Positions 1-64,000 of a stretch of 64,000 nt of DNA are shown here, piece after piece. The DNA is taken from positions 1,116,001-1,180,000 of the forward strand of contig NZ_JBAKFF010000001.1 of the NCBI RefSeq assembly GCF_040838345.1, written 5' to 3'. A program made the position numbers and the translations under genes. Below the pieces are notes generated by a model that was not told the DNA's origin, did no database searches, and saw nothing but the letters and a program-made list of their open reading frames with translations. The stretch is from Spiribacter sp. 1M189. GTDB lineage: Bacteria > Pseudomonadota > Gammaproteobacteria > Nitrococcales > Nitrococcaceae. Each line of letters opens with the position of its first letter. Positions within the stretch are counted from its first letter, which is position 1.

Positions 1-357
1 ACCCTGCACCTCGACCTCGGGGATCACCTCGAAACTCGCCTCGTACTCGAGATCCTTACCGGGCTCGACGGCCAGCGGCTGGATATCCGGTGTACCCGCC
101 GGCCGCAGCGACTCCTGCTCCAGCGCCTCGGCGTAGGTGCTGCGGACGACCTCGTCGAGGACCTCGCCGCGCACCTGGGGGCCGTAGCGCTTCTGCACCA
201 CCTTCATGGGCACCTTGCCGGGCCGGAATCCCTGCAGACGGACCTGACCGCGCATCTCCCGCAGCTTCTTGTCGACCTGCTCGTCCACCCGCTCGGACGG
301 GATCTGGACCTTCAACTTGCGCTTCAGGCCCTCGCCCGACTCCACCGATACTTGCAT
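1..357 (-). CDS. tig: Trigger factor, N-terminal part (runs off the window)
   Basis: Ribosome-bound peptidyl-prolyl isomerase and chaperone that receives nascent chains at the exit tunnel. Only the first 119 residues lie in the window; the gene continues past base 1. The start begins MQVSVESGEGLKRKLKVQIP, and the ribosome-docking signature GFRPGKVP is at about residues 43-50; both are typical of the N-terminal ribosome-binding domain. The ATG at 355-357 is preceded by a weak GAGGTGGGC stretch. tRNA-Leu(UAG) ends 20 bp upstream on the same strand, so the two may share a transcript. Identification is firm; only completeness is unknown. Confidence 0.95.
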   Translation of the reverse strand, partial: MQVSVESGEGLKRKLKVQIPSERVDEQVDKKLREMRGQVRLQGFRPGKVPMKVVQKRYGPQVRGEVLDEVVRSTYAEALEQESLRPAGTPDIQPLAVEPGKDLEYEASFEVIPEVEVQG

Positions 358-376
358 TGCCCACCTCTGAGGTAAC

Positions 377-464
377 TGGTGCGAAAGGCGAGACTCGAAC
401 TCGCACGGGGGACAACCCCACTGGGACCTAAACCCAGCGCGTCTACCAGTTCCGCCACTTTCGC
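377..464 (-). tRNA. tRNA-Leu(UAG)
   Basis: Cloverleaf with a 7-bp acceptor stem (GCGAAAG with CTTTCGC), a 5-bp anticodon stem CTGGG/CCCAG and loop TTTAGGT, giving anticodon UAG. The long variable arm is characteristic of class II tRNA-Leu. The 3' CCA is encoded at 377-379. It lies directly upstream of tig in the same direction. Confidence 0.96.
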
Positions 465-485
465 GCTTAAAGACTCAAGCCGATC

Positions 486-514
486 AGTATACCGGCATGC
501 CGCAGCGGGCAAAA
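486..514 (-). promoter_or_regulatory. Candidate sigma-70 promoter for tRNA-Leu(UAG)/tig
   Basis: On the minus strand a near-consensus -10 box TATACT (491-486) is followed by a GC-rich discriminator 21 nt before the mature tRNA 5' end. A weak -35 (TTTTGC, 514-509) sits 17 bp upstream. The -10 is convincing and the -35 is poor, so the call rests on the -10 and its position. Confidence 0.45.
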
Positions 515-538
515 GCGAAGGCCGATTACCGGAAAAAG

Positions 539-3235
539 CTACCGGCCCATGCCGGATGACAGACCGACACCCCGCCGCCGCTGCCATGCCTTATGCCCCT
601 CAGCCACTGCGATGATGGGCAGGCTGACCAACACCGCCATAAGCCATTCCGCCGAGCCGAGGGCCCGGGTGTCAAACAATAGCTGCATGGGCGGTGCATA
701 GGTAAAGAGCAACTGCGCCACAATGATCGCGACGCCGGCGAGCAGTACGATTCGGTTGCCGAACAGCCCAGAGCGATTAAGCGCGCTCTCCCGTAGACGC
801 CGCGCAGAGAACAGATACCAGACTTCGAAAAGGACAAGGGTGTTGATCGCCAGCGTCCTCGCCTCTGCCAGATCCCGTCCGTCCGCGAGCTCCCGCAGGA
901 AAAGCCCCAGCGTACCGATCAGCATGGCCACGGCGACGATGATGACCCGCCAACCCAGCCCCTCCGGGATCAGCGAGGCGTTCGTCCGTCGCGGTGGGCG
1001 CGCCATGATGGCGTCTTCGGGTGGCTCAAAGGCAAGGGCCAGTGCCAGGGTGACCGCGGTGATCATGTTCACCCAGAGGATCTGCACCGGCGTGACCGGC
1101 AGCATCAGACCGGCCAGCACGGCGATCACGAGCAGCAGCGCCTGGGCGGCGTTGGTGGGCAGGATGAAGAGGATGGACTTGACGATGTTGTCGTAGATGA
1201 CCCGCCCCTCGTGGACCGCGGCCTCGATGGTGGCGAAATTGTCATCGGCGAGTACGATCTCGGCGGACTCGCGCGCCGCGTCCGTCCCGCCCCGCCCCAT
1301 GGCGACGCCCACATCGGCCCGCTTCAGCGCCGGCGCATCGTTGACACCATCACCGGTCATCGCCACGACTTCATCGTCGGCCTGCAGCGCCTCCACCAGG
1401 CGGAGCTTGTGCGCCGGCGAGACGCGGGCAAAAACCGAGCGCTGCCGCGCGACCTCGCGAAGCCCGGCATCATCGAGTGCATCCAGATCATCTCCGGTGA
1501 CGCCGCGCTCATCGCTCTCGAGGCCGAGCTGCCGGCCGATGGCGGCCGCCGTCACGGCGTGATCACCCGTGATCATCTTGACCTCGATGCCGGCCCGCTG
1601 ACAGGCCGCCACCGCGGCGATCGCCTCATCGCGGGGCGGATCAATAATCGCCACCAGCCCGATCAGGACGAGCCCATCCGGGCCATGCCCGTGGTGGATC
1701 GCCGTCGAGTCGTCGTCCAGCCAGCGCTCGGCGACCGCCAGCAGGCGCAGCCCGCGCGCCGCCATATGCTCCGCCTGGCGATGCCATGCCGCCTCATCCA
1801 GCGCCGCTGTCCCCGACCCGGTCAGCACCCGTTCACAGCGTGGCACCACCGCTTCCGGCGCGCCCTTGACGATCAGCCGGCGACGCTTGTCATCGCTGTT
1901 CACGGTGGCCATGTAGCGGTGCCCGGAATCGAACGGAATCCCGTCGAGCCGGGGATGGGCTGACCGATAAGCCTCGATGTCGACGCCGGCCGATTCGGCG
2001 AGCGCAAGTAGCGCGATCTCCATCGGATCGCCACTGATCCGCCCCCGTTCGCCGCCCGCCGGCTCGACGGCGGCATCGCTGCAGAGCGCCACCGCGCGGG
2101 CCAGCGCAACGGCGGCCTCGCCCGATGGCGCCGCCTCCTCATGCAGCACGTGGAGGCCGTCGGCCAGGAGCAGCTCCTGGACTGTCATCTCGTTGCGGGT
2201 CAGGGTGCCGGTCTTGTCAGAGCAGATCACCGTCACGGCACCCAGCGTCTCCACCGCAGGCAGCCGTCGGACGATGGCGTTGCGCGAGGCCAGACGCTGC
2301 ACGCCGAGTGCCAGGGTGATCGTGACGATGGCCGGCAGCCCTTCCGGTATCGCCGCCACGGCGAGCCCGACCGCCGCCATGAACATCTCGACGATCGAAA
2401 ATCCGTGCAGCAGGATGCCCGCCAGCGCCGTCAGCGCACCGGTGGAGACGATCATCAGGGCGAGCTGACGGCCGAGCCGGTCGAGGTGGCGCAGCAGTGG
2501 CGTGGTCAGTGTCTCGACCTCGGCCAGCATCTCGGTGACCTGACCGAGCTCTGTCCGCTCGCCGGTGGCGACCACGACACCCAGTCCCTCGCCCGTGGTC
2601 ACCAACGTGCCGGCGAAGGCCATGGAGTGCCGATCGCCAAGGCCACACTGCGCCGGCACCGGATCGATGGTTTTGCTCACCGGCACCGATTCGCCGGTGA
2701 GCGCCGACTCATCAATGGCCAGCCCCCGGGCGCTGACAAGGCGCACGTCCGCGGTCACCTTTGCGCCGGGCTCAAGAATGAGCAGGTCCCCGGGAACCAG
2801 GCCGGCCGCGTCGATGGTCTGCCGGCGATCGTCCCGACGGACGGTGGCCTCCGGGGAGAGCAGCCCACGGATGGCCTCCATTGCGCTCTCCGCCTTGCCC
2901 TCCTGGATGGTACCGATGACGGCGTTCACCAGCACCACGGCGACGATCACGGCGGTGTCGATCCAGTGGCCGAGCGCCGCCGTGACCAGCGCGGCGGCCA
3001 GCAACAGGTAGATCAGCAGATTGCGGAACTGACTGGCAAAGCGGGCCAGGCGGCCACGTCGCCGGGGCGGGCGCTGAAGGTTCGGGCCATGGACCTCGAG
3101 CCGCCGGGCCACCTCCGCCGCACCGAGCCCCTCGAGATCAGCGTCGAGCCGGCGGAGCGCCTCTTCCGGGTCCAGCGCATGCCAGGCGGGCTGCTCGCCT
3201 GCCCCCGTCTCCTGCTTTTCCGACGCTGCGGTCAT
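539..3235 (-). CDS. P2-type cation-transporting ATPase
   Basis: Integral membrane ion pump of 898 residues. All P-type ATPase motifs are present: actuator TGES (180-183), M4 motif PEGLP (297-301), phosphorylation motif DKTGTLT with Asp340, nucleotide-binding KGAP (457-460) and hinge [10 protein letters not shown] (626-635). There are about ten membrane segments and an N-terminal cation ATPase domain, so it belongs to the PMA/SERCA-like P2 branch. The M6 segment reads [10 protein letters not shown] (723-732) and lacks the Asp that follows Asn and Thr in SERCA-type calcium sites, so calcium specificity should not be assumed. Sodium, potassium or another cation is possible. It is flanked by tRNA-Leu and a DUF427 gene on the same strand. 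The family call is firm; the substrate is unknown. Confidence 0.9.
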
Positions 3236-3257
3236 CTTCCCTGCTCCGCGTGAGGAT

Positions 3258-3809
3258 CTACCAGTGTGAGGTGCCAGGTTCTCCCTTCCACGGGCCGACC
3301 AGCTCCTGGGTCACCCAGCCACCATAGTATCGACCGGACTGGGATTGGACCGGTTCATCGCCGACCCGGCAGTCGAGCTTCTCGGGGTAGGCGGAGAACC
3401 ACCCCGCGATCGTCTCCGCGCCGGCAAGCGGCGCCGGATACCGCCAGATGGGCGCCTCAATGATGCCGGTATCGGTGACGACGTCGAAATACTCCGCCTC
3501 GCCCTTCCATTCGCAGAAGGTGCGATGGCTGGATGGCCGCAGCCGGGAATGGTCCACCGCCTCCGGCGGCAGGTAAAAGGCCGGCGGGCTGCCGGTCTCG
3601 AGCGCCCGGATGCTGTGATCGCTGGCGGCGATCAGGGTTTCACCGACGGCAATGCGCACCGTTCGGTCGTCACGCACGTAGGCCGGTGGCCGCGGGTAGT
3701 CCCAGACCGACTCCTTGCCCGGCCCCGGCTCGACTGCGAAGTCGGGACGCTCGCCTCCGCGATAGACCCAGGCATCACGGTGTCGCTTGAGATCCTCCGA
3801 GTCGCTCAT
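3258..3809 (-). CDS. DUF427 domain protein
   Basis: 183-residue soluble protein of the DUF427 family, whose biochemical role is not established. Typical features are paired motifs around VWDYPRPP and CEWKGEAEYFDV, followed by IWRYPAP; the family usually has one or two such beta-rich units. The start used is MSDSEDLKRH at 3809, because GGAGAAAGAGC precedes this ATG while an upstream in-frame ATG at 3848 lies deep inside lysR without a site. The first 35 bases overlap the 3' end of the LysR gene on the same strand, so the pair is probably translationally coupled. The LysR protein may control this gene, but nothing in the sequence shows that directly. Confidence 0.75.
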   Translation of the reverse strand: MSDSEDLKRHRDAWVYRGGERPDFAVEPGPGKESVWDYPRPPAYVRDDRTVRIAVGETLIAASDHSIRALETGSPPAFYLPPEAVDHSRLRPSSHRTFCEWKGEAEYFDVVTDTGIIEAPIWRYPAPLAGAETIAGWFSAYPEKLDCRVGDEPVQSQSGRYYGGWVTQELVGPWKGEPGTSHW

Positions 3810-4749
3810 GCTCTTTCTCCGGATCGCTGGCCATATCGGCGGCGCCATTCATCACGAGGCGGCGCAGCCACTGGTGCATCGGATCCCCATGATGGCGGCT
3901 ATGCCAGTAGAGATACATGGGGAAGCCGGCCGATTGTAGTGCCTCGGGCAGCGGGCGTGTAACCAGCAGGGAATCCCGGGCCAACCGCGACGCAATTCGG
4001 TGCGGCAGCGAGAACACCACATCCGTACCCACACAGGAATCGGGCACATTGAAGAAGCTCGAGAGGCGCAACACCACGCGCCGGTTCCGACCCATGGCCT
4101 CGAGGCGCTGATCCATGATCGCCGGGCCCTTGCCGGTGATGGCCACGACACCATGCCGGGCGCGGAGATACCGATCGAGCGTCATTGGACCGCTAGCCAG
4201 CGGGTTATCCCGGCTCATCAGACACTCCGACCAGATGGTATCGATGACCCGTCGGTGGAACTCCGCCTGGCGCTGCCGCGGCTCGAGCGCACTGATGGCC
4301 AGATGCAGCCGGCCCTCGGCGAGCAGGCCGAAGTAGTCATCGGGATGGGAGTGGATTTCCACCGGCATGCCGGGTGCCGCCCGGCGCAGACGCTCCACCG
4401 CAGGCGCCAGATAAATGGCCGCTTCCAGGTCCAGACAACCGAGCCGGACCGGTGTCGTCGCCGTGGTCGGATCAAATCCCGGTTCGGCCACCAGTCGTGA
4501 GATGCCCGTCAGCGCATCGGCCAGCGGCTGCTGCAGGTCACGCGCCCGTTCGGTCAGCACCAGGCCGGACGGACTCCGCACCAGCAGGGCGTCGCCGAAC
4601 ATCTCCCGTAAGCGCCCGAGGGCACGGCTAACCGCCGGCTGGCTCATGTTCAGCCGCTCCGCGGCGTGACTCACATGCCGTGCCTCCAGCAGCGCCTGGA
4701 GGACCACCAGCAGATTGAGATCGAGGGTGCGCAAATTCACTTCGTGCAT
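3775..4749 (-). CDS. LysR-family transcriptional regulator
   Basis: 324-residue DNA-binding regulator. The N-terminal winged helix-turn-helix (about residues 4-62; NLRTLDLNLLVVLQALLEA, then HAAERLNMSQPAVSRALGRL) is followed by a LysR substrate-binding domain with the NodD/LeuO-like layout. The start at 4749 (MHEVNLRTLD) gives the standard N-terminus; an in-frame ATG at 4767 would add six residues. Neither has a Shine-Dalgarno sequence, but TATATT lies 6 nt before the ATG, so the mRNA may be leaderless. The gene overlaps the DUF427 gene and diverges from yceI. Effector and targets are unknown. Confidence 0.88.
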   Translation of the reverse strand: MHEVNLRTLDLNLLVVLQALLEARHVSHAAERLNMSQPAVSRALGRLREMFGDALLVRSPSGLVLTERARDLQQPLADALTGISRLVAEPGFDPTTATTPVRLGCLDLEAAIYLAPAVERLRRAAPGMPVEIHSHPDDYFGLLAEGRLHLAISALEPRQRQAEFHRRVIDTIWSECLMSRDNPLASGPMTLDRYLRARHGVVAITGKGPAIMDQRLEAMGRNRRVVLRLSSFFNVPDSCVGTDVVFSLPHRIASRLARDSLLVTRPLPEALQSAGFPMYLYWHSRHHGDPMHQWLRRLVMNGAADMASDPEKEHERLGGSQATP

Positions 4750-4770
4750 AGTGCTAATATAAACCATGCA
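4745..4770. promoter_or_regulatory. Inverted repeat TGCAT-N16-ATGCA at the lysR start
   Basis: Perfect 5-bp half-sites TGCAT (4745-4749) and ATGCA (4766-4770) flank an AT-rich core that contains the likely lysR -10 element TATATT. It lies between lysR and yceI, where a LysR protein commonly binds and autoregulates. Half-sites this short can occur by chance, so it is only a candidate operator. Confidence 0.3.
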
Positions 4771-4837
4771 TTAGATGAATCGGCAGGGGTAGCCTAGCGT
4801 GCACGCTCTGGGCGCGCTCAAACATCACTTCATCGAC

Positions 4838-4857
4838 CGGGACAGTACGCTGTCCCG
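4838..4857 (+). other. Perfect stem-loop in the yceI leader
   Basis: CGGGACAG (4838-4845), loop TACG, CTGTCCCG (4850-4857): an 8-bp perfect hairpin 30 bp before the yceI start. No U-run follows, so it is not an intrinsic terminator. It could stabilise the mRNA or be a palindromic protein site. Confidence 0.4.
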
Positions 4858-4887
4858 CATGCTCAAACCCGCAAAGGAGACCAACCC

Positions 4888-5478
4888 ATGAACATCCCTC
4901 GCGCACTCCGCCCGGCGATCGCCGGCATCGCACTCACCGGTATGGCCGCGACCGGCCAGGCCGTCGCCGCAGACTATGTCATCGATACCGACGGCGCCCA
5001 TGCCTCCATTCAGTTCCGCATCAGCCATCTGGGCTATAGCTGGCTGAAGGGGCGGTTCAACGACTTCAGCGGCGAGTTCCAGTATGACGCGGCCAATCCC
5101 GGCGACTCGGAAATCGTCGTGAACATCGACACCGCCAGCATCGACTCCAACCATGCCGAGCGCGACAAGCACCTCCGCAGTGCGGACTTCCTGGATGTCG
5201 AACAGTATCCCGAGGCGAGCTTCGTGAGCACCGACTACGTCCCCAACGGCGACGGAACGGCAACGCTGGAGGGTGAGTTCACCCTGCATGGCGTCACCCG
5301 CCCGATCAGCATCGATGTCGAGAAGATCGGCGAGGGAGAGGATCCCTGGGGCGGCTACCGCGTGGGATTCAGCGGCGAGACGGAATTCGCGCTGGCCGAC
5401 TACGGCATCGACTACAACCTGGGCCCCGCCAGCGAGACCGTCTATCTCGAGCTCGAGGTCGAGGGCATCCGCCAGTAA
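4888..5478 (+). CDS. YceI-family periplasmic protein
   Basis: 196-residue secreted protein of the YceI/lipocalin-like family, whose beta-barrel binds polyprenoid-type lipids in characterised members. A Sec signal peptide occupies about residues 1-28 (cleavage near AVAA-DY). The mature part has the family hallmarks: YVIDTDGAHASIQFRISHLG at the start, the HAERDKHLRSADFLD segment, and FTLHGVTRPI near residue 131. A good ribosome binding site (AAAGGAG) lies 8 nt before ATG. It diverges from lysR and is followed by a terminator-like hairpin at 5507. No cytochrome b561 partner is adjacent. Confidence 0.88.
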   Translation: MNIPRALRPAIAGIALTGMAATGQAVAADYVIDTDGAHASIQFRISHLGYSWLKGRFNDFSGEFQYDAANPGDSEIVVNIDTASIDSNHAERDKHLRSADFLDVEQYPEASFVSTDYVPNGDGTATLEGEFTLHGVTRPISIDVEKIGEGEDPWGGYRVGFSGETEFALADYGIDYNLGPASETVYLELEVEGIRQ

Positions 5479-5506
5479 GGCCTGGCAATCAGGCGACGGA
5501 ACCGGG

Positions 5507-5538
5507 CCCGGAGCGGGCGACCGCTTCGGGTTCTTCGT
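5507..5538 (+). terminator. Probable terminator after yceI
   Basis: A 10-bp GC-rich stem (CCCGGAGCGG, 5507-5516, with CCGCTTCGGG, 5521-5530; one G-U pair) is closed by a GNRA-type loop GCGA and followed by TTCTTCGT. It is 28 bp past the yceI stop. The U-tract is imperfect, so termination may be partial. On the minus strand the same hairpin would lie downstream of the tRNA operon. Confidence 0.5.
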
Positions 5539-5547
5539 ATGGGGAGA

Positions 5548-5623
<76 letters not shown>

Positions 5624-5633
5624 ATCGAAAGGA

Positions 5634-5710
5634 TGGGGTGAGCGATGGGACTTGAACCCACGACCACCGGAGCCACAATCCGGAGCTCTACCAACTGAGC
5701 TACGCCCACC
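5634..5710 (-). tRNA. tRNA-His(GUG)
   Basis: 77-nt tRNA with the extra 5' G(-1) diagnostic of tRNA-His (position 5710), paired to C73. The acceptor stem is GTGGGCG/CGCTCAC, the anticodon loop TTGTGGC gives GUG, and CCA is encoded. It is the middle gene of the Pro-His-Lys cluster. Confidence 0.96.
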
Positions 5711-5735
5711 ATTGTCACAGTCCCTGCCAGCAAGC

Positions 5736-5812
5736 TGGTCGGGGTGGAGGGATTTGAACCCCCGACATCCTGCTCCCAAAGCAGGCGCGCTGCCAGACTG
5801 CGCTACACCCCG
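5736..5812 (-). tRNA. tRNA-Pro(UGG)
   Basis: 77-nt tRNA with acceptor stem CGGGGTG/CACCCCG, anticodon stem CCTGC/GCAGG with loop TTTGGGA (anticodon UGG) and encoded CCA. It is first in the Pro-His-Lys operon, about 45 bp after a strong promoter. Confidence 0.96.
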
Positions 5813-5857
5813 CCTCGATTGCAGGCGCTCCCGCGGCGCGCCGCAGAGAGAAGCGGA

Positions 5858-5886
5858 ATAATACTCAGCGCCCCCTTCCTGGTCAA
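5858..5886 (-). promoter_or_regulatory. Strong sigma-70 promoter for the tRNA-Pro-His-Lys operon
   Basis: On the minus strand TTGACC (5886-5881), a 17-bp spacer and TATTAT (5863-5858) match the sigma-70 consensus closely. The predicted transcript starts about 40 nt before tRNA-Pro. Confidence 0.8.
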
Positions 5887-5892
5887 TGCGCG

Positions 5893-5898
5893 TATACT
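5893..5898 (+). promoter_or_regulatory. Candidate -10 element for rhlE
   Basis: TATACT lies 27 bp upstream of the rhlE start. No good -35 is seen 16-18 bp upstream, because that space is taken by the divergent tRNA promoter. The two promoters may interfere. Confidence 0.4.
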
Positions 5899-5925
5899 CC
5901 GCCCAGCGCAAGGAGTAACGCTTAC

Positions 5926-7050
5926 ATGACATTTGATCAATTCGGCCTTCGTGCCGAGCTGCTCGACGCCGTCCGGGCCTCGGGCTACACCACCCCTACC
6001 CCGATACAGGAACAGGCCATTCCCGTCGTGCTGAAAGGCAGCGACCTGCTCGCCGCCGCGCAGACGGGAACCGGCAAGACCGCGGCTTTCACGCTGCCAC
6101 TGCTCGAGCGCCTCGCCGCTCGCCAGCCCGAGGGCAAACGCCGTCCGGTGCGCCTGCTGGTCATCGCGCCAACCCGCGAGCTGGCCGCCCAGATCCACGA
6201 CAGTGTCAAGCAGTACGGCAACCATCTGCCACTGCGGGCAGCGGTCATATTCGGTGGCGTGGGTATGCAGCCGCAGATCGATCGGCTGCGCAAGGGCGTT
6301 GATATCCTCATCGCCACCCCCGGACGACTGCTGGATCATCTGCAGCGCGACAATGTCCGCCTGGACCGGGTGGAGAGTGTTGTCCTCGACGAGGCCGACC
6401 GGATGCTCGACATGGGCTTCATCCACGATATCCGTCGCCTGATGAAGCAGCTCCCGGCCGAGCGCCAGACGCTTTTATTCTCGGCCACCTTCTCCAAGGA
6501 AATCCGCCGGCTTGCCTCGGGCATGCTCAGGCATCCCGTGGAAATCGACGTCGCACCGCGCAACAGCGCGGCCGACACCGTCGACCAGCGCGTCTACCGG
6601 CTCGACAAGGCCGAAAAGCGCCCGTTGTTGAGCCGACTCATTCGCGAGGGCGACTGGCAGCAGGTGCTGGTCTTCACCCGCACCAAGCACGGGGCCAACA
6701 ACCTCAGCCGCCAGCTTGACCGCGACGGGCTCACCGCCGCCGCCATTCATGGCAACAAGAGTCAGTCGGCACGCACCCGGGCGCTGGAGGGCTTCAAGCA
6801 GGGTAAGGTCCGCGTACTGGTGGCCACCGATATCGCCGCCCGCGGGCTCGACATCGACCAGCTTCCTCATGTGGTCAACTATGACCTGCCCCACGTCGCC
6901 GAGGATTACGTCCATCGCATCGGCCGCACGGGCCGGGCCGGCAACAGCGGCGAGGCGATCTCGCTGGTGGCACCCGATGAGGCCAAGCTGCTGAAGGGCA
7001 TCGAGAGACTGCTCAAGCGGCCGCTCGAGCGGGCCAGCGCCACCGCCTGA
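5926..7050 (+). CDS. rhlE: DEAD-box RNA helicase, RhlE type
   Basis: 374-residue ATP-dependent RNA helicase involved in RNA remodelling and ribosome assembly. Motifs in order: Q motif ([13 protein letters not shown], about 21-33), Walker [31 protein letters not shown] (motif II), SATFS (motif III), and the C-terminal RecA domain with [10 protein letters not shown] and [10 protein letters not shown]. The start F-x-x-F-GL...GY-x-TPTPIQ is the RhlE pattern. It stops shortly after the helicase core and lacks the long basic tail seen in many RhlE proteins, so it is a minimal version. AAGGAG precedes the start by 10 nt. It diverges from the tRNA operon. Confidence 0.92.
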
Positions 7051-7065
7051 GGCGCGGCCGATGAA

Positions 7066-7142
7066 TGGCGCGCCCGGCAGGACTTGAACCTGCAACCCTC
7101 GGCTTAGAAGGCCGATGCTCTATCCGGTTGAGCTACGGGCGC
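7066..7142 (-). tRNA. tRNA-Arg(UCU)
   Basis: 77-nt cloverleaf with acceptor stem GCGCCCG/CGGGCGC, anticodon loop TTCTAAG (UCU, reading AGA) and encoded CCA (7066-7068). It ends 15 bp from rhlE on the opposite strand and diverges from folD. Confidence 0.96.
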
Positions 7143-7151
7143 GTCTCCATG

Positions 7152-7163
7152 GATTGTACAATC
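7152..7163. promoter_or_regulatory. 12-bp perfect palindrome with -10-like elements on both strands
   Basis: GATTGTACAATC lies between tRNA-Arg (minus) and folD (plus). Its symmetry creates TACAAT, a good -10 hexamer, on each strand, 10-11 bp from the tRNA 5' end and about 45 bp from the folD start. No convincing -35 is seen for either direction. Confidence 0.35.
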
Positions 7164-7206
7164 AATCCGCGTCGGGATCATGACGGATGACGGGAGCGAG
7201 GGGGCA

Positions 7207-8061
7207 ATGAGCGCAAGCATCATCGACGGCAAGGCGATCGCCGCGGATATCCGCGAGACCATCCGTGGCGAGGTGGCGGAACGGGTGGCGGCGGGCCGCG
7301 CCGCGCCCGGGCTTGCTGTTGTGCTGGTCGGTGACAACGCGGCCTCTTCGGTCTATGTACGCATGAAACGGCGCGACTGCGCCGAAGTGGGCTTTGTCTC
7401 CCAGGACTACGATCTGCCGGTGCAGACCACCCAGGACGAGCTGCTCGCCCTCATCGACCGGCTCAATGCCAGCCCCGAGACCCACGGCATCCTGGTCCAG
7501 CTACCGCTGCCGGATCATATCGACGAGCAGGCCGTGATCGAGCGCATCGATCCTGCCAAGGACGTGGATGGCTTCCATCCGCAGAATGTCGGCCGACTCG
7601 TCCTTCGCCTGCCGGGTCTGCGCTCCTGCACGCCCCATGGGGTGATGACACTGCTGCATCGCACCGGACTGGAACTGGCCGGCGCCCATGCCGTGGTCAT
7701 CGGCCAGTCGAATATCGTCGGCCGGCCCATGGCGCTGGAGCTGCTCAATGCGCGATGCACCGTCACCATCTGCCATAGCCGCACGAAGGATCTGCGCGCG
7801 GAGGTGGAACGGGCTGACATCCTGGTGGCCGCCGTCGGTCGAACCGCCTTCATCCCCGGTGACTGGATCAAATCCGGCGCGACGGTGATCGATGTGGGCA
7901 TCAACCGCCAGGAAGACGGCCGCCTGGTAGGCGATGTCGATTATGCCGGCGCCGCTGAGCGAGCGGCCTGGATCACGCCGGTGCCGGGTGGTGTCGGGCC
8001 GCTGACCCGCGCGACCCTGCTCGAGAACACCCTGCAGGCGGCCCGGGCGCTGGCGGATTAA
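7207..8061 (+). CDS. folD: Methylenetetrahydrofolate dehydrogenase / cyclohydrolase
   Basis: Bifunctional cytosolic enzyme that converts 5,10-methylene-THF to 10-formyl-THF with NADP+. It has 284 residues, the usual length. The substrate-binding segment includes [14 protein letters not shown] with the catalytic Lys-type region. The signatures [30 protein letters not shown] (Rossmann fold) and the C-terminal [18 protein letters not shown] are all present. The start MSASIIDGK is chosen because GAGGGGGC lies just upstream; an ATG at 7180 would add nine non-conserved residues. Its stop overlaps the radA stop on the other strand in a TTAA tetranucleotide. Confidence 0.96.
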
Positions 8062-9449
8062 TCGGCTTCGCGGATGATCTCGAGCGCGGCATCCAGGCGC
8101 TCCACCACCATGACGTCCAGCCCCTTGGGCCTGTCCCCCGGCGACGGGCAGTTCTTGGCCGGCACAAGCGCCCGCCGGAAGCCATGGCGGGCCGCCTCCG
8201 CGAGGCGATCGGGGCCATTCGGAACCGGGCGAATCTCGCCGGCCAGACCGACCTCGCCGAAGATCACCCAATCCTGGGGAATGGGTCGGTCGCGCAGGCT
8301 GGAGCTCACCGCGAGCAGCGCCGGCAGATCGCTGGCGGTCTCGCCAATGCGCACGCCACCGACAATGTTCACGAACACATCCTCTCCGTAAGTACTCACG
8401 CCGGCATGGCGCTGGAGCACCGCCAGCAACATGCCCAGGCGATTACCATCCAGGCCCACCGCCAGGCGGCGGGGATTGGACAGCGGGCTCTCCGCCACCA
8501 GCGCCTGGAGCTCCAGCAGCAAGGGCCGGGTCCCCTCCCGCGTCACCAGAATGGCGCTGCCGGGTACCGGCTGCTCGTGGCGCGAGAGGAATATCGCCGA
8601 GGGGTTTTTCACCTCCTTGAGCCCGGTGTCAAGCATGGCGAACACGCCCAGTTCGTTGGCCGCGCCAAAGCGATTCTTGACCGCGCGCAGCAACCGGTAG
8701 CGACTGCCGGAGTCGCTCTCGAAATAGAGCACCGTATCGACCATGTGCTCAAGCACCCGCGGCCCGGCCAGTTGCCCTTCCTTGGTGACATGGCCGACCA
8801 GGAACAGCACGGTGCCGGTCCGCTTGGCGAACTGCACAAGCTGGGCGGCGGATTCCCGTACCTGCGCAACCCCGCCCGGCGCGGAGCCCAGCGAATCACT
8901 GTGAATGGTCTGGATGGAGTCCACCACCAGCACCTCCGGGCGCTCCCGGGCGGCGAGCTCAATGATGGTCTCGACCCGGGTTTCGGCCAGCAGCCGGAGT
9001 CCGTCGCCCTCCACCCCCAGGCGCTCGGCACGCATACCCACCTGGCGCAGCGACTCCTCGCCGGTGACATACAGTGCGCCGTGCCGACCGGCAATCTGCG
9101 CCACGGCCTCCAGTAACAGCGTCGATTTTCCGATACCCGGATCGCCACCGAGCAGGATCACCCCGCCGGCGACCAGTCCACCGCCGAGCACCCGGTCAAA
9201 CTCACCAATCCCGGTGGGAAAACGCGTTTCCTGATCACGCGGGACTTCCGAAAGACGCTTGATGCCGCTGTCGCCGGCGTAGTGCGCGCCGCCCCGGGTC
9301 GACCCGCGCCCACCCGCCGGTGGCGCCGCCTGGACCTGCTCTTCAAGGGTGTTCCACTCACCGCATTCCGGGCACTGCCCCGCCCACTGCATGGAGACTC
9401 CGCCACAGGCGGTGCAGACGTAACGGGTCTTGACGCTAGCCTTGGCCAT
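8058..9449 (-). CDS. radA: DNA repair protein RadA (RecA-like branch migration ATPase)
   Basis: 463-residue protein that promotes branch migration during recombination. It starts with a C4 zinc finger (CTACGG and CPECGEW), then a RecA-like core with Walker [15 protein letters not shown], Walker [10 protein letters not shown], the RadA-specific KNRFG motif, and a C-terminal Lon-protease-like domain ([16 protein letters not shown] to LVPAKNCP). The start at 9449 is preceded by GGAGG and matches the family N-terminus MAKxKxxYVC. It overlaps the alr 3' end by 14 bp, consistent with cotranscription after dnaB-alr. Confidence 0.96.
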
Positions 9450-10539
9450 GATCGCCTCCACGACGATAGACACGCTGCAGGCGGGGCGTGAGCTGGCAGA
9501 AAAGCTCGTAACTGATGGTGCCGCAGTGACCGGCGATCTCGGTGGCAAGCGGCGCTCCGCCCCAGAGCGTGACAGTATCCCCGACCCGCGCCTGCGGTGC
9601 ATTGCGCAGATCAATGCAGACCATGTCCATGGACACCTTGCCGATCACCGGACAGCGCTGGCCGTTGACGTGCACCGGCGTCCCATCCGGCGCCTGCCGC
9701 GGGTAGCCGTCACCATAGCCGATGGAGACGACCCCCACCGGCATAGCCTCGGGGCAGACGAATCGGGCCCCATAGCCGACGCCGTGTCCGGCGGGAAGCC
9801 GTTTGACGGAAATCAGCGCGGCCTCCAGCGTCATCACCGGACGCAGCCGCGGATGAATCCGCGCATCCGCAAATGGCGATGCCCCATAGAGCATGATGCC
9901 CGGGCGCACCCAGTCGGCATGGGCCTCGCGCCCGTGGAGCGTGGCCGCGGAATTGGCCGCCGTCGCCTCGGCAGTCACGGCAGAAGACCCGGCCAAAGCG
10001 CCGAAACGCCCGAGCTGCGCCTCGGTCACCGGGCTGTCGGGCTCATCGGCACTGGCAAGGTGAGTCATCCAGCGCACCGCACCCACGCCCGGGAGACGAC
10101 GGAGCCGATCCAATGCCGCCGGTGCGTCCCTGGGCAGAAAGCCCAGGCGCCCCATGCCCGTGTCCACCTTCAGCCAGCAGTCGATCGGGGCGGTGATGTC
10201 CGCCTGGGCCAGCGCCTCGATCTGCCAGGGCTGATGAATGACCGCGTCCAGCCGCCGCGCCGCAAAGGTTCCAAGCTCATCGGCATCGAAAAAGCCCTCG
10301 AGCAGGACAATGCGATGCCCAAGCCCCGCCAGTCGAAGCGGCAGCGCCTCCTCGAGGCAGCTCACGGCAAAGGCGTCGGCGGAGTCGGCCAGCTCGTGGG
10401 CCACCGGCAGCAGGCCGTGCCCATAGGCATCGGCCTTGAGGACCGCCATGAGGTTGGATCGGGGTGCCCGGCGTCGGGCCACGGACAGGTTATGCCGGAG
10501 GGCGTCGAGATCCACCGTCGCCCGGGCCAATCGGCTCAC
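9436..10539 (-). CDS. alr: Alanine racemase
   Basis: PLP-dependent enzyme that makes D-alanine for peptidoglycan. It has 367 residues. The PLP lysine is Lys35 in AVLKADAYGHG, and the catalytic Tyr region is GVGYGARF. A TIM-barrel N-terminal and beta C-terminal domain fit the standard length. The start ATG overlaps the dnaB stop by 4 bp (ATGA), and the 3' end overlaps radA by 14 bp, so dnaB-alr-radA is a tight operon. The dnaB-alr pairing is common in gammaproteobacteria. Confidence 0.95.
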   Translation of the reverse strand: MSRLARATVDLDALRHNLSVARRRAPRSNLMAVLKADAYGHGLLPVAHELADSADAFAVSCLEEALPLRLAGLGHRIVLLEGFFDADELGTFAARRLDAVIHQPWQIEALAQADITAPIDCWLKVDTGMGRLGFLPRDAPAALDRLRRLPGVGAVRWMTHLASADEPDSPVTEAQLGRFGALAGSSAVTAEATAANSAATLHGREAHADWVRPGIMLYGASPFADARIHPRLRPVMTLEAALISVKRLPAGHGVGYGARFVCPEAMPVGVVSIGYGDGYPRQAPDGTPVHVNGQRCPVIGKVSMDMVCIDLRNAPQARVGDTVTLWGGAPLATEIAGHCGTISYELFCQLTPRLQRVYRRGGDHGQG

Positions 10540-13175
10540 TGCCAGCCTCCGCCCCCGTAACCGGAATCCGCAATGAAGTTCTCGAAGCGCGTGTACTGGC
10601 CGAGGAACGTCAAGCGTACCGTGCCGACGGGCCCGTTACGCTGCTTGCCGATGATGATCTCGGCCGTCCCCGTATCAGGACTCTCCTCGTTGTACACCTC
10701 GTCGCGGTAGATGAATACGATGACGTCTGCATCCTGCTCAATCGCGCCCGAGTTGTGACTGACAATACCGTTCGCCAGCCAACATTCCGTCTCCGGGACC
10801 GTAAGGTCATAGACCGTCTCTTCGCCAGCGTCCTCGATGGACACGACGCGGTCCCAGAAAAGATCATCAGAGGCGACACCACGAAGAACTTCATCGCCGA
10901 GCAGGTCAGCATACCCCCTCACCGTCTCTCTTGATGGTGAGAAGGAGAAATGCGCACTGCCCCCATATGCCGTCCCCCGAAGCTTCGCCATACCGCGATG
11001 ACTGATGCCGCTCTCGAGCATGCGCTCCCGAATAGTGTCAAACACTTCGCGGGGTAGCGTATCAACGTTCGTATTGATGCGAGCCGCCTGAAGATTCGCG
11101 CGTATCTCGTCGATCTGACCGGCCTGGCTTCCGAAGGCCCCGATTCGATCCAGGAAGACGAGCTGGTCCTTGGCCCCGGACACGTCAACCGTAAACCAGC
11201 CCTCGCTCTGCGGATGCTTGACATGCCGGACGCGGGCGAAAATCCCAAATTTGAGCAGTAAATCCGCGACATCCCTTGCCAGTTGCTGGCTCGCGGTCGC
11301 GAAGTAGATGCGAACACGACCATTACGGGCAACCGTTATGCTCCCATCGGTTGCCCAAAGGTGCCGGACAAAGAGTGCCATCTGGTCGGCAGAAAGCTGG
11401 AACACCTCCTCGGGCAGGGTCTTTTCCCGGGATCTCTGTCCGAAAACACCTAATTCCTTTAACCACTTACCGACGCCCGCCGGATGCCAGCGGTTGCCGT
11501 TCCCGCTAATGAGTAGCTGATGCCAGTTACCACGCCCCTCCCGGCGCTTCACTACCGAACCCATTGCCTCCGCAGCCTGACGGACCGCCTGGCTATTCTC
11601 TTCACTCGCGGTGGTATATCGGAGCGGCTGGTTCTTTACATAACTGCCGTCACCGACCAGGTGGCCCAACAGGATGAGCGCATGTTCAGACCAGCGCTTT
11701 GTGGCGGACGACTCCGGAAGATGTCGGGCGACTCCGAGGCGGTCACCGAAACGAATCTCCTCTACCCGCCGCCATCCCCACAGGGTTCGGAGCCTATGCT
11801 CGGACGTACACCTTATCGAGCGGCCGCTGGCCAGATTGATACGGAAAACACGACGCCGCCCGACCTCCCAGACGAGATCGGAGCGGGCCGTAGCAAGCGT
11901 GCCCCGATGATCGATCGTGAGCACCTCGGGCTGCTGACCGACCAGGGATTCAATTGGCCTCCGCGAGCCATCTGCTAGCATGACACGCGTATCGCCCGTC
12001 ACACACTCACGAAGATCCGACATGATCGGGCGCTTGTTCGGCCGCTGCTCCAGGCTGCGGTTGAGCTGCGAGAGCACCATCACCGGCACCCCCAGCTCCT
12101 TGGCCATGCCCTTGAGGGCGCGGGAGATCTCGGAGATCTCGGCAGCCCGGTTTTCCTTGAAACCCGGCAACTGCATGAGCTGCAGGTAGTCCACCATGAC
12201 CAGCCCCAGCCCATGCTCGCGCTTCAGGCGCCGACAGCGGGCCCGCATCTCGGTCGGCGTGAGCCCCGGCGTGTCGTCGATGAACAGATTGGCCTGCGAG
12301 AGCAGATTCATGGTGCTGGTGAGGCGCGGCCAGTCGTCATCGCTGAGGCGACCGGAGCGGATCTTCTGCAGCTCCACCCGACCCAGCGACGAGAGCATGC
12401 GCATGGCAAGGGAGTCGGCGGGCATCTCCATGCTGAACACCGCCGTGGGCGGCCCCTTCTGCAGTGCTGCCGCCTCGGCGATGTTCATGGCGAAAGTGGT
12501 CTTGCCCATGGAGGGCCGACCGGCAACGATCACCAGATCCCCGTTCTGCAGACCGGAGGTCATCCGGTCGAGATCCGTGAACCCCGTTGCCAGGCCAGTG
12601 ACATCGCTGTCCTGGTGGTAGAGGGTGTCGATGCGATCCACCACATCCGGGAGCACATCGCGCACCCCCACGAAACCGCGGCGGTTGCGGCCCGACTGCT
12701 CGGCGATCTGGAAGATCAGCCTCTCGGCACTGTCGAGCAGATCCGCGGAGGTCTGACCCTCGGGGTTGAAGCCGGCGTTGGTGACCTCGGTGCCGGCCTC
12801 GATGAGCTGCCTGAGAACCGACTGTTCGCGGACGATGTCGGCATAGGCCCGGATATTGGCGGCGCTGGGGGTGTCCCGCGCCAGCAGCCCGAGGTAGCCG
12901 AGCCCCCCGGCGTTCTCAAGCTCATCGTTGGACTTGAGCCACTCCGAGAGGGTGACCGCATCCATGGGACGGCCGGACTCGGCCAGGGACTCGAGGGCGC
13001 GGAAGATCAGCCGGTGATCACGGCGATAGAAATCGCCCTCGCCGACCCGGTCCGCGATCTGATCCCAGGCATTGTTGTCCAGCATGAGCCCGCCGAGTAC
13101 CGCCTGCTCCGCCTCGATCGAGTGCGGAGGCACCTTGAGCGCCTCCGCCGGTGAGGGGTTGCGGGCTTCAGCCAT
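10536..13175 (-). CDS. dnaB: Replicative DNA helicase DnaB with an in-frame intein
   Basis: Hexameric replication fork helicase. The precursor has 879 residues. Residues 391-808 are an intein, leaving an extein of 461 residues, the normal DnaB length. The extein contains the N-terminal DnaB domain (about 15-120), Walker A GRPSMGKTT (219-227), Walker B VMVDYLQLM (326-334), the motif H3 region SQLNRSLEQRP, and motif H4 split as SDLRE (386-390) and SGAIEQDAD (809-817). Function requires protein splicing to join Glu390 to Ser809. The C-terminus is short and Gly-rich (GYGGGGWQ). The gene follows rplI by 16 bp and overlaps alr by 4 bp. Confidence 0.96.
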   Translation of the reverse strand: MAEARNPSPAEALKVPPHSIEAEQAVLGGLMLDNNAWDQIADRVGEGDFYRRDHRLIFRALESLAESGRPMDAVTLSEWLKSNDELENAGGLGYLGLLARDTPSAANIRAYADIVREQSVLRQLIEAGTEVTNAGFNPEGQTSADLLDSAERLIFQIAEQSGRNRRGFVGVRDVLPDVVDRIDTLYHQDSDVTGLATGFTDLDRMTSGLQNGDLVIVAGRPSMGKTTFAMNIAEAAALQKGPPTAVFSMEMPADSLAMRMLSSLGRVELQKIRSGRLSDDDWPRLTSTMNLLSQANLFIDDTPGLTPTEMRARCRRLKREHGLGLVMVDYLQLMQLPGFKENRAAEISEISRALKGMAKELGVPVMVLSQLNRSLEQRPNKRPIMSDLRECVTGDTRVMLADGSRRPIESLVGQQPEVLTIDHRGTLATARSDLVWEVGRRRVFRINLASGRSIRCTSEHRLRTLWGWRRVEEIRFGDRLGVARHLPESSATKRWSEHALILLGHLVGDGSYVKNQPLRYTTASEENSQAVRQAAEAMGSVVKRREGRGNWHQLLISGNGNRWHPAGVGKWLKELGVFGQRSREKTLPEEVFQLSADQMALFVRHLWATDGSITVARNGRVRIYFATASQQLARDVADLLLKFGIFARVRHVKHPQSEGWFTVDVSGAKDQLVFLDRIGAFGSQAGQIDEIRANLQAARINTNVDTLPREVFDTIRERMLESGISHRGMAKLRGTAYGGSAHFSFSPSRETVRGYADLLGDEVLRGVASDDLFWDRVVSIEDAGEETVYDLTVPETECWLANGIVSHNSGAIEQDADVIVFIYRDEVYNEESPDTGTAEIIIGKQRNGPVGTVRLTFLGQYTRFENFIADSGYGGGGWQ
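10752..12005 (-). mobile_element. Full-length DnaB intein with LAGLIDADG homing endonuclease
   Basis: 418-residue self-splicing element, precursor residues 391-808. Splicing blocks seen: N-terminal Cys391 in CVTGDTRVML (block A), TSEH at 457-460 (block B), VVSIEDAGEETVYDLTVPE (block F, 777-795), and the C-terminal NGIVSHN with terminal His-Asn (block G), followed by Ser+1 of the extein. The endonuclease is the two-motif LAGLIDADG (DOD) type: LLGHLVGDG (502-510) and FVRHLWATDG (602-611). Acidic residues are retained in both (Asp509 and Asp610), so it may be active. A later ISHRGMAKLRGTAYGG region looks like the DNA-recognition helix set seen in DnaB inteins. Base composition is lower in GC than in the surrounding exteins. 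Confidence 0.95.
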
Positions 13176-13191
13176 GCCGGATGCAGTCGCC

Positions 13192-13641
13192 TCAGGATTC
13201 GCCGGTGACGTTGACGCTCACCGTGGCATTGACGTCGGCGTGCAGGTGCAGCTCCACGGAGTACTCGCCCACCGCGCGGATCGGCCCCTCGGGCATGCGC
13301 ACCTCGTGGCGACCCACCTCGATGCCCGCTGCCGTGATGGCCTCGGCCACGTCCTGCGGACCCACCGAGCCGAAGAGCTTGCCCTCCTCACCGGCATTGG
13401 CCGTGATCGTGACTTCAAGGGCGTTGAGTTTCTCGGCACGCGCCTCGGCCGCTGCGAATTCCTCGGCGGCCTTGCGCTCGAGTTCGGCCCGCTGGGCCTC
13501 GAAGTAGGCCACGTTCTCAGCCGTCGCCGGCTTTGCCTTGCCCTGGGGGATCAGATAGTTGCGGCCATAACCGGCGCGCACTCGCACCGTGTCGCCCAGG
13601 CCACCCAGATTGGCGACTTTCTCCAGCAGAATGACTTCCAT
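13192..13641 (-). CDS. rplI: 50S ribosomal protein L9
   Basis: 149-residue ribosomal protein binding 23S rRNA at the base of the L1 stalk. The N-terminal L9 signature is intact: [19 protein letters not shown] and then [14 protein letters not shown] long alpha-helical linker (about 45-75) leads to the C-terminal RNA-binding domain with GKLFGSV. It is the fifth gene of the rpsF-priB-rpsR-DUF2232-rplI run and is followed 16 bp later by dnaB. Confidence 0.97.
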
Positions 13642-13675
13642 TGTGTTTAACCCCGACTCAAAGTCTTTTTCGATA

Positions 13676-14542
13676 TTACGCCGCGGGCGCGAAGCGCGCC
13701 CGAAAATCCACGAACGTGTCAGCCAGTCCCAGCAGCGCCACCGGACGCAGCAGGAGCGGGAGGATCAGATAGAAACCGACCAACCAGCCCACATGCCAAC
13801 CCCGCGCGGCGACCAGGGCATGGGCCACCGCCAGCGCCTGCAGCAGGAACACCGCGCCGATCACCAGGCCGACATCCGCGACCAGCCCCGGCGGCCCGAA
13901 CATGCCCGCCAGCACGGCGGCGACACCCAGGCCAGCGAACCAGCGGGCAAAGCGCAGACCGTGGAACTCGCTGCGGAACCCGCCCGGATTGTACAGCACC
14001 GCCTGCCACCACCGTCCTAATAGAAGGCAGAGGAAGGCGACCGCCAGCAGATTGGTCACCCACAACCCGGTGAGGCGTGGCGCGAGCTGGGCGGCAGCCT
14101 GGCTCCACTCCGGCCCCGGCCGCCCATCGGTCAGTGCCGAGGCGATGGCCTGCAGCGTCCCTTCCCAGAACGCCGCCGGATCACCATGCAGCCCGTAGAA
14201 GGCCAGCACGCCGGCCGCTGCCAGCAAGGTGCCCAACTGCAGGGTGGTTGCCAGCGACACCGTCGAGCGCAGGATCTGTGCCAGCGCCATCACCGGCAGC
14301 CAGACCAGCGCCAGCGGCTGCAGCACCGCCATGGGCGCCCCCAGCAGGCCGGCGTAGATCGGCACCAGCACCGCCGTGGCACCCGCCAGCACGATGGCGC
14401 CCTCGGCGAGTCCGCGCCGCAGGGTGATCAGCGCGAGCGCTCCGCCACTGACCCAGAACAGCAGCGGCAGCAGTGCCCCGAGCGCCACCACACCGATGGC
14501 GCCCAACCGGGTCCGCATGACAAAGGCAAGGAATGCTTGCAT
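13676..14542 (-). CDS. DUF2232-type integral membrane protein
   Basis: 288-residue hydrophobic protein with about seven to eight predicted membrane helices, beginning [20 protein letters not shown]. The layout resembles the DUF2232/YybS-like family commonly found between rpsR and rplI in gammaproteobacteria. That conserved position, rather than a clear motif, supports the name. No catalytic motif is visible. Function is unknown; a link to membrane or ribosome-gene co-expression is only suggested by context. Confidence 0.7.
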
Positions 14543-14572
14543 GCCGCGCTGCCGTGACTGCCTGCCAGTCGC

Positions 14573-14797
14573 CTAGTGGCTGTCGGTATAGGGCAGCAGC
14601 GCCAGATAGCGCGCCCGCTTGACGGCGGTGGAGAGCTGACGCTGATACTTCGCACGGGTGCCGGTGATGCGGCTCGGCACGATCTTGCCAGTCTCGGTGA
14701 TGTACTGGCGCAGGGTGTTGAGATCCTTGTAGTCGATCTCCTTCACGCCCTCGGCAGTGAAACGGCAATACTTGCGGCGACGGAAGAAACGGGCCAT
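14573..14797 (-). CDS. rpsR: 30S ribosomal protein S18
   Basis: 74-residue ribosomal protein that pairs with S6 on the 30S platform. The conserved sequence runs [13 protein letters not shown], then [32 protein letters not shown] and [14 protein letters not shown]. It lies 12 bp downstream of priB in the S6 operon. Confidence 0.98.
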
Positions 14798-14809
14798 GTC
14801 GTTATTCCT

Positions 14810-15127
14810 CTATTCGGTCTCTGTCAGCCGCTCGAGGCGACTGACGCTGATGATGATCGGATCGGTTTCGGGTGTGCGCTGCCGCGACCGGCGCATGTGA
14901 CCGGCGACGCGGACCGGTTCGCCAATGGCGAGCCCCCGGAGCGTCTCGGCGAGCGGGCTGCCCGCCGCGCTCAGGCCGACGCGAAAGCGGATGGCGCGCT
15001 CGGCGCCCGCCTCGCTCTGGGTCGACTCGTGCTCGAGCAGCCCCCGCGCGATCGGAACGCCTGCCGGTGAGTGACGCAGCTCGGCGGCATCCACCAGCCG
15101 GCCGGTCAGCTCCACGCGGTTGCTCAC
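14810..15127 (-). CDS. priB: Primosomal replication protein N (PriB)
   Basis: 105-residue OB-fold single-strand DNA-binding protein of the replication restart primosome. It begins [21 protein letters not shown] and contains HESTQSEAG and the [10 protein letters not shown] strand, all typical of PriB. The gene lies between rpsF and rpsR, as in other gammaproteobacteria. Its start overlaps the rpsF stop by 4 bp, indicating translational coupling. Confidence 0.93.
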
Positions 15128-15600
15128 GCCTGCGATTCGCTGTCCGCGGACTCGGCGTCGGCCGGCTTCGCGTCACTGTCGGACTCGCCCTCGCCGGCAC
15201 TCTCCGCCCCGCTGGACTCACCCTCCGACGATGACTCCGGGCGCTCCCGGCGCGCCGGACGCTCCCGCTCGCGCTCCTCTTCCTGACTCTTGGCGAGCGG
15301 CGAGGCCTCGGTGACCGCTTCCTTGCGCGCCAGGACCATGTTGCGGATGACCGCGTCATTGAAGCGGAACATCGACTCGAGCTCCTCGATATCCGAGGGC
15401 TCACACTCGACGTTCATGAGCACGTAGTGTGCCTTGATGAGCTTGTTGATCGGGTAGGCGAGCTGACGCCGGCCCCAGTCCTCGAGGCGATGGATGCTGC
15501 CGCCGTTGCCCTCGATCAGGCCGCGATAGCGCTCGATCATGGCCGGGACCTGATCACTCTGATCCGGATGGACCATGAAGACGATTTCGTAGTGCCGCAT
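15124..15600 (-). CDS. rpsF: 30S ribosomal protein S6 with a long acidic tail
   Basis: 158-residue protein of the 30S platform, partner of S18. The core (1 to about 100; [32 protein letters not shown]-like [15 protein letters not shown]) is standard. After [10 protein letters not shown] comes a low-complexity tail rich in Glu, Asp, Ser and Ala (about residues 105-158), longer than the E. coli tail and without the RimK-type poly-Glu addition being needed. The start at 15600 has AAAGGAG; an upstream ATG at 15663 is in the leader. It is first in the rpsF-priB-rpsR operon. Confidence 0.96.
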
Positions 15601-15690
15601 TGTGGCTCCTTTCGGTTGATCCGGTTTTGACCGGTAAAAGCCACCCGCCATGACGGGCAGCAAGGAGAAACCGGCCTGAGGCCGATTAGC
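15601..15690 (-). promoter_or_regulatory. rpsF leader with two hairpins (candidate S6:S18 leader)
   Basis: The roughly 90-nt untranslated leader contains two stem-loops: ACCGG/CCGGT with a 4-nt loop (15621-15634) and CCCG/CGGG with a 6-nt loop (15644-15657), both ahead of the ribosome binding site. Many bacteria control this operon by S6:S18 binding to a structured leader with a CCG-containing motif. Position and structure fit, but I could not confirm the consensus. Confidence 0.35.
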
Positions 15691-15695
15691 CGACC

Positions 15696-15724
15696 AGTAT
15701 ATTCAACCGGGCGGTTACGCGAAA
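15696..15724 (-). promoter_or_regulatory. Promoter of the rpsF operon
   Basis: Minus-strand TTTCGC (15724-15719), 17-bp spacer, TATACT (15701-15696). The -10 is near consensus, and the -35 overlaps the 3' end of rlmB. It would give a leader of about 90 nt. Confidence 0.55.
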
Positions 15725-16464
15725 GCCTGTCGCTGTCGCACCGCCTCGAACAGGACGACACCCGTGGCGACGGAGACATTCAGACTCTCGACCTGGCCGG
15801 CCATGGGGATGGCCACAAGCGTGTCGCAATGCGCGCGGGTGAGCCGCCGCAGACCCTTGCCCTCGGCGCCCATGACCACCGCCACCGCCCCGGTGAGGTC
15901 GGCGGCGTGCAGCGCCGTCGCCCCCTCCTCGGCCAACCCGAATAACCAGATCCCGCGATCGCGCAGATTCCGCAGACAGCGGGCGAGGTTGGTGATCTGG
16001 AAGAGCGGCACCACCTCGGCCGCCCCCGCAGCCACCCGATGGACGACCGGCGTCAGCCCGGCGGCCCGGTCCCGCGGCGTGATCACGGCATCCACTCCGG
16101 CGGCATCGGCCGTGCGCAGGCAGGCGCCGAGGTTGTGCGGATCCTGGACCTGGTCGAGCACGAGCAACAGCGGCGCATGCGGCAGAGCGTCGAGATGATC
16201 GGCCAACTCGGCATCACCGCGTGGCGCCTGACCCTGCCAGGCCAGCACCACGCCCTGGTGATTGAACTCGGGGAGTTTGTCATCGAGCGTCCGCGCATCG
16301 GCCTCATGGACCGCGCAGTCGAGCTCAGCGATCTGGCGTCGCAGCTTCTGCAGACGGGCATCCCGTCGGCGGCGGTCCAGCCAGACTTCGGTCACCCGGG
16401 TCGGGTCATAGCGCAGGGCGGACTGCACGGCGTGCAGCCCGCCGATCAGCGTGGTCCGGCTCAT
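15715..16464 (-). CDS. rlmB: 23S rRNA (guanosine-2251-2'-O)-methyltransferase
   Basis: 249-residue SPOUT methyltransferase that modifies G2251 in the peptidyl-transferase P loop. The N-terminal substrate-binding domain (IGGLHAVQSAL...) is followed by the knotted domain with motif 1 DQVQDPHNLGACLRTADAAG, motif 2 VVMGAEGKGLRRL and motif 3 IPMAGQVESLNVSVATG. Its ATG overlaps the rnr stop by 4 bp, matching the conserved rnr-rlmB pair. Confidence 0.95.
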   Translation of the reverse strand: MSRTTLIGGLHAVQSALRYDPTRVTEVWLDRRRRDARLQKLRRQIAELDCAVHEADARTLDDKLPEFNHQGVVLAWQGQAPRGDAELADHLDALPHAPLLLVLDQVQDPHNLGACLRTADAAGVDAVITPRDRAAGLTPVVHRVAAGAAEVVPLFQITNLARCLRNLRDRGIWLFGLAEEGATALHAADLTGAVAVVMGAEGKGLRRLTRAHCDTLVAIPMAGQVESLNVSVATGVVLFEAVRQRQAFA

Positions 16465-18767
16465 CGCCGGCGCCGACGGCTCCGGGAGCCGCCCTTGCGA
16501 CTGCGCTCCTTGCGCTTGCCGCGATCCGGGCGCTCGCTGCGCTCCGGCTGCGGCAGCGGCTCGCCGTCCGGCCCCAGCGGATGGGCAACCGGGTCAAAGT
16601 CAATCTTGCCGTCATCGACATTGACCTGCGCGAGGCGCACGCGAATGCGGTCGGTCAGCCGGTATTCCTTCCCGGTGCGCTCGCCGACGAGGCGATGGCC
16701 GATGGCGTCGAAATGGAAGAAGTCCTGCTCGAGATTGGTGATGTGAATGAGCCCGTCCACGAACAGGTCATCCAGTTCGACGAACAGACCGAACGACGTC
16801 ACACCACTGATCACGCCAGTGAACTCCTCACCGAGGCGGGCGGCCATGAAGCGGCACTTGAGCGTCATGGTGGCGTCGCGGGTCGCCTCTTCGGCCCGGC
16901 GGTCCGTCATCGAGCAGTGCTCGCCGACGGTGACCAGTTGATCCTCGGTGTACTGAAACGCCTCGATGGGCTGCTTCGAGAGCACATGCTTGATCGCCCG
17001 GTGGACGATCAGATCCGGATAGCGGCGGATCGGCGAGGTGAAATGCGCATAGGCATCGAGGGCCAGGCCGAAGTGGCCGGCGTTATCCGGCCGGTACTCG
17101 GCGGCCATCATCGAGCGCAGCATGATGGTCTCGATCAGGTGCCGGTCGGGTCGCTTGCGGATCTGCTCGATGAGCCCGGCATAGTCCTTGGGCGTCGGCT
17201 CATCGCCCCCACCCAGCTTGAGGCCGGTCTGCGCGAGGAATTCGCGCAGGTTCTTCAGGCGTTCCTCGGCCGGCGGCTCATGCACGCGATAGAGCGCCGG
17301 GATGCGATGGCGGCGGAGGAAGCGCGCGGTGGCCACATTGGCCTTGACCATGCACTCCTCGATCAGCCGATGGGCATCTGTGCGCTCGGCGGGGTGCACA
17401 TCGGCGACTTGCCCCGAATTGTCGAATTCGATCACCGATTCGGTGGTATCGAAATCGAGCGCGCCGCGCTGTTCCCGGTCCCCTCGCATGGCATGGAACA
17501 CTTCGTAGAGGTGCTCGATGTGCTTGAGCAGCCCCTTATGCTGACGGCGCAGGGACGGATCGCGGTGATTATGGATCGCATCCACATCCTCATAGGTGAG
17601 CCGCGCCGAAGAGTTCATCACCCCTTCGTAGAAGCGCGAGCGCGTCAGTTGCCCCTCGGGATTGATCTGCATCTCGCAGACCATGCAGAGCCGATCGACC
17701 TCGGGATTGAGCGAGCACAGCCCGTTGGAGAGTGTCTCCGGCAGCATGGGCACGACATTGCGCGGGAAGTACACGGAGTTGCCGCGCTCGGCGGCCTCGG
17801 TATCCAGCGCCGAGTCCGTCGTGACATACGTGGCGACATCCGCGATGGCCACGATCAGCTTCCAGCCACTCTTGGTCGGTTCGCAGTACACCGCATCGTC
17901 GAAATCCCGCGCATCGGCACCATCAATGGTGACCAGTGGCAGTTCGCGCAGGTCACGGCGGCCGGCCTTGTTCTCCTCCGGAACCTGATCACCGAAACGC
18001 TCACTGTCGCGCAGCACCTCATCCGGCCATTCCACCGGAATGCCATGGGTCCGGGCGGCCACGGCCACCTCGTCGCCCGGCGCGATCTGCGTGCCGAACA
18101 CCTCGATGATGCGACCGATGGGCTGGCGGCGCTGTGAAGGCTGATTGACCACCTCGGCGGTGACCAGCTCGCCATGCTTCGCGCCGTTACGATCGGCGGC
18201 CGGAATGATCAGATCCTGATGCAGGCGCTTGTTGTTCGGCACCACAAAGCCGATGCCGCTTTCCTCGTAATAGCGCCCGGCGATCTCCTGGTTGGCGTGC
18301 TCGATGATTTCGACGACTTCGCCGCCGGGCCGGCCCTGCTCGTCATCGCCGGTGAGCCGGACCACGACGCGATCCCCGTTGAGCAGGCGACGCATCTCGC
18401 GTGGCGCAAGGTAGACGTTGGGGCCGGGCCGATCGGGATGCACCATACCCGAGCCGTCGGCCGAGGCGCGGATCCGGCCCCGCACAAGCTCTTCATTGTC
18501 GACGACGACGTAGCCGTTACGGCGGTTGCGGACCAACTGCCCGTCGCGCTCCATCGCCTTGAGCCGGCGTCGCAGCCCCTCCAGGGCGTCTTCGTCATCG
18601 AGGCCGAACAGCTCGGCCAGTTCCTTGCGCGACAACGGACGGGCCTGGTTCTCGAGTTGATCGATGATGTACTCCCGGCTGGGCACCGGGGACTCGTATT
18701 TCTCACGCTCCCGATCCAGGTACGGATCCCGGCCGGGGTCGGCGGTTTCGGTCTTGCGTTTTGACAT
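16461..18767 (-). CDS. rnr: Ribonuclease R
   Basis: 768-residue processive 3'-5' exoribonuclease of the RNB family, able to degrade structured RNA and involved in mRNA and rRNA turnover. It has an N-terminal helix-turn-helix/cold-shock region, an RNB catalytic domain with DGADARDFDDAVYCE (metal-binding Asp cluster), a C-terminal S1 domain (GEEFTGVISGVTSFGLFVEL) and a basic Arg/Lys/Ser-rich tail. The start at 18767 (MSKRKTE) has no Shine-Dalgarno sequence but has TATCCT 6 nt upstream, so it may be leaderless. It diverges from tRNA-Leu(CAG). Confidence 0.94.
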   Translation of the reverse strand: MSKRKTETADPGRDPYLDREREKYESPVPSREYIIDQLENQARPLSRKELAELFGLDDEDALEGLRRRLKAMERDGQLVRNRRNGYVVVDNEELVRGRIRASADGSGMVHPDRPGPNVYLAPREMRRLLNGDRVVVRLTGDDEQGRPGGEVVEIIEHANQEIAGRYYEESGIGFVVPNNKRLHQDLIIPAADRNGAKHGELVTAEVVNQPSQRRQPIGRIIEVFGTQIAPGDEVAVAARTHGIPVEWPDEVLRDSERFGDQVPEENKAGRRDLRELPLVTIDGADARDFDDAVYCEPTKSGWKLIVAIADVATYVTTDSALDTEAAERGNSVYFPRNVVPMLPETLSNGLCSLNPEVDRLCMVCEMQINPEGQLTRSRFYEGVMNSSARLTYEDVDAIHNHRDPSLRRQHKGLLKHIEHLYEVFHAMRGDREQRGALDFDTTESVIEFDNSGQVADVHPAERTDAHRLIEECMVKANVATARFLRRHRIPALYRVHEPPAEERLKNLREFLAQTGLKLGGGDEPTPKDYAGLIEQIRKRPDRHLIETIMLRSMMAAEYRPDNAGHFGLALDAYAHFTSPIRRYPDLIVHRAIKHVLSKQPIEAFQYTEDQLVTVGEHCSMTDRRAEEATRDATMTLKCRFMAARLGEEFTGVISGVTSFGLFVELDDLFVDGLIHITNLEQDFFHFDAIGHRLVGERTGKEYRLTDRIRVRLAQVNVDDGKIDFDPVAHPLGPDGEPLPQPERSERPDRGKRKERSRKGGSRSRRRRR

Positions 18768-18820
18768 GGGCGAAGGATACGGCATGCGCCGCGCGGTGCC
18801 TACGCGCAAATGACCGGCAT

Positions 18821-18849
18821 TTGACAGCAACGGGGTGCGACAGTATTCT
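18821..18849 (+). promoter_or_regulatory. Strong sigma-70 promoter for tRNA-Leu(CAG)
   Basis: Consensus -35 TTGACA (18821-18826), 17-bp spacer, -10 TATTCT (18844-18849). The transcript would start about 30 nt before the mature tRNA. Confidence 0.85.
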
Positions 18850-18860
18850 CAGCGCCGCTG

Positions 18861-18878
18861 TCGACGGGGTCCCGTCGA
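18861..18878 (+). other. Hairpin in the tRNA-Leu(CAG) 5' leader
   Basis: TCGACGG (18861-18867), loop GGTC, CCGTCGA (18872-18878): a perfect 7-bp stem 8 nt before the mature 5' end. It may assist precursor folding or processing. It is not a terminator. Confidence 0.4.
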
Positions 18879-18886
18879 TCAGCAAA

Positions 18887-18973
18887 GCCGAGGTGGCGGA
18901 ATTGGTAGACGCGCTAGCTTCAGGTGCTAGTGGGGGAAACCCCGTGGAGGTTCAAGTCCTCTCCTCGGCACCA
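18887..18973 (+). tRNA. tRNA-Leu(CAG)
   Basis: 87-nt class II tRNA with acceptor stem GCCGAGG/CCTCGGC, anticodon loop TTCAGGT (CAG, reading CUG), a long variable arm and encoded CCA (18971-18973). It lies between rnr and the gloA-gadB segment. Confidence 0.97.
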
Positions 18974-19020
18974 CGTCCCCGACGCAGTCCGTGCACTGCA
19001 ACCCGACCGAAGAAGGTGTC

Positions 19021-19042
19021 CGCGCAGGCAATAGCCCGCGCG
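19021..19042. other. Strong stem-loop between tRNA-Leu and gloA
   Basis: CGCGCAGGC (19021-19029), loop AATA, GCCCGCGCG (19034-19042): nine positions with one A-C mismatch. It lies between the ends of the convergent tRNA-Leu and gloA transcripts. No U-run follows on either strand, so it may be a processing or partial termination structure. Confidence 0.35.
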
Positions 19043-19067
19043 AACGGTGATCACTCCATAGGACGCC

Positions 19068-19604
19068 TCACCGGCCCAGATCCGGCAGACGCGCAGGTTC
19101 GATAACTTCGATCCAGTATCCATCGGGATCACGGATGAACGCGACATCCGGCAGCTTGCCCTGCTCAGGGCGCTTTATGAAATCAACACCCTGATCATCA
19201 AACCATTTCATCGCTGCATCCAGATCCGGTACGGCGATACAGATGTGACCATACCCTTGGGGTGCATCATTCCCGTTGTGGTACTGGACATCAGGGTCAT
19301 CTTCGCTGCCCCAGTTATGCGTGAGCTCGAGAAGCCCGCTCTGCGAGAACGTCCATACCGTGCGCTCACCGGTCTCCGCCGGGGGGGCTCCCGCCTCGCC
19401 GGGCGGTTGGAGGAAATATAGAGAGAAACCCAGCTCCTCGAAGTCCAGCCGGCGCAGCACCCGCATACCCAGCACGCCCGTGTAGAACGCCAGTGAGCGC
19501 TCGGGATCCTTAACTCGCACCATACTATGGTTGAGAGTGAAGCCTCGCGTTGCGGCGGGGGTGTCAGCGACCACGCCGGGATACTTCTCGGTGGTGAATG
19601 CCAT
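19068..19604 (-). CDS. gloA: Lactoylglutathione lyase (glyoxalase I)
   Basis: 178-residue metalloenzyme that isomerises the methylglyoxal-glutathione hemithioacetal. It is the longer form (about 180 residues, as in eukaryotes and pseudomonads) rather than the 135-residue E. coli type. It has LNHSMVRVKDPERSLAFYTG at the start, GLLELTHNWGSE, GYGHICIAVPDL and a C-terminal IRDPDGYWIEVIEP. Metal ligands His, Glu, His and Glu lie in these motifs. The start at 19604 has AGGAGG 10 nt upstream; an ORF extension to 19883 overlaps gadB and is not conserved. It diverges from gadB. Confidence 0.92.
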   Translation of the reverse strand: MAFTTEKYPGVVADTPAATRGFTLNHSMVRVKDPERSLAFYTGVLGMRVLRRLDFEELGFSLYFLQPPGEAGAPPAETGERTVWTFSQSGLLELTHNWGSEDDPDVQYHNGNDAPQGYGHICIAVPDLDAAMKWFDDQGVDFIKRPEQGKLPDVAFIRDPDGYWIEVIEPARLPDLGR

Positions 19605-19730
19605 CCTCTGAAAGCCTCCTGCTAGATGAAAGAGAAACGGTAGCGTAGCGTCGACACCCGGATCCACTGTGGCGGCATCCAGACCGCTCACGACCAGCGG
19701 GCGCGAGCGATGGCCTGTCGCGCGCTTCGA

Positions 19731-19759
19731 TTGAATCGCAGCCGCGCACAAGCAATACT
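19731..19759 (+). promoter_or_regulatory. Candidate promoter for glutamate decarboxylase
   Basis: TTGAAT (19731-19736), 17-bp spacer, AATACT (19754-19759), about 46 bp before the start codon. Confidence 0.5.
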
Positions 19760-19805
19760 TTGTGCCTTGTGAACCGCCCATGTCTGACTGAACAGGGATC
19801 ATCCC

Positions 19806-21185
19806 ATGACGGATTGCGCCGATAGCACCACCGACGAGCTCTACGCCTCCCATACGCTCTCTCTGGCACTTGAGAAATCGCAATTCCCCGCTGACGCGGC
19901 CAACCCGCGGGCGGTGAGCGCGGCGATCCGCGACGAACTGCTACTGGACGGCAATGCCCGGCAGAACCTCGCGACCTTCTGTCAGACCTGGGAGGAGCCG
20001 GAAATCCACGAGCTCATGGACGTCTGCATCGACAAGAACATGGTCGACAAGGACGAATATCCACAGACGGCGGAAATCGAGGCGCGCTGCGTGCGCATGC
20101 TGGCCGACCTATGGAATGCGCCGGCCGGGCCGGCCACCGGATGCTCGACCACCGGCTCCAGCGAGGCCGCGATGCTGGGCGGGCTCGCGATGAAACGCCG
20201 CTGGGAGGCGAAGCGCAAGGCTCAGGGGCTGAGCACGGACAAACCCAACCTCGTCACCGGGCCGGTCCAGGTCTGCTGGCATAAGTTCACCCGCTACTGG
20301 GACATCGAGCATCGCGAGATTCCCATGGAGCCGGGACGCCTGCTGATGACCCCGGAGGAGGCGCTGAAGTACTGCGACGAGAACACCATCGGTGTGGTGC
20401 CCACCCTGGGGGTCACGTTCACCGGTGAATTCGAGCCGGTCAAGGCGATCAGTGACGCCCTCGATCAGCTCGAGCGGGACACCGGCCTCGACATCCCGAT
20501 TCATGTGGATGGGGCGAGCGGGGGTTTTCTGGCCCCGTTCTGCGCCCCGGACCTCGAGTGGGACTTCCGCCTCCCGCGGGTGCGCTCGATCAACGCCTCG
20601 GGGCACAAATTCGGCCTGGCGCCGCTCGGCGTCGGTTGGGTGCTCTGGCGCGAGCAGAGCGATCTGCCCGAAAACATGGTCTTCTGGGTCAACTATCTGG
20701 GCGGCGACATGAAGGATATCGCCCTCAATTTCTCCCGGCCCGGCGGCCAGATCGTCTGCCAGTACTACAATTTCGTGCGCCTGGGCCGCGACGGCTATGA
20801 GCGCGTGCACGGCGCCTGCTATGACACGGCCGCCTATCTCGCCGGCGAGATCGCGGCGATGGGACCTTTCGAGATCATCTACGACGGCGATCGCTCCCGC
20901 GGCATCCCCGCGGTCTCCTGGAAGCTGAAGGACGGAACCGATCCCGGCTTCACGCTGTTTGATCTGGCGGATCGGCTGCGCGCCCGGGGCTGGCAGGTGC
21001 CGGCCTACACCCTGCCGCCGAAGTGCGATGATCAGGCGATCCAGCGCATCCTCGTGCGCAATGGCGTGAGCCGCGACCTCTCAGAGCTTCTGATCGGCGA
21101 TATGAAGGCGGCACTCGAGCATCTCGAGGAACATCCGGCAAGGGTGCCGCTCGGCGAGGACGACGCCTCGGGTTTCCACCACTAG
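19806..21185 (+). CDS. gadB: Glutamate decarboxylase (PLP-dependent)
   Basis: 459-residue cytosolic enzyme converting glutamate and a proton to GABA and CO2, typically for acid resistance or GABA shunting. PLP is held by Lys268 in [18 protein letters not shown]; substrate and cofactor residues lie in [14 protein letters not shown] and [13 protein letters not shown]. Length and order match bacterial GadA/B. The C-terminus ends GFHH, retaining the terminal His that in E. coli closes the active site at neutral pH. No GadC antiporter or GadE/X regulator is adjacent; instead an unknown membrane protein follows 34 bp later. The upstream site CAGGGA is modest. Confidence 0.93.
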
Positions 21186-21219
21186 GGGCAGTCCCATCGC
21201 TCGGAAAAACCACCACGGC

Positions 21220-23354
<2,135 letters not shown>

Positions 23355-24563
23355 CTAGAGCGGCTCGACCCGCCAGTCGCCATCCGCAGTGGATGACAAC
23401 TGCCGGTCGCATCCCATATCCGCTGCTTCGCCCTCATGGCCCGGCAATAACCAGACCACGGTCTCGCCAGCCGCCCGCAGCGCGGTGATCCTTTCCCTCA
23501 GGGCGGTATCGCCACGCCAGGGGGCAGCGATCGCTCCCGGTTCTGCGTGGCGGTCACGCCTGCCGGCCGTCACCCGGTAGAGCGCCTTGAGATCGGCACT
23601 GAACCCGGTGGCCGGACGGCCGCGACCGAATACCGCACCGATATCGTCATAACGCCCGCCCCGGGCTAGCTCGCCGGACACCCCCGGGGTATAGGCGGCA
23701 AAGACGACACCCGTGTGATACCGATAACCCCGCAGCTCACCGAGATCAAAATGCAGCGTAACCTCCGGCAGGCCGGCCGCCAGTGCCTCGGCGATGCGGG
23801 CGAGCGAATCCAGGGCCTCGCCCACCGCCTCACCGGCACCCCGAAGCCGCTCCTGCGCCTCAGCAAGCACTTCGAGTCCGCCACTCAGCGAGGCGAGTGC
23901 CGCCAGTCGGTCGCGGAGAGGCGATGCGACGCCGAACGCGTCGAGCAGCTCGTTGATATCCGCCGCGGCCTTGCGCTGCAACGCGTCCCAGAGCTGTCCC
24001 TCGGCATCGCTGTCCAGACCCGCCTCCGCACTCAGGCCGCGGAAAATACCCACATGCCCCAGGTCGATGTGCAGCGCTCCGACACCCGCCTCCGAGAGGA
24101 GCTCGGCCATGAGGGTGATGACCTCGACATCGCTCTCGATGCCGGCATGGCCATACAACTCGGCACCCATTTGGAGGGGGTTGCGGGAGCCGTCGGCACC
24201 CTCCGGCCGCGTCCGCAGTACGGTGCCGCTGTAGCAGAGCCGCACCGGCCCTTCCCGGCGCAACTGATGGGCGTCGATGCGCGCGGCCTGCGGCGTGATA
24301 TCCGCCCGCACGCCCATCATGCGGCCACTCAACTGGTCGGTCAGTTTGAAGGTCTGCAGATCGAGATCATGGGCCACGCCGGAGAGCAGCGCCTCCAGGT
24401 ATTCGATCGCCGGCGGCATGATCAGGGCGTAGCCCCAGCGCGCGCAGCGCTCGAGGCATGACTGGCGGAGCTGCTCGAGGCCCGCTGCCGCCGGTGGCAG
24501 CAGCTCTTCCACCGCATCGGGCAGCAGCCAGGGGTTGCGCTTGCCCGCCAGATTGTCGTTCAT
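23355..24563 (-). CDS. hisZ: ATP phosphoribosyltransferase regulatory subunit
   Basis: 402-residue HisRS-like paralogue that forms a complex with short-form HisG in histidine synthesis. It begins with the class II synthetase-like fold (NPWLLPDAVEELLPPAAAGLE), has motif 2-like VRLCYSGTVLRTRPEG and a C-terminal GGRYDDIGAVFGRGRPATGF. It lacks the histidyl-tRNA synthetase anticodon-binding domain. HisG is not in the window. It lies between the DUF2065 gene and purA, as in many gammaproteobacteria. Confidence 0.92.
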   Translation of the reverse strand: MNDNLAGKRNPWLLPDAVEELLPPAAAGLEQLRQSCLERCARWGYALIMPPAIEYLEALLSGVAHDLDLQTFKLTDQLSGRMMGVRADITPQAARIDAHQLRREGPVRLCYSGTVLRTRPEGADGSRNPLQMGAELYGHAGIESDVEVITLMAELLSEAGVGALHIDLGHVGIFRGLSAEAGLDSDAEGQLWDALQRKAAADINELLDAFGVASPLRDRLAALASLSGGLEVLAEAQERLRGAGEAVGEALDSLARIAEALAAGLPEVTLHFDLGELRGYRYHTGVVFAAYTPGVSGELARGGRYDDIGAVFGRGRPATGFSADLKALYRVTAGRRDRHAEPGAIAAPWRGDTALRERITALRAAGETVVWLLPGHEGEAADMGCDRQLSSTADGDWRVEPL

Positions 24564-24574
24564 GCCCCCTCCCC

Positions 24575-24757
24575 TCAGCGGATCAGATAAAGCAGCAGGA
24601 CGCCTGCCAGCATGGTGCCCAACCCTGTCAGACGCAGGCTCTTGTCATTCTGCTGCACGATCGAGAACAAGGCCCGACGCAGGCTACGCGGGCTCAGGAA
24701 TGGCAGGATCCCCTCGATGATCAGCATCAGCGCGATCGCCGTGAGCAGATCCTGCAT
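24575..24757 (-). CDS. DUF2065 (YjeT-like) small membrane protein
   Basis: 60-residue protein with two hydrophobic helices (about 3-22 and 42-59) joined by a loop containing LSPRSLRRALFSI. It matches the DUF2065/YjeT family found directly after hflC and before purA in gammaproteobacteria. Function is unknown; linkage to the HflKC complex is from gene order only. Confidence 0.8.
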   Translation of the reverse strand: MQDLLTAIALMLIIEGILPFLSPRSLRRALFSIVQQNDKSLRLTGLGTMLAGVLLLYLIR

Positions 24758-24771
24758 CCCGTTGACGTCAA

Positions 24772-25647
24772 TCAGGGCTGCAAGGTGTCAAGCTGGTCGA
24801 AGTAGCGGAAGAACTCCGATTCCGGCGAGAGAACGAGCATGTCGTCCTGAGAGTTAAAGGTGTTCTCGTAGGCCCGCAGGCTGCGATAGAACCTGTAGAA
24901 CTCCTCATCGGCCCCATAGGCATCGGCATAGATCGCCGTTGCCTGCGCATCCGCCTGACCGCGAAGCTCTTCGGCCTGTCGTTGCGCCTCGGCGATGATC
25001 TCCGTGCGCCGGCGATCCGCCGCCGACCGGATGCGCTCCGCCTGCTCCTGACCTTCCGCCCGGAACTCACGCGCCACCTGTTCTCGCGCCGCGACCATGC
25101 GGTTGAACACCGATTCGCTCACGCCCTCCGGCAGGTCGACACGCTGCAGTCGGACATCAAGGACCGCGATGCCAAGGGAGTCGCCGGCCCTCTTCGCCTG
25201 CTCGGTGAGGATCGACATGATCTCGGCGCGGTCGCCGGAGATCACCTCCTGGACCGTCCGCTTACCGAACTCGGCCCGCAGGCCGTCCCGGATGATCTCG
25301 GAGAGGCGCAGGTTGGCGCGCCGGGGATTGGCACCCACGGTCACGTAATATTGCTCGACGTCCTCAACGCGCCACTTCACGAACGAGTCAACGATCAGGT
25401 TCTTCTGCTCGCTGGTCAGAAACCGCTGCGGGCTCTCGTTGAGAGTCTGCACCCGGGCGTCGACCTTGCGAACGTTGTTCACGAACGGGATCTGAAAGTA
25501 GAGACCCGGCATGTAGTCGGTACGGACCACTTCACCCAGCCGGAATTTCAGTGCGCGTTCGGTTTCCTTGACGGTGAAAGTGCCGAAGGTGATACCCACG
25601 ATCAGCAGGACGATCACCACCGCGCCGATTGTAGTCAGGCGATTCAT
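24772..25647 (-). CDS. hflC: HflC, membrane protease modulator
   Basis: 291-residue SPFH/band-7 protein anchored by one N-terminal helix (about 5-24), facing the periplasm. With HflK it forms a large cage that regulates FtsH. The band-7 domain (FTVKETERALKFRLGE...) is followed by a long coiled-coil rich in Glu, Arg and Ala (about 170-240) and a conserved C-terminal YRSLRAYENTF. Its ATG overlaps the hflK stop in TGATG. Confidence 0.96.
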   Translation of the reverse strand: MNRLTTIGAVVIVLLIVGITFGTFTVKETERALKFRLGEVVRTDYMPGLYFQIPFVNNVRKVDARVQTLNESPQRFLTSEQKNLIVDSFVKWRVEDVEQYYVTVGANPRRANLRLSEIIRDGLRAEFGKRTVQEVISGDRAEIMSILTEQAKRAGDSLGIAVLDVRLQRVDLPEGVSESVFNRMVAAREQVAREFRAEGQEQAERIRSAADRRRTEIIAEAQRQAEELRGQADAQATAIYADAYGADEEFYRFYRSLRAYENTFNSQDDMLVLSPESEFFRYFDQLDTLQP

Positions 25648-26900
25648 CAGCGTGTCTCCCGCATGCGCAGCGAGCTGCTCGGTACGCTGCTCTGTGATCG
25701 GTTCGAGCTGCTGTTGCTCGAGACGGTGTTATCCATCGACGATGTTCCGCTGGTGTCCGTACTGCTGCCGGTGGCACCGCTGGAGCGCATCATCCGGTCA
25801 AGCGGCAGGTACATGAGCTGCTGACTGGATTCGTTGTCGATCAGCACCTTGGCCGAGTTACCCAGCACGCGCTCCATCGTGTCGAGATACAGGCGATCGC
25901 GCGTCACGCGAGGCGCCTTGGCGTACTCCTGCTGCTGCTGCGAGAACCGGCTGGCATCACCCTCGGCCCGCTGCACGATGCGCGCGACGTAGCCCTGGGC
26001 TTCCTCGCCGATACGCGCGGCCTGACCCTGAGCCCGCGGAATCACCTCGTTGCGATAGGCCTCGGCCTGGTTGATCAGTCGCTCGCGGTCCTCACGTGCC
26101 TTGATGGCATCCTCAAAGGCCGGCTGCACCTGCTCCGGCGGCTGGGCATCCTGAATGACCACTTCCACCACTTCGATGCCGACCTCGTATTCATCCAGCG
26201 CCTGGACCACGAGCTCGCGGGTGCGCTGGGCCACCTCGGTCCGGCCCTCGGTGATCACAAAGTCCATACGCCGTTTGCCAACGACCTCGCGGAGCGCGCT
26301 CTCGGTGAGCTCCTTGAGGGTCTGCTGCGGATCAACGAAGTTGAAGACGAAGTCCGCGGCGTTAGAGACCTGATACTGCACCGCAAGCTGGACGTTCACG
26401 ATGTTCTCGTCCTCGGTGAGCATGAGGGCCTCGGAGAGCACTGGCCGGGTCTGCTGCGCGGAGACCGCCTGGTAGCCAATGGTGATCCGTCGACGGCTGG
26501 AGACGTCGACCGTCTGCACCGACTCGATGGGATAGGGCAGATGCCAGTGTGGACCCGGCATGGCGATCGACTGATAGGCGCCGAAGCGGGTGACGACCCC
26601 TCGGGTCCCCTCGTCGATGATGTAGATGCCAGAGAGGATCCAGACGGTCAGCAGCAGGCCGACGATGATGCCGATACCCTTGAGGCCCGGCGCCTTTGGC
26701 CTGCCTCCTCCGCTGCTATCATCGCCGCCACCGCCGAACCCGCGGTTGCCACCACCGCGTTTACCGAACAGGCCTTCCAGGCGCTGACGCAGCTTGCGGA
26801 TCGCTTCGTCCAGGTCAGGCGGCCCCTGATTGTTGCCGCGGCCGCCCCCGCCACTGCTCCAGGGGTCGCGGTTGCCGCCACCGGGTTCGTTCCAGGCCAT
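25647..26900 (-). CDS. hflK: HflK, membrane protease modulator
   Basis: 417-residue partner of HflC. The N-terminus is Gly/Asn-rich (MAWNEPGGGNRDPW...), followed by a conserved PPDLDEAIRKL segment, one membrane helix (about 77-97, IGIIVGLLLTVWILSGIYII), and a band-7 domain starting VDEGTRGVVTRFG-like sequence with HWHLPYPIESV. A Ser/Thr-rich tail follows the coiled coil. The start at 26900 has GGAGA upstream; a further ATG at 26972 is not conserved. It is translationally coupled to hflC. Confidence 0.96.
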   Translation of the reverse strand: MAWNEPGGGNRDPWSSGGGGRGNNQGPPDLDEAIRKLRQRLEGLFGKRGGGNRGFGGGGDDSSGGGRPKAPGLKGIGIIVGLLLTVWILSGIYIIDEGTRGVVTRFGAYQSIAMPGPHWHLPYPIESVQTVDVSSRRRITIGYQAVSAQQTRPVLSEALMLTEDENIVNVQLAVQYQVSNAADFVFNFVDPQQTLKELTESALREVVGKRRMDFVITEGRTEVAQRTRELVVQALDEYEVGIEVVEVVIQDAQPPEQVQPAFEDAIKAREDRERLINQAEAYRNEVIPRAQGQAARIGEEAQGYVARIVQRAEGDASRFSQQQQEYAKAPRVTRDRLYLDTMERVLGNSAKVLIDNESSQQLMYLPLDRMMRSSGATGSSTDTSGTSSMDNTVSSNSSSNRSQSSVPSSSLRMRETR

Positions 26901-26955
26901 GCAAATTCTCCAATGTTTGGCGATCGGCACCGTCGCCGGCACCAACCGCGTGATT

Positions 26956-28374
26956 CTAATGAGCCACCGCACCTACCGGCAAGTTGGCATCCGCGAAAGG
27001 CATGAGTTCCGCGGCCAGTCCTTCGTGCCGGTAGAGCCGTTCGAGCTCCCGACGCGGCAGCTCGACGGCCAGCCGGACATGGCCCGAATCGGTGTATTGC
27101 TCCTCAAGGACATCCCCAAGGGCGTAGAAACGCGCCCGCAGCCGTCCTTCCGACGGACTGAGCTCAATCACCCCGCGCGCCTGCTCGGCGCTCACGCGCT
27201 CGGCGATGGCCTCATGGAGCAGATCGAGGCCTTCACCCGTGGCCGCAGACAGCCACACCGCCACGGCCTGCCCGTCATCATCCCGATCGATCCTGGGCGC
27301 CATGCCCCGCGCGTCGATCTTGTTGTAGACGCGCAACTGCGGCACCTCATCCGCTGCCAGCGCCTTCAACACCGACGCCACCTCCACCGCGTTGTCTTCA
27401 CGCGCTGGGTCGGCCGCATCAATCACGTGCACCAGCAGGTCCGCCTCGACCACTTCTTCAAGCGTCGAGCGGAACGCCGCGACAAGCTGCGGCGGCAGAT
27501 CACGGATGAAGCCGACGGTATCCGCGAGCACGGCCGCCTCACCGCCAGCAAGCTCGATACGCCGCAACGTGGTGTCGAGCGTGGCGAAGAGCTGGTCGGC
27601 GGAGTAGACGCCCGAGTCGGCGACGCGATTGAACAGCGTCGACTTGCCGGCATTCGTATAGCCCACCAGCGAGACCGCCGGCAGATCCTTCCGGCGACGG
27701 GCCTTGCGTCCCTGGTCGCGCTGCTGGCGAACCCGGCCGAGGCGTTTCTCGAGCTGCCGGATCCGGTTGCCGAGCATGCGACGGTCGAGTTCGAGCTGGG
27801 TCTCGCCCGGGCCGCGCAGCCCGATGCCACCCTTCTGGCGCTCTAGATGCGACCACCCCCGCACCAGGCGGCTGGCGATATGGCGCAACTGGGCAAGCTC
27901 GACCTGGAGCTTGCCCTCGTGGGAGCGGGCACGCTGGGCGAAGATATCGAGAATCAGACCGGTGCGATCGAGCACTCGGCAGCGCAGGGCGCGTTCGATA
28001 TTCCGCTCCTGCACCGGCGACAGCGCATGGTTGATGAGCACCAGGTCGGCGTCGTGGTCGCCCAGCATGCGGGCGAGCTCTTCGACCTTGCCCGGCCCCA
28101 CGTAGGTCCGCGGATCCGGCTTCCGGCGTCGCCCGGTCTGGCTGGCAACAACCTCTGCACCAGCGGATTCGGCGAGGGCATGGAACTCGCGCAGGGCATC
28201 GTCGGCATCGACGACGCCATCATCCACCTGCACCAGCACCGCCCGCTCACCGCCGCCGGGGCGCTCGAAAAGCTGCGATGGCGCGGTCTCGGGACCCGCC
28301 GCGCGCTCAGTCTTCGTCGGCTTCGGGATTACGCTCCTCCTGCAACAGACTGCGGACGTTGCGGGACGGGACAA
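26956..28374 (-). CDS. hflX: GTPase HflX
   Basis: Ribosome-associated GTPase that splits stalled ribosomes. It has the HflX N-terminal domain, glycine-rich linker ([20 protein letters not shown]), G1 [10 protein letters not shown]3 DTVGFI, G4 NKID and a C-terminal domain. The start is uncertain. The family N-terminus aligns near [14 protein letters not shown], but the codon there is CTT and no in-frame ATG occurs upstream. The first usable codon is a TTG at 28374 inside hfq, giving 472 residues. An AGGAGGAG inside the hfq end lies downstream of that TTG. With this start the gene overlaps hfq by 68 bp. Confidence 0.9.
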
Positions 28375-28558
28375 TCGTGGAGATGGCGTGCTTGTACACC
28401 ATCTGGCTGATGGAGTTACGCAGCAGGATCACGAACTGGTCGAACGACTCCACCTGGCCCTGCAGCTTGATGCCGTTGACCAGATAGATGGACACCGGAA
28501 CCTTCTCCTTGCGAAGCGCGTTCAGAAATGGTTCCTGCAATGACTGCCCCTTCGACAT
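28307..28558 (-). CDS. hfq: RNA chaperone Hfq
   Basis: 83-residue Sm-like hexameric protein that pairs small RNAs with mRNAs. Sm1 ([20 protein letters not shown]) and Sm2 ([12 protein letters not shown]) are intact, as is the N-terminal QEPFLNALR. The acidic C-terminal tail is short ([10 protein letters not shown]). The start has AAGGAG. It lies between miaA and hflX, as in E. coli. Confidence 0.98.
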
Positions 28559-28611
28559 AGTGCCGTGACTCCTTGATCGCTAGCAGCGGTTTTTCTTCTC
28601 GATGCCGTGCC

Positions 28612-29559
28612 CTAAATTACCACGTCCGGGAGCAGATCCCTAAGCTGTTCCAGCCGGTTGCCGGCCCCGGTATCAACCCAGTTGAGCGCCGGCTCCCGAC
28701 GCAGCCAGGTCATCTGCCGGCGCGCGAACTGGCGAGTGGCGACCACACCCCGGAAAAGCAGTTCATCCCGGGGTATCCGTCCATCGAGCCAGTCCCAGAC
28801 CTGGCGATACCCCACCGCCCGCATGGACGGCAGGTCCCGATGCAGATCAGCCCGCGCCCGCAGCCCGGCTACTTCGTCAACGAACCCCTCGGCGAGCATT
28901 GCTTCGAACCGGGCGGCGATCCGCTCATGCAACTCGGCGCGAGACGCCGGTGCCACGGCTACTCTGACCAGCCTGCCCGGCCAGGGTTCCGGAGCCGCCT
29001 GTGCCTGCAACGCACTGAGCGGCTGCCCGGCCAGAATATGGACCTCGAGCGCCCGCTGGATGCGCTGCGCGTCGTTGGGATGCAGTCGCGCCGCAGTGGC
29101 CGCATCCACCGCGGCCAGCCGCCGATGCAGAGCGGGCCAGCCGACTTCGACCGCCTCGCGCTCCAGATCCGCCCGGATTGCCGGATCGGCGGTGGGCAGG
29201 CGCGAGAGCCCCTGGAGGAGCGCACGGAAATACAGCATCGTCCCCCCGACCAGCAGCGGCACGCGGCCGGCGCGATGGGAGGCGTCAATCAGTGCACGGG
29301 CATCCCGGGCAAATTCCGCGGCGGAGTACGCCTCAGCCGGGTCACGGATATCAATCAGCGCATGTGGCGCACGGGCCTGCACCGCCGCTTCGGGCTTGGC
29401 GGTCCCAATATCCATGCCCCGATAGACCATGGCCGAATCGACACTGATCAGGTCGACGCCGCCGCCGGCATGCAACGCCAGCGCGACGTCGGTCTTGCCG
29501 GCCGCCGTGGGGCCCATCAGACAGACCACCGGCGGTTTATCGGCCGCGCCCCTGCTCAT
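28612..29559 (-). CDS. miaA: tRNA dimethylallyltransferase
   Basis: 315-residue enzyme that adds a dimethylallyl group to A37 of tRNAs reading UNN codons. The P-loop GPTAAGKTDVAL, DSAMVYRGMDIGTAKP, the AGRVPLLVGGTMLYFRAL segment and the C-terminal VATRQFARRQMTWLRRE are characteristic. The start at 29559 overlaps the mutL stop by 4 bp (ATGA); an upstream start at 29631 would lie inside mutL. Confidence 0.96.
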   Translation of the reverse strand: MSRGAADKPPVVCLMGPTAAGKTDVALALHAGGGVDLISVDSAMVYRGMDIGTAKPEAAVQARAPHALIDIRDPAEAYSAAEFARDARALIDASHRAGRVPLLVGGTMLYFRALLQGLSRLPTADPAIRADLEREAVEVGWPALHRRLAAVDAATAARLHPNDAQRIQRALEVHILAGQPLSALQAQAAPEPWPGRLVRVAVAPASRAELHERIAARFEAMLAEGFVDEVAGLRARADLHRDLPSMRAVGYRQVWDWLDGRIPRDELLFRGVVATRQFARRQMTWLRREPALNWVDTGAGNRLEQLRDLLPDVVI

Positions 29560-31367
29560 CGCCCGCGCAGGAAAAGCCGATCCAGATCCGCCATCTCCAG
29601 GGCAACCCAGGTCGGCCGGCCGTGATTGCATTGATCGATATTGGGCGTGCGCTCCATCTCGCGCAGCAGGTTCTCCTGCTCCGCCGGGGTCAGGCGGCGG
29701 TTCGCGCGCACCGAGCCATGGCAGCCCATGGTGGCCAGCAGGTGGCGCTGCCGCGCCTCGACAGCGGCCGTACCACCCTGCGCCCGCAGGTCGGCAAGGA
29801 CATCTCGGAGCAGGGCCTCGCCATCGGCCCGGGCCAGCAACGCCGGTACGGCCCGTAGACGCAGTTGCTCGGGCCCGGCCCGATCCACCTCGAGGCCCAC
29901 GGCCTCGAGCAGCGAACGGCTGTCCTCCGCCATATCGGCCTCCGCGGGGGTCACGCCCACCGCCACCGGCACCAGCAGCGGCTGGCGGGCGATCCCTTCC
30001 CGGGCGTACTGACGCTTCAGACGCTCGTAGACGATGCGCTCATGGGCGGCGTGCATGTCGACCAGAATCAGCCCGGTGGCCGATTCGGCCAGCACGTAGA
30101 CGCCATGGATCTGGGCGATGGCATGACCGAGCCGCGGCACCGCCCGCACCCCGACACCCAGGTCTGCGGACTCGGCCTCGGCGGCCGGTGTTCCATCCGC
30201 CGGCACCGCATAGACCGCCCTCGCCTCGGCCACCGGCAGGGGAAGACGTCCGGGCTGAGGGGCAGCCAGGCGGGTCTGCGCGCTACCGAATGCATCGCCC
30301 CGCCATCGGGTCTCCGCCGTTGCCGAATCACCTGGCCCAGCCGGACGCCCGGCCTCGACTGAATGCTCCTCCGGCGCCGCGCCGCCATGGGCGAGGGCGC
30401 GGGTGACCTGGCGGTGGAGGAAATCAAACACCAGACGACCGTCGCGAAAACGCACCTCATGTTTGGTCGGATGGACGTTGACATCCACCAGCGCCGGGTC
30501 CATCTGCAGATGCAGAAGATAGGCCGGAAAGCGATCCTTGAAGAGCACGTCGGCGTAGGCCCGGCGCAGGGCCTGGGTGATCAGCCGGTCACGGATCATC
30601 CGGCCGTTGAGATAGACGTACTGCAGATCCGGCTGGCCCCGCGAGGCAGTGGGCAGGCCGACCCAGCCCTGCAGCCGCAGCCCGGCCGCCTCGGTGTCCA
30701 GGTGCAGGGCGGCCTCGGTAAAGGCACGGCCCATGAGTTCGCTCACGCGCTGCTCGCTGCGCTCGGCGGGGAGGGCCGGCAGGTGCAGCAAGTCACGGCC
30801 ATTATGTGTCAGCCGGAAGGCGACCTCCGGACGGCCCAGCGCGACGCGGCGCACCAGCTCCTGGACATGGCGCAGTTCGGTGCGCTCGGTGCGCAGGAAT
30901 TTGCGCCGCGCCGGCACCGAGTGGAACAGATCCCGCACCTCCACCGTGGTCCCCGGCGGATGCGGGGCTGGCACGGGTGTCTGCCCCTGGCCGGCCTTGA
31001 GTCGATGCCCGTGATCGGCGTCGACGCGGCGCGAGGTGATCGTCAGCGCGGCCACCGAGGCGATGCTCGGCAGGGCCTCGCCGCGAAACCCCAGCGTGGC
31101 GATATGCTCGAGATCATCAAGCGCGGCGATCTTGCTCGTGGCATGCGACTCCACCGCGAGCGCCAGATCCGCCGCCGCCATGCCACGGCCATCGTCGCGC
31201 ACCCGGATGAGCCGCGTGCCGCCGGCCTCGATATCCACCTGAATCGCCCCAGCGCCGGCGTCGAGGGCGTTCTCCAGCAGCTCCTTCAGCACCGAGGCGG
31301 GTCGCTCGATGATCTCACCGGCGGCGATCTGGTTGACGAGTTCGGGGGGCAGGCGGCGAATGCTCAT
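29556..31367 (-). CDS. mutL: DNA mismatch repair protein MutL
   Basis: 603-residue repair protein linking mismatch recognition to strand incision. The GHKL ATPase motifs are ELLENALDAGA, DDGRGM and GFRGEALPSIASV. The C-terminal domain contains DMHAAHERIVYE, matching the D-x-H-A-x2-E-x4-E endonuclease motif found in species without MutH, plus CHGSVRAN and CNHGRPTW, which complete the metal site. So it is probably a nicking MutL. The start at 31367 has no Shine-Dalgarno sequence but CATAAT lies 6 nt upstream. It is 42 bp from the amidase gene. Confidence 0.96.
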   Translation of the reverse strand: MSIRRLPPELVNQIAAGEIIERPASVLKELLENALDAGAGAIQVDIEAGGTRLIRVRDDGRGMAAADLALAVESHATSKIAALDDLEHIATLGFRGEALPSIASVAALTITSRRVDADHGHRLKAGQGQTPVPAPHPPGTTVEVRDLFHSVPARRKFLRTERTELRHVQELVRRVALGRPEVAFRLTHNGRDLLHLPALPAERSEQRVSELMGRAFTEAALHLDTEAAGLRLQGWVGLPTASRGQPDLQYVYLNGRMIRDRLITQALRRAYADVLFKDRFPAYLLHLQMDPALVDVNVHPTKHEVRFRDGRLVFDFLHRQVTRALAHGGAAPEEHSVEAGRPAGPGDSATAETRWRGDAFGSAQTRLAAPQPGRLPLPVAEARAVYAVPADGTPAAEAESADLGVGVRAVPRLGHAIAQIHGVYVLAESATGLILVDMHAAHERIVYERLKRQYAREGIARQPLLVPVAVGVTPAEADMAEDSRSLLEAVGLEVDRAGPEQLRLRAVPALLARADGEALLRDVLADLRAQGGTAAVEARQRHLLATMGCHGSVRANRRLTPAEQENLLREMERTPNIDQCNHGRPTWVALEMADLDRLFLRGR

Positions 31368-31409
31368 GCGCGCATTATGCCGCTGCACTGCCCGGGGGAG
31401 GAAACCGGA

Positions 31410-32711
31410 TCAGGGGATACGCAGCGTGCGACCGGCGGTGATCATGTCGCCGCCGAGGTCGTTGACGCGGCGCAGCGCGCCGACACTCACCGAATGGCGC
31501 TGGGCAATGGCCGATAGCGTGTCGCCGCGGCGCACCATGTATTCGCTGTCGTCCACCTCGAGGGCGAGCTGCGGGCGAGTCCGCGCCACATACGCCTTGA
31601 CGCCGTGGACCAGCCCGTCGGCGAGCTGGCGCTGGTAGGCCTTCGAGTTAAGGCGCCGTTCCTCGTCGGGGTTGGAGATGAAGGCGAGCTCCACCAGCAC
31701 CGAGGGCATGTCCAGCGATTTGAGTACCGCAAAACCGGCCTGCTCGACATCTCCGCCGTGCACGTCGCCCAGTGCGTCGAGCTCTTCAATGAGCACGCTT
31801 GCCACGTCAACGCTCTCCTCCACCGTGTGAGCCCGTGACAGGTCCACCAGCACGGAGGCGAGCTGTTCATCCTTGTCCGCCAGCGACACACCGCCGATGC
31901 GGTCCGCCCGGTTCTCGCTCCGGGCAAGAACCCGGGCCATCTCACTCGATGCCCCGTTGCGGGAGAGCACGAAGACCGACGAGCCCTTGACGCGGCGGTC
32001 GTGGAAGGCATCGGCATGCAGCGAGATGAACAGATCCGCATCGGCGTCCCGCGCCTTGCGGGTCCGCTCCCGCAGGCCGATATAATAGTCGCCATCCCGG
32101 ATCAGCACCGCGTGAAGGCCATCAACGGCGTTGACACGGTTCGCCAGCTTGCGCGCCACCGCCAGCACGATATCTTTCTCATAGGTGCCGGCGGCGCCGA
32201 TGGCACCGGGGTCTTCACCGCCATGACCGGCATCGATGGCCACCACGAACTCACCGGCCGCCCGCGACTCGGCAATGCGCACCGGCGCCGTACTCTGGTC
32301 GGCCGACGGCTGATCATCGGCGCCACCACCGACGTGGTCGAGATCCACCACCAGGCGGTGGCCATAGGTTTCATTGGGCGCGACACGGAAACTCTCGGTG
32401 GCCAGCGCCCGATCGAGGTCGAGCACGATGCGCACGCCACCGTCGCGGCGCCCGCTGCGGATCCGCCGGATCGGCCCTTCATCACGGATGTCCTCGACCA
32501 GCGCCGGATCGAGGCGTGCGCCCGCGAGGTCGATGACCGCCCGATGCGGACCCTCGAGCGTAAAAAGCTCGTGATTCGCCGGCGCGCTCAGGTCAAACAC
32601 GACCCGCGTGTGATCGGGGCCGTTCCAGGTCCGGACGTCCTCCACCACCGTTGTGGCCAACGCGGTGGCAGGCGCCAACACAAATGCAAAAATCATTGCC
32701 AGGACGCGCAT
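31410..32711 (-). CDS. N-acetylmuramoyl-L-alanine amidase (AmiB/C type) with LysM
   Basis: 433-residue periplasmic amidase that cleaves septal peptidoglycan during daughter-cell separation. Signal peptide about 1-19; AMIN domain (about 20-125) for septal targeting; Amidase_3 catalytic domain (about 155-385) with zinc ligands in DAGHGGEDPGA and SLHADA and the catalytic Glu region VLVELAFISNPDEE; a C-terminal LysM repeat (about 389-433; YMVRRGDTLSAIAQRH). It occupies the amiB position between tsaE and mutL. The E. coli AmiB also carries LysM, but AmiB/AmiC assignment is not certain. Confidence 0.92.
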   Translation of the reverse strand: MRVLAMIFAFVLAPATALATTVVEDVRTWNGPDHTRVVFDLSAPANHELFTLEGPHRAVIDLAGARLDPALVEDIRDEGPIRRIRSGRRDGGVRIVLDLDRALATESFRVAPNETYGHRLVVDLDHVGGGADDQPSADQSTAPVRIAESRAAGEFVVAIDAGHGGEDPGAIGAAGTYEKDIVLAVARKLANRVNAVDGLHAVLIRDGDYYIGLRERTRKARDADADLFISLHADAFHDRRVKGSSVFVLSRNGASSEMARVLARSENRADRIGGVSLADKDEQLASVLVDLSRAHTVEESVDVASVLIEELDALGDVHGGDVEQAGFAVLKSLDMPSVLVELAFISNPDEERRLNSKAYQRQLADGLVHGVKAYVARTRPQLALEVDDSEYMVRRGDTLSAIAQRHSVSVGALRRVNDLGGDMITAGRTLRIP

Positions 32712-32741
32712 CGTCCCCCCATTCCCGGAATTCTTTTCTCC

Positions 32742-32770
32742 AGTACGCCACAGCGCCGAGGAGATTTCAA
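32742..32770 (-). promoter_or_regulatory. Candidate promoter for the amidase gene
   Basis: Minus-strand TTGAAA (32770-32765), 17-bp spacer, CGTACT (32747-32742), in the 96-bp gap between tsaE and the amidase. The -35 is good and the -10 is poor. Confidence 0.35.
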
Positions 32771-32807
32771 TAAAACCCGTGGTTCGATAGGAGGATAGGT
32801 TGATCTC

Positions 32808-33272
32808 TTAGCCTAGCGCATCAACCATTGTCCGCGGATCGGGCCATTCCCCGGACACCGCCTCGAGATGCGCAAGGCGTCCACTGCCTGACAGCGCCAG
32901 ATGCACGCGCAGCCCGGGCGCCGGAAGGACGCCCTCGCCCCGCTCCGGCCACTCCACCAGCAGCAGGCCGGCATCGAGGAGCTCTCGCAGCCCGATGAAT
33001 TCGAGCTCTTCGGGGTCTGACAACCGATAAAGATCCAGATGAAAGACCGCGCCATCGGCCAGCTCATAGGGCTCGATCAGCGTGTAGGTCGGGCTGCGCA
33101 CTGCGCCCTGGTGGCCCGCCGCGCGAAGGAACCCGCGCACCAGGGTGGTCTTGCCGGCGCCCAGATCGCCAGTGAGATGCACGCAGCCATACCGCGGCCG
33201 CCGCCCCTGGAGGACGGCACCCAGCGACTCGGTGGCCGCCTCATCCGGCAGATAGCGTTCTGCCGCACTCAT
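32808..33272 (-). CDS. tsaE: tRNA threonylcarbamoyladenosine biosynthesis ATPase TsaE
   Basis: 154-residue P-loop ATPase needed for t6A formation at position 37 of ANN-reading tRNAs, acting with TsaB, TsaC and TsaD. Walker A is GDLGAGKTTLVRG; SPTYTLIEPYE and HLDLYRLSDPEEL are family signatures. Its start overlaps the nnr stop by 4 bp, as in the conserved yjeF-tsaE pair. Confidence 0.95.
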   Translation of the reverse strand: MSAAERYLPDEAATESLGAVLQGRRPRYGCVHLTGDLGAGKTTLVRGFLRAAGHQGAVRSPTYTLIEPYELADGAVFHLDLYRLSDPEELEFIGLRELLDAGLLLVEWPERGEGVLPAPGLRVHLALSGSGRLAHLEAVSGEWPDPRTMVDALG

Positions 33273-34741
33273 GGATTGACCACGCCCCGCAGCATATCGA
33301 GCAGATCACCGGCGAGCAGGCCACGCTCGCCATCGACTGCGGCCCGATCCGCCGCCCGAGCATGGACCTGAACGCCCAGACAGGCCGCCGTCAGCGCATC
33401 GAAACCCTGGGCCCGGAAGCCGGCGATCAGTCCGGTGAGCGCATCGCCCATGCCGCCGCTTGCCATGCCGGGATTGCCCTCGGTGCAGACGCGGCAATCC
33501 CGGCCATCGCTGATGAGGGTCCCGGCGCCCTTGAGCACCGCCACGCCGCCATACTGGCGGGCGATTGCCGTCACCGCGGCAAACCGGTCGTAATTGATAT
33601 CCGCAACATCGCTATCCAGCAGGCGCGCCGCCTCCCCCGGATGCGGTGTCAGCACCCAGTCATCACGCCGGGCCGGTGACTGCGCGAGCCAGTTGAGCCC
33701 GTCGGCATCCACTACCATCGGCCGGTCACCGTCACGAACCGCCTCGAACAGGGCCCGCCCCCACTCGGCCTGACCCAGGCCAGGTCCGAGCGCGAGCACA
33801 TCGGCACGCGCCAGCGGTGTCGCCAGATCACCGGCTGCCTCCACGCCCCGCACCATGAGCTCGGGCCGTGCCGAGAGGAGCGCAGCGACATGCGCCGGCC
33901 GCGTGGCCACACTGGTTAGTCCCGCGCCACAGCGGGCCGCAGCCTCACCGGCGATGCGCACCGCACCGCCCATGCCATGATCACCACCGATGACCAGCAC
34001 ATGGCCGAAGTCGCCCTTGTGCGCGGTGCGCGGCCGCCGCGGCAGGGCCGCTGACAGCGCCTCACGCGGCAGCAGGCGCGCCGAGGGCGGCATGGCGTCA
34101 TGAACGGCGTAGGGAACCTGGAGATCATCAAAAACCACCTCGCCGACACAATCGGCGGCATCACCGGTAAAAAGCCCCTGCTTGAGCCCGATGAAGGTCG
34201 GCGTCAGCGCGGCGCGCATCGCCACCCCCATGACCTGCCCGGTCCTTGCGTTGAGTCCGGAGGGTACATCCACGGCGACAACCGGACAGGGACGGGCATT
34301 GACCGCGTCGATGGCCTCGGCCATGGCGCCGGCCACCGGGCGATCGAGTCCGGTGCCGAGCAGGGCATCGACGACGAGATCCGCCGAATCCAGCCGCTCG
34401 GGCGAGAAATCCATGGGGGTGATGCGTGCCAGCGCCTCATCGGCCGCCGTACGCGCATCACCGCTCAACCCAGCCGGGTCGGCGAACGCACAGAGCTCCA
34501 CCGCGAAGCCGGCATCGGCGGCCAGTCGGGCCATGACATAGCCGTCACCGCCGTTATTGCCGCCGCCACAGAGCACCATGAGCCGTCGGGCCCCGGGGAA
34601 ACGCCGTCGCAGCAGACGCCAGGCGGAACGGCCCGCGCGGGCCATGAGCACACGGCCCGGTATGCCGTGGGCCTCGATGGCCCGCCGGTCGAGCTCGCGG
34701 ACCTGCTCCGGTGTGTAGAGGGCGTCAGGCAAGTGATTCAT
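33269..34741 (-). CDS. nnr: Bifunctional NAD(P)H-hydrate epimerase / ADP-dependent dehydratase
   Basis: 490-residue repair enzyme that restores hydrated NADH and NADPH. The N-terminal YjeF epimerase domain (about 1-210) has MVLCGGGNNGGDGYVMARL and VDALLGTGLDRPV. The C-terminal ribokinase-like dehydratase domain (about 225-490) has HKGDFGHVLVIGGDHGMGGA, ALGPGLGQ, LTPHPGEAARLL, VLKGAGTLI and GNPGMASGGMGDALTGLI. The start at 34741 matches the family; no Shine-Dalgarno sequence is present, but TATAAT lies 6 nt before ATG, suggesting a leaderless transcript. It diverges from queG, as in E. coli. Confidence 0.95.
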   Translation of the reverse strand: MNHLPDALYTPEQVRELDRRAIEAHGIPGRVLMARAGRSAWRLLRRRFPGARRLMVLCGGGNNGGDGYVMARLAADAGFAVELCAFADPAGLSGDARTAADEALARITPMDFSPERLDSADLVVDALLGTGLDRPVAGAMAEAIDAVNARPCPVVAVDVPSGLNARTGQVMGVAMRAALTPTFIGLKQGLFTGDAADCVGEVVFDDLQVPYAVHDAMPPSARLLPREALSAALPRRPRTAHKGDFGHVLVIGGDHGMGGAVRIAGEAAARCGAGLTSVATRPAHVAALLSARPELMVRGVEAAGDLATPLARADVLALGPGLGQAEWGRALFEAVRDGDRPMVVDADGLNWLAQSPARRDDWVLTPHPGEAARLLDSDVADINYDRFAAVTAIARQYGGVAVLKGAGTLISDGRDCRVCTEGNPGMASGGMGDALTGLIAGFRAQGFDALTAACLGVQVHARAADRAAVDGERGLLAGDLLDMLRGVVNP

Positions 34742-34797
34742 ATCTCGATTATAGCGGCTATGCCGATCACGGGCCGGGAGCCGATACACTGGGGTAC

Positions 34798-35892
34798 ATG
34801 GATCGCACTGCCGACATACAACGCCTCCGCGAGGATATCCGTCAATGGGCGGACGAGCTCGGGTTCGATGAGCTGGGTATCGCCCGTCCGGCGCTGGCGG
34901 AGGACGAAGCCCACCTGCTGCGCTGGCTGCGCGACGGCCGCCACGGCACCATGCGCTGGATGGGACGACACGGCGTCAAGCGCGCCCGGCCCGAGCGACT
35001 GGTTCCGGGTACGGTGCGGATCATCAGTGTGCGCATGGACTACCGCCCGCCCGATCTCGAGGCCGATGACGCCATCCTTGCCGATGGCCGCCGGGCGTTC
35101 ATCGCGCGCTATGCGCTGGGACGGGACTACCACAAACTCATGCGCAAGCGCCTGCAGCGGCTCGCGCACCGCATCGAGGCGGCGGTGGGCAAATTCGGCT
35201 ATCGGGTGTTCGTGGATAGCGGCCCGGTGCTGGAAAAGGCCCTCGGGCGCAACGCCGGCCTTGGCTGGATCGGCAAGAACACGTTGCTGCTAAACCGTCA
35301 TGCGGGCTCGTATTTCTTCCTGGGTGAGCTCTTTACCGATCTGCCGCTGCCCGAGGACGAACCGGTCGAGGATCTGTGCGGGAGCTGCCGCGCCTGTATC
35401 GATATCTGTCCGACCGGAGCCATTACCGGTCCTCGCCAACTCGATGCCCGGCGCTGCATCTCCTATCTGACCATTGAGCATGAGGGGAACATCCCTGAGG
35501 ATCTTCGACCGGCCATCGGCAACCGCGTTTTCGGCTGTGACGACTGCCAGGCCGTCTGCCCCTGGAATCGCTACGCCCAACCTACCGACGAGGCCGATTT
35601 CCATCCGCGGCATGGTCTCGAGAGCGCCTCGCTGGTGACCTTGTTCCGCTGGGATGAGGCCACCTTCCTCAAGCGCACCGAGGGCTCGGCCATCCGGCGG
35701 CTCGGCCACGAGCGCTGGCTGCGCAATCTGGCCGTGGCGCTCGGTAACGGCCCGGCCGACCCCGAGGTGCTCGAGGCGCTGCGCGAGCGCCTCGAGCATC
35801 CCTCAGAGATGGTGCGAGAGCATGTCGACTGGGCATTGAACCGGCTCAGTCGTCCCAGCGCCGCTGCAACGGCTCGCCCGTCGTCGGGTTGA
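34798..35892 (+). CDS. queG: Epoxyqueuosine reductase
   Basis: 364-residue cobalamin- and iron-sulfur-dependent enzyme for the last step of queuosine synthesis in tRNA. It carries two 4Fe-4S clusters: CGSCRACIDICPTGAI, and a second set including CDDCQAVCPWN. The C-terminal part has HEAT-like repeats for tRNA contact. The start at 34798 (MDRTADIQRLRED) fits the family; there is no Shine-Dalgarno sequence, but TACACT lies 7 nt upstream. The last 47 bp overlap the convergent PepSY gene. Confidence 0.95.
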   Translation: MDRTADIQRLREDIRQWADELGFDELGIARPALAEDEAHLLRWLRDGRHGTMRWMGRHGVKRARPERLVPGTVRIISVRMDYRPPDLEADDAILADGRRAFIARYALGRDYHKLMRKRLQRLAHRIEAAVGKFGYRVFVDSGPVLEKALGRNAGLGWIGKNTLLLNRHAGSYFFLGELFTDLPLPEDEPVEDLCGSCRACIDICPTGAITGPRQLDARRCISYLTIEHEGNIPEDLRPAIGNRVFGCDDCQAVCPWNRYAQPTDEADFHPRHGLESASLVTLFRWDEATFLKRTEGSAIRRLGHERWLRNLAVALGNGPADPEVLEALRERLEHPSEMVREHVDWALNRLSRPSAAATARPSSG

Positions 35893-36151
35893 TGTAGGTC
35901 TCGATCACCATGCCCTGACCATCGACCATGGTCACCTCATAGGCCCCGTCATCGATCTCGATCTCATAGGGTGTGTAACCCTGATCCTCAAGCTGCAGGG
36001 CGAGCTCGGTGAGACTCATCCAGTCGTCACGCGGCATATCGTCATCGCCACCACGGCGGTCGTCGCTATCGGCGAGGGCGATGCCCGCGCTCAAGAGCAA
36101 CGCACCGGCCAGGCCGCCGATAACACCGGGGATCATTCGATTGCGATTCAT
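35846..36151 (-). CDS. Exported PepSY-domain protein
   Basis: 101-residue protein with a signal peptide or N-terminal helix (about 1-27, ending GIALA-DS), an acidic linker and one PepSY domain (about 45-98; YTPYEIEIDDGAYEVTMVDG). PepSY domains are thought to act as inhibitory or sensory modules in the periplasm. AAGGAG precedes the start. It diverges from a second PepSY gene that heads a two-component operon, and may be part of the same response. Its 3' end overlaps queG. Confidence 0.8.
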   Translation of the reverse strand: MNRNRMIPGVIGGLAGALLLSAGIALADSDDRRGGDDDMPRDDWMSLTELALQLEDQGYTPYEIEIDDGAYEVTMVDGQGMVIETYINPTTGEPLQRRWDD

Positions 36152-36231
36152 ATTCTTGTCTCCTTCAGGTCATTGACTGATGCAGCCCTTCGCTGCGGAG
36201 ACCAATCTGCCACCCCATCGCTGATCCCAGC

Positions 36232-36277
36232 CTGACAAGCCCTGTCAGCGAACTGTCAGTCTCCCGCGCGCTACACT
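36232..36277 (+). promoter_or_regulatory. PhoP-box-like tandem repeat and -10 of the PepSY/two-component operon
   Basis: CTGTCAG occurs at 36242-36248 and again at 36253-36259, an 11-bp period typical of OmpR/PhoP-type response regulator dimers. An inverted copy CTGACA lies at 36232-36237. The second repeat ends 12 bp before a -10 element TACACT (36272-36277), the same spacing known for PhoP-activated promoters with poor -35 boxes. The encoded regulator is the natural candidate to bind here. Confidence 0.6.
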
Positions 36278-36283
36278 GTCGCC

Positions 36284-36586
36284 ATGAAATACTGGATACC
36301 GGTTTTCGCCCTCGCGGGTTGGCTCAGCGCCGGAGCGGCGCTCGCGGATGAGGACCATGAACGTGCCCATGAGGCGCTCGAGCGGGGGGACATCCTGCCG
36401 CTGACCGAGATCCTCGAGACAATCCGTCTGACCTACCCGGGCCACGTCCTGGAGACGGAGTTCGAGCGGGAGGATGGCGGCTACCGCTATGAGCTCGAGC
36501 TGCTCGACAACGATGGCTATGTCCTCGAAATCGAGGTGGATGCCAGCACCGGCGAAATCCTCGAGGTTGAGCGGGAGGACGACTGA
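36284..36586 (+). CDS. Exported PepSY-domain protein heading a two-component operon
   Basis: 100-residue protein with a signal peptide (about 1-21, GAALA-DE) and one PepSY domain in the C-terminal half (HVLETEFEREDGGYRYELEL, then EIEVDASTGEILEVE). It is strongly acidic. Its stop shares one base with the response regulator start (TGATG), so it is translationally coupled to the two-component genes and may act as a periplasmic accessory to the sensor kinase. No Shine-Dalgarno sequence is seen; the -10 lies 6 nt before ATG. Confidence 0.8.
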   Translation: MKYWIPVFALAGWLSAGAALADEDHERAHEALERGDILPLTEILETIRLTYPGHVLETEFEREDGGYRYELELLDNDGYVLEIEVDASTGEILEVEREDD

Positions 36587-37251
36587 TGCGGGTGCTGGTG
36601 GTGGAGGATGACCCGCTCATCAGCGCTGATGTCGGCGCGGCGCTGGCCGCCGCGGGATTTCGTGCCGAGCCCTGCAGCGACGGCGACGAGGCCCTGTTCC
36701 TGGGCGATACCGAGGACTATGATCTGATCGTCCTCGACCTCGGCCTGCCGTCGCTGGATGGCCTTAGCATCCTGCGGCGCTGGCGGGCCAACGGCCGGGC
36801 CATGCCGGTGCTGGTACTCACTGCCCGGGGCACCTGGAGCGAGCGGGTCGAGGGCATCGAGGCCGGTGCCGACGACTACCTGCCCAAACCCTTCCACATG
36901 GAGGAACTGGTCGCCCGCGCCCGGGCACTGATACGACGGGCAGCCGGCCATGGCAGTGCCATCCAGACCCTCGGCGATCTGCGCCTTGATGCCAATCAGA
37001 TGCGCGTCACGCAGCGGGGCAAGCCGGTGAACCTGACTGCCCTGGAGTACCGGCTGGTGGCCTATCTCTTCCACCATCGCGACCGAACGGTCCCCGTCAC
37101 GGAATTGCTGGAACACCTCTATGGTGATGATGACTCCCGCGACGTCAACGCGATCGAGGCCATCATCGCCCGGCTGCGTCGCAAGATCGGTGCAGGCACC
37201 ATCGCCAATCGCCGCGGCTTCGGCTATTACCTGCGCGAGCCGACGCAATGA
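36586..37251 (+). CDS. OmpR/PhoP-family response regulator
   Basis: 221-residue transcription factor. The receiver domain (1-120) has the acidic pocket Glu7-Asp8-Asp9, phosphoacceptor Asp51 in LIVLDLGLP, and Lys101 in DDYLPKPF. The winged helix output domain (about 125-218) has LTALEYRLVAYLFHHRD and a recognition helix in VNAIEAIIARLRRKIG. It overlaps the kinase start by 4 bp. Sequence type is PhoP/QseB-like, so the signal could be cations, membrane stress or peptides; this is inference. Confidence 0.9.
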   Translation: MRVLVVEDDPLISADVGAALAAAGFRAEPCSDGDEALFLGDTEDYDLIVLDLGLPSLDGLSILRRWRANGRAMPVLVLTARGTWSERVEGIEAGADDYLPKPFHMEELVARARALIRRAAGHGSAIQTLGDLRLDANQMRVTQRGKPVNLTALEYRLVAYLFHHRDRTVPVTELLEHLYGDDDSRDVNAIEAIIARLRRKIGAGTIANRRGFGYYLREPTQ

Positions 37252-38639
37252 CCCGCGGCTCGCTGCGTCTGCGCCTGGCCGTTGCCGGGGCCATTGCCAT
37301 CTGCCTCAGTCTGGCCGTGGCCGGATGGGGGATGACCCGGCTTTTCTCGGCCCATGTCGAGCGCGGAGCGGTCAGCGAGCTGGAGACGCATCTTGAGCAG
37401 GTACTGGGGGGGCTGGAGCGCGACCCGGGCGGTTCATTGACCCTCGCCAGCGAACCGGCTGATCCGCGCTTCAGACAGCCCTATGGCGGGCTTTACTGGC
37501 AGATCAATACCGCCGACGGGAGCCTTCGGTCGCGGTCACTATGGGACTGGCAGCTCGCGCTGCCGCCCCTCTCGCCAACAGAGGGCCTGGCGGTGCTGGA
37601 TGATCTGCAGGCACCGGATGGCCGGCGGCTCCTGGGTGTCGAGCGCAGTGTCGTGCTACCACCTTCGCTGGGCGGCGAGACCATCACTCTAATGCTGGCC
37701 ATGGACCGGGCCGCCGTCAGCGCAGCCGTCAGGTCATTCGCGACAGATCTCCTGCCTTATCTGACCCTGCTGGCGTTGGCGCTGATCGCCGCCGGCTGGC
37801 TTCAGCTTGAGGTCGGCCTGCGCCCACTGAGAGAGCTCGCGGAGCGCCTGGCGGCCATCCGCACCGGCGAGGCCCAGCGCCTGGGTGGCGATCTGCCACG
37901 CGAAGTCAGCCCGCTCGCCTCGGATTTTGATGCCCTGCTCGACGCCCGCGAGGCCGAGATGGACGCGGCGCGACAGCGGGCCGCCGACCTCGCCCATGGA
38001 CTCAAGACACCGCTTCAGGCCCTGCTGGGTGAGAGCGATCGCCTGCGCCGAACGGGCGACGAGGCCACAGCCGACACCCTTGAGCGCATCGTGGGCCGCA
38101 TTCGCCAGCACGTCGACCGGGAACTCACCCGCACCCGCGTGGCGAGCCGCGCCAGCGGATCACGTAGCGATGTCATCGAGGTCACTGCGAGTGTCGTGGC
38201 GGTGATCGCCCGCACGCCGGATGGTGAGCGCCTCACCTGGGAGACACCGACCAAGGGCGCAGAGGCCATGCCGGTGGCGCTCGATGCGGCCGACCTCGCC
38301 GAGGCCATCGGCACCCTGCTGGAGAATGCGGCCCGCTATGCCGATCAGTGCGTGCGAATCAGCGCCCGCCCCGTCGGCGGCGGCAAGGTTGAAATCCGCG
38401 TTCGGGACGATGGCCCGGGCCTGCCCGATTCCGCCCTGACGCGTCTGCTGGATCGAGGCGCGCGGCTGGATGAGCGCCGCGATCACACCGGACTGGGGCT
38501 TGCGATCTGCCGGGAGATCGCCGAGGGAGCCGGCGGCTCACTGGCCCTGGAGAATGCCGAGCCGGGGCTCAGGGCGCGGCTGACGCTGCCAACACCCCAT
38601 CGCCCCAGGCCGGATGCTCAGCCGCGCCAGTCTCGGTAG
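37248..38639 (+). CDS. Sensor histidine kinase
   Basis: 463-residue membrane kinase paired with the adjacent response regulator. TM1 is about 10-32, a periplasmic sensor region runs about 33-165, TM2 about 168-187, then HAMP (about 188-240), the H-box with His250 in DLAHGLKTPLQALL, and HATPase_c with N box LLENAARYA, G1 VRDDGPGLPD and G2 GLGLAI. The architecture is PhoQ/QseC-like. Its last 22 bp overlap the convergent pgi. Confidence 0.9.
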   Translation: MTRGSLRLRLAVAGAIAICLSLAVAGWGMTRLFSAHVERGAVSELETHLEQVLGGLERDPGGSLTLASEPADPRFRQPYGGLYWQINTADGSLRSRSLWDWQLALPPLSPTEGLAVLDDLQAPDGRRLLGVERSVVLPPSLGGETITLMLAMDRAAVSAAVRSFATDLLPYLTLLALALIAAGWLQLEVGLRPLRELAERLAAIRTGEAQRLGGDLPREVSPLASDFDALLDAREAEMDAARQRAADLAHGLKTPLQALLGESDRLRRTGDEATADTLERIVGRIRQHVDRELTRTRVASRASGSRSDVIEVTASVVAVIARTPDGERLTWETPTKGAEAMPVALDAADLAEAIGTLLENAARYADQCVRISARPVGGGKVEIRVRDDGPGLPDSALTRLLDRGARLDERRDHTGLGLAICREIAEGAGGSLALENAEPGLRARLTLPTPHRPRPDAQPRQSR

Positions 38640-40204
38640 CGCGCAATCAATCCGGCAGTGGAGCCATCCACCCCGTCGAGTGCCTGCCCTCCGGCGATCA
38701 GTGGCTTGAGGTCGGCGGCCAGTACCTTGCCGAGTTCGACGCCGAACTGATCGAACGCAGTGATCCCCCAGAGGGCGGCCTCGACGAAGGTCCGGTGCTC
38801 GTAGAGCGCGATGAGCGCGCCGAGACTGGATGGCGTGAGCGCTTCGAGCAGGATGGTGTTACTGGGCCGATTGCCGGGACAACGCCGCTCCGCCGCCATG
38901 TCGGCATCGCCACGACCCTGCATCAGCGCCTGGCTCTGGGCGAACAGGTTCGCGGTGAGCTCGAGTGGATCGCCCCGCTCGCCGGCCACTGGGCGGGCGA
39001 CACCGATGAAGTCCACCGGCACGACGTCGGTGCCCTGATGCAACGCCTGGAAAAAGGCGTGTTGCCCCGGCGTCCCGGTCTGCCCCCAGATCGCCGCCGC
39101 GGTGGAAAAGGTGACCGGATGCCCGCTGCGGTCCACGGATTTGCCATTGCTCTCCATGACAAGCTGCTGGAGATACGCCGACAGACGGCCGAGCCGTTCA
39201 GTGTAGGGCACCACCGCCTGGCTGCGACGGCCAAGCAGCGTACCGTTGAGCACCGAGACCAGGCCGAGCATCACCGGCATATTCGACTCGAGCGGGGCCT
39301 CGGCAAAGTGTCGATCCATGGCATGGGCGCCCGCCAGCAACGACTCAAAGGCCTCCGGGCCGATCCCCAGCACGATCGCAAAGCCCACCGCGGACCAAAG
39401 TGAGTAACGGCCGCCGACCCAGTCCCACATGGGCAGTGCCAGTTCGGGGTCCAGGCCCAGCTCGCGGACGCGGTCGAGGCTGGCGGTCACCGCCATGACC
39501 TGTCGCTCCAGCACGTTATCGGCGGGCACGCGCCGGCGCAGCCAGGCCATCGCCTCATGCGCATTGGCCATGGTCTCGACCGTACCGAAACTCTTGGAGA
39601 CGACCAGCACCAGTGTGCGCTCGGGATCGCAGTGTGCCATCGCCTGCTGCAGCTCGACGCCGTCCACATTGGCGACGAAATGCACCGCCGGCCCGTCCGC
39701 GAGCGGGGCCAATGCCTCCAGCACCAGTCTGGGCCCCAGATCGGAGCCCCCGATGCCGATATTGATGACATGCTCGATGGGCTGGCCGGTGGCCCCGGTG
39801 CGCCGGCCTGTCCGAATCGCCTCGGCCAGCTCGGCCATACGCGAACGGGTGTCCTCTACCGCCCGGGCAATGTCGGCTCCGGCCCAGCCGGTCTCTCCTT
39901 CCGGCACCCGCAGTGCGGTATGCAGCACCGCCCGACCCTCGCTGGCATTGATCGGCTCGCCCGCGAGCATGGCGTCACGCTGGCCGATCACATCCCGCGC
40001 CCGGGCGAGCTCGAGCAACCTCTCGCGGGTCTGCCGGCTGAGCGGCTGCTTGCTGTAATCGAGCAGCATCCCGCCGGCGGTCAGCGAGAAATCCTCGAAT
40101 CGGTCGGCATCCTCTGCGAAAAGGCCGTTGATGGACTGCGTGGCAATCGCCTCCCGGGATGCCCACAGGCGCTGCCAGGCCTCCGTGTGCTCCAGCGTCT
40201 TCAT
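38618..40204 (-). CDS. pgi: Glucose-6-phosphate isomerase
   Basis: 528-residue cytosolic enzyme interconverting glucose-6-phosphate and fructose-6-phosphate. Motifs include GIGGSDLGPRLV, VVSKSFGTVETMANA, GGRYSLWSAVGF, QLVMESNGKSVD and the catalytic His region GTPGQHAFFQALHQG. The length is standard. It follows panC by 9 bp, so it may be transcribed with the pantothenate genes. Confidence 0.96.
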   Translation of the reverse strand: MKTLEHTEAWQRLWASREAIATQSINGLFAEDADRFEDFSLTAGGMLLDYSKQPLSRQTRERLLELARARDVIGQRDAMLAGEPINASEGRAVLHTALRVPEGETGWAGADIARAVEDTRSRMAELAEAIRTGRRTGATGQPIEHVINIGIGGSDLGPRLVLEALAPLADGPAVHFVANVDGVELQQAMAHCDPERTLVLVVSKSFGTVETMANAHEAMAWLRRRVPADNVLERQVMAVTASLDRVRELGLDPELALPMWDWVGGRYSLWSAVGFAIVLGIGPEAFESLLAGAHAMDRHFAEAPLESNMPVMLGLVSVLNGTLLGRRSQAVVPYTERLGRLSAYLQQLVMESNGKSVDRSGHPVTFSTAAAIWGQTGTPGQHAFFQALHQGTDVVPVDFIGVARPVAGERGDPLELTANLFAQSQALMQGRGDADMAAERRCPGNRPSNTILLEALTPSSLGALIALYEHRTFVEAALWGITAFDQFGVELGKVLAADLKPLIAGGQALDGVDGSTAGLIARYRDWRG

Positions 40205-40213
40205 GCTCTCCCC

Positions 40214-41074
40214 TTATCCGGTATGCGGGCGGCTTACCCGCACGTTGTCAATCAGGCGCGCACGGCCGAGGTAGGCGGCCGCCGGAATCACCAGCTCGCG
40301 ATCGCCGGCCCCCGCCGGCGCCAGATCCTCCGCCCGGCGGATCTCGAGATAATCCGGCGTCATCCCCGCCTCGCGGATCCGCTCCCGGCCCTCGGCCAGA
40401 AGGCGCTCGAAGTCGGCCTCTCCGGTCTCGATCCGCTCGGCGAGATCACAGAGCGTGCGATACAGCACCGGCGCCCGCTCACGCTCGGCGGGCTCGAGGT
40501 AGGCGTTGCGGCTGCTCATGGCGAGGCCGTCGGACTCCCGCGCGATGGCCCCGCCGACAATCTCCACCGGCAGACTGAGATCCTGTACGAGGCGGCGGAT
40601 GACCAGGAGCTGCTGATAGTCCTTGAGTCCGAAAACGGCGAGATCGGGCTGGACGATATTGAGCAACTTCGTCACCACGGTGGCCACGCCGGTGAAATGC
40701 CCGGGCCGCGATGCCCCGCAGAGGATATCGCTCAGCTCCGGCACTTCCACCCGCGTACGCAGAGTGGGGCCATGTGGATAGACGGCCTCCACCCCGGGGG
40801 CGAATACCAGATCGGTGTCATGGCGCTGCAGCGATGCGTAATCCGTGGCCCAGGTCCGGGGGTAGCTCTGGAAATCCTCGCCCGGCCCGAACTGCGTGGG
40901 ATTGACGAAGATGCTTGCCACCACCCGGTCGCTCCGGCGCCGGGCCTCATCGACAAGGGCGAGATGGCCGCCATGGAGGTTGCCCATGGTGGGCACGAAA
41001 CCAATGCGCTCGCCATGGCGACGCCACCGCGCCACCGCCTCGCGGAGTGCCGCGATGTCCGTGATGGTCTGCAT
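40214..41074 (-). CDS. panC: Pantothenate synthetase
   Basis: 286-residue enzyme condensing pantoate and beta-alanine with ATP. It carries the HIGH-like PTMGNLHGGHLALV, SIFVNPTQFGPGEDF, the pantoate-binding FGLKDYQQLLVI and the MSSRN loop. It lies 3 bp after panB. PanD, which makes beta-alanine, is not in the window. Confidence 0.96.
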   Translation of the reverse strand: MQTITDIAALREAVARWRRHGERIGFVPTMGNLHGGHLALVDEARRRSDRVVASIFVNPTQFGPGEDFQSYPRTWATDYASLQRHDTDLVFAPGVEAVYPHGPTLRTRVEVPELSDILCGASRPGHFTGVATVVTKLLNIVQPDLAVFGLKDYQQLLVIRRLVQDLSLPVEIVGGAIARESDGLAMSSRNAYLEPAERERAPVLYRTLCDLAERIETGEADFERLLAEGRERIREAGMTPDYLEIRRAEDLAPAGAGDRELVIPAAAYLGRARLIDNVRVSRPHTG

Positions 41075-41077
41075 GAA

Positions 41078-41878
41078 TTACTCGAATCCGTGTTCCGGGC
41101 CCGGGAACCGGTGCGAGCGCACCGCCTCGACATAGCCCTCGACGGCGGCCGGGATACTGCCTTGCTCGGCCAGGAAATCATGACTGAATTTCGGCGGCCG
41201 CCCCGGCGTAATGCCGAGAATATCCTGCAGCACCAGGATCTGCCCGTCACAGTCCACGCCGGCACCGATCCCGATCAGCGGCAGCTCGGTGGCCGCCCTC
41301 ACCCGGGCCGCCACCGGCGCCGAGAGGCACTCCACCAGCAGGACATCCGCGCCGGCCGCCGCCAGCGTGCGGGCGTCGGCGAGTACCTGCTCAGCGGCCT
41401 CGTCGCCGCGCCCCTGCACCCGGTAGCCGCCAAGCTGGCCGACCCGCTGGGGGCGCAGGCCGAAATGCGCACAGACCGGTACGCCGGCCCGCGATAATGC
41501 CTCCACAATCGGTGCCTGCGCGGCATTGGCCTCGATCTTGACCATATCCGCGCCGCCCTCTTTCATGAGGACCGCCGCGCTCTCGAGGGCCGCCCGGTCG
41601 TCGTAATCGCTGAGGAAAGGCAGGTCCACCATCAGATAGGCCCGCTCCAGCCCGCGCGCCACACAGCGGGTGTGATAGGCCATCTCCTCGAGCGTTACCG
41701 GCACCGTGCCGCCATGCCCCTGCATGACCATGCCCAGCGAATCGCCTACCAGCACGACGTCGACGCCGGCGCGATCCACAACGCGGGCAAAGCTGTAGTC
41801 ATAGGCCGTCAGCGCCACGATGGGCGTGCCATCGGCCTTCATCCTGCGCAATGTCGAGAGCGAGATAGAACGTGTCAT
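41078..41878 (-). CDS. panB: 3-methyl-2-oxobutanoate hydroxymethyltransferase
   Basis: 266-residue enzyme for the first step of pantothenate synthesis, making ketopantoate. It has IVALTAYDYSFARVVD, VLVGDSLGMVMQGHGGT, metal and substrate residues in VKIEANAAQAP and HFGLRPQRV, and IGIGAGVDCDGQILV. It sits in folK-dNK-panB-panC. Confidence 0.96.
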   Translation of the reverse strand: MTRSISLSTLRRMKADGTPIVALTAYDYSFARVVDRAGVDVVLVGDSLGMVMQGHGGTVPVTLEEMAYHTRCVARGLERAYLMVDLPFLSDYDDRAALESAAVLMKEGGADMVKIEANAAQAPIVEALSRAGVPVCAHFGLRPQRVGQLGGYRVQGRGDEAAEQVLADARTLAAAGADVLLVECLSAPVAARVRAATELPLIGIGAGVDCDGQILVLQDILGITPGRPPKFSHDFLAEQGSIPAAVEGYVEAVRSHRFPGPEHGFE

Positions 41879-41882
41879 GGGC

Positions 41883-42533
41883 TCAGAGTACGCCCCTCTC
41901 CGGGTTGAAGTAATGCCGCCCGGTCCGGGCCAGCGCCATTTCCTCGATCAGCAATTCGAGATGATCGGCATTGTCCAGCGGATCGAAGGCGGCGGCGTTG
42001 ACGATGAGTACCGGCGATTCCTGATAGTGATGGAAGAAATCGACATAGGCACCCGCGAGGCGCTCCAGGTAGTCGATGTCGAGACGCCGCTCCGGGCCGC
42101 TGGCATATCGCCGCAGCCGTGCCTGCAGCACATCGGCGGGCGCCTGCAGATAGATCACCAGATCCGGCGCGGGCACCCCAGGCGCCAGGGTTTGCCAGAC
42201 GCGGTCATAGAGATCGAACTCGTGGGCATCGAGGTTGAGCTCGGCAAACAGGCGGTCCTTCGCGAACAGGAAGTCGGCGACATGGCGCGGCGCGAAGAGG
42301 TCGTTCTGCCGCATACCGCTGAGCATTTCCGCACGCTGCATCAGAAAGAAGAGCTGCGCGGGGAACGCCGCCTCCCGCGGGTTTTTGTAGAAACGCTCCA
42401 GAAAAGGGTTCTCCTGGCTGCGCTCCAGCAGCGGCGTCGCCACCAGGCGTTCGGCGAGCTGCTCGGCAAGACGCGACTTGCCCACCCCGATGGGCCCCTC
42501 CACCACCACGTAATCCAGGCCTGGCGACGTCAT
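41883..42533 (-). CDS. Deoxynucleoside kinase family protein
   Basis: 216-residue P-loop kinase of the deoxyadenosine/deoxyguanosine/deoxycytidine kinase family. The P-loop is VEGPIGVGKSRLAEQL (about 12-27), the ERS-like catalytic segment is replaced by DRVWQ-type sequence near the lid, and LRRYASGPERRLDIDYLERL forms the arginine-rich lid. Substrate cannot be inferred. It lies between folK and panB with gaps of 4 bp or less, so it is part of that operon, an arrangement seen in other gammaproteobacteria. Confidence 0.85.
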   Translation of the reverse strand: MTSPGLDYVVVEGPIGVGKSRLAEQLAERLVATPLLERSQENPFLERFYKNPREAAFPAQLFFLMQRAEMLSGMRQNDLFAPRHVADFLFAKDRLFAELNLDAHEFDLYDRVWQTLAPGVPAPDLVIYLQAPADVLQARLRRYASGPERRLDIDYLERLAGAYVDFFHHYQESPVLIVNAAAFDPLDNADHLELLIEEMALARTGRHYFNPERGVL

Positions 42534-42536
42534 GCC

Positions 42537-43022
42537 CTACTCCACTGCCATCAGGTCATCCGCCGCGACGCGCCCGGCGAGGCTGGCCACCGTCCCAAGG
42601 CCTGGTACCGAAAGCGCCGGGGCGATCTCGGCCAACGGATGCAACACAAAGGCGCGAGAGGCCAGACCCGGATGGGGCACGGTGAGCGTCGCCTCCTCAA
42701 TCTCCCGGTCGCCGTAGATCAGGAGATCCAGATCCAGGGGTCTCGCGCCCCAGCGTCGGCCATTGCGATCCCGACCGGCCTCGGCCTCCAGCGCCTGCAG
42801 CGCGGCCAGCAGGGCCTGCGGCGAGAGGCCCGTTTCTATCTCGGCCACCGCGTTGACGTAATCCGGCTGATCCGCCGGACCCATGGGTGGATTGCGGTAC
42901 AGCCGCGAGGCCGCGCAGCGGGACGTCTCCGGGAGCTGATCGAGCCAATCGATCGCCCGGCGCACCTGGGCCACCGGGTCAGCCAGATTGCTGCCTATAC
43001 CGATGAATACCTGCGCCGCCAA
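42537..43022 (-). CDS. folK: 2-amino-4-hydroxy-6-hydroxymethyldihydropteridine diphosphokinase
   Basis: 161-residue HPPK of folate synthesis. It begins VFIGIGSNLADP and contains the signature GRRWGARPLDLDLLIYG and VPHPGLASRAFVLHPLAEIAP. It lies 3 bp after pcnB, the usual pcnB-folK pairing. Confidence 0.96.
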   Translation of the reverse strand: MAAQVFIGIGSNLADPVAQVRRAIDWLDQLPETSRCAASRLYRNPPMGPADQPDYVNAVAEIETGLSPQALLAALQALEAEAGRDRNGRRWGARPLDLDLLIYGDREIEEATLTVPHPGLASRAFVLHPLAEIAPALSVPGLGTVASLAGRVAADDLMAVE

Positions 43023-43025
43023 GGA

Positions 43026-44357
43026 TCAGCCCCTGTCACTATCCGCGGGCGAGGCGCTGCCACCGGTGCCGTTGCGGCGCCGACCACCCCGTCGCCGCCG
43101 GCGGGGCGGCGTTGGCGGCGGCGCATCCGCGCTGCTCGTAGTATATTCCTGCCACCAGTCGGCAAGCTCGCGATCCACCAGCCCGGCCTCGCCGCGGAGC
43201 AACAGGAAGTCATAGGCCGCCCGGAATCGCGGGTGCGAGAACAGTCGCTTGGCCTTTTTCTCCGAGCGGGTATCAAAGCGCGGCTGCAGGGCCCAGATCT
43301 CGCGCATGGGCAGGGCAAAGCGCTTGGGAATCGCGACCTGACGCAACTGCCGCTCGAGGGCCTCGGTGACCGACTGCTCGAAGAGCTCGCGGTCGACGCC
43401 CGGCTGCAGTCGGCCGCCGGGCAACTGGGCGAGAATGGCCGGCCAGAGCAGTGCCGCGAAAAGGAACGCCGGCGTCACCGGCCGTTCCTCGTTGACGCGT
43501 CGGTCCGTGCTCTCGAGGGCGCGGGCCACGAAGGTGATGAGCTCGCCGTGCTCGTCATCATCCAGCGCCGTGTCGCTCGCCGGGAAGAGATAGCGGAACA
43601 GGCCATGCTGGCGCAGCGCCTCGAAGGTCTCCACGCCCTGACCCGCCATGAAGAGCTTGAGCACCTCGTCAAAGAGCCGCGCCGGCGGAATGTCGTCAAG
43701 CAGATCGGCCATGCGCGGGATGGGATCAGCGGTGCCGGCATCAATGGTAAAACCGAGTTTCGCGGCGAAGCGCACGGCACGCAGCATTCGAACGGGGTCT
43801 TCGCGGTAGCGCACGGCAGGATCGCCGATCAGCCGCAGACGACCCGCCTGCAGGTCGGCCATGCCACCGGCGTAATCGACGATCGAGAAATCGGCAATGT
43901 TGTAGTAGAGCGCGTTGATGGTGAAATCGCGCCGCAGTGCATCCTCCTCGATGGTGCCGTAGATGTTGTCGCGCAGGATCATGCCGTCCTCGACGACGCG
44001 GTCCCCGCCCTCATCATCCGTCGGCGCCGGGGTGAGCGCGCGGAAGGTGGCCACCTCAATGATATCGGGGCCCCAGTGCACATGCGCCAGCCGGAAGCGC
44101 CGCCCGATCAGGCGACAATTGCGGAACAGCGCCTTGACCTCGTCCGGCGTGGCATCGGTGGCGACGTCGAAATCCTTGGGCTCGCGACCGAGCGACAGGT
44201 CGCGCACGCCGCCGCCCACCAGATAGGCCCCATAGCCGGCGTTCTTCAGCCGGTAGAGCACGGTCAGGGCCCGCTCGCTGATCTGCGCGCGCGATATGAC
44301 ATGCTGATCACGCGGGACGATGGTGGGTTCAATACCCCGGGCTTGCGCTTCAGTCAC
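43026..44357 (-). CDS. pcnB: Poly(A) polymerase I
   Basis: 443-residue class II nucleotidyltransferase that adds 3' A tails and speeds RNA decay. The catalytic head has YLVGGGVRDLSLGREPKDFDVATDA, RRDFTINALYY, and the RNA-binding region VRMLRAVRFAAKLGF. The C-terminus is Pro/Arg-rich and basic (PPRRRRRGGRRRNG), as in E. coli PcnB. It lacks the HD domain of CCA-adding enzymes. It heads the folK-dNK-panB-panC-pgi run. Confidence 0.94.
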   Translation of the reverse strand: MTEAQARGIEPTIVPRDQHVISRAQISERALTVLYRLKNAGYGAYLVGGGVRDLSLGREPKDFDVATDATPDEVKALFRNCRLIGRRFRLAHVHWGPDIIEVATFRALTPAPTDDEGGDRVVEDGMILRDNIYGTIEEDALRRDFTINALYYNIADFSIVDYAGGMADLQAGRLRLIGDPAVRYREDPVRMLRAVRFAAKLGFTIDAGTADPIPRMADLLDDIPPARLFDEVLKLFMAGQGVETFEALRQHGLFRYLFPASDTALDDDEHGELITFVARALESTDRRVNEERPVTPAFLFAALLWPAILAQLPGGRLQPGVDRELFEQSVTEALERQLRQVAIPKRFALPMREIWALQPRFDTRSEKKAKRLFSHPRFRAAYDFLLLRGEAGLVDRELADWWQEYTTSSADAPPPTPPRRRRRGGRRRNGTGGSASPADSDRG

Positions 44358-44374
44358 GGAGTGGGCTCAACCTC

Positions 44375-44402
44375 TTGTGCGATAACAACGAGCCCGTATA
44401 AT
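44375..44402 (+). promoter_or_regulatory. Promoter for tRNA-Glu
   Basis: TTGTGC (44375-44380), 16-bp spacer, consensus -10 TATAAT (44397-44402). A short hairpin CCTCG-CCAG-CGAGG (44409-44422) follows in the leader. Confidence 0.65.
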
Positions 44403-44458
44403 ACCAGCCCTCGCCAGCGAGGCCGATCATGGCCTGCATTCGGCGCAAAACCGGCAAC

Positions 44459-44533
44459 GCTCCCATCGTCTAGTGGTGAGGACGCCGCCCTCTCAAGGCG
44501 GAAACCGGGGTTCAAATCCCCGTGGGAGCGCCA
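44459..44533 (+). tRNA. tRNA-Glu(CUC)
   Basis: 75-nt cloverleaf with acceptor stem GCTCCCA/TGGGAGC, anticodon stem CCGCC/GGCGG with loop CTCTCAA (anticodon CUC, reading GAG) and encoded CCA (44531-44533). It diverges from pcnB. Confidence 0.96.
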
Positions 44534-44632
44534 CTAAGCCACGGACTGATATCCCGCCCGCCCGGAAAAATCTCCAGGCGTCGTTCACGTGCGTGATGCC
44601 AACCGGCCCGGGATTCCGTATCCTCCTATGCC

Positions 44633-45067
44633 ATGGCCATTCCCGAGGAAAACCGCCCCAGCCTCCTGCGCCGCCTCGCCGCCGTGCTATACGACGGCAT
44701 GCTGCTGATCGCATTGTGGATGGGGGCGGGCGCGCTCTGGATCGGTTTTCACGGGGGCAACGCGGCGCCCGCGGGAGACGGCGCTTTCCGGCTTTATCTG
44801 CTGGCGGTGGCCTACGCCTTTTTCGTCGGCTTCTGGATCTGGGGCGGGCGCACTCTGGGCATGCAGGCCTGGCGGCTGCGGCTGATTGACGCCGACGGCA
44901 ACCGCGTCACCGTCCGCGCCGCCACCAACCGTTTCGTGGCCTCCATCCTCTCGTGGCTGCCCGCAGGCGCCGGTTTTCTCTGGGCACTCGTTGACCGTGA
45001 GGGCCTGACCTGGCATGACCGCCTGTCGAAGACCTACCTCTACCTCGATCCCAAGCGCAGCCGCTAG
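44633..45067 (+). CDS. RDD family membrane protein
   Basis: 144-residue membrane protein with three to four hydrophobic helices. The RDD motif residues are in RRLAAVLYDGMLL (Arg and Asp-like positions at the start) and TLGMQAWRLRLID, then WHDRLSKTYLY at the end. Some RDD proteins act in ion transport in halophiles, but the role here is unknown. No ribosome binding site is seen. Its stop shares a CTAG tetranucleotide with the convergent lptG stop. Confidence 0.82.
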   Translation: MAIPEENRPSLLRRLAAVLYDGMLLIALWMGAGALWIGFHGGNAAPAGDGAFRLYLLAVAYAFFVGFWIWGGRTLGMQAWRLRLIDADGNRVTVRAATNRFVASILSWLPAGAGFLWALVDREGLTWHDRLSKTYLYLDPKRSR

Positions 45068-46161
45068 CGCACGCGCCGCAGGGCGACGAGCGAGATCACG
45101 AAAAAGACCAGCGTCGGCGCGAGCGCACTGAACGATGGCGGCAGGCCATAGACCAGCCCGGCATTGCCAAGGAACCGGTTGAGGAGGAAAAACGCGAGGC
45201 CAATGAGCACGCCGAGGAAGACCTGCTGCCCCACACCAGCACCGCGTTGCGAGCCGAACACCAGCGGCACCGTCAGCAACAGCATCACGATGGTGGCGAG
45301 CGGCGTGGCCAGCTTCACCCACAGCGCGAGCCGGTAGCGCCCGCTGTCGAGATCATTGCCTTCCAGATAACCGATATAGCGACGCAGCTCGCGACCGGAC
45401 AGTGTCTCCGGCGCCTGGACGACGACCTCCAGGGTGGCCGGCTGCAGCTCGCCACCAATGGCCAGCGAATGTCCGGATGAGACGACCACCGACTCGCCGC
45501 CGAGCGCGGTCACCGAGGCATCGGACAGGCGCCAACGCCCCTGCTCGAAACGCGCCCGGGGCGCACTGATGATGCGCTGCAAGCGGCCATCCCGCAGCTC
45601 ATAGGCGCGCACATCGGCCAGCAGATCCGGCCGCACGACCTGCTCGACCCGCAGCCGGTAGTTACCATCCCGGGCCCAGAAGCCACCGCCGGCGGTAACC
45701 ACGCCGCCACCGGCCGCCTCGGCCCGTACGGCCTGGGCGAGCTGATTGGCCGGCGGTGCCACCCACTCCCCCAGCGCTGCTGCCAGCAGGGCCAGCAGCA
45801 CGCCGGCGGCCACCACCGCGCGGGCGATCTGCCCGACGGACATGCCCACGGCCCGCATCACGGTGAGCTCACTGCGGGCGGCGAGCGCACCGAGGCTGAC
45901 CAATGCACCGATCAGCGTCGCCATGGGGAAGGCCTCATAGGCACGCTGCACCATCGACAGCGCCACCACCAGCATTACCGAGGCAAGGTCGTAGCCGCCG
46001 CGGCCGATGTCATCGGCCTCGTCGATGAACTCGAAGACAAAGCTCAGCGACACGATCACGAAGAGCCCGGCGAGTGCCCCACCGAAAACCGTCTTCGCGA
46101 TATAGCGATCCAGGCGCCTCACACCGCCCACCTCCGCCAACGCACGCCGAGTCGTGTCCAC
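45064..46161 (-). CDS. lptG: LPS export ABC transporter permease LptG
   Basis: 365-residue inner membrane permease of the LptB2FG complex that extracts lipopolysaccharide. It begins LDRYIAKTVFGGALAGLFV and has six membrane helices (three on each side) with a periplasmic beta-jellyroll domain between (about 135-260). It overlaps the 3' end of lptF by 43 bp on the same strand. Confidence 0.93.
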   Translation of the reverse strand: MDTTRRALAEVGGVRRLDRYIAKTVFGGALAGLFVIVSLSFVFEFIDEADDIGRGGYDLASVMLVVALSMVQRAYEAFPMATLIGALVSLGALAARSELTVMRAVGMSVGQIARAVVAAGVLLALLAAALGEWVAPPANQLAQAVRAEAAGGGVVTAGGGFWARDGNYRLRVEQVVRPDLLADVRAYELRDGRLQRIISAPRARFEQGRWRLSDASVTALGGESVVVSSGHSLAIGGELQPATLEVVVQAPETLSGRELRRYIGYLEGNDLDSGRYRLALWVKLATPLATIVMLLLTVPLVFGSQRGAGVGQQVFLGVLIGLAFFLLNRFLGNAGLVYGLPPSFSALAPTLVFFVISLVALRRVR

Positions 46162-47201
46162 AGCCCCAGAAGGGCGGCCAGCAGCGCCAGCGCGTGAACC
46201 CAGCCAACCCCCACCCAGGCGGGCAGCAGGCCGCTTCCCACCCAGTCGGCCGCGGTGTAGAGCAGATTGAAATAGATCATGAACAGCAGCACCGCCAGGA
46301 CCACCCGGCCGTAGCGGCCGCTGCGCGGGTCGGTACTGGCAAGCGGCAGGCTGCCCAGCGCCAGCACCAGGACCATCATCGGCAGGGAGAGCCGGAGCTG
46401 GAGCTCAGCCAGGGCGGGATCACCGCCATCGGCGAGCAATTGCCCGGGCGGCTGTGCATCGCGCCCGAGACCCGGTTCGACGGCCTCCGGCTCGGCGATG
46501 CGAACCCCATGCTCGGCATACTGCATCATCCGCCAGGCGGCCTGGCCCGGCTCGCCCTCATAGCGCCAGCCATCCTCCAGTACCAGGAACTCCCCCTGGC
46601 CCATGGCATTGATGGCACGGCGACCGCGCTCCGCCACCCAGATCTGATCGCCATCAGGCTGCGTCCGCTCCGCGAAGATCCCCTGTAGCTCGCCATCGTC
46701 GGCCACCCGGGCGACATAAACCGTGGTGTTGTCACCCAGCTCAATGAATCGGCCCGGCTGGACGCCGGCAAAGCGCGCCTGCTGCTGGGCATTGGCCAGT
46801 ACCCGATCGGCCTGGCGCTCGGCGGCGGGCCCCAGCGACATCGTCAGCATCGCCACCAGAACGGTCAGCGGCACCGCCACCGCGAAAATCCCACGATAGA
46901 TTTGCCATGGGCCAATCCCGCAGCCGGCCATGGCGGTCATTTCAGCGTCGCGATAGAGCCGGCCAAGTGCCAGCACCACACCGAGGAAGAAGCTCCCCGG
47001 CAGCACCACCCCGAGGTTGGCGGCGGCCTTGAGCCCGAGCAGCGTGAAAATGACATTGGCGGGGATATCACCGCTCGCGGCGTCCGCCATGAACTGCACC
47101 AGGCGATTGGTGAGCAGAACGACCACCAGCACCACCGTCACGGCCAGCCAGGCGAGCAGCACTTCGCGCAGCAGATAGCGCGTCAGGCGGGTCAGCCCCA
47201 C
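46119..47201 (-). CDS. lptF: LPS export ABC transporter permease LptF
   Basis: Partner permease of LptG in LPS export. From the GTG at 47201 it has 360 residues (VGLTRLTRYLLREVLLAWLA), with six helices around a periplasmic domain, as for LptG. Longer in-frame starts reach 47384 but overlap holC and encode a non-conserved, Arg-rich leader, so the GTG is preferred; its ribosome site is weak. It diverges from holC. In many gammaproteobacteria pepA lies between lptF and holC, but it is absent here. Confidence 0.9.
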   Translation of the reverse strand: MGLTRLTRYLLREVLLAWLAVTVVLVVVLLTNRLVQFMADAASGDIPANVIFTLLGLKAAANLGVVLPGSFFLGVVLALGRLYRDAEMTAMAGCGIGPWQIYRGIFAVAVPLTVLVAMLTMSLGPAAERQADRVLANAQQQARFAGVQPGRFIELGDNTTVYVARVADDGELQGIFAERTQPDGDQIWVAERGRRAINAMGQGEFLVLEDGWRYEGEPGQAAWRMMQYAEHGVRIAEPEAVEPGLGRDAQPPGQLLADGGDPALAELQLRLSLPMMVLVLALGSLPLASTDPRSGRYGRVVLAVLLFMIYFNLLYTAADWVGSGLLPAWVGVGWVHALALLAALLGLWTRLGVRWRRWAV

Positions 47202-47305
47202 GACAGCGCCCCGGCGGCTGCGGTAACCTTCACCCGTTTGTGCAATGCGATCGTTCCCATGCCAGCCGATCCTCGGAGCGTCATGGTACAGCGCCGGAGC
47301 CGATG

Positions 47306-47722
47306 ATGCCGCGCATCGATTTCTACATCCTCGCCGCCGAAGGCATCGCCGGTCGGGAGCATTTCTGCTGCCGACTGGCGGCACGCGCCTGGCGCGAGGG
47401 GCTGGATGTGCATATCCGCACCGCCGACGAGGCCATGAGCGAGCGCATCGACGAGGCCCTGTGGACCTTCGATGAGGCGAGCTTCATCCCCCATGGCCGG
47501 GAGCCACTGGACGGCGACAATCCTATCGTCATCGCCCCGACACCGGCCCCCGGCGCGCTGGTGATCAACCTCGCCGATTCCCTCCCCGAGGACTGGACCG
47601 AACGCCAGCGCGTCGCCGAGATCATCAGCGCCGACGCCGCGACCCGCAGGGCGGGACGCGAGCGCTACCGCGACTACCAGCAGGCGGGTGCGGAACCCGG
47701 CACCCACCACATCGATCACTAG
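47306..47722 (+). CDS. holC: DNA polymerase III subunit chi
   Basis: 138-residue clamp-loader accessory that contacts SSB. It begins MPRIDFYILAAEGIAGREHF and has the HolC landmarks CRLAARAWREGLDVHI, DEALWTFDEASFIPHG and LVINLADSLP. The second of two adjacent ATGs (47303 and 47306) is 6 nt from GGAG and is preferred. valS follows 15 bp later, the conserved holC-valS pair. Confidence 0.92.
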   Translation: MPRIDFYILAAEGIAGREHFCCRLAARAWREGLDVHIRTADEAMSERIDEALWTFDEASFIPHGREPLDGDNPIVIAPTPAPGALVINLADSLPEDWTERQRVAEIISADAATRRAGRERYRDYQQAGAEPGTHHIDH

Positions 47723-47737
47723 GAGCCACTGCCGCCC

Positions 47738-50539
47738 ATGGACAAGACCTACAATCCCGCCAGCATTGAACCCCATTGGTATGCCACCTGGGAGCGCAAC
47801 GGGCATTTCCGCCCCGCGGGCAAAGGCAACCCCTACTGCATCATGATCCCGCCACCCAACGTCACCGGCACCCTGCACATGGGCCATGCCTTCCAGGACA
47901 CCCTGATGGACATTCTGGCGCGCTACCATCGCATGCGCGGCGACAACACGCTCTGGCAGCCAGGCACGGACCACGCCGGCATCGCCACGCAGATGGTCGT
48001 CGAGCGGCAGCTCAACGCCGAGGGCACCGATCGCCATGCGCTCGGCCGCGCCGCCTTCGTTGAGAAGATCTGGGAGTGGAAGGCGCAGTCCGGCGGCACC
48101 ATCCAGAACCAGATGCGCCGGCTCGGGACCTCGGTGGACTGGTCGCGCGAGCGCTTCACCATGGACGAGGGCCTCTCGGCGGCAGTCCGCGAGGTCTTTG
48201 TGCGACTGCATGACGAGGGACTGATCTATCGCGGCCAGCGCCTGGTCAACTGGGACCCCGTGCTGCAGACCGCCGTCTCCGATCTGGAGGTGGAATCGAG
48301 CGAGGAACAGGGCTCGATCTGGAAACTCCGCTACCCCCTCGCCGATGGCGGTGAACACCTGGTGGTGGCGACGACACGCCCGGAGACCATGCTCGGCGAC
48401 ACCGCCGTGGCGGTGAATCCCGAGGACGAGCGCTTCCGCCATCTGGTGGGCCGCCACGTCAGACTCCCCCTGGTCGGCCGGGAGATCCCCATCGTCGCCG
48501 ACGAGTACGTCGACCCAGCATTCGGCACCGGCTGCCTGAAGATCACCCCGGCGCATGACTTCAACGACTACGAGGTCGGCCAGCGCCATGGCTGTGAGCC
48601 GATCAACATCTTCACCGAGGCGGCCCGGGTCAACGGCAACGCCCCCGAGGCCTACCGCGGCCTGGATCGCTACGAGGCCCGCGAACGCATCGTGGCGGAT
48701 TTCGAGGCCGCCGGCCTGCTCGAGGGCATTGAGCCACATAAACTTATGGTCCCGCGCTGTGACCGCACCGGTGTGGTGGTCGAGCCCTACCTCACCCACC
48801 AGTGGTTCGTCGACCTCACCCGCGAGGTGCAGGAAGACGGCCGCCCCGGCGGCTGGGCGGAAATCACCCGCCCGGCCATCCAGGCCGTTCGCCAGGGCGA
48901 CATCCGCTTCGTCCCCGAGAACTGGAGCAAGACCTATTACAACTGGCTCGAGGATATCCAGGACTGGTGCATCAGCCGCCAGCTCTGGTGGGGGCATCGT
49001 ATCCCCGCCTGGTACGACGGGCAGGGCGCGGTCTACGTCGGCCATGACGAGGCCGATGTGCGCCGTCGCAACGGGCTCGACGACACCGTGACCCTCACCC
49101 AGGACGAGGATGTGCTCGATACCTGGTTCTCCTCGGCGCTGTGGCCCTTCTCCACGCTGGGCTGGCCGGAGGAGACGCCGGAGCTCGCCACCTTCTATCC
49201 CACCAGCGTGCTGGTCACCGGCTTTGACATCATCTTCTTCTGGGTCGCCCGGATGATCATGATGGGCTTGAAGTTCCGCGGTGACGTGCCGTTCCGCGAG
49301 GTCTACATCCACGGCCTGGTGCGGGATTCCGAAGGGGCGAAGATGTCGAAGTCGAAGGGCAACGTCCTCGACCCCATCGATATCGTCGATGGCATCGATC
49401 TTGAGTCGCTGGTGGCCAAGCGCACCACCGGGCTCATGCAGCCCCAGCGCGCGCCCGCCATCGAAAAGCAGACCCGCAGGGCATTCCCCGAAGGCATTGC
49501 CGCGCACGGCACCGATGCCCTGCGGTTTACCTTCGCCAGCCTCGCCACCACCGGCCGCGACGTGGTGTTCGATATGGGCCGCGTCGATGGCTATCGCAAC
49601 TTCTGCAACAAGCTCTGGAACGCGGCGCGTTATGTGTTGATGAACACCGAGGGAAAGGACTGCGGCAGTGGCGACGGCGGGATCGAGCTCGGCACCGCCG
49701 AGCGCTGGATCATCTCGCGCTTGCAGCGGACCGAGCGTGCGGTCGCCGAGGCCATCGAAGGCTATCGCATGGACCAGGCGGCGCAGGCCATCTATGAATT
49801 CACCTGGGACGAGTACTGCGACTGGTATCTCGAGCTCAGCAAGCCGACGCTGCAGGGCGATGCCGATCCGGCCCGCGCGCGGGGTACGCGCCAGACACTG
49901 GTCCGGGTCCTCGAGGCGCTGCTGCGGCTGGCGCACCCGATCATGCCGTTCATCACCGAGGAGATCTGGCAGCGCGTGGCGCCGCTCGCCGGCGTTGATG
50001 GCGACACGGTCATGACCCGGCCCTTCCCGGTGGCGGAGGCCGGCCGCGAGGATCCCGCCGCGGAGGCGGAGATCGACTGGATGCAGCGCTTCATCCTCGG
50101 CATCCGGCGCATCCGCGGGGAGATGGACATCGCCCCGGGCAAGCCGCTGCCGGTGCTGCTGCAGAATGCCGCCGACCTCGACCGACAGCGCCTGCAACGC
50201 CATCGCGCCGAGCTCGACTTCCTCGCCCGGCTTGAGTCGGTCACCGTGCTGGAGGCCGGCGAGGAGGCGCCGGAGTCGGCCCTGGCACTGGTCGACGAGC
50301 TGGAAGTGCGCGTCCCCATGGCCGGCCTCATTGACAAGGCCGCCGAGCTCGCGCGGCTCGACAAGGAGCGCCGGCGCCTCGGCGACGATCTCGCGCGCAC
50401 CGAGGGCAAGTTGGCCAACGAGGCCTTCGTCAGCCGGGCCCCGGCCGATGTCGTCCAGCGTGAGCGCGACAAGCTGGCCGAGGGGCGCTCGGCGCTGGAG
50501 CGCATCGACGAGCAGATGGCCCGCATCGAGCGGCTCTAG
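47738..50539 (+). CDS. valS: Valyl-tRNA synthetase
   Basis: 933-residue class I synthetase. HIGH is [15 protein letters not shown] (about 38-52), KMSKS is [13 protein letters not shown], and the CP1 editing domain lies between, including [13 protein letters not shown]. An anticodon-binding domain and a C-terminal coiled coil ([12 protein letters not shown]) complete the standard length. The stop overlaps the convergent permease stop in CTAG. Confidence 0.97.
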
Positions 50540-51195
50540 CGCAGGTAGGTTTCGTCGTCGAAGCTTCGAACCCAGTCGGGCTGATAGACGGCGAGCGCCG
50601 TCATCACCCCGCCGTTGATAAAGCCCTCGGGGAATAGCACCAGCGGCAGCAGCGCAAGATAGTCACGCTGGATGGCCCAGCCGGGTTGCAGGCCGAGGAG
50701 GGCAATGAGCGCGGCGGAGACAAGGATGGGCGCCGCCAGGGCCAGCATGCCGCCAACAAAACCGCTACCGAGGAAGAAAATGAACGGGTTGGGTGGCAGC
50801 AGGCGGCGCAGCAGCCGGTGCGATCCGTCGGCCACCCACACCGGGAGCACCGCCAGTAGCAGCCCCTGGTAACCGGCCATCAGGACATCGGTCTGACCGG
50901 CCATGATCGTCATCAGCAGCGCGCCGGCGCCGGCCATCATGGCAAGCGCCGGCCCGAACACCAGCACCAGGCTCGCCGTGCCGAGCAGATGCAGTGTGAG
51001 GCCTTCGCGCACACCGACCTGCATGCTCCAGAGCAACCCTGCCAGTGCCGTCGCCGCGATGAATACCGTCACCAGCCCATTGGCCCGCAATATCCGCCAG
51101 GGCGCGCGCCACGCCGCACGGCCGATGATCAGGCCAAAGACCGTCAGCAGCCCCCAGGCAATCCAGGACGGCAGACTGTCCGCGGCCAGGTTCAT
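50536..51195 (-). CDS. CbiM-like / energy-coupling factor type membrane protein
   Basis: 219-residue integral membrane protein with about seven helices. The segment [20 protein letters not shown] resembles the CbiM family of cobalt/nickel ECF permeases, and [17 protein letters not shown] is a common C-terminal motif in the gammaproteobacterial branch. No CbiN, CbiQ or CbiO partner is nearby, so it may work alone or be an orphan subunit. It precedes no transporter genes. Substrate is unknown. Confidence 0.65.
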
Positions 51196-51210
51196 GGTCG
51201 ACTCGGCTCC

Positions 51211-52374
51211 CTAGCCACCACGCCACCAGGGCTGGCCATGAACGCTCAGGCGCCCCTCGTCCATCGATACCTCCAGCCGCCATTGGTCATCCTGCCGTTG
51301 GAGAACACCGAAGGCCTGGAGTTGCCGCAGCCACGTCGACTGCTCCGCGGGGAGCGCCTGAATCAGCGCCTCGTCGATGGCCATCGAGGCATCCAGCCGC
51401 AGCGCCGACCACAACGCCATACCGCCGGCCCCTGCGCGCAACCGATCGGCCATCCGCGGTTGAACCTGCAGGTCAGCCCTGGCGCTCAGGCCCACGCCGG
51501 CGTCGTCACCGAGCTGCAGGCGGGTGAGCGTGGCCCGGGGGCCGGTCTCGGCAAGCAGTGCCAGCGCGTCCGCGCTGCCCTGCCGGCCCAGCGCGACCAC
51601 GCCCGCCGGCGATAGCCGCTCGAGCGCCAGCGCGAGGCCGCCGCGCAGGACCGGCAGGCCGGCCACGGCAAGCCGGGTCCAGTCGAGGCCCGCCGTCGCA
51701 TCGATTAACCCGGCCTCGAGCCGGCCCTCGGCGTCGCCCTGCAGGCCCTCCAGCCGCAGCAGCTCATCGCCCCCGGCGGCTCCCAGGGTGAGCCCTGACC
51801 CATCCAGCGACGCCGTCAGGCGACGATCATCGGCCGTGTAGTCCGATTCAAAGCGCAGTGGCTCAAGGCGCAGGCGCAGCGTCCCCTCAGGATCCAACGG
51901 TCCCGTCAGCACCTTGGTCTGAACCGTCAGCGATTGTCGGCCAAGTCCAATACGACCACGGATTTGCACGCTTCGCTCACTGCCACCCAGTCGGTCAAAG
52001 GGCTCAGCGAGTGCACCGACCGGTTGTAGGTAACCATCGAACGACACGCCGCGCCAGCCGTGCTGAACCGTCTGAACGAGCTTCAGCTTAACGGGACCGG
52101 GTGGCAGGGCGAGAGCGGTCCGCAGGCCGGCGTCCAGGACTGAGGCCGGCAGCTCGACCCGGGAGAGCGTCCGGGCGGTAAAGACGCCCCGCTGATAGTC
52201 GATCACCGCCGCGCCCGCCCGGTTGTTGGCAGCAGCTAGCGAGGAATCCAGCCAGGCAACCTGGTCACGCCAGTGCCTCTCCGCCTGCCAGCCATTGAAT
52301 GCCGGGACCGCTGTGGCAAGCGCCCCGAGCAGGATCAGTGCGCCCGCTATCCCCCGGCGCCATCGCTTTTTCAT
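51211..52374 (-). CDS. DUF945 (YdgA-like) family protein
   Basis: 387-residue protein with one N-terminal membrane helix (about 8-27) and a large periplasmic region. It resembles the DUF945/YdgA family: WLDSSLAAANN, DYQRGVFTARTLSRVEL and VQHGWRGVSFDG at the start. Members are associated with the inner membrane, and their role is not defined. The start at 52374 (MKKRWRRG) has GGAG 6 nt upstream; an in-frame start at 52389 is less likely. It lies 15 bp from the CbiM-like gene on the same strand. Confidence 0.75.
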   Translation of the reverse strand: MKKRWRRGIAGALILLGALATAVPAFNGWQAERHWRDQVAWLDSSLAAANNRAGAAVIDYQRGVFTARTLSRVELPASVLDAGLRTALALPPGPVKLKLVQTVQHGWRGVSFDGYLQPVGALAEPFDRLGGSERSVQIRGRIGLGRQSLTVQTKVLTGPLDPEGTLRLRLEPLRFESDYTADDRRLTASLDGSGLTLGAAGGDELLRLEGLQGDAEGRLEAGLIDATAGLDWTRLAVAGLPVLRGGLALALERLSPAGVVALGRQGSADALALLAETGPRATLTRLQLGDDAGVGLSARADLQVQPRMADRLRAGAGGMALWSALRLDASMAIDEALIQALPAEQSTWLRQLQAFGVLQRQDDQWRLEVSMDEGRLSVHGQPWWRGG

Positions 52375-52449
52375 CGGCAACTCCGACACGCGCCAATCAT
52401 CAGCTCTGCATCATGCCCGGCGCAGCGCCGATTGCCCAGCCAGCCCTGT

Positions 52450-52478
52450 TTGCACCAGAGCATACCGGCCGGCATACT
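52450..52478 (+). promoter_or_regulatory. Promoter of the TPP riboswitch/transporter transcript
   Basis: TTGCAC (52450-52455), 17-bp spacer, CATACT (52473-52478). The leader would start near 52485 and consist almost only of the riboswitch. Confidence 0.6.
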
Positions 52479-52505
52479 CGCCCGTGCTGAACAATCTGAA
52501 CCCAC

Positions 52506-52591
52506 GTCGCCAGGGGAGTCTTCGGACTGAGAGTGCGCATCGCGCTGACCCTGGAACCTGAACCGGATCATACCGGCGGAGGAAGTGCGAC
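52506..52591 (+). promoter_or_regulatory. TPP (THI-box) riboswitch overlapping the ribosome binding site
   Basis: All TPP aptamer helices can be drawn. P1 is GTCGC (52506-52510) with GCGAC (52587-52591). P2 is CAGGG (52511-52515) with CCCTG (52549-52553). P3 is AGTC-TTCG-GACT (52517-52528). A small extra stem GCGC/GCGC lies at 52535-52545. P4 is CCT (52557-52559) with AGG (52580-52582), and P5 is CCGG (52563-52566) with CCGG (52573-52576). The conserved CTGAGAG and GAACCTGAACCGGATCATAC elements are present. The ribosome site GGAGGA (52578-52583) is inside the aptamer, and the P1 3' strand touches the ATG at 52592. This implies direct translational shut-off by TPP. Confidence 0.93.
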
Positions 52592-53983
52592 ATGCCTGCC
52601 CTGACCATGGCGGCGATCGCCGCTGCATTGCTTGTTTTCATCGGCCTCGGACTGCGCGCCCGGCATACGGCCGGACTCGACGACTATCTCACCGCCCGAC
52701 GCTCGCAGAGCGGCACCACCGTGGGCCTCTCCTTCCTCGCCTCCGGGATGGGCGCCTGGATCCTCTTCGCACCACCTGAGGTCGGCGCTTTCGTGGGCCC
52801 GGTCGCGGTGGCCGGCTACGCCCTCGGCTCGGCCCTGCCGTTCATCATCCTCGGCCTGCTGGGGCCGGCCATCCGCCGGCGCCTGCCCAGCGGCCGAAGC
52901 CTGACCGAGTTCACGGCCAGCCGCTTCGGGAACGGGTTCCGATACTGGGTCGCCGCGCTGTCCGTGCTCTACATGCTCTGCTTCCTGGCCGCGGAACTGA
53001 CGGCCATTGGCGCCATCACCAGCCTGCTCTCCGGCGTCGATGGGCAGTACGTGATCATCGCGGTGGCGGTGGCCACCCTGCTCTACACGGCGATGGGCGG
53101 CCTGCGCGCCAGCCTCGTCACCGATCGCTGGCAGGCCTGGCTGCTGATCGCGTTGATCGGCGTGGTGAGTTACGGCGCACTGGGTCTGGCGCCGGCGGGC
53201 GCGACACCCTCGGCGGGTCACTTCCCCTCGCCGGGACTGGGCACCGGGCTGTCGGTGGCCGCGACGCTGATCATTGCGGTCACCGCCGCCAATCTCTTCC
53301 ATCAGGGCTATTGGCAGCGGGTCTGGGCGGCCCGGGACGATCAGTCCCTGCGCCGCGGTGCCCTACTGGGCGGCGCGGCCACCATTGTCGTCGTCGCAAT
53401 TCTGGGCGGTGCCGGGGTCCTCGCCGCGGTCCGCGGACTCGATCTGGGAACGCCGCCGATTCCCTTCTTCGCCCTCCTCGGCGATGCGCCCGGCTGGCTC
53501 ACGCTACCGGCACTGGTTCTGGCGATCACGCTGGTGGCCTCCTCGGTGGATACGCTGCAGAACGCGCTGGTCTCGCTGGGCGTGACCGAGACCGGCCGGA
53601 TGGGTCTGAGCGGCGCGCGCTGGCTCACAGCCCTGCTCATGCTGCCGGTGGTCGCACTTGCCCTGCAGGACATCTCTGTGCTGCGACTCTTCCTGATCGC
53701 GGATCTGCTCTGCGCGACCGCCGTGGTCCCGCTGCTGAGCGGGTTGTCCGATCGCGTGCCGCCCAGGGCGGCCATTACCGGGGCAATTGCCGGACTCGTC
53801 GGCGCGGTGATCCCGGGGAGCCTCAGCGGTGGCTCGATCGCCGCCGGCCTGCTGGCCGCCAGCTTTCCCGGCGCGACGCCGACACTGGCGCCGTTTCTGG
53901 GCGCATTGCTGGGCTCGGCCGCGATCACATGGCTGGTAGCGCGCCTCGCCCCTGCTAGCCGGCCTGGCTCAGTACCAGGTTGA
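52592..53983 (+). CDS. Sodium:solute symporter, putative thiamine or precursor transporter
   Basis: 463-residue SSS-family (COG0591-like) transporter with 12-13 predicted helices. Family features include LDDYLTARRSQSG, ASGMGAWILFAPPEVGA and GGLRASLVTDRWQAW. The TPP riboswitch that carries its ribosome binding site predicts induction when thiamine diphosphate is scarce, hence import of thiamine, HMP or another precursor. This functional call comes from the regulation; the protein family alone would allow many substrates. Sodium coupling would suit a halophile. The 3' end overlaps the DUF2970 gene by 29 bp. Confidence 0.85.
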   Translation: MPALTMAAIAAALLVFIGLGLRARHTAGLDDYLTARRSQSGTTVGLSFLASGMGAWILFAPPEVGAFVGPVAVAGYALGSALPFIILGLLGPAIRRRLPSGRSLTEFTASRFGNGFRYWVAALSVLYMLCFLAAELTAIGAITSLLSGVDGQYVIIAVAVATLLYTAMGGLRASLVTDRWQAWLLIALIGVVSYGALGLAPAGATPSAGHFPSPGLGTGLSVAATLIIAVTAANLFHQGYWQRVWAARDDQSLRRGALLGGAATIVVVAILGGAGVLAAVRGLDLGTPPIPFFALLGDAPGWLTLPALVLAITLVASSVDTLQNALVSLGVTETGRMGLSGARWLTALLMLPVVALALQDISVLRLFLIADLLCATAVVPLLSGLSDRVPPRAAITGAIAGLVGAVIPGSLSGGSIAAGLLAASFPGATPTLAPFLGALLGSAAITWLVARLAPASRPGSVPG

Positions 53984-54182
53984 CCACCACCAGCAGGCCC
54001 ACCACGAAGGCCACGGTGAACAGCAGCCCGGCAATGATGAAACTCGCCGCGCTGCCCTGGGTGAAGTCGCGGCGTCGCGCGTCTTCGGTCTGCACACCGA
54101 AGGCCGCCGCCGCAGTACTCTTGATCACCTGCCAGACCGACAGCCGCCGCTGCCTGTCTTGCGGCTCACCCGTATCCGTCAT
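53955..54182 (-). CDS. DUF2970 small membrane protein
   Basis: 75-residue protein with a conserved cytosolic segment (VWQVIKSTAAAAFGVQTEDA) and one C-terminal helix (about 46-70). It matches DUF2970, of unknown function. Its start overlaps the MFS gene stop by 4 bp, making it the last gene of that run. Confidence 0.75.
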   Translation of the reverse strand: MTDTGEPQDRQRRLSVWQVIKSTAAAAFGVQTEDARRRDFTQGSAASFIIAGLLFTVAFVVGLLVVVNLVLSQAG

Positions 54183-55438
54183 CTTCTCTCCCCTTCGACT
54201 GTGTCGACGCGCATCAACAGCAGCGCGCCGGCCATGAACAATACGATAAGCGCCAGCATTGAGTAGCGCACATCACCGAACCACACCCCGAGCAGGCCGA
54301 ATAGCGGCGGGCCGATGAGTGCCGCAAACTTGCCCAGTAGATTATAGAAGCCAAAGAACTCGCCGGCCCGCTCCGGCGGGATCAGCCCGGCATAGAACGA
54401 GCGGCTGAGCGCCTGCACACCGCCCTGCACCAGCCCCACCAGGGCCGCGATGGTGTAGAACTCCCAGGGGGCCTGTATGAAAGCGCCCCAGACGGCAATG
54501 CCGATGTACAGCGCGAGGCCGAGGAGGATACCGCGCCGGGCGCCGATGCGCTCACCCAGCGCCCCCATGGCGATGGCCGCGGGGAAGCCCACGAACTGGG
54601 TGATCAGCAACGCCACGATCAGATCATTCTGCTCGAAGCCGAGTGACCGCCCGTAGGCCACCGCCATGCGGATGGTGGTACCGACGCCGTCGATGTAGAG
54701 CCAGTAGGCGAGCAGGAAAATCCACACCGGACGATGCGCACGCAGATGGCTGAGCGTTGATCGGAGCTGTCGGAGCCCACCCGGAAGGGCCGCCGTCCGG
54801 GGCGCGGTACCCGCCGGTTCCGGCACACGGAATGCCAGCGGTAGGCTGAACACCGCCCACCACAGGCCGGTGACGACGAACGCGGCCAGGGCGGCGTCCA
54901 GCGCCGAGGCCAGGCCAAACCAACCGGGCCGCAGCACGGCGATCACGCAGCCGAGATACAGCAGCCCCCCACCCAGATAGCCGAGCCCGAAGCCGAAGCC
55001 GGACACCGCGTGCCAGCGCCGGCGCGGCGCAATCGCCACCAGCAGAGAATCGTAGAAGAGATTGGCGGCCATGAAGCCCACCGTGGCCAATACGAACAGC
55101 CCCGCCGCCAGCCACCACATGCCCGCCGGCACCAGTGCGAACAGCGCCGTGAGCGCCGCCGCCGGGAAGGCGAACAGGAGCAGCGCCCGTTTGCGCCGGC
55201 CGGCGCGGTCGGCCATGGCGCCGGCCAGGGGCGCGATGAGCACGATCACCAGACTGGCCAGCCCATTAGCCCAGCCGAGCCGTAGATTGGCCACCGATGG
55301 CTCGGCCGCGGCACTCCAGTAGTCCTGGAAGACAATCGGGAAGAGACCCGCCAGCACGACCGTCGCGAACCCCGAATTGGCCCAGTCGTAGAGCGCCCAG
55401 GCCCTGACGACCCGGCGCTGCTCGCGCGGCGCGCTCAT
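54179..55438 (-). CDS. MFS transporter, Atg22/UMF1-like
   Basis: 419-residue transporter with 12 predicted helices. It begins WALYDWANSGFATVVLAGLFP, the signature of the UMF1/Atg22-like MFS group; the related yeast protein effluxes amino acids from vacuoles. GDRAGRRKR-like ADRAGRRKRALLL follows helix 2. Substrate is unknown. It overlaps rimI and DUF2970 by 4 bp each. Confidence 0.85.
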   Translation of the reverse strand: MSAPREQRRVVRAWALYDWANSGFATVVLAGLFPIVFQDYWSAAAEPSVANLRLGWANGLASLVIVLIAPLAGAMADRAGRRKRALLLFAFPAAALTALFALVPAGMWWLAAGLFVLATVGFMAANLFYDSLLVAIAPRRRWHAVSGFGFGLGYLGGGLLYLGCVIAVLRPGWFGLASALDAALAAFVVTGLWWAVFSLPLAFRVPEPAGTAPRTAALPGGLRQLRSTLSHLRAHRPVWIFLLAYWLYIDGVGTTIRMAVAYGRSLGFEQNDLIVALLITQFVGFPAAIAMGALGERIGARRGILLGLALYIGIAVWGAFIQAPWEFYTIAALVGLVQGGVQALSRSFYAGLIPPERAGEFFGFYNLLGKFAALIGPPLFGLLGVWFGDVRYSMLALIVLFMAGALLLMRVDTVEGERR

Positions 55439-55926
55439 CGCCGCCCCGCCGGCGCAACCTCCCGCAGGTCATAACGCATGACCAGTGCATCCTCACGCCC
55501 CGTCTCCGACGGATAGTAATCGCGCCGTCGGCCGACCCGGCGAAAGCCGGTGCTCATGTACAGATGGACCGCCGGCGAGTTGCTAGGCCGGACTTCGAGG
55601 AATACCGATTCGGCGCCGAGACGCTCGGCCTGCTCCAGTGAGCGCTCGAGCAGCGCCCGGCCCAGGCCCTGGTTGTGCCAGTCGGGATGGACCGCGATGT
55701 TGAGCACATGGGCCTCGCCCGGCCCCATGGCCAGGATGAAGTGACCGACGACACGGTCGGTGGCCAACTGCACCCAGCACTCGTAGCCCATGCGCAGGCA
55801 GTCGCGGAAGATATTCAGTGTCCAGGGATAGTCGTAGGCGCTCGATTCCACCTGGTGGACCGCGGCGACATCACGCGGGCGCATGGGCCGGATCACCGGC
55901 AGGAAGTCGGCCGGCGCGGTTGTCAT
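55435..55926 (-). CDS. rimI: Ribosomal-protein-alanine N-acetyltransferase
   Basis: 163-residue GNAT enzyme that acetylates the N-terminus of S18. It has IRPMRPRDVAAVHQVESSAY, the acetyl-CoA loop VHPDWHNQGLGRALLE, and FLEVRPSNSPAVHLYMSTGF, all typical of RimI. It overlaps the upstream UDG gene and downstream MFS gene by 4 bp each. Confidence 0.92.
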   Translation of the reverse strand: MTTAPADFLPVIRPMRPRDVAAVHQVESSAYDYPWTLNIFRDCLRMGYECWVQLATDRVVGHFILAMGPGEAHVLNIAVHPDWHNQGLGRALLERSLEQAERLGAESVFLEVRPSNSPAVHLYMSTGFRRVGRRRDYYPSETGREDALVMRYDLREVAPAGRR

Positions 55927-56675
55927 ACACCCCCCGCGCGCAGGCGGCGCTTGAGCGCAAGCAGATCCTCCCAGGCCTTTGCCTTCGCGGTCGGACTGCG
56001 CAGCAGATAGGCCGGATGATAGGTCGCGATCAAAGGGATCGCCGGTTCGCCATAGGCATGCCAGCGCCCGCGCAACTCGCCCATGCGGGCCGTCGTGGCG
56101 GTCAGCGACTGCGCGGCCACCCGCCCCACGGCCAGGATCACCTCCGGCCGGATCAGCGAGATCTGCGCTTCCAGCCAGGGCCGGCAGGCAGCGATTTCGC
56201 CGGCATTGGGATCACGATTCTGCGGCGGACGCGACTTGACGACATTGGTGATGTACACGCCCTGCTGCAGAGCCAGCCCAATGGCCGCGAGCATGGCGTC
56301 GAGGAGCTTGCCGGCCCGGCCGACGAACGGCTCGCCGCGACGATCTTCCTCGGCACCCGGGGCTTCGCCGACGATCAGCAGCCGGGCATCCTGATCGCCG
56401 ATACCCGGCACCGCCTGGTTCCGGGTCGCATGCAGCGGGCAGCGATCGCAGTCGCGAATGCCCCGCAGCAGCGCCGCCCAGTCGATCGCGGACTCGGGTG
56501 CCTGACGCGACGCCGGCTCAGGAATCGCCTCGGTCTCGGTTTCGGCCTGCGCTGCGGCCTCGACATCGCCCTCGGCCTGGGACACTGGCCTGGCGTCGGC
56601 GTGCGGACGCAGACGCCAGACGGGCACCCCCATCTCATCAAGCAGCCGGCGGCGACGGGAATCGAGCACGCCCAT
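55923..56675 (-). CDS. Uracil-DNA glycosylase, family 4
   Basis: 250-residue iron-sulfur UDG that removes uracil from DNA. CDRCPLHATR provides cluster cysteines, GEAPGAEEDRRGEPFVGRAG is the uracil-binding motif, and TYHPAYLLR carries the catalytic His. An N-terminal extension (about 1-85) includes an acidic Ala/Glu linker. The start at 56675 (MGVLDSRRRRL) is preferred over one at 56753, which lies inside leuA. rimI follows with a 4-bp overlap. Confidence 0.9.
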   Translation of the reverse strand: MGVLDSRRRRLLDEMGVPVWRLRPHADARPVSQAEGDVEAAAQAETETEAIPEPASRQAPESAIDWAALLRGIRDCDRCPLHATRNQAVPGIGDQDARLLIVGEAPGAEEDRRGEPFVGRAGKLLDAMLAAIGLALQQGVYITNVVKSRPPQNRDPNAGEIAACRPWLEAQISLIRPEVILAVGRVAAQSLTATTARMGELRGRWHAYGEPAIPLIATYHPAYLLRSPTAKAKAWEDLLALKRRLRAGGV

Positions 56676-56691
56676 GACAGCCGGCCGCGGC

Positions 56692-58245
56692 TCAGACGCC
56701 CTCGGTCTGCGGGTGAGTCCGCTGGCCCCGCGCGCGGAGGCGATTGAGCGCATTCAGATAGGCATTGGCCGAGGCGATCACGATATCGGTATCTGATCCC
56801 TGACCGTTCACCACCCGACCACCGCGCTCGAGCCGCACCGTCACCTCGCCCTGCGCATCCGTTCCGGTGGTGATGTTGTTCACCGAGTAGAGCAGCAGCT
56901 CGGCCTCCACGCCGAGGATGCCATCAATGGCCTTGAACGCCGCATCCACCGGTCCATCACCGGCTGCCGAGCTCTGCCGCTCCTCGCCATCGACATTGAG
57001 GGTGACATCCGCCACCGGCGTCTCGCCGGTCTCCGAGCAGCAGCGGAAGGCCACCAGGGTCACGCCCTGATCCTCCTCCAGCGCCGCCACCGCCTCAGTG
57101 GCCACCGCCTGGAGGTCTTCATCGAAGATCTCGTGTTTCTTGTCGGCGAGGTCCTTGAAGCGCTGGAACGCCTCGTTGAGCTGCGCGGCCGTCTCGAAGC
57201 GGATGCCCAGTTCGTCGCAGCGGCTGCGGAAGGCATTCCGCCCGGAGTGCTTGCCGAGCACCATGCGGTTGGTGCCCCAGCCGACATCCTCCGCGCGCAT
57301 GATCTCGTAGGTCTCACGATGCTTGAGCACGCCATCCTGGTGAATGCCCGACTCGTGGGCGAAGGCGTTGATGCCGACGATGGCCTTGTTGGGCTGCACC
57401 TGAAAACCGGTGATATTGGCCACGAGCTTCGAGGTCGGCACGATCTCACGGGTCTCGATGCGGGTGTCGCAGGGGAAATCATCGCGCCGCGTGCGCAGCG
57501 CCATGACCACTTCCTCGAGTGCGGCATTGCCGGCCCGCTCGCCCAGCCCGTTGATGGTGCACTCGATCTGCCGTGCGCCCTCGCGCACCGCCGCGAGCGA
57601 GTTGGCGACCGCCAGGCCGAGGTCGTTGTGGCAGTGCACCGACCAGACGGCCCGGTCGGCATTCGGGATGCGCTCTCGCAGTCCTCGGATGAGGCCGGCG
57701 AACTGTGTTGGCAGGTTATAGCCCACCGTGTCCGGGATATTAATGGTGGTCGCACCGGCATCGATCGCGGCCTCAATGATCCGGCAGAGGAAATCCGGCT
57801 CGGAGCGGCCGGCGTCCTCGGGCGAGAACTCGACGTCATCACACAGATTGCGGGCGCGGCCCACCGCCGCCATGGCACGCGCCACCACCTCATCCGGCGT
57901 CAACTGGAGCTTTTTCTCCATGTGCACCGGCGAGGTGGCGATAAAGGTGTGAATGCGGCCGGCCGGCGCCGGCGCAATGGCCTCGCCGGCGCGGTCGATG
58001 TCCTGCTCATTGGCCCGGGCCAGCCCGCAGACCCGGGCATTAGTGATGGTCTGCGCCACCGCCCGAACGGACTCGAAATCGCCCTGGCTCGCCGCCGGAA
58101 ACCCGGCCTCGATCACATCCACCTGCAGCCGCTCCAGCGCCCGGGCGATACGGACCTTTTCCTCGCGCGTCATGGACGCGCCCGGCGACTGCTCACCGTC
58201 TCGCAGCGTGGTGTCAAAAATGATCAGGCGATCGGCTTCGCTCAT
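56692..58245 (-). CDS. leuA: 2-isopropylmalate synthase
   Basis: 517-residue enzyme committing 2-ketoisovalerate to leucine. The TIM-barrel catalytic domain has [12 protein letters not shown], the [15 protein letters not shown] metal site and [18 protein letters not shown]. The C-terminal LeuA dimer domain gives leucine feedback. It follows pssA by 36 bp and precedes the UDG gene by 16 bp. Confidence 0.97.
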
Positions 58246-58281
58246 CTTTCCCCGTCCTCGCGATGTTCCCTTGGCGGTATT

Positions 58282-59052
58282 CTAACCCGCCTGCCGGCGT
58301 TTGCGACGCCGCCGGCGGCGCAGCACCGTGAGCACCGGACCGGAGCCGAGATAGGTGAGCGCCAGCGCGAACAGCACCGTGGGAGGATGCACCGACATCA
58401 ACGCCACGCCCATCACCCCGAGGACCATGACCACGAAGGGCACGCGGTAGCGAAAGTCGATCTCCTTGAAACTGTCATAGCGCACGTTACTGACCATCAG
58501 CACACCGGCCAGCACCGTGATGACCAGCGCCGGGATACCCGCAGGCCAGCCACCGAACTCCAGGCGGTCGCCGGCCCAGACGAGTCCCGCCAGGGTGGCG
58601 GCGGCCGCCGGGCTGGGCAGTCCCTGGAAGTAGCGTTTGTCCGCCACGCCCACCTGGGTGTTGAAACGGGCCAGCCGCAGGCCTGCACAGGCCGTGTAGA
58701 TAAACGCCCCCAACCAACCGAGCTTGTCCCAGACCGGGCCGAGTGCACCGAGGTCCTCCAGCGCCCAGAGATAGACCACCAGAGCCGGGGCGACACCGAA
58801 CGAGACCATATCGGCGATGCTGTCGTACTGCACGCCGAAATCGCTCTGGGTATTGGTGATGCGGGCGACCCGGCCGTCCAGCCCATCCATGACCATGGCC
58901 AGGAACACGGCAACGGCCGCCGCCTCGTAGGCGCCGGACTGGGCTGCCACCACCGCGTAGAACCCGAAGAACAGGGCCAGGGTGGTGATCAGATTGGGCA
59001 GGAGATAGATGCCGCGCCGGGATCGACGCGGCTCCGGGAGACGCTCGGTCAT
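58282..59052 (-). CDS. pssA: Phosphatidylserine synthase
   Basis: 256-residue membrane enzyme making phosphatidylserine from CDP-diacylglycerol and serine. The CDP-alcohol phosphotransferase signature starts at DGLDGRVARITNT and includes DFGVQYDSIADM, matching D-G-x2-A-R-x8-G-x3-D-x3-D. About eight helices follow, and both termini are rich in Arg. It lies between ilvC and leuA, a common order in proteobacteria. Confidence 0.95.
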   Translation of the reverse strand: MTERLPEPRRSRRGIYLLPNLITTLALFFGFYAVVAAQSGAYEAAAVAVFLAMVMDGLDGRVARITNTQSDFGVQYDSIADMVSFGVAPALVVYLWALEDLGALGPVWDKLGWLGAFIYTACAGLRLARFNTQVGVADKRYFQGLPSPAAAATLAGLVWAGDRLEFGGWPAGIPALVITVLAGVLMVSNVRYDSFKEIDFRYRVPFVVMVLGVMGVALMSVHPPTVLFALALTYLGSGPVLTVLRRRRRRKRRQAG

Positions 59053-59118
59053 GCTGACCTCGATGCAGCGGCCGCCGGCAACGCGCCGGGGCCGCCCAAT
59101 GGCAGCGGTGGCCGCTCC

Positions 59119-60650
<1,532 letters not shown>

Positions 60651-60703
60651 AGCCCTGTGACCGGCGCCGGATGGTCCCAACTTTTGTCCGATGAAAGCCG
60701 CTC

Positions 60704-60732
60704 AAGTTACGGCGCCCGCCATTGGGCGTCAA
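60704..60732 (-). promoter_or_regulatory. Promoter of ilvN-ilvC
   Basis: Minus-strand TTGACG (60732-60727), 17-bp spacer, TAACTT (60709-60704). Leader of about 47 nt to the ilvN start. No attenuator-like leader peptide is evident. Confidence 0.6.
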
Positions 60733-60804
60733 GCGCGGGGGTGGGCGCTCCCGCCCCGGTCGGATAACCTGTGCAGCCTGGCATTCACCACAGGGCACGG
60801 ATTC

Positions 60805-62535
60805 ATGCGCACAAGCCGTTTTCCATTGTTCACGAGCAAGGAGACCCCGGCCGACGCCGAGATCGTCAGCCATCGCCTGATGCTCCGGGCGGGGCTGATC
60901 GAGAAGATCGGCGCCGGACTCTACACCTGGCAGCCGCTGGGCCTGCGGGTGATGCGCCGGGTCGAGCAGATCGTGCGCGAGGAGATGGACGGCATCGGTG
61001 GCCTGGAAGTGCTCATGCCCGCGGTGCAGCCCGCGGAGCTCTGGCAGGAATCCGGGCGCTGGTCAGTCTACGGCCCGGAGCTGCTGCGCCTGCAGGACCG
61101 CCATGAGCGGGATTTCTGCATCGGCCCGACCCACGAGGAGGTCATCACCGATTACCTCCGCCGCGAACTGCGTAGCTACCGGCAGTTGCCGGTCACCTAC
61201 TATCAGATCCAGACCAAGTTCCGCGACGAGATCCGGCCCCGATTCGGCGTCATGCGCGCCCGCGAGTTCGTCATGAAAGATGCCTACTCCTTTCATCTCG
61301 ACCAGCCCTCACTGGAGGCCACGTATCGCGATATGCACGGCGCCTACAGTCGGGTGTTCGAGCGCCTCGATCTGCGCTTCCGCTCGGTGGGCGCCGACAG
61401 CGGCGCCATCGGTGGCAGCGTCTCCGAGGAGTTCATGGTGCTCGCCGACTCCGGCGAGGATGAGATCGCGAGCTGCAACGCCTGCGACTACGCCGCCAAC
61501 ACCGAGCTGGCGGCCAGTCGGCCATCGGCGCCGTCGGCCGCGGGACCACTGCCCGCCGAGGAGCGTGCCACCCCCGGCATTCACAGCGTCGCCGAGCAGT
61601 GCGACGTCCTGGGGCTGACGCCGCAACAGGTGCTCAAGAGTGTCGTGGTCATGGCCGACGGCGCCCCCGCGGTGCTGTTCGTGGCCGGCGATGATGAACT
61701 CAACCTCGTCAAGGCAGCGCATGCCCTGGACGCCGAAGACGTTCGCCTCGCCGAGCCCGACGAGGCCCTCGACGCCACCGGTGTGCCGCGTGGGTTCATT
61801 GGACCGAAGGGCCTGCCGGCCGGTCTGCGCCAGCTCGTCGACCACCGCGCCGCGGGGCTCATCAACTTCTCGAGCGGCGCGGGTCGGGCGGACTGGCACT
61901 GGATCAACCTCAATTGGGAACGCGATGCGGCACTGCCGGAGACGGCCGATCTGCGCATCGTCAGCGCCGGCGAAGGCTGCCCGCGCTGCGAGCGGGGCCA
62001 ACTGGAGATCCATCGCGGCATCGAGGTCGGCCATATCTTCCAGCTCGGCAGCAAGTACAGCGAGTCCATGGACGCACGCGTTCTCGACGAGGACGGCAAC
62101 CTGCAGCCGCTGATCATGGGTTGCTACGGCATCGGCGTCTCGCGGGTGGTGGCCGCGGCCATCGAGCAGAACCACGATGACCGCGGCATCATCTGGCCGG
62201 CTCCGCTGGCGCCCTTCGACGTGGCTGTTGTGAGCATCGGAGCCGACCGCTCGCCGGCGGTGGCCGAGGCCGCCGAGCGCCTCTACAACGACCTGCGCGC
62301 GGCCGGACTGGATCCGCTCTGGGATGATCGGGACGCCCGCCCCGGCGTGAAATTCGCCGATATGGAGCTGATCGGCATTCCGCACCGCATCGTGGTGGGC
62401 GATCGCGGCCTTAAGGCCGGCACGCTGGAGTACCGCGCGCGGACGGCGGAGGAGAACGAGGACATCCCCGTCGATCAGGTGGTGTCGGTGCTAAGCGAGC
62501 GGATCGGGTCGCCATCGTCGTCAAGCGCGGGGTAG
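60805..62535 (+). CDS. proS: Prolyl-tRNA synthetase
   Basis: 576-residue class II synthetase of the bacterial type. Motif 2 is FRDEIRPRFGVMRAREFVMKD (first 20 residues), and motif 3 includes GCYGIGVSRVVAAAIEQN. The editing (INS) domain lies between about residues 225 and 385. The C-terminal anticodon-binding domain ends the protein. The start at 60805 (MRTSRFPLFTSKETPADAE) matches the family. The 3' end overlaps the convergent trmH by 61 bp. Confidence 0.96.
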   Translation: MRTSRFPLFTSKETPADAEIVSHRLMLRAGLIEKIGAGLYTWQPLGLRVMRRVEQIVREEMDGIGGLEVLMPAVQPAELWQESGRWSVYGPELLRLQDRHERDFCIGPTHEEVITDYLRRELRSYRQLPVTYYQIQTKFRDEIRPRFGVMRAREFVMKDAYSFHLDQPSLEATYRDMHGAYSRVFERLDLRFRSVGADSGAIGGSVSEEFMVLADSGEDEIASCNACDYAANTELAASRPSAPSAAGPLPAEERATPGIHSVAEQCDVLGLTPQQVLKSVVVMADGAPAVLFVAGDDELNLVKAAHALDAEDVRLAEPDEALDATGVPRGFIGPKGLPAGLRQLVDHRAAGLINFSSGAGRADWHWINLNWERDAALPETADLRIVSAGEGCPRCERGQLEIHRGIEVGHIFQLGSKYSESMDARVLDEDGNLQPLIMGCYGIGVSRVVAAAIEQNHDDRGIIWPAPLAPFDVAVVSIGADRSPAVAEAAERLYNDLRAAGLDPLWDDRDARPGVKFADMELIGIPHRIVVGDRGLKAGTLEYRARTAEENEDIPVDQVVSVLSERIGSPSSSSAG

Positions 62536-63143
62536 TTCACGCCCTGGGCTCGGCAGTGCTCGGCGATGCGCGGGTGCAGCCACTCGAAGAGCGTGCGGCG
62601 GTAGCAGTCCGGATCGAGCCGCGGGGCGTCGTAGTGCCCCGCCGCCTCACGCTGGCGCTGGGCCTCGAACAGAATCACGGCCGCGGCCACCGAGACGTTC
62701 AGCGACTCCACCAGCCCGGCCATGGGCACGACGATATGTCCGTCGGCCTGCTCGGCCGCCACCCGGCTCACTCCCCACAGCTCCGCGCCCATGAGCACCG
62801 CGCAGGGAGCGGTGTAGTCCACCTCGCGGAAATCCATCGCCTCTTCAGAGGCATGCGCGGCATAGACGCGCAGCCCGTCATCGCGGGCCGCGGCGATGGC
62901 CTCGGTGACATGGTTATGGGCCACCGTATGAATCCACTGGCCGGCACCCGCCGCGCAGTGGCGCTGGATATCCAGCCGACCGCCGCCTAGCACGGCATGC
63001 GCTTGATAGACCCCCACCGCATCGCAGGTGCGCAGAATCGCACTGAGGTTATGGGGTTTGTGGACGTCATCCAGCAGTACCCGCAGATCGGGCTGGCGGC
63101 GGTCGAGCGTGGCCCGCAATCGGGCCAGGCGATTGGCACTCAA
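62475..63143 (-). CDS. trmH: tRNA (guanosine-18-2'-O)-methyltransferase
   Basis: 222-residue SPOUT enzyme that methylates G18 in the D loop. It has LLDDVHKPHNLSAILRTCDA, AVLMGAELWGVS and IVVPMAGLVESLNVSVAAAV, plus a C-terminal extension typical of TrmH. It starts with TTG at 63143, supported by GGAGG 7 nt upstream. It overlaps the proS 3' end by 61 bp. Confidence 0.92.
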   Translation of the reverse strand: MSANRLARLRATLDRRQPDLRVLLDDVHKPHNLSAILRTCDAVGVYQAHAVLGGGRLDIQRHCAAGAGQWIHTVAHNHVTEAIAAARDDGLRVYAAHASEEAMDFREVDYTAPCAVLMGAELWGVSRVAAEQADGHIVVPMAGLVESLNVSVAAAVILFEAQRQREAAGHYDAPRLDPDCYRRTLFEWLHPRIAEHCRAQGVNYPALDDDGDPIRSLSTDTT

Positions 63144-63185
63144 GGCTTGTCCTCCCTGGCGGTATTGCCGCTATTCTAGGCGATC

Positions 63186-64000
63186 ATGTCCAAGCGTATT
63201 CTCATCGCCGGCTGCGGCCGGCTCGGCACCCGACTGGGACTGGAACTCGCCGCGGCTGGGCACCAGGTCATCGGTCTGCGGCGCAACCCCGAGGCACTCC
63301 CCCCCGGGATCACCCCCTGTCGCGTCGACCTGCTCGATGACGATCTGGCCGCAAGGCTGCCCATCGGGCTCGATCAGGTCTATGCGATTCTCACCCCGGA
63401 CCAATACGATGACGAAGGCTACCGACGAACGTTCGTCACCGGGCTGGAGCGGCTCTGCCGGGCGCTGCGGGATACAGGGAATCACTCGGCGCGGCTGATC
63501 TTCGTGTCCAGCACGGGAGTCTACGGCCAGGATGATGGTCGCTGGGTGGATGAATCCAGCCCCACCGAACCAGGCCGATTCTCGGGCCAGCGGCTGCTGG
63601 AGGGCGAGGCCATCGCGGCCGGCCACCCCGGCGGCGCCGTGATCGTGCGATTTGCCGGCATCTACGGCCCCGGACGGGAGGCGCTGATCCGTCGGGTGGA
63701 GCGCGGCTCACCGTGCCAGGCCGAACCGCCCCGCTACACCAACCGCATTCACGAGGAAGACTGTGCCGGCGTACTCGCCCACGTCGGCACCCTGGCGGCA
63801 CCGGCGCCGGTCTACATCGGCGTCGATGACGCACCCGCTACGCAGTGCGAAATCATGGACTGGCTCGCCGCGGCGATGGGCCTGCCGACGCCGCCTCGCG
63901 AGTCTGGTACGGCGGGTGGACGGCGCTGCAGCAACCGGCTGCTGCAAGCCGACGGCTATCGCCTGCGCTATCCGGATTACCGCTCGGGCTACCGCTCGCT
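63186..64000 (+). CDS. NAD-dependent epimerase/SDR-like protein, truncated by the window end
   Basis: The reading frame from ATG 63186 runs open for 271 codons to the last base without a stop, so the gene is incomplete here. It begins with a Rossmann nucleotide-binding motif (MSKRILIAGCGRLGTRLGLE) and has LIFVSSTGVYGQ, VIVRFAGIYGPGR and NRIHEEDCA, typical of the extended SDR/NAD-dependent epimerase family (YeeZ-like). The active-site Tyr of the usual YxxxK is not obvious at the normal place. Substrate is unknown. TATTCT lies 8 nt before ATG. Confidence 0.8.
   Translation, partial: MSKRILIAGCGRLGTRLGLELAAAGHQVIGLRRNPEALPPGITPCRVDLLDDDLAARLPIGLDQVYAILTPDQYDDEGYRRTFVTGLERLCRALRDTGNHSARLIFVSSTGVYGQDDGRWVDESSPTEPGRFSGQRLLEGEAIAAGHPGGAVIVRFAGIYGPGREALIRRVERGSPCQAEPPRYTNRIHEEDCAGVLAHVGTLAAPAPVYIGVDDAPATQCEIMDWLAAAMGLPTPPRESGTAGGRRCSNRLLQADGYRLRYPDYRSGYRS

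Follow-up and report, generated by a model that had tools for sequence, protein, structure and literature searches.

The described inteins that resemble the one analysed here most are largely residents of DnaB. The Ssp and Npu DnaB inteins share with it a DnaB host, the class 1 splicing fold, similarity at 60-69 bits and a match of predicted fold; unlike it, their solved forms are mini-inteins, they score far higher against the lineage of a neighbouring site, and they sit two residues later, at a site denoted 0 (SDLRESG/S, the slash marking the junction). The M. smegmatis DnaBi2 and M. tuberculosis DnaB inteins resemble ours as endonuclease-bearing class 1 inteins in motif H4 (PMC6195587), where DnaBi2 is assigned to 'insertion site a in motif H4' and described as splicing almost immediately (Kelley 2018). 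The mycobacterial inteins probably differ in site: we take them as 0-site inteins from the related Nocardia farcinica intein, which reads SDLRESG/S, and for this reason a candidate assignment of a mycobacterial intein to the site two residues earlier, denoted -2 (SDLRE/SG), was dropped. Neighbouring intein sites in a replicative helicase are also described for haloarchaeal MCM-a and MCM-d, and in PMC10643990 occupancy of MCM-d is associated with the identity of the next residue, Ser versus Pro; there, however, the helicase is an archaeal MCM and joint occupancy is possible, whereas the DnaB sites are 6 bp apart and were never occupied together in the loci collected here. The dnaB inteins of Halorhodospira neutriphila and Halomonadaceae (L085, L054-L056, L068, L105 and L110) share site, lineage and 54-61% identity with the intein analysed here. 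Four Halorhodospira-like dnaB genes (L008, L009, L010 and L013) differ in that they carry a second intein in the P-loop besides the -2 intein in H4; their open frames span 804-1210 aa, some of them cut by contig ends.

The accessible text of the literature searched, including PMC6195587, PMC7360933, PMC10643990, PMC5784728, PMC4853749, PMC2814812 and PMC5050341, holds no description of the -2 site; the search covered sources other than InBase and Novikova 2016, where the site may have been listed earlier. Queries combining Spiribacter with intein, or intein with SDLRE, returned no match.

In the window, that is, the whole 64,000-nucleotide stretch of Spiribacter sp. 1M189 DNA that was analysed, the dnaB precursor forms one open frame of 879 codons that contains an in-frame insert of 418 aa. 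The features are given below in window positions, with conservation counted among the 80 inteins of at least 390 aa at the -2 site.

10536..13175, minus strand: dnaB precursor, comprising N-extein, intein and C-extein (ORF, Pfam/NCBIfam)
12006..13175, minus strand: N-extein, 390 aa, ending ...MSDLRE (translation, empty alleles)
10752..12005, minus strand: intein of 418 aa, running from Cys1 through His417-Asn418 and inserted at the -2 site in the H4 region of DnaB (translation, Pfam, empty alleles, model)
10536..10751, minus strand: C-extein, starting SGAIEQDAD, stop codon included, with Ser+1 at 10749-10751 (translation)
11721..12005, minus strand: N-terminal splicing half, residues 1-95 (model; limits judged from mini-inteins of congeners)
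12003..12005, minus strand: Cys1, splicing nucleophile of block A (C in 80/80)
11796..11807, minus strand: block B TSEH, residues 67-70 (H70 in 80/80, T67 in 75/80)
11082..11693, minus strand: LAGLIDADG endonuclease domain, residues 105-308 (Pfam, model, dN/dS)
11640..11672, minus strand: LAGLIDADG motif 1, LLGHLVGDGSY, with Asp119 (D in 77/80)
11421..11423, minus strand: Lys195, candidate catalytic lysine of the endonuclease, a role presumed from this enzyme class (K in 80/80)
11337..11363, minus strand: LAGLIDADG motif 2, HLWATDGSI, with Asp220 (D in 79/80)
10869..11048, minus strand: HTH-like module, residues 320-379 (modelled as five helices; kept in the G004 allele that lacks the LAGLIDADG part)
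10752..10868, minus strand: C-terminal splicing half, residues 380-418, with His417-Asn418 at 10752-10757 (translation, conservation, model)

The preliminary description had read the insert as a full-length intein with a LAGLIDADG endonuclease in DnaB H4, and the motifs, profile matches, empty alleles and predicted fold all agree with such an intein, of class 1. Its coordinates proved exact: the insert comprises precursor residues 391-808, starts with CVTGDT, finishes with SHN and interrupts the gene between SDLRE and SGAIEQDAD, a junction that is borne out by four congeners whose dnaB is uninterrupted at the same codon boundary. Without the insert, the exteins sum to 461 aa. An artefact or a misreading of two genes is ruled out by the single open frame together with these four empty alleles. 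The end of dnaB, with its stop codon, shares 4 bases (10536-10539) with the GTG start of the ORF that follows on the minus strand (9436-10539); judged by eye, that ORF looks like alr.

In the precursor, Pfam profiles matched the DnaB N and DnaB_C domains, the latter split into two stretches, and NCBIfam PRK07773.1, an intein-length DnaB model of 886 positions, covers residues 7-867 in one stretch. The profile check proposed in the preliminary description for residues 391-808 came out positive for both parts, with matches to Intein_splicing (1.4e-19; 70.8 bits against a cut-off of 35.8; residues 398-808) and LAGLIDADG_3 (5.1e-25, in two stretches). The splicing blocks that it had listed, C1, T67-S-E-H70, H417-N418 and the following Ser+1, are present and make up the Cys1, TxxH block, C-terminal His-Asn and +1 nucleophile of a class 1 intein, with C1, H70, H417 and N418 invariant in 80/80 inteins of at least 390 aa at the -2 site; the two LAGLIDADG helices with both aspartates, D119 and D220, are likewise present, as in endonucleases of the LAGLIDADG (DOD) type, along with K195. 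The insertion lies at SDLRE/S, and in this gene Ala occupies the +1 position of the classical site, which sets the intein apart from those of site 0; the junction, of the form [SA]DLR[ED]/SG, and the placement in the -2 clade (see below) assign it to the -2 lineage. Third-position G+C is 0.66 in the intein compared with 0.86 in the extein, as for a sequence of other origin or under other constraint.

The AlphaFold2 model of the intein, built with 50 aligned sequences, has a pLDDT of 94.4 and a pTM of 0.91. In a Foldseek search of the PDB, the top match was the endonuclease-bearing TliVMA intein (E 3e-23, TM 0.67, rmsd 6.7). PI-PfuI and PI-SceI were among those that followed, and farther down came the Ssp and Npu DnaB mini-inteins, which matched the splicing part, and I-DmoI, which matched the endonuclease part. 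The model has the fold of an endonuclease-bearing intein, and its HTH-like module is probably DNA-binding.

This dnaB is the only DnaB_C locus detected at E <= 0.001 in the 1.95-Mb assembly, and no further inteins were found in that assembly. With dnaB present in a single copy, an essential gene would depend on splicing, as the preliminary description had suggested. We are highly confident in reading the element as a class 1 intein that is complete and probably functional, bears a LAGLIDADG homing endonuclease, resides in the only dnaB gene, belongs to the -2 lineage and, as we propose, owes its host range to the +1 Ser. Splicing, cutting and homing would follow from the intact residues and the established biochemistry of inteins: after translation, Cys1 would attack the Glu-Cys bond, the extein would be transferred to Ser+1 of the C-extein, and Asn418 would cyclise, releasing the 461-aa DnaB, while the endonuclease would cut intein-free dnaB alleles and repair would copy the intein in.

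A scan of genome contigs with the aligned inteins, taking the best 80 of 139 relatives, yielded 79 distinct loci, 69 of which have both flanks at [SA]DLR[ED]/SG. Four others (L092, L098, L108 and L112) show one flank at the -2 site and are truncated, frameshifted or part-deleted; in L108, from Vreelandella lionensis, the frame of the -2 intein is broken by 8 in-frame stops within an essential gene, perhaps a sequencing error. The remaining 6 of the 79 loci sit in proteins other than DnaB. Part-deleted inteins include those of L010 (223 aa, motif 1 only), L113 (280 aa, with motif 1 and the HTH-like part retained) and L034 (231 aa, HTH-like part only). By record title, the hosts of -2 inteins, many of them MAGs, span 12 phyla: Pseudomonadota, Cyanobacteriota, Actinomycetota, Bacteroidota, Myxococcota, Planctomycetota, Deinococcota, Gemmatimonadota, Bdellovibrionota, Thermodesulfobacteriota, Bacillota and Peregrinibacteriota. 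One of these titles is doubtful, that of a MAG named Klebsiella pneumoniae (L107), whose intein groups with those of Gammaproteobacteria.

Surveys of 244 cyanobacterial genomes with a mixed query (47 genomes with a match at 1e-25) and of 396 actinobacterial genomes with a 0-site query (59 with a match) revealed both kinds of site among the best loci, at most 30 from each survey. A Nocardia farcinica relative and three viral contigs have their inteins at SDLRESG/S; a Nocardia farcinica locus (L153, NZ_LN868939.1), a replicative dnaB with a 0-site intein, lies on a 2.66-Mb record labelled "plasmid 2" that looks chromosomal. In one gammaproteobacterium (L255, genome G726), the N-terminal junction in dnaB, RESG/CLTGDS, is that of site 0, as read on the N side. 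Altogether, the loci collected contain 89 distinct inteins at -2 and 37 at 0, two residues away, a ratio that is not a frequency because the scan was seeded with -2 inteins and each phylum survey contributed at most 30 loci. These counts uphold the earlier claim that the Spiribacter site is distinct from that of the Synechocystis DnaB intein: against a 0-site intein, the Ssp and Npu inteins of solved structure reach 160-207 bits, compared with 60-69 bits against the Spiribacter intein.

In a quick tree of 108 inteins of at least 390 aa (80 at -2 and 28 at 0, with 18 shorter inteins left out), 79 of the 80 -2 inteins fall on one side with an SH-aLRT of 100; the exception, L132, from a viral helicase and read as -2, has a very long branch outside the -2 clade. 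We then removed 25 rows manually, namely L132, L209 (a 0-site intein on a long branch) and 23 that each had a near neighbour still in the set; the resulting tree of 83 splits 61 to 22 between -2 and 0 with 100/100 support, and five positions differ near-fixedly between the two groups. On these trees, the DnaB H4 inteins form two lineages, 0 (SDLRESG/S) and -2 (SDLRE/SG).

A class 1 intein requires Cys, Ser or Thr at +1. All 37 hosts of 0-site inteins have Ser there, whereas in the 89 hosts of -2 inteins the same position is Ala in 80, Ser in 8 and Asp in 1, so that 81 of the 89 could not host a 0-site intein. As background, we compiled 120 dnaB genes from three genome surveys (56 gammaproteobacterial, 60 actinobacterial, 59 cyanobacterial), using the first 40 usable rows per list (two cyanobacterial rows come from one genome). 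The window's own row was passed over, as were, in the actinobacterial and cyanobacterial lists, frames from about 860 aa upwards, presumably intein-bearing. Intein junctions were detected in five of the 120 genes (four at 0, one at -2). Among intein-free genes, Ser at site 0 was found in 5/39 gammaproteobacteria, 12/40 actinobacteria and 24/36 cyanobacteria; the survey rows nearest the queries come first, and these are not unbiased frequencies of Ser and Ala. The Ser used by the -2 site was present in 119/119 readable background genes. We propose that the -2 lineage uses a residue that DnaB keeps constant, and the 0 lineage one that varies. Since the +1 residue of the -2 site is the invariant Ser of RESG, the -2 intein could occupy DnaB proteins that would be barred to the classical intein, which needs Ser where most of the sampled gammaproteobacterial and actinobacterial DnaB proteins have Ala. 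The +1 residue, which correlates with site occupancy across the sequences sampled, would in this way explain the host range.

It is also possible, although we find it rather doubtful, that the two-site split reflects shared ancestry, the -2 lineage having spread in taxa with Ala while the +1 residue had no causal part. Each site class is one lineage, so the host differences are not independent, and -2 inteins occur in Ser hosts too (8/89). Against this stand the established requirement of class 1 inteins at +1, the presence of both lineages in Cyanobacteria and Actinomycetota, and the 0-site N-junction in one sampled gammaproteobacterium.

The comparison of strains for presence or absence that the preliminary description had called for revealed full, part-deleted, mini and empty alleles among relatives in Spiribacter. 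From 14 genomes, dnaB was obtained for 13 (G008, 74% complete, gave none): five carry the full 418-aa intein (G000, G001, G003, G009 and G010), one a part-deleted intein of 231 aa (G004) that has lost the LAGLIDADG part and kept the HTH-like part, three a mini-intein (G013, 133 aa; G005, 145 aa; G011, 133 aa), and four are intein-free (G002, G006, G007 and G012), with the sequence SDLRESGAIEQDAD and no scar. The empty alleles of G002, G007 and G012 share a short haplotype just before the site, too short to weigh. In a tree of 91 splicing domains, the nine Spiribacter inteins form one clade (SH-aLRT 98, from few columns), which fits one entry into the genus, alongside which transfer within Spiribacter is possible. 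The dnaB extein tree of the 13 species has good support for 4 of its 10 inner branches. On it, the three intein states require 7 changes, no fewer than with shuffled labels (mean 6.6), so that allele state is not clustered by descent.

The five full alleles give 10 pairs for dN/dS, of which seven are saturated and three have measurable dS. In these three, dN/dS is 0.050, 0.055 and 0.058 for the endonuclease; the extein gives lower values (0.016-0.036) and the splicing part higher ones (0.067-0.103). The endonuclease looks to be kept by selection in these full alleles. An intein that still splices while its endonuclease is dead or dying, passed on by simple inheritance, seems unlikely to us: four of the nine Spiribacter inteins have lost endonuclease parts, and in the three measurable pairs intein and extein show roughly equal synonymous divergence, but both catalytic aspartates and Lys195 are intact, the endonuclease dN/dS is low in these pairs, and none of the five full alleles contains a stop. 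In the three pairs, dS is higher for the endonuclease than for the extein, and alike or lower for the splicing part; with no clear drop in dS from extein to intein, recent transfer between those Spiribacter species is not seen, and the pattern argues for descent from a common ancestor instead. Recent transfer among the five full alleles was accordingly discarded as a candidate. If the full alleles do descend from a common ancestor, G002 and G012, which nest among them on the extein tree, have lost the intein.

Before the site, the empty G012 and the full G001 are 94-99% identical for 400 bp and, farther upstream within 2.7 kb, 71-88% identical (100-bp steps); after the site, identity is 89-99% over 1.5 kb and, taken in 250-bp steps, 91-98% out to about 4 kb. 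This profile indicates that a recent exchange, in either direction, of a block spanning the site joined the empty and the full lineages, and such exchange is a possible route of intein loss. The exchanged block covers part of dnaB, and the extein tree is blurred as a result. Farther downstream, at about 6-8.5 kb from the site, the two genomes (loci L345 and L346) are again 88-100% identical over a second stretch, and the overall pattern of identity reads as a mosaic of exchanges.

That the intein serves as a regulatory switch delaying DnaB maturation under stress, like DnaBi1 of M. smegmatis, is improbable: conditional splicing of a DnaB intein is published in PMC6195587 and PMC7360933, and salt is listed in the former among the conditions to which inteins respond, but the published case is a class 3 intein in the P-loop, the H4 intein DnaBi2 is described there as splicing almost instantaneously, and four Spiribacter congeners manage without the intein.

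A tblastn search with the intein gave hits in 74 of 50,697 phage records (20.9-27.9% identity among the 30 listed) and in 5 of 72,556 plasmid records (best 37.6%, Nocardia), all at less than 60% identity, and a phage or plasmid source was rejected on these matches. An IMG/VR scan gave 30 loci, of which 22 were read and two read as -2, L123 (56% identical) and L132 (29%, on the long branch). L123 is a 59-kb contig that has its own DnaB with the -2 intein; judged by eye, it is phage-like and a possible carrier between hosts. Phages apparently can carry a -2 DnaB intein, and no donor of the Spiribacter intein was found among the phage, plasmid and IMG/VR records searched.

The element itself is an ordinary intein of a known kind. 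What goes beyond the preliminary description is that the -2 site is common to a large family of inteins and that Spiribacter holds several allelic states; for specialists, interest lies in the -2 lineage and its distance from the classical site, in the residue rule and in the series of alleles within one genus. On balance, we see about an even chance that the full picture holds, in which two sister homing lineages, offset by 6 bp and mutually exclusive, are sorted by a Ser/Ala codon, the invariant Ser opened at least 10 phyla to the -2 lineage, and Spiribacter displays the life cycle of the element while ordinary recombination also moves dnaB alleles between species. What makes an intein reside at one site rather than at the adjacent one can seldom be tested; here, two related inteins lie 6 bp apart in one essential gene, and a single extein residue would predict which of them is possible. 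With full, part-deleted, mini and empty alleles in a genus of halophiles with small genomes, homing, decay and loss may be measurable on one gene.
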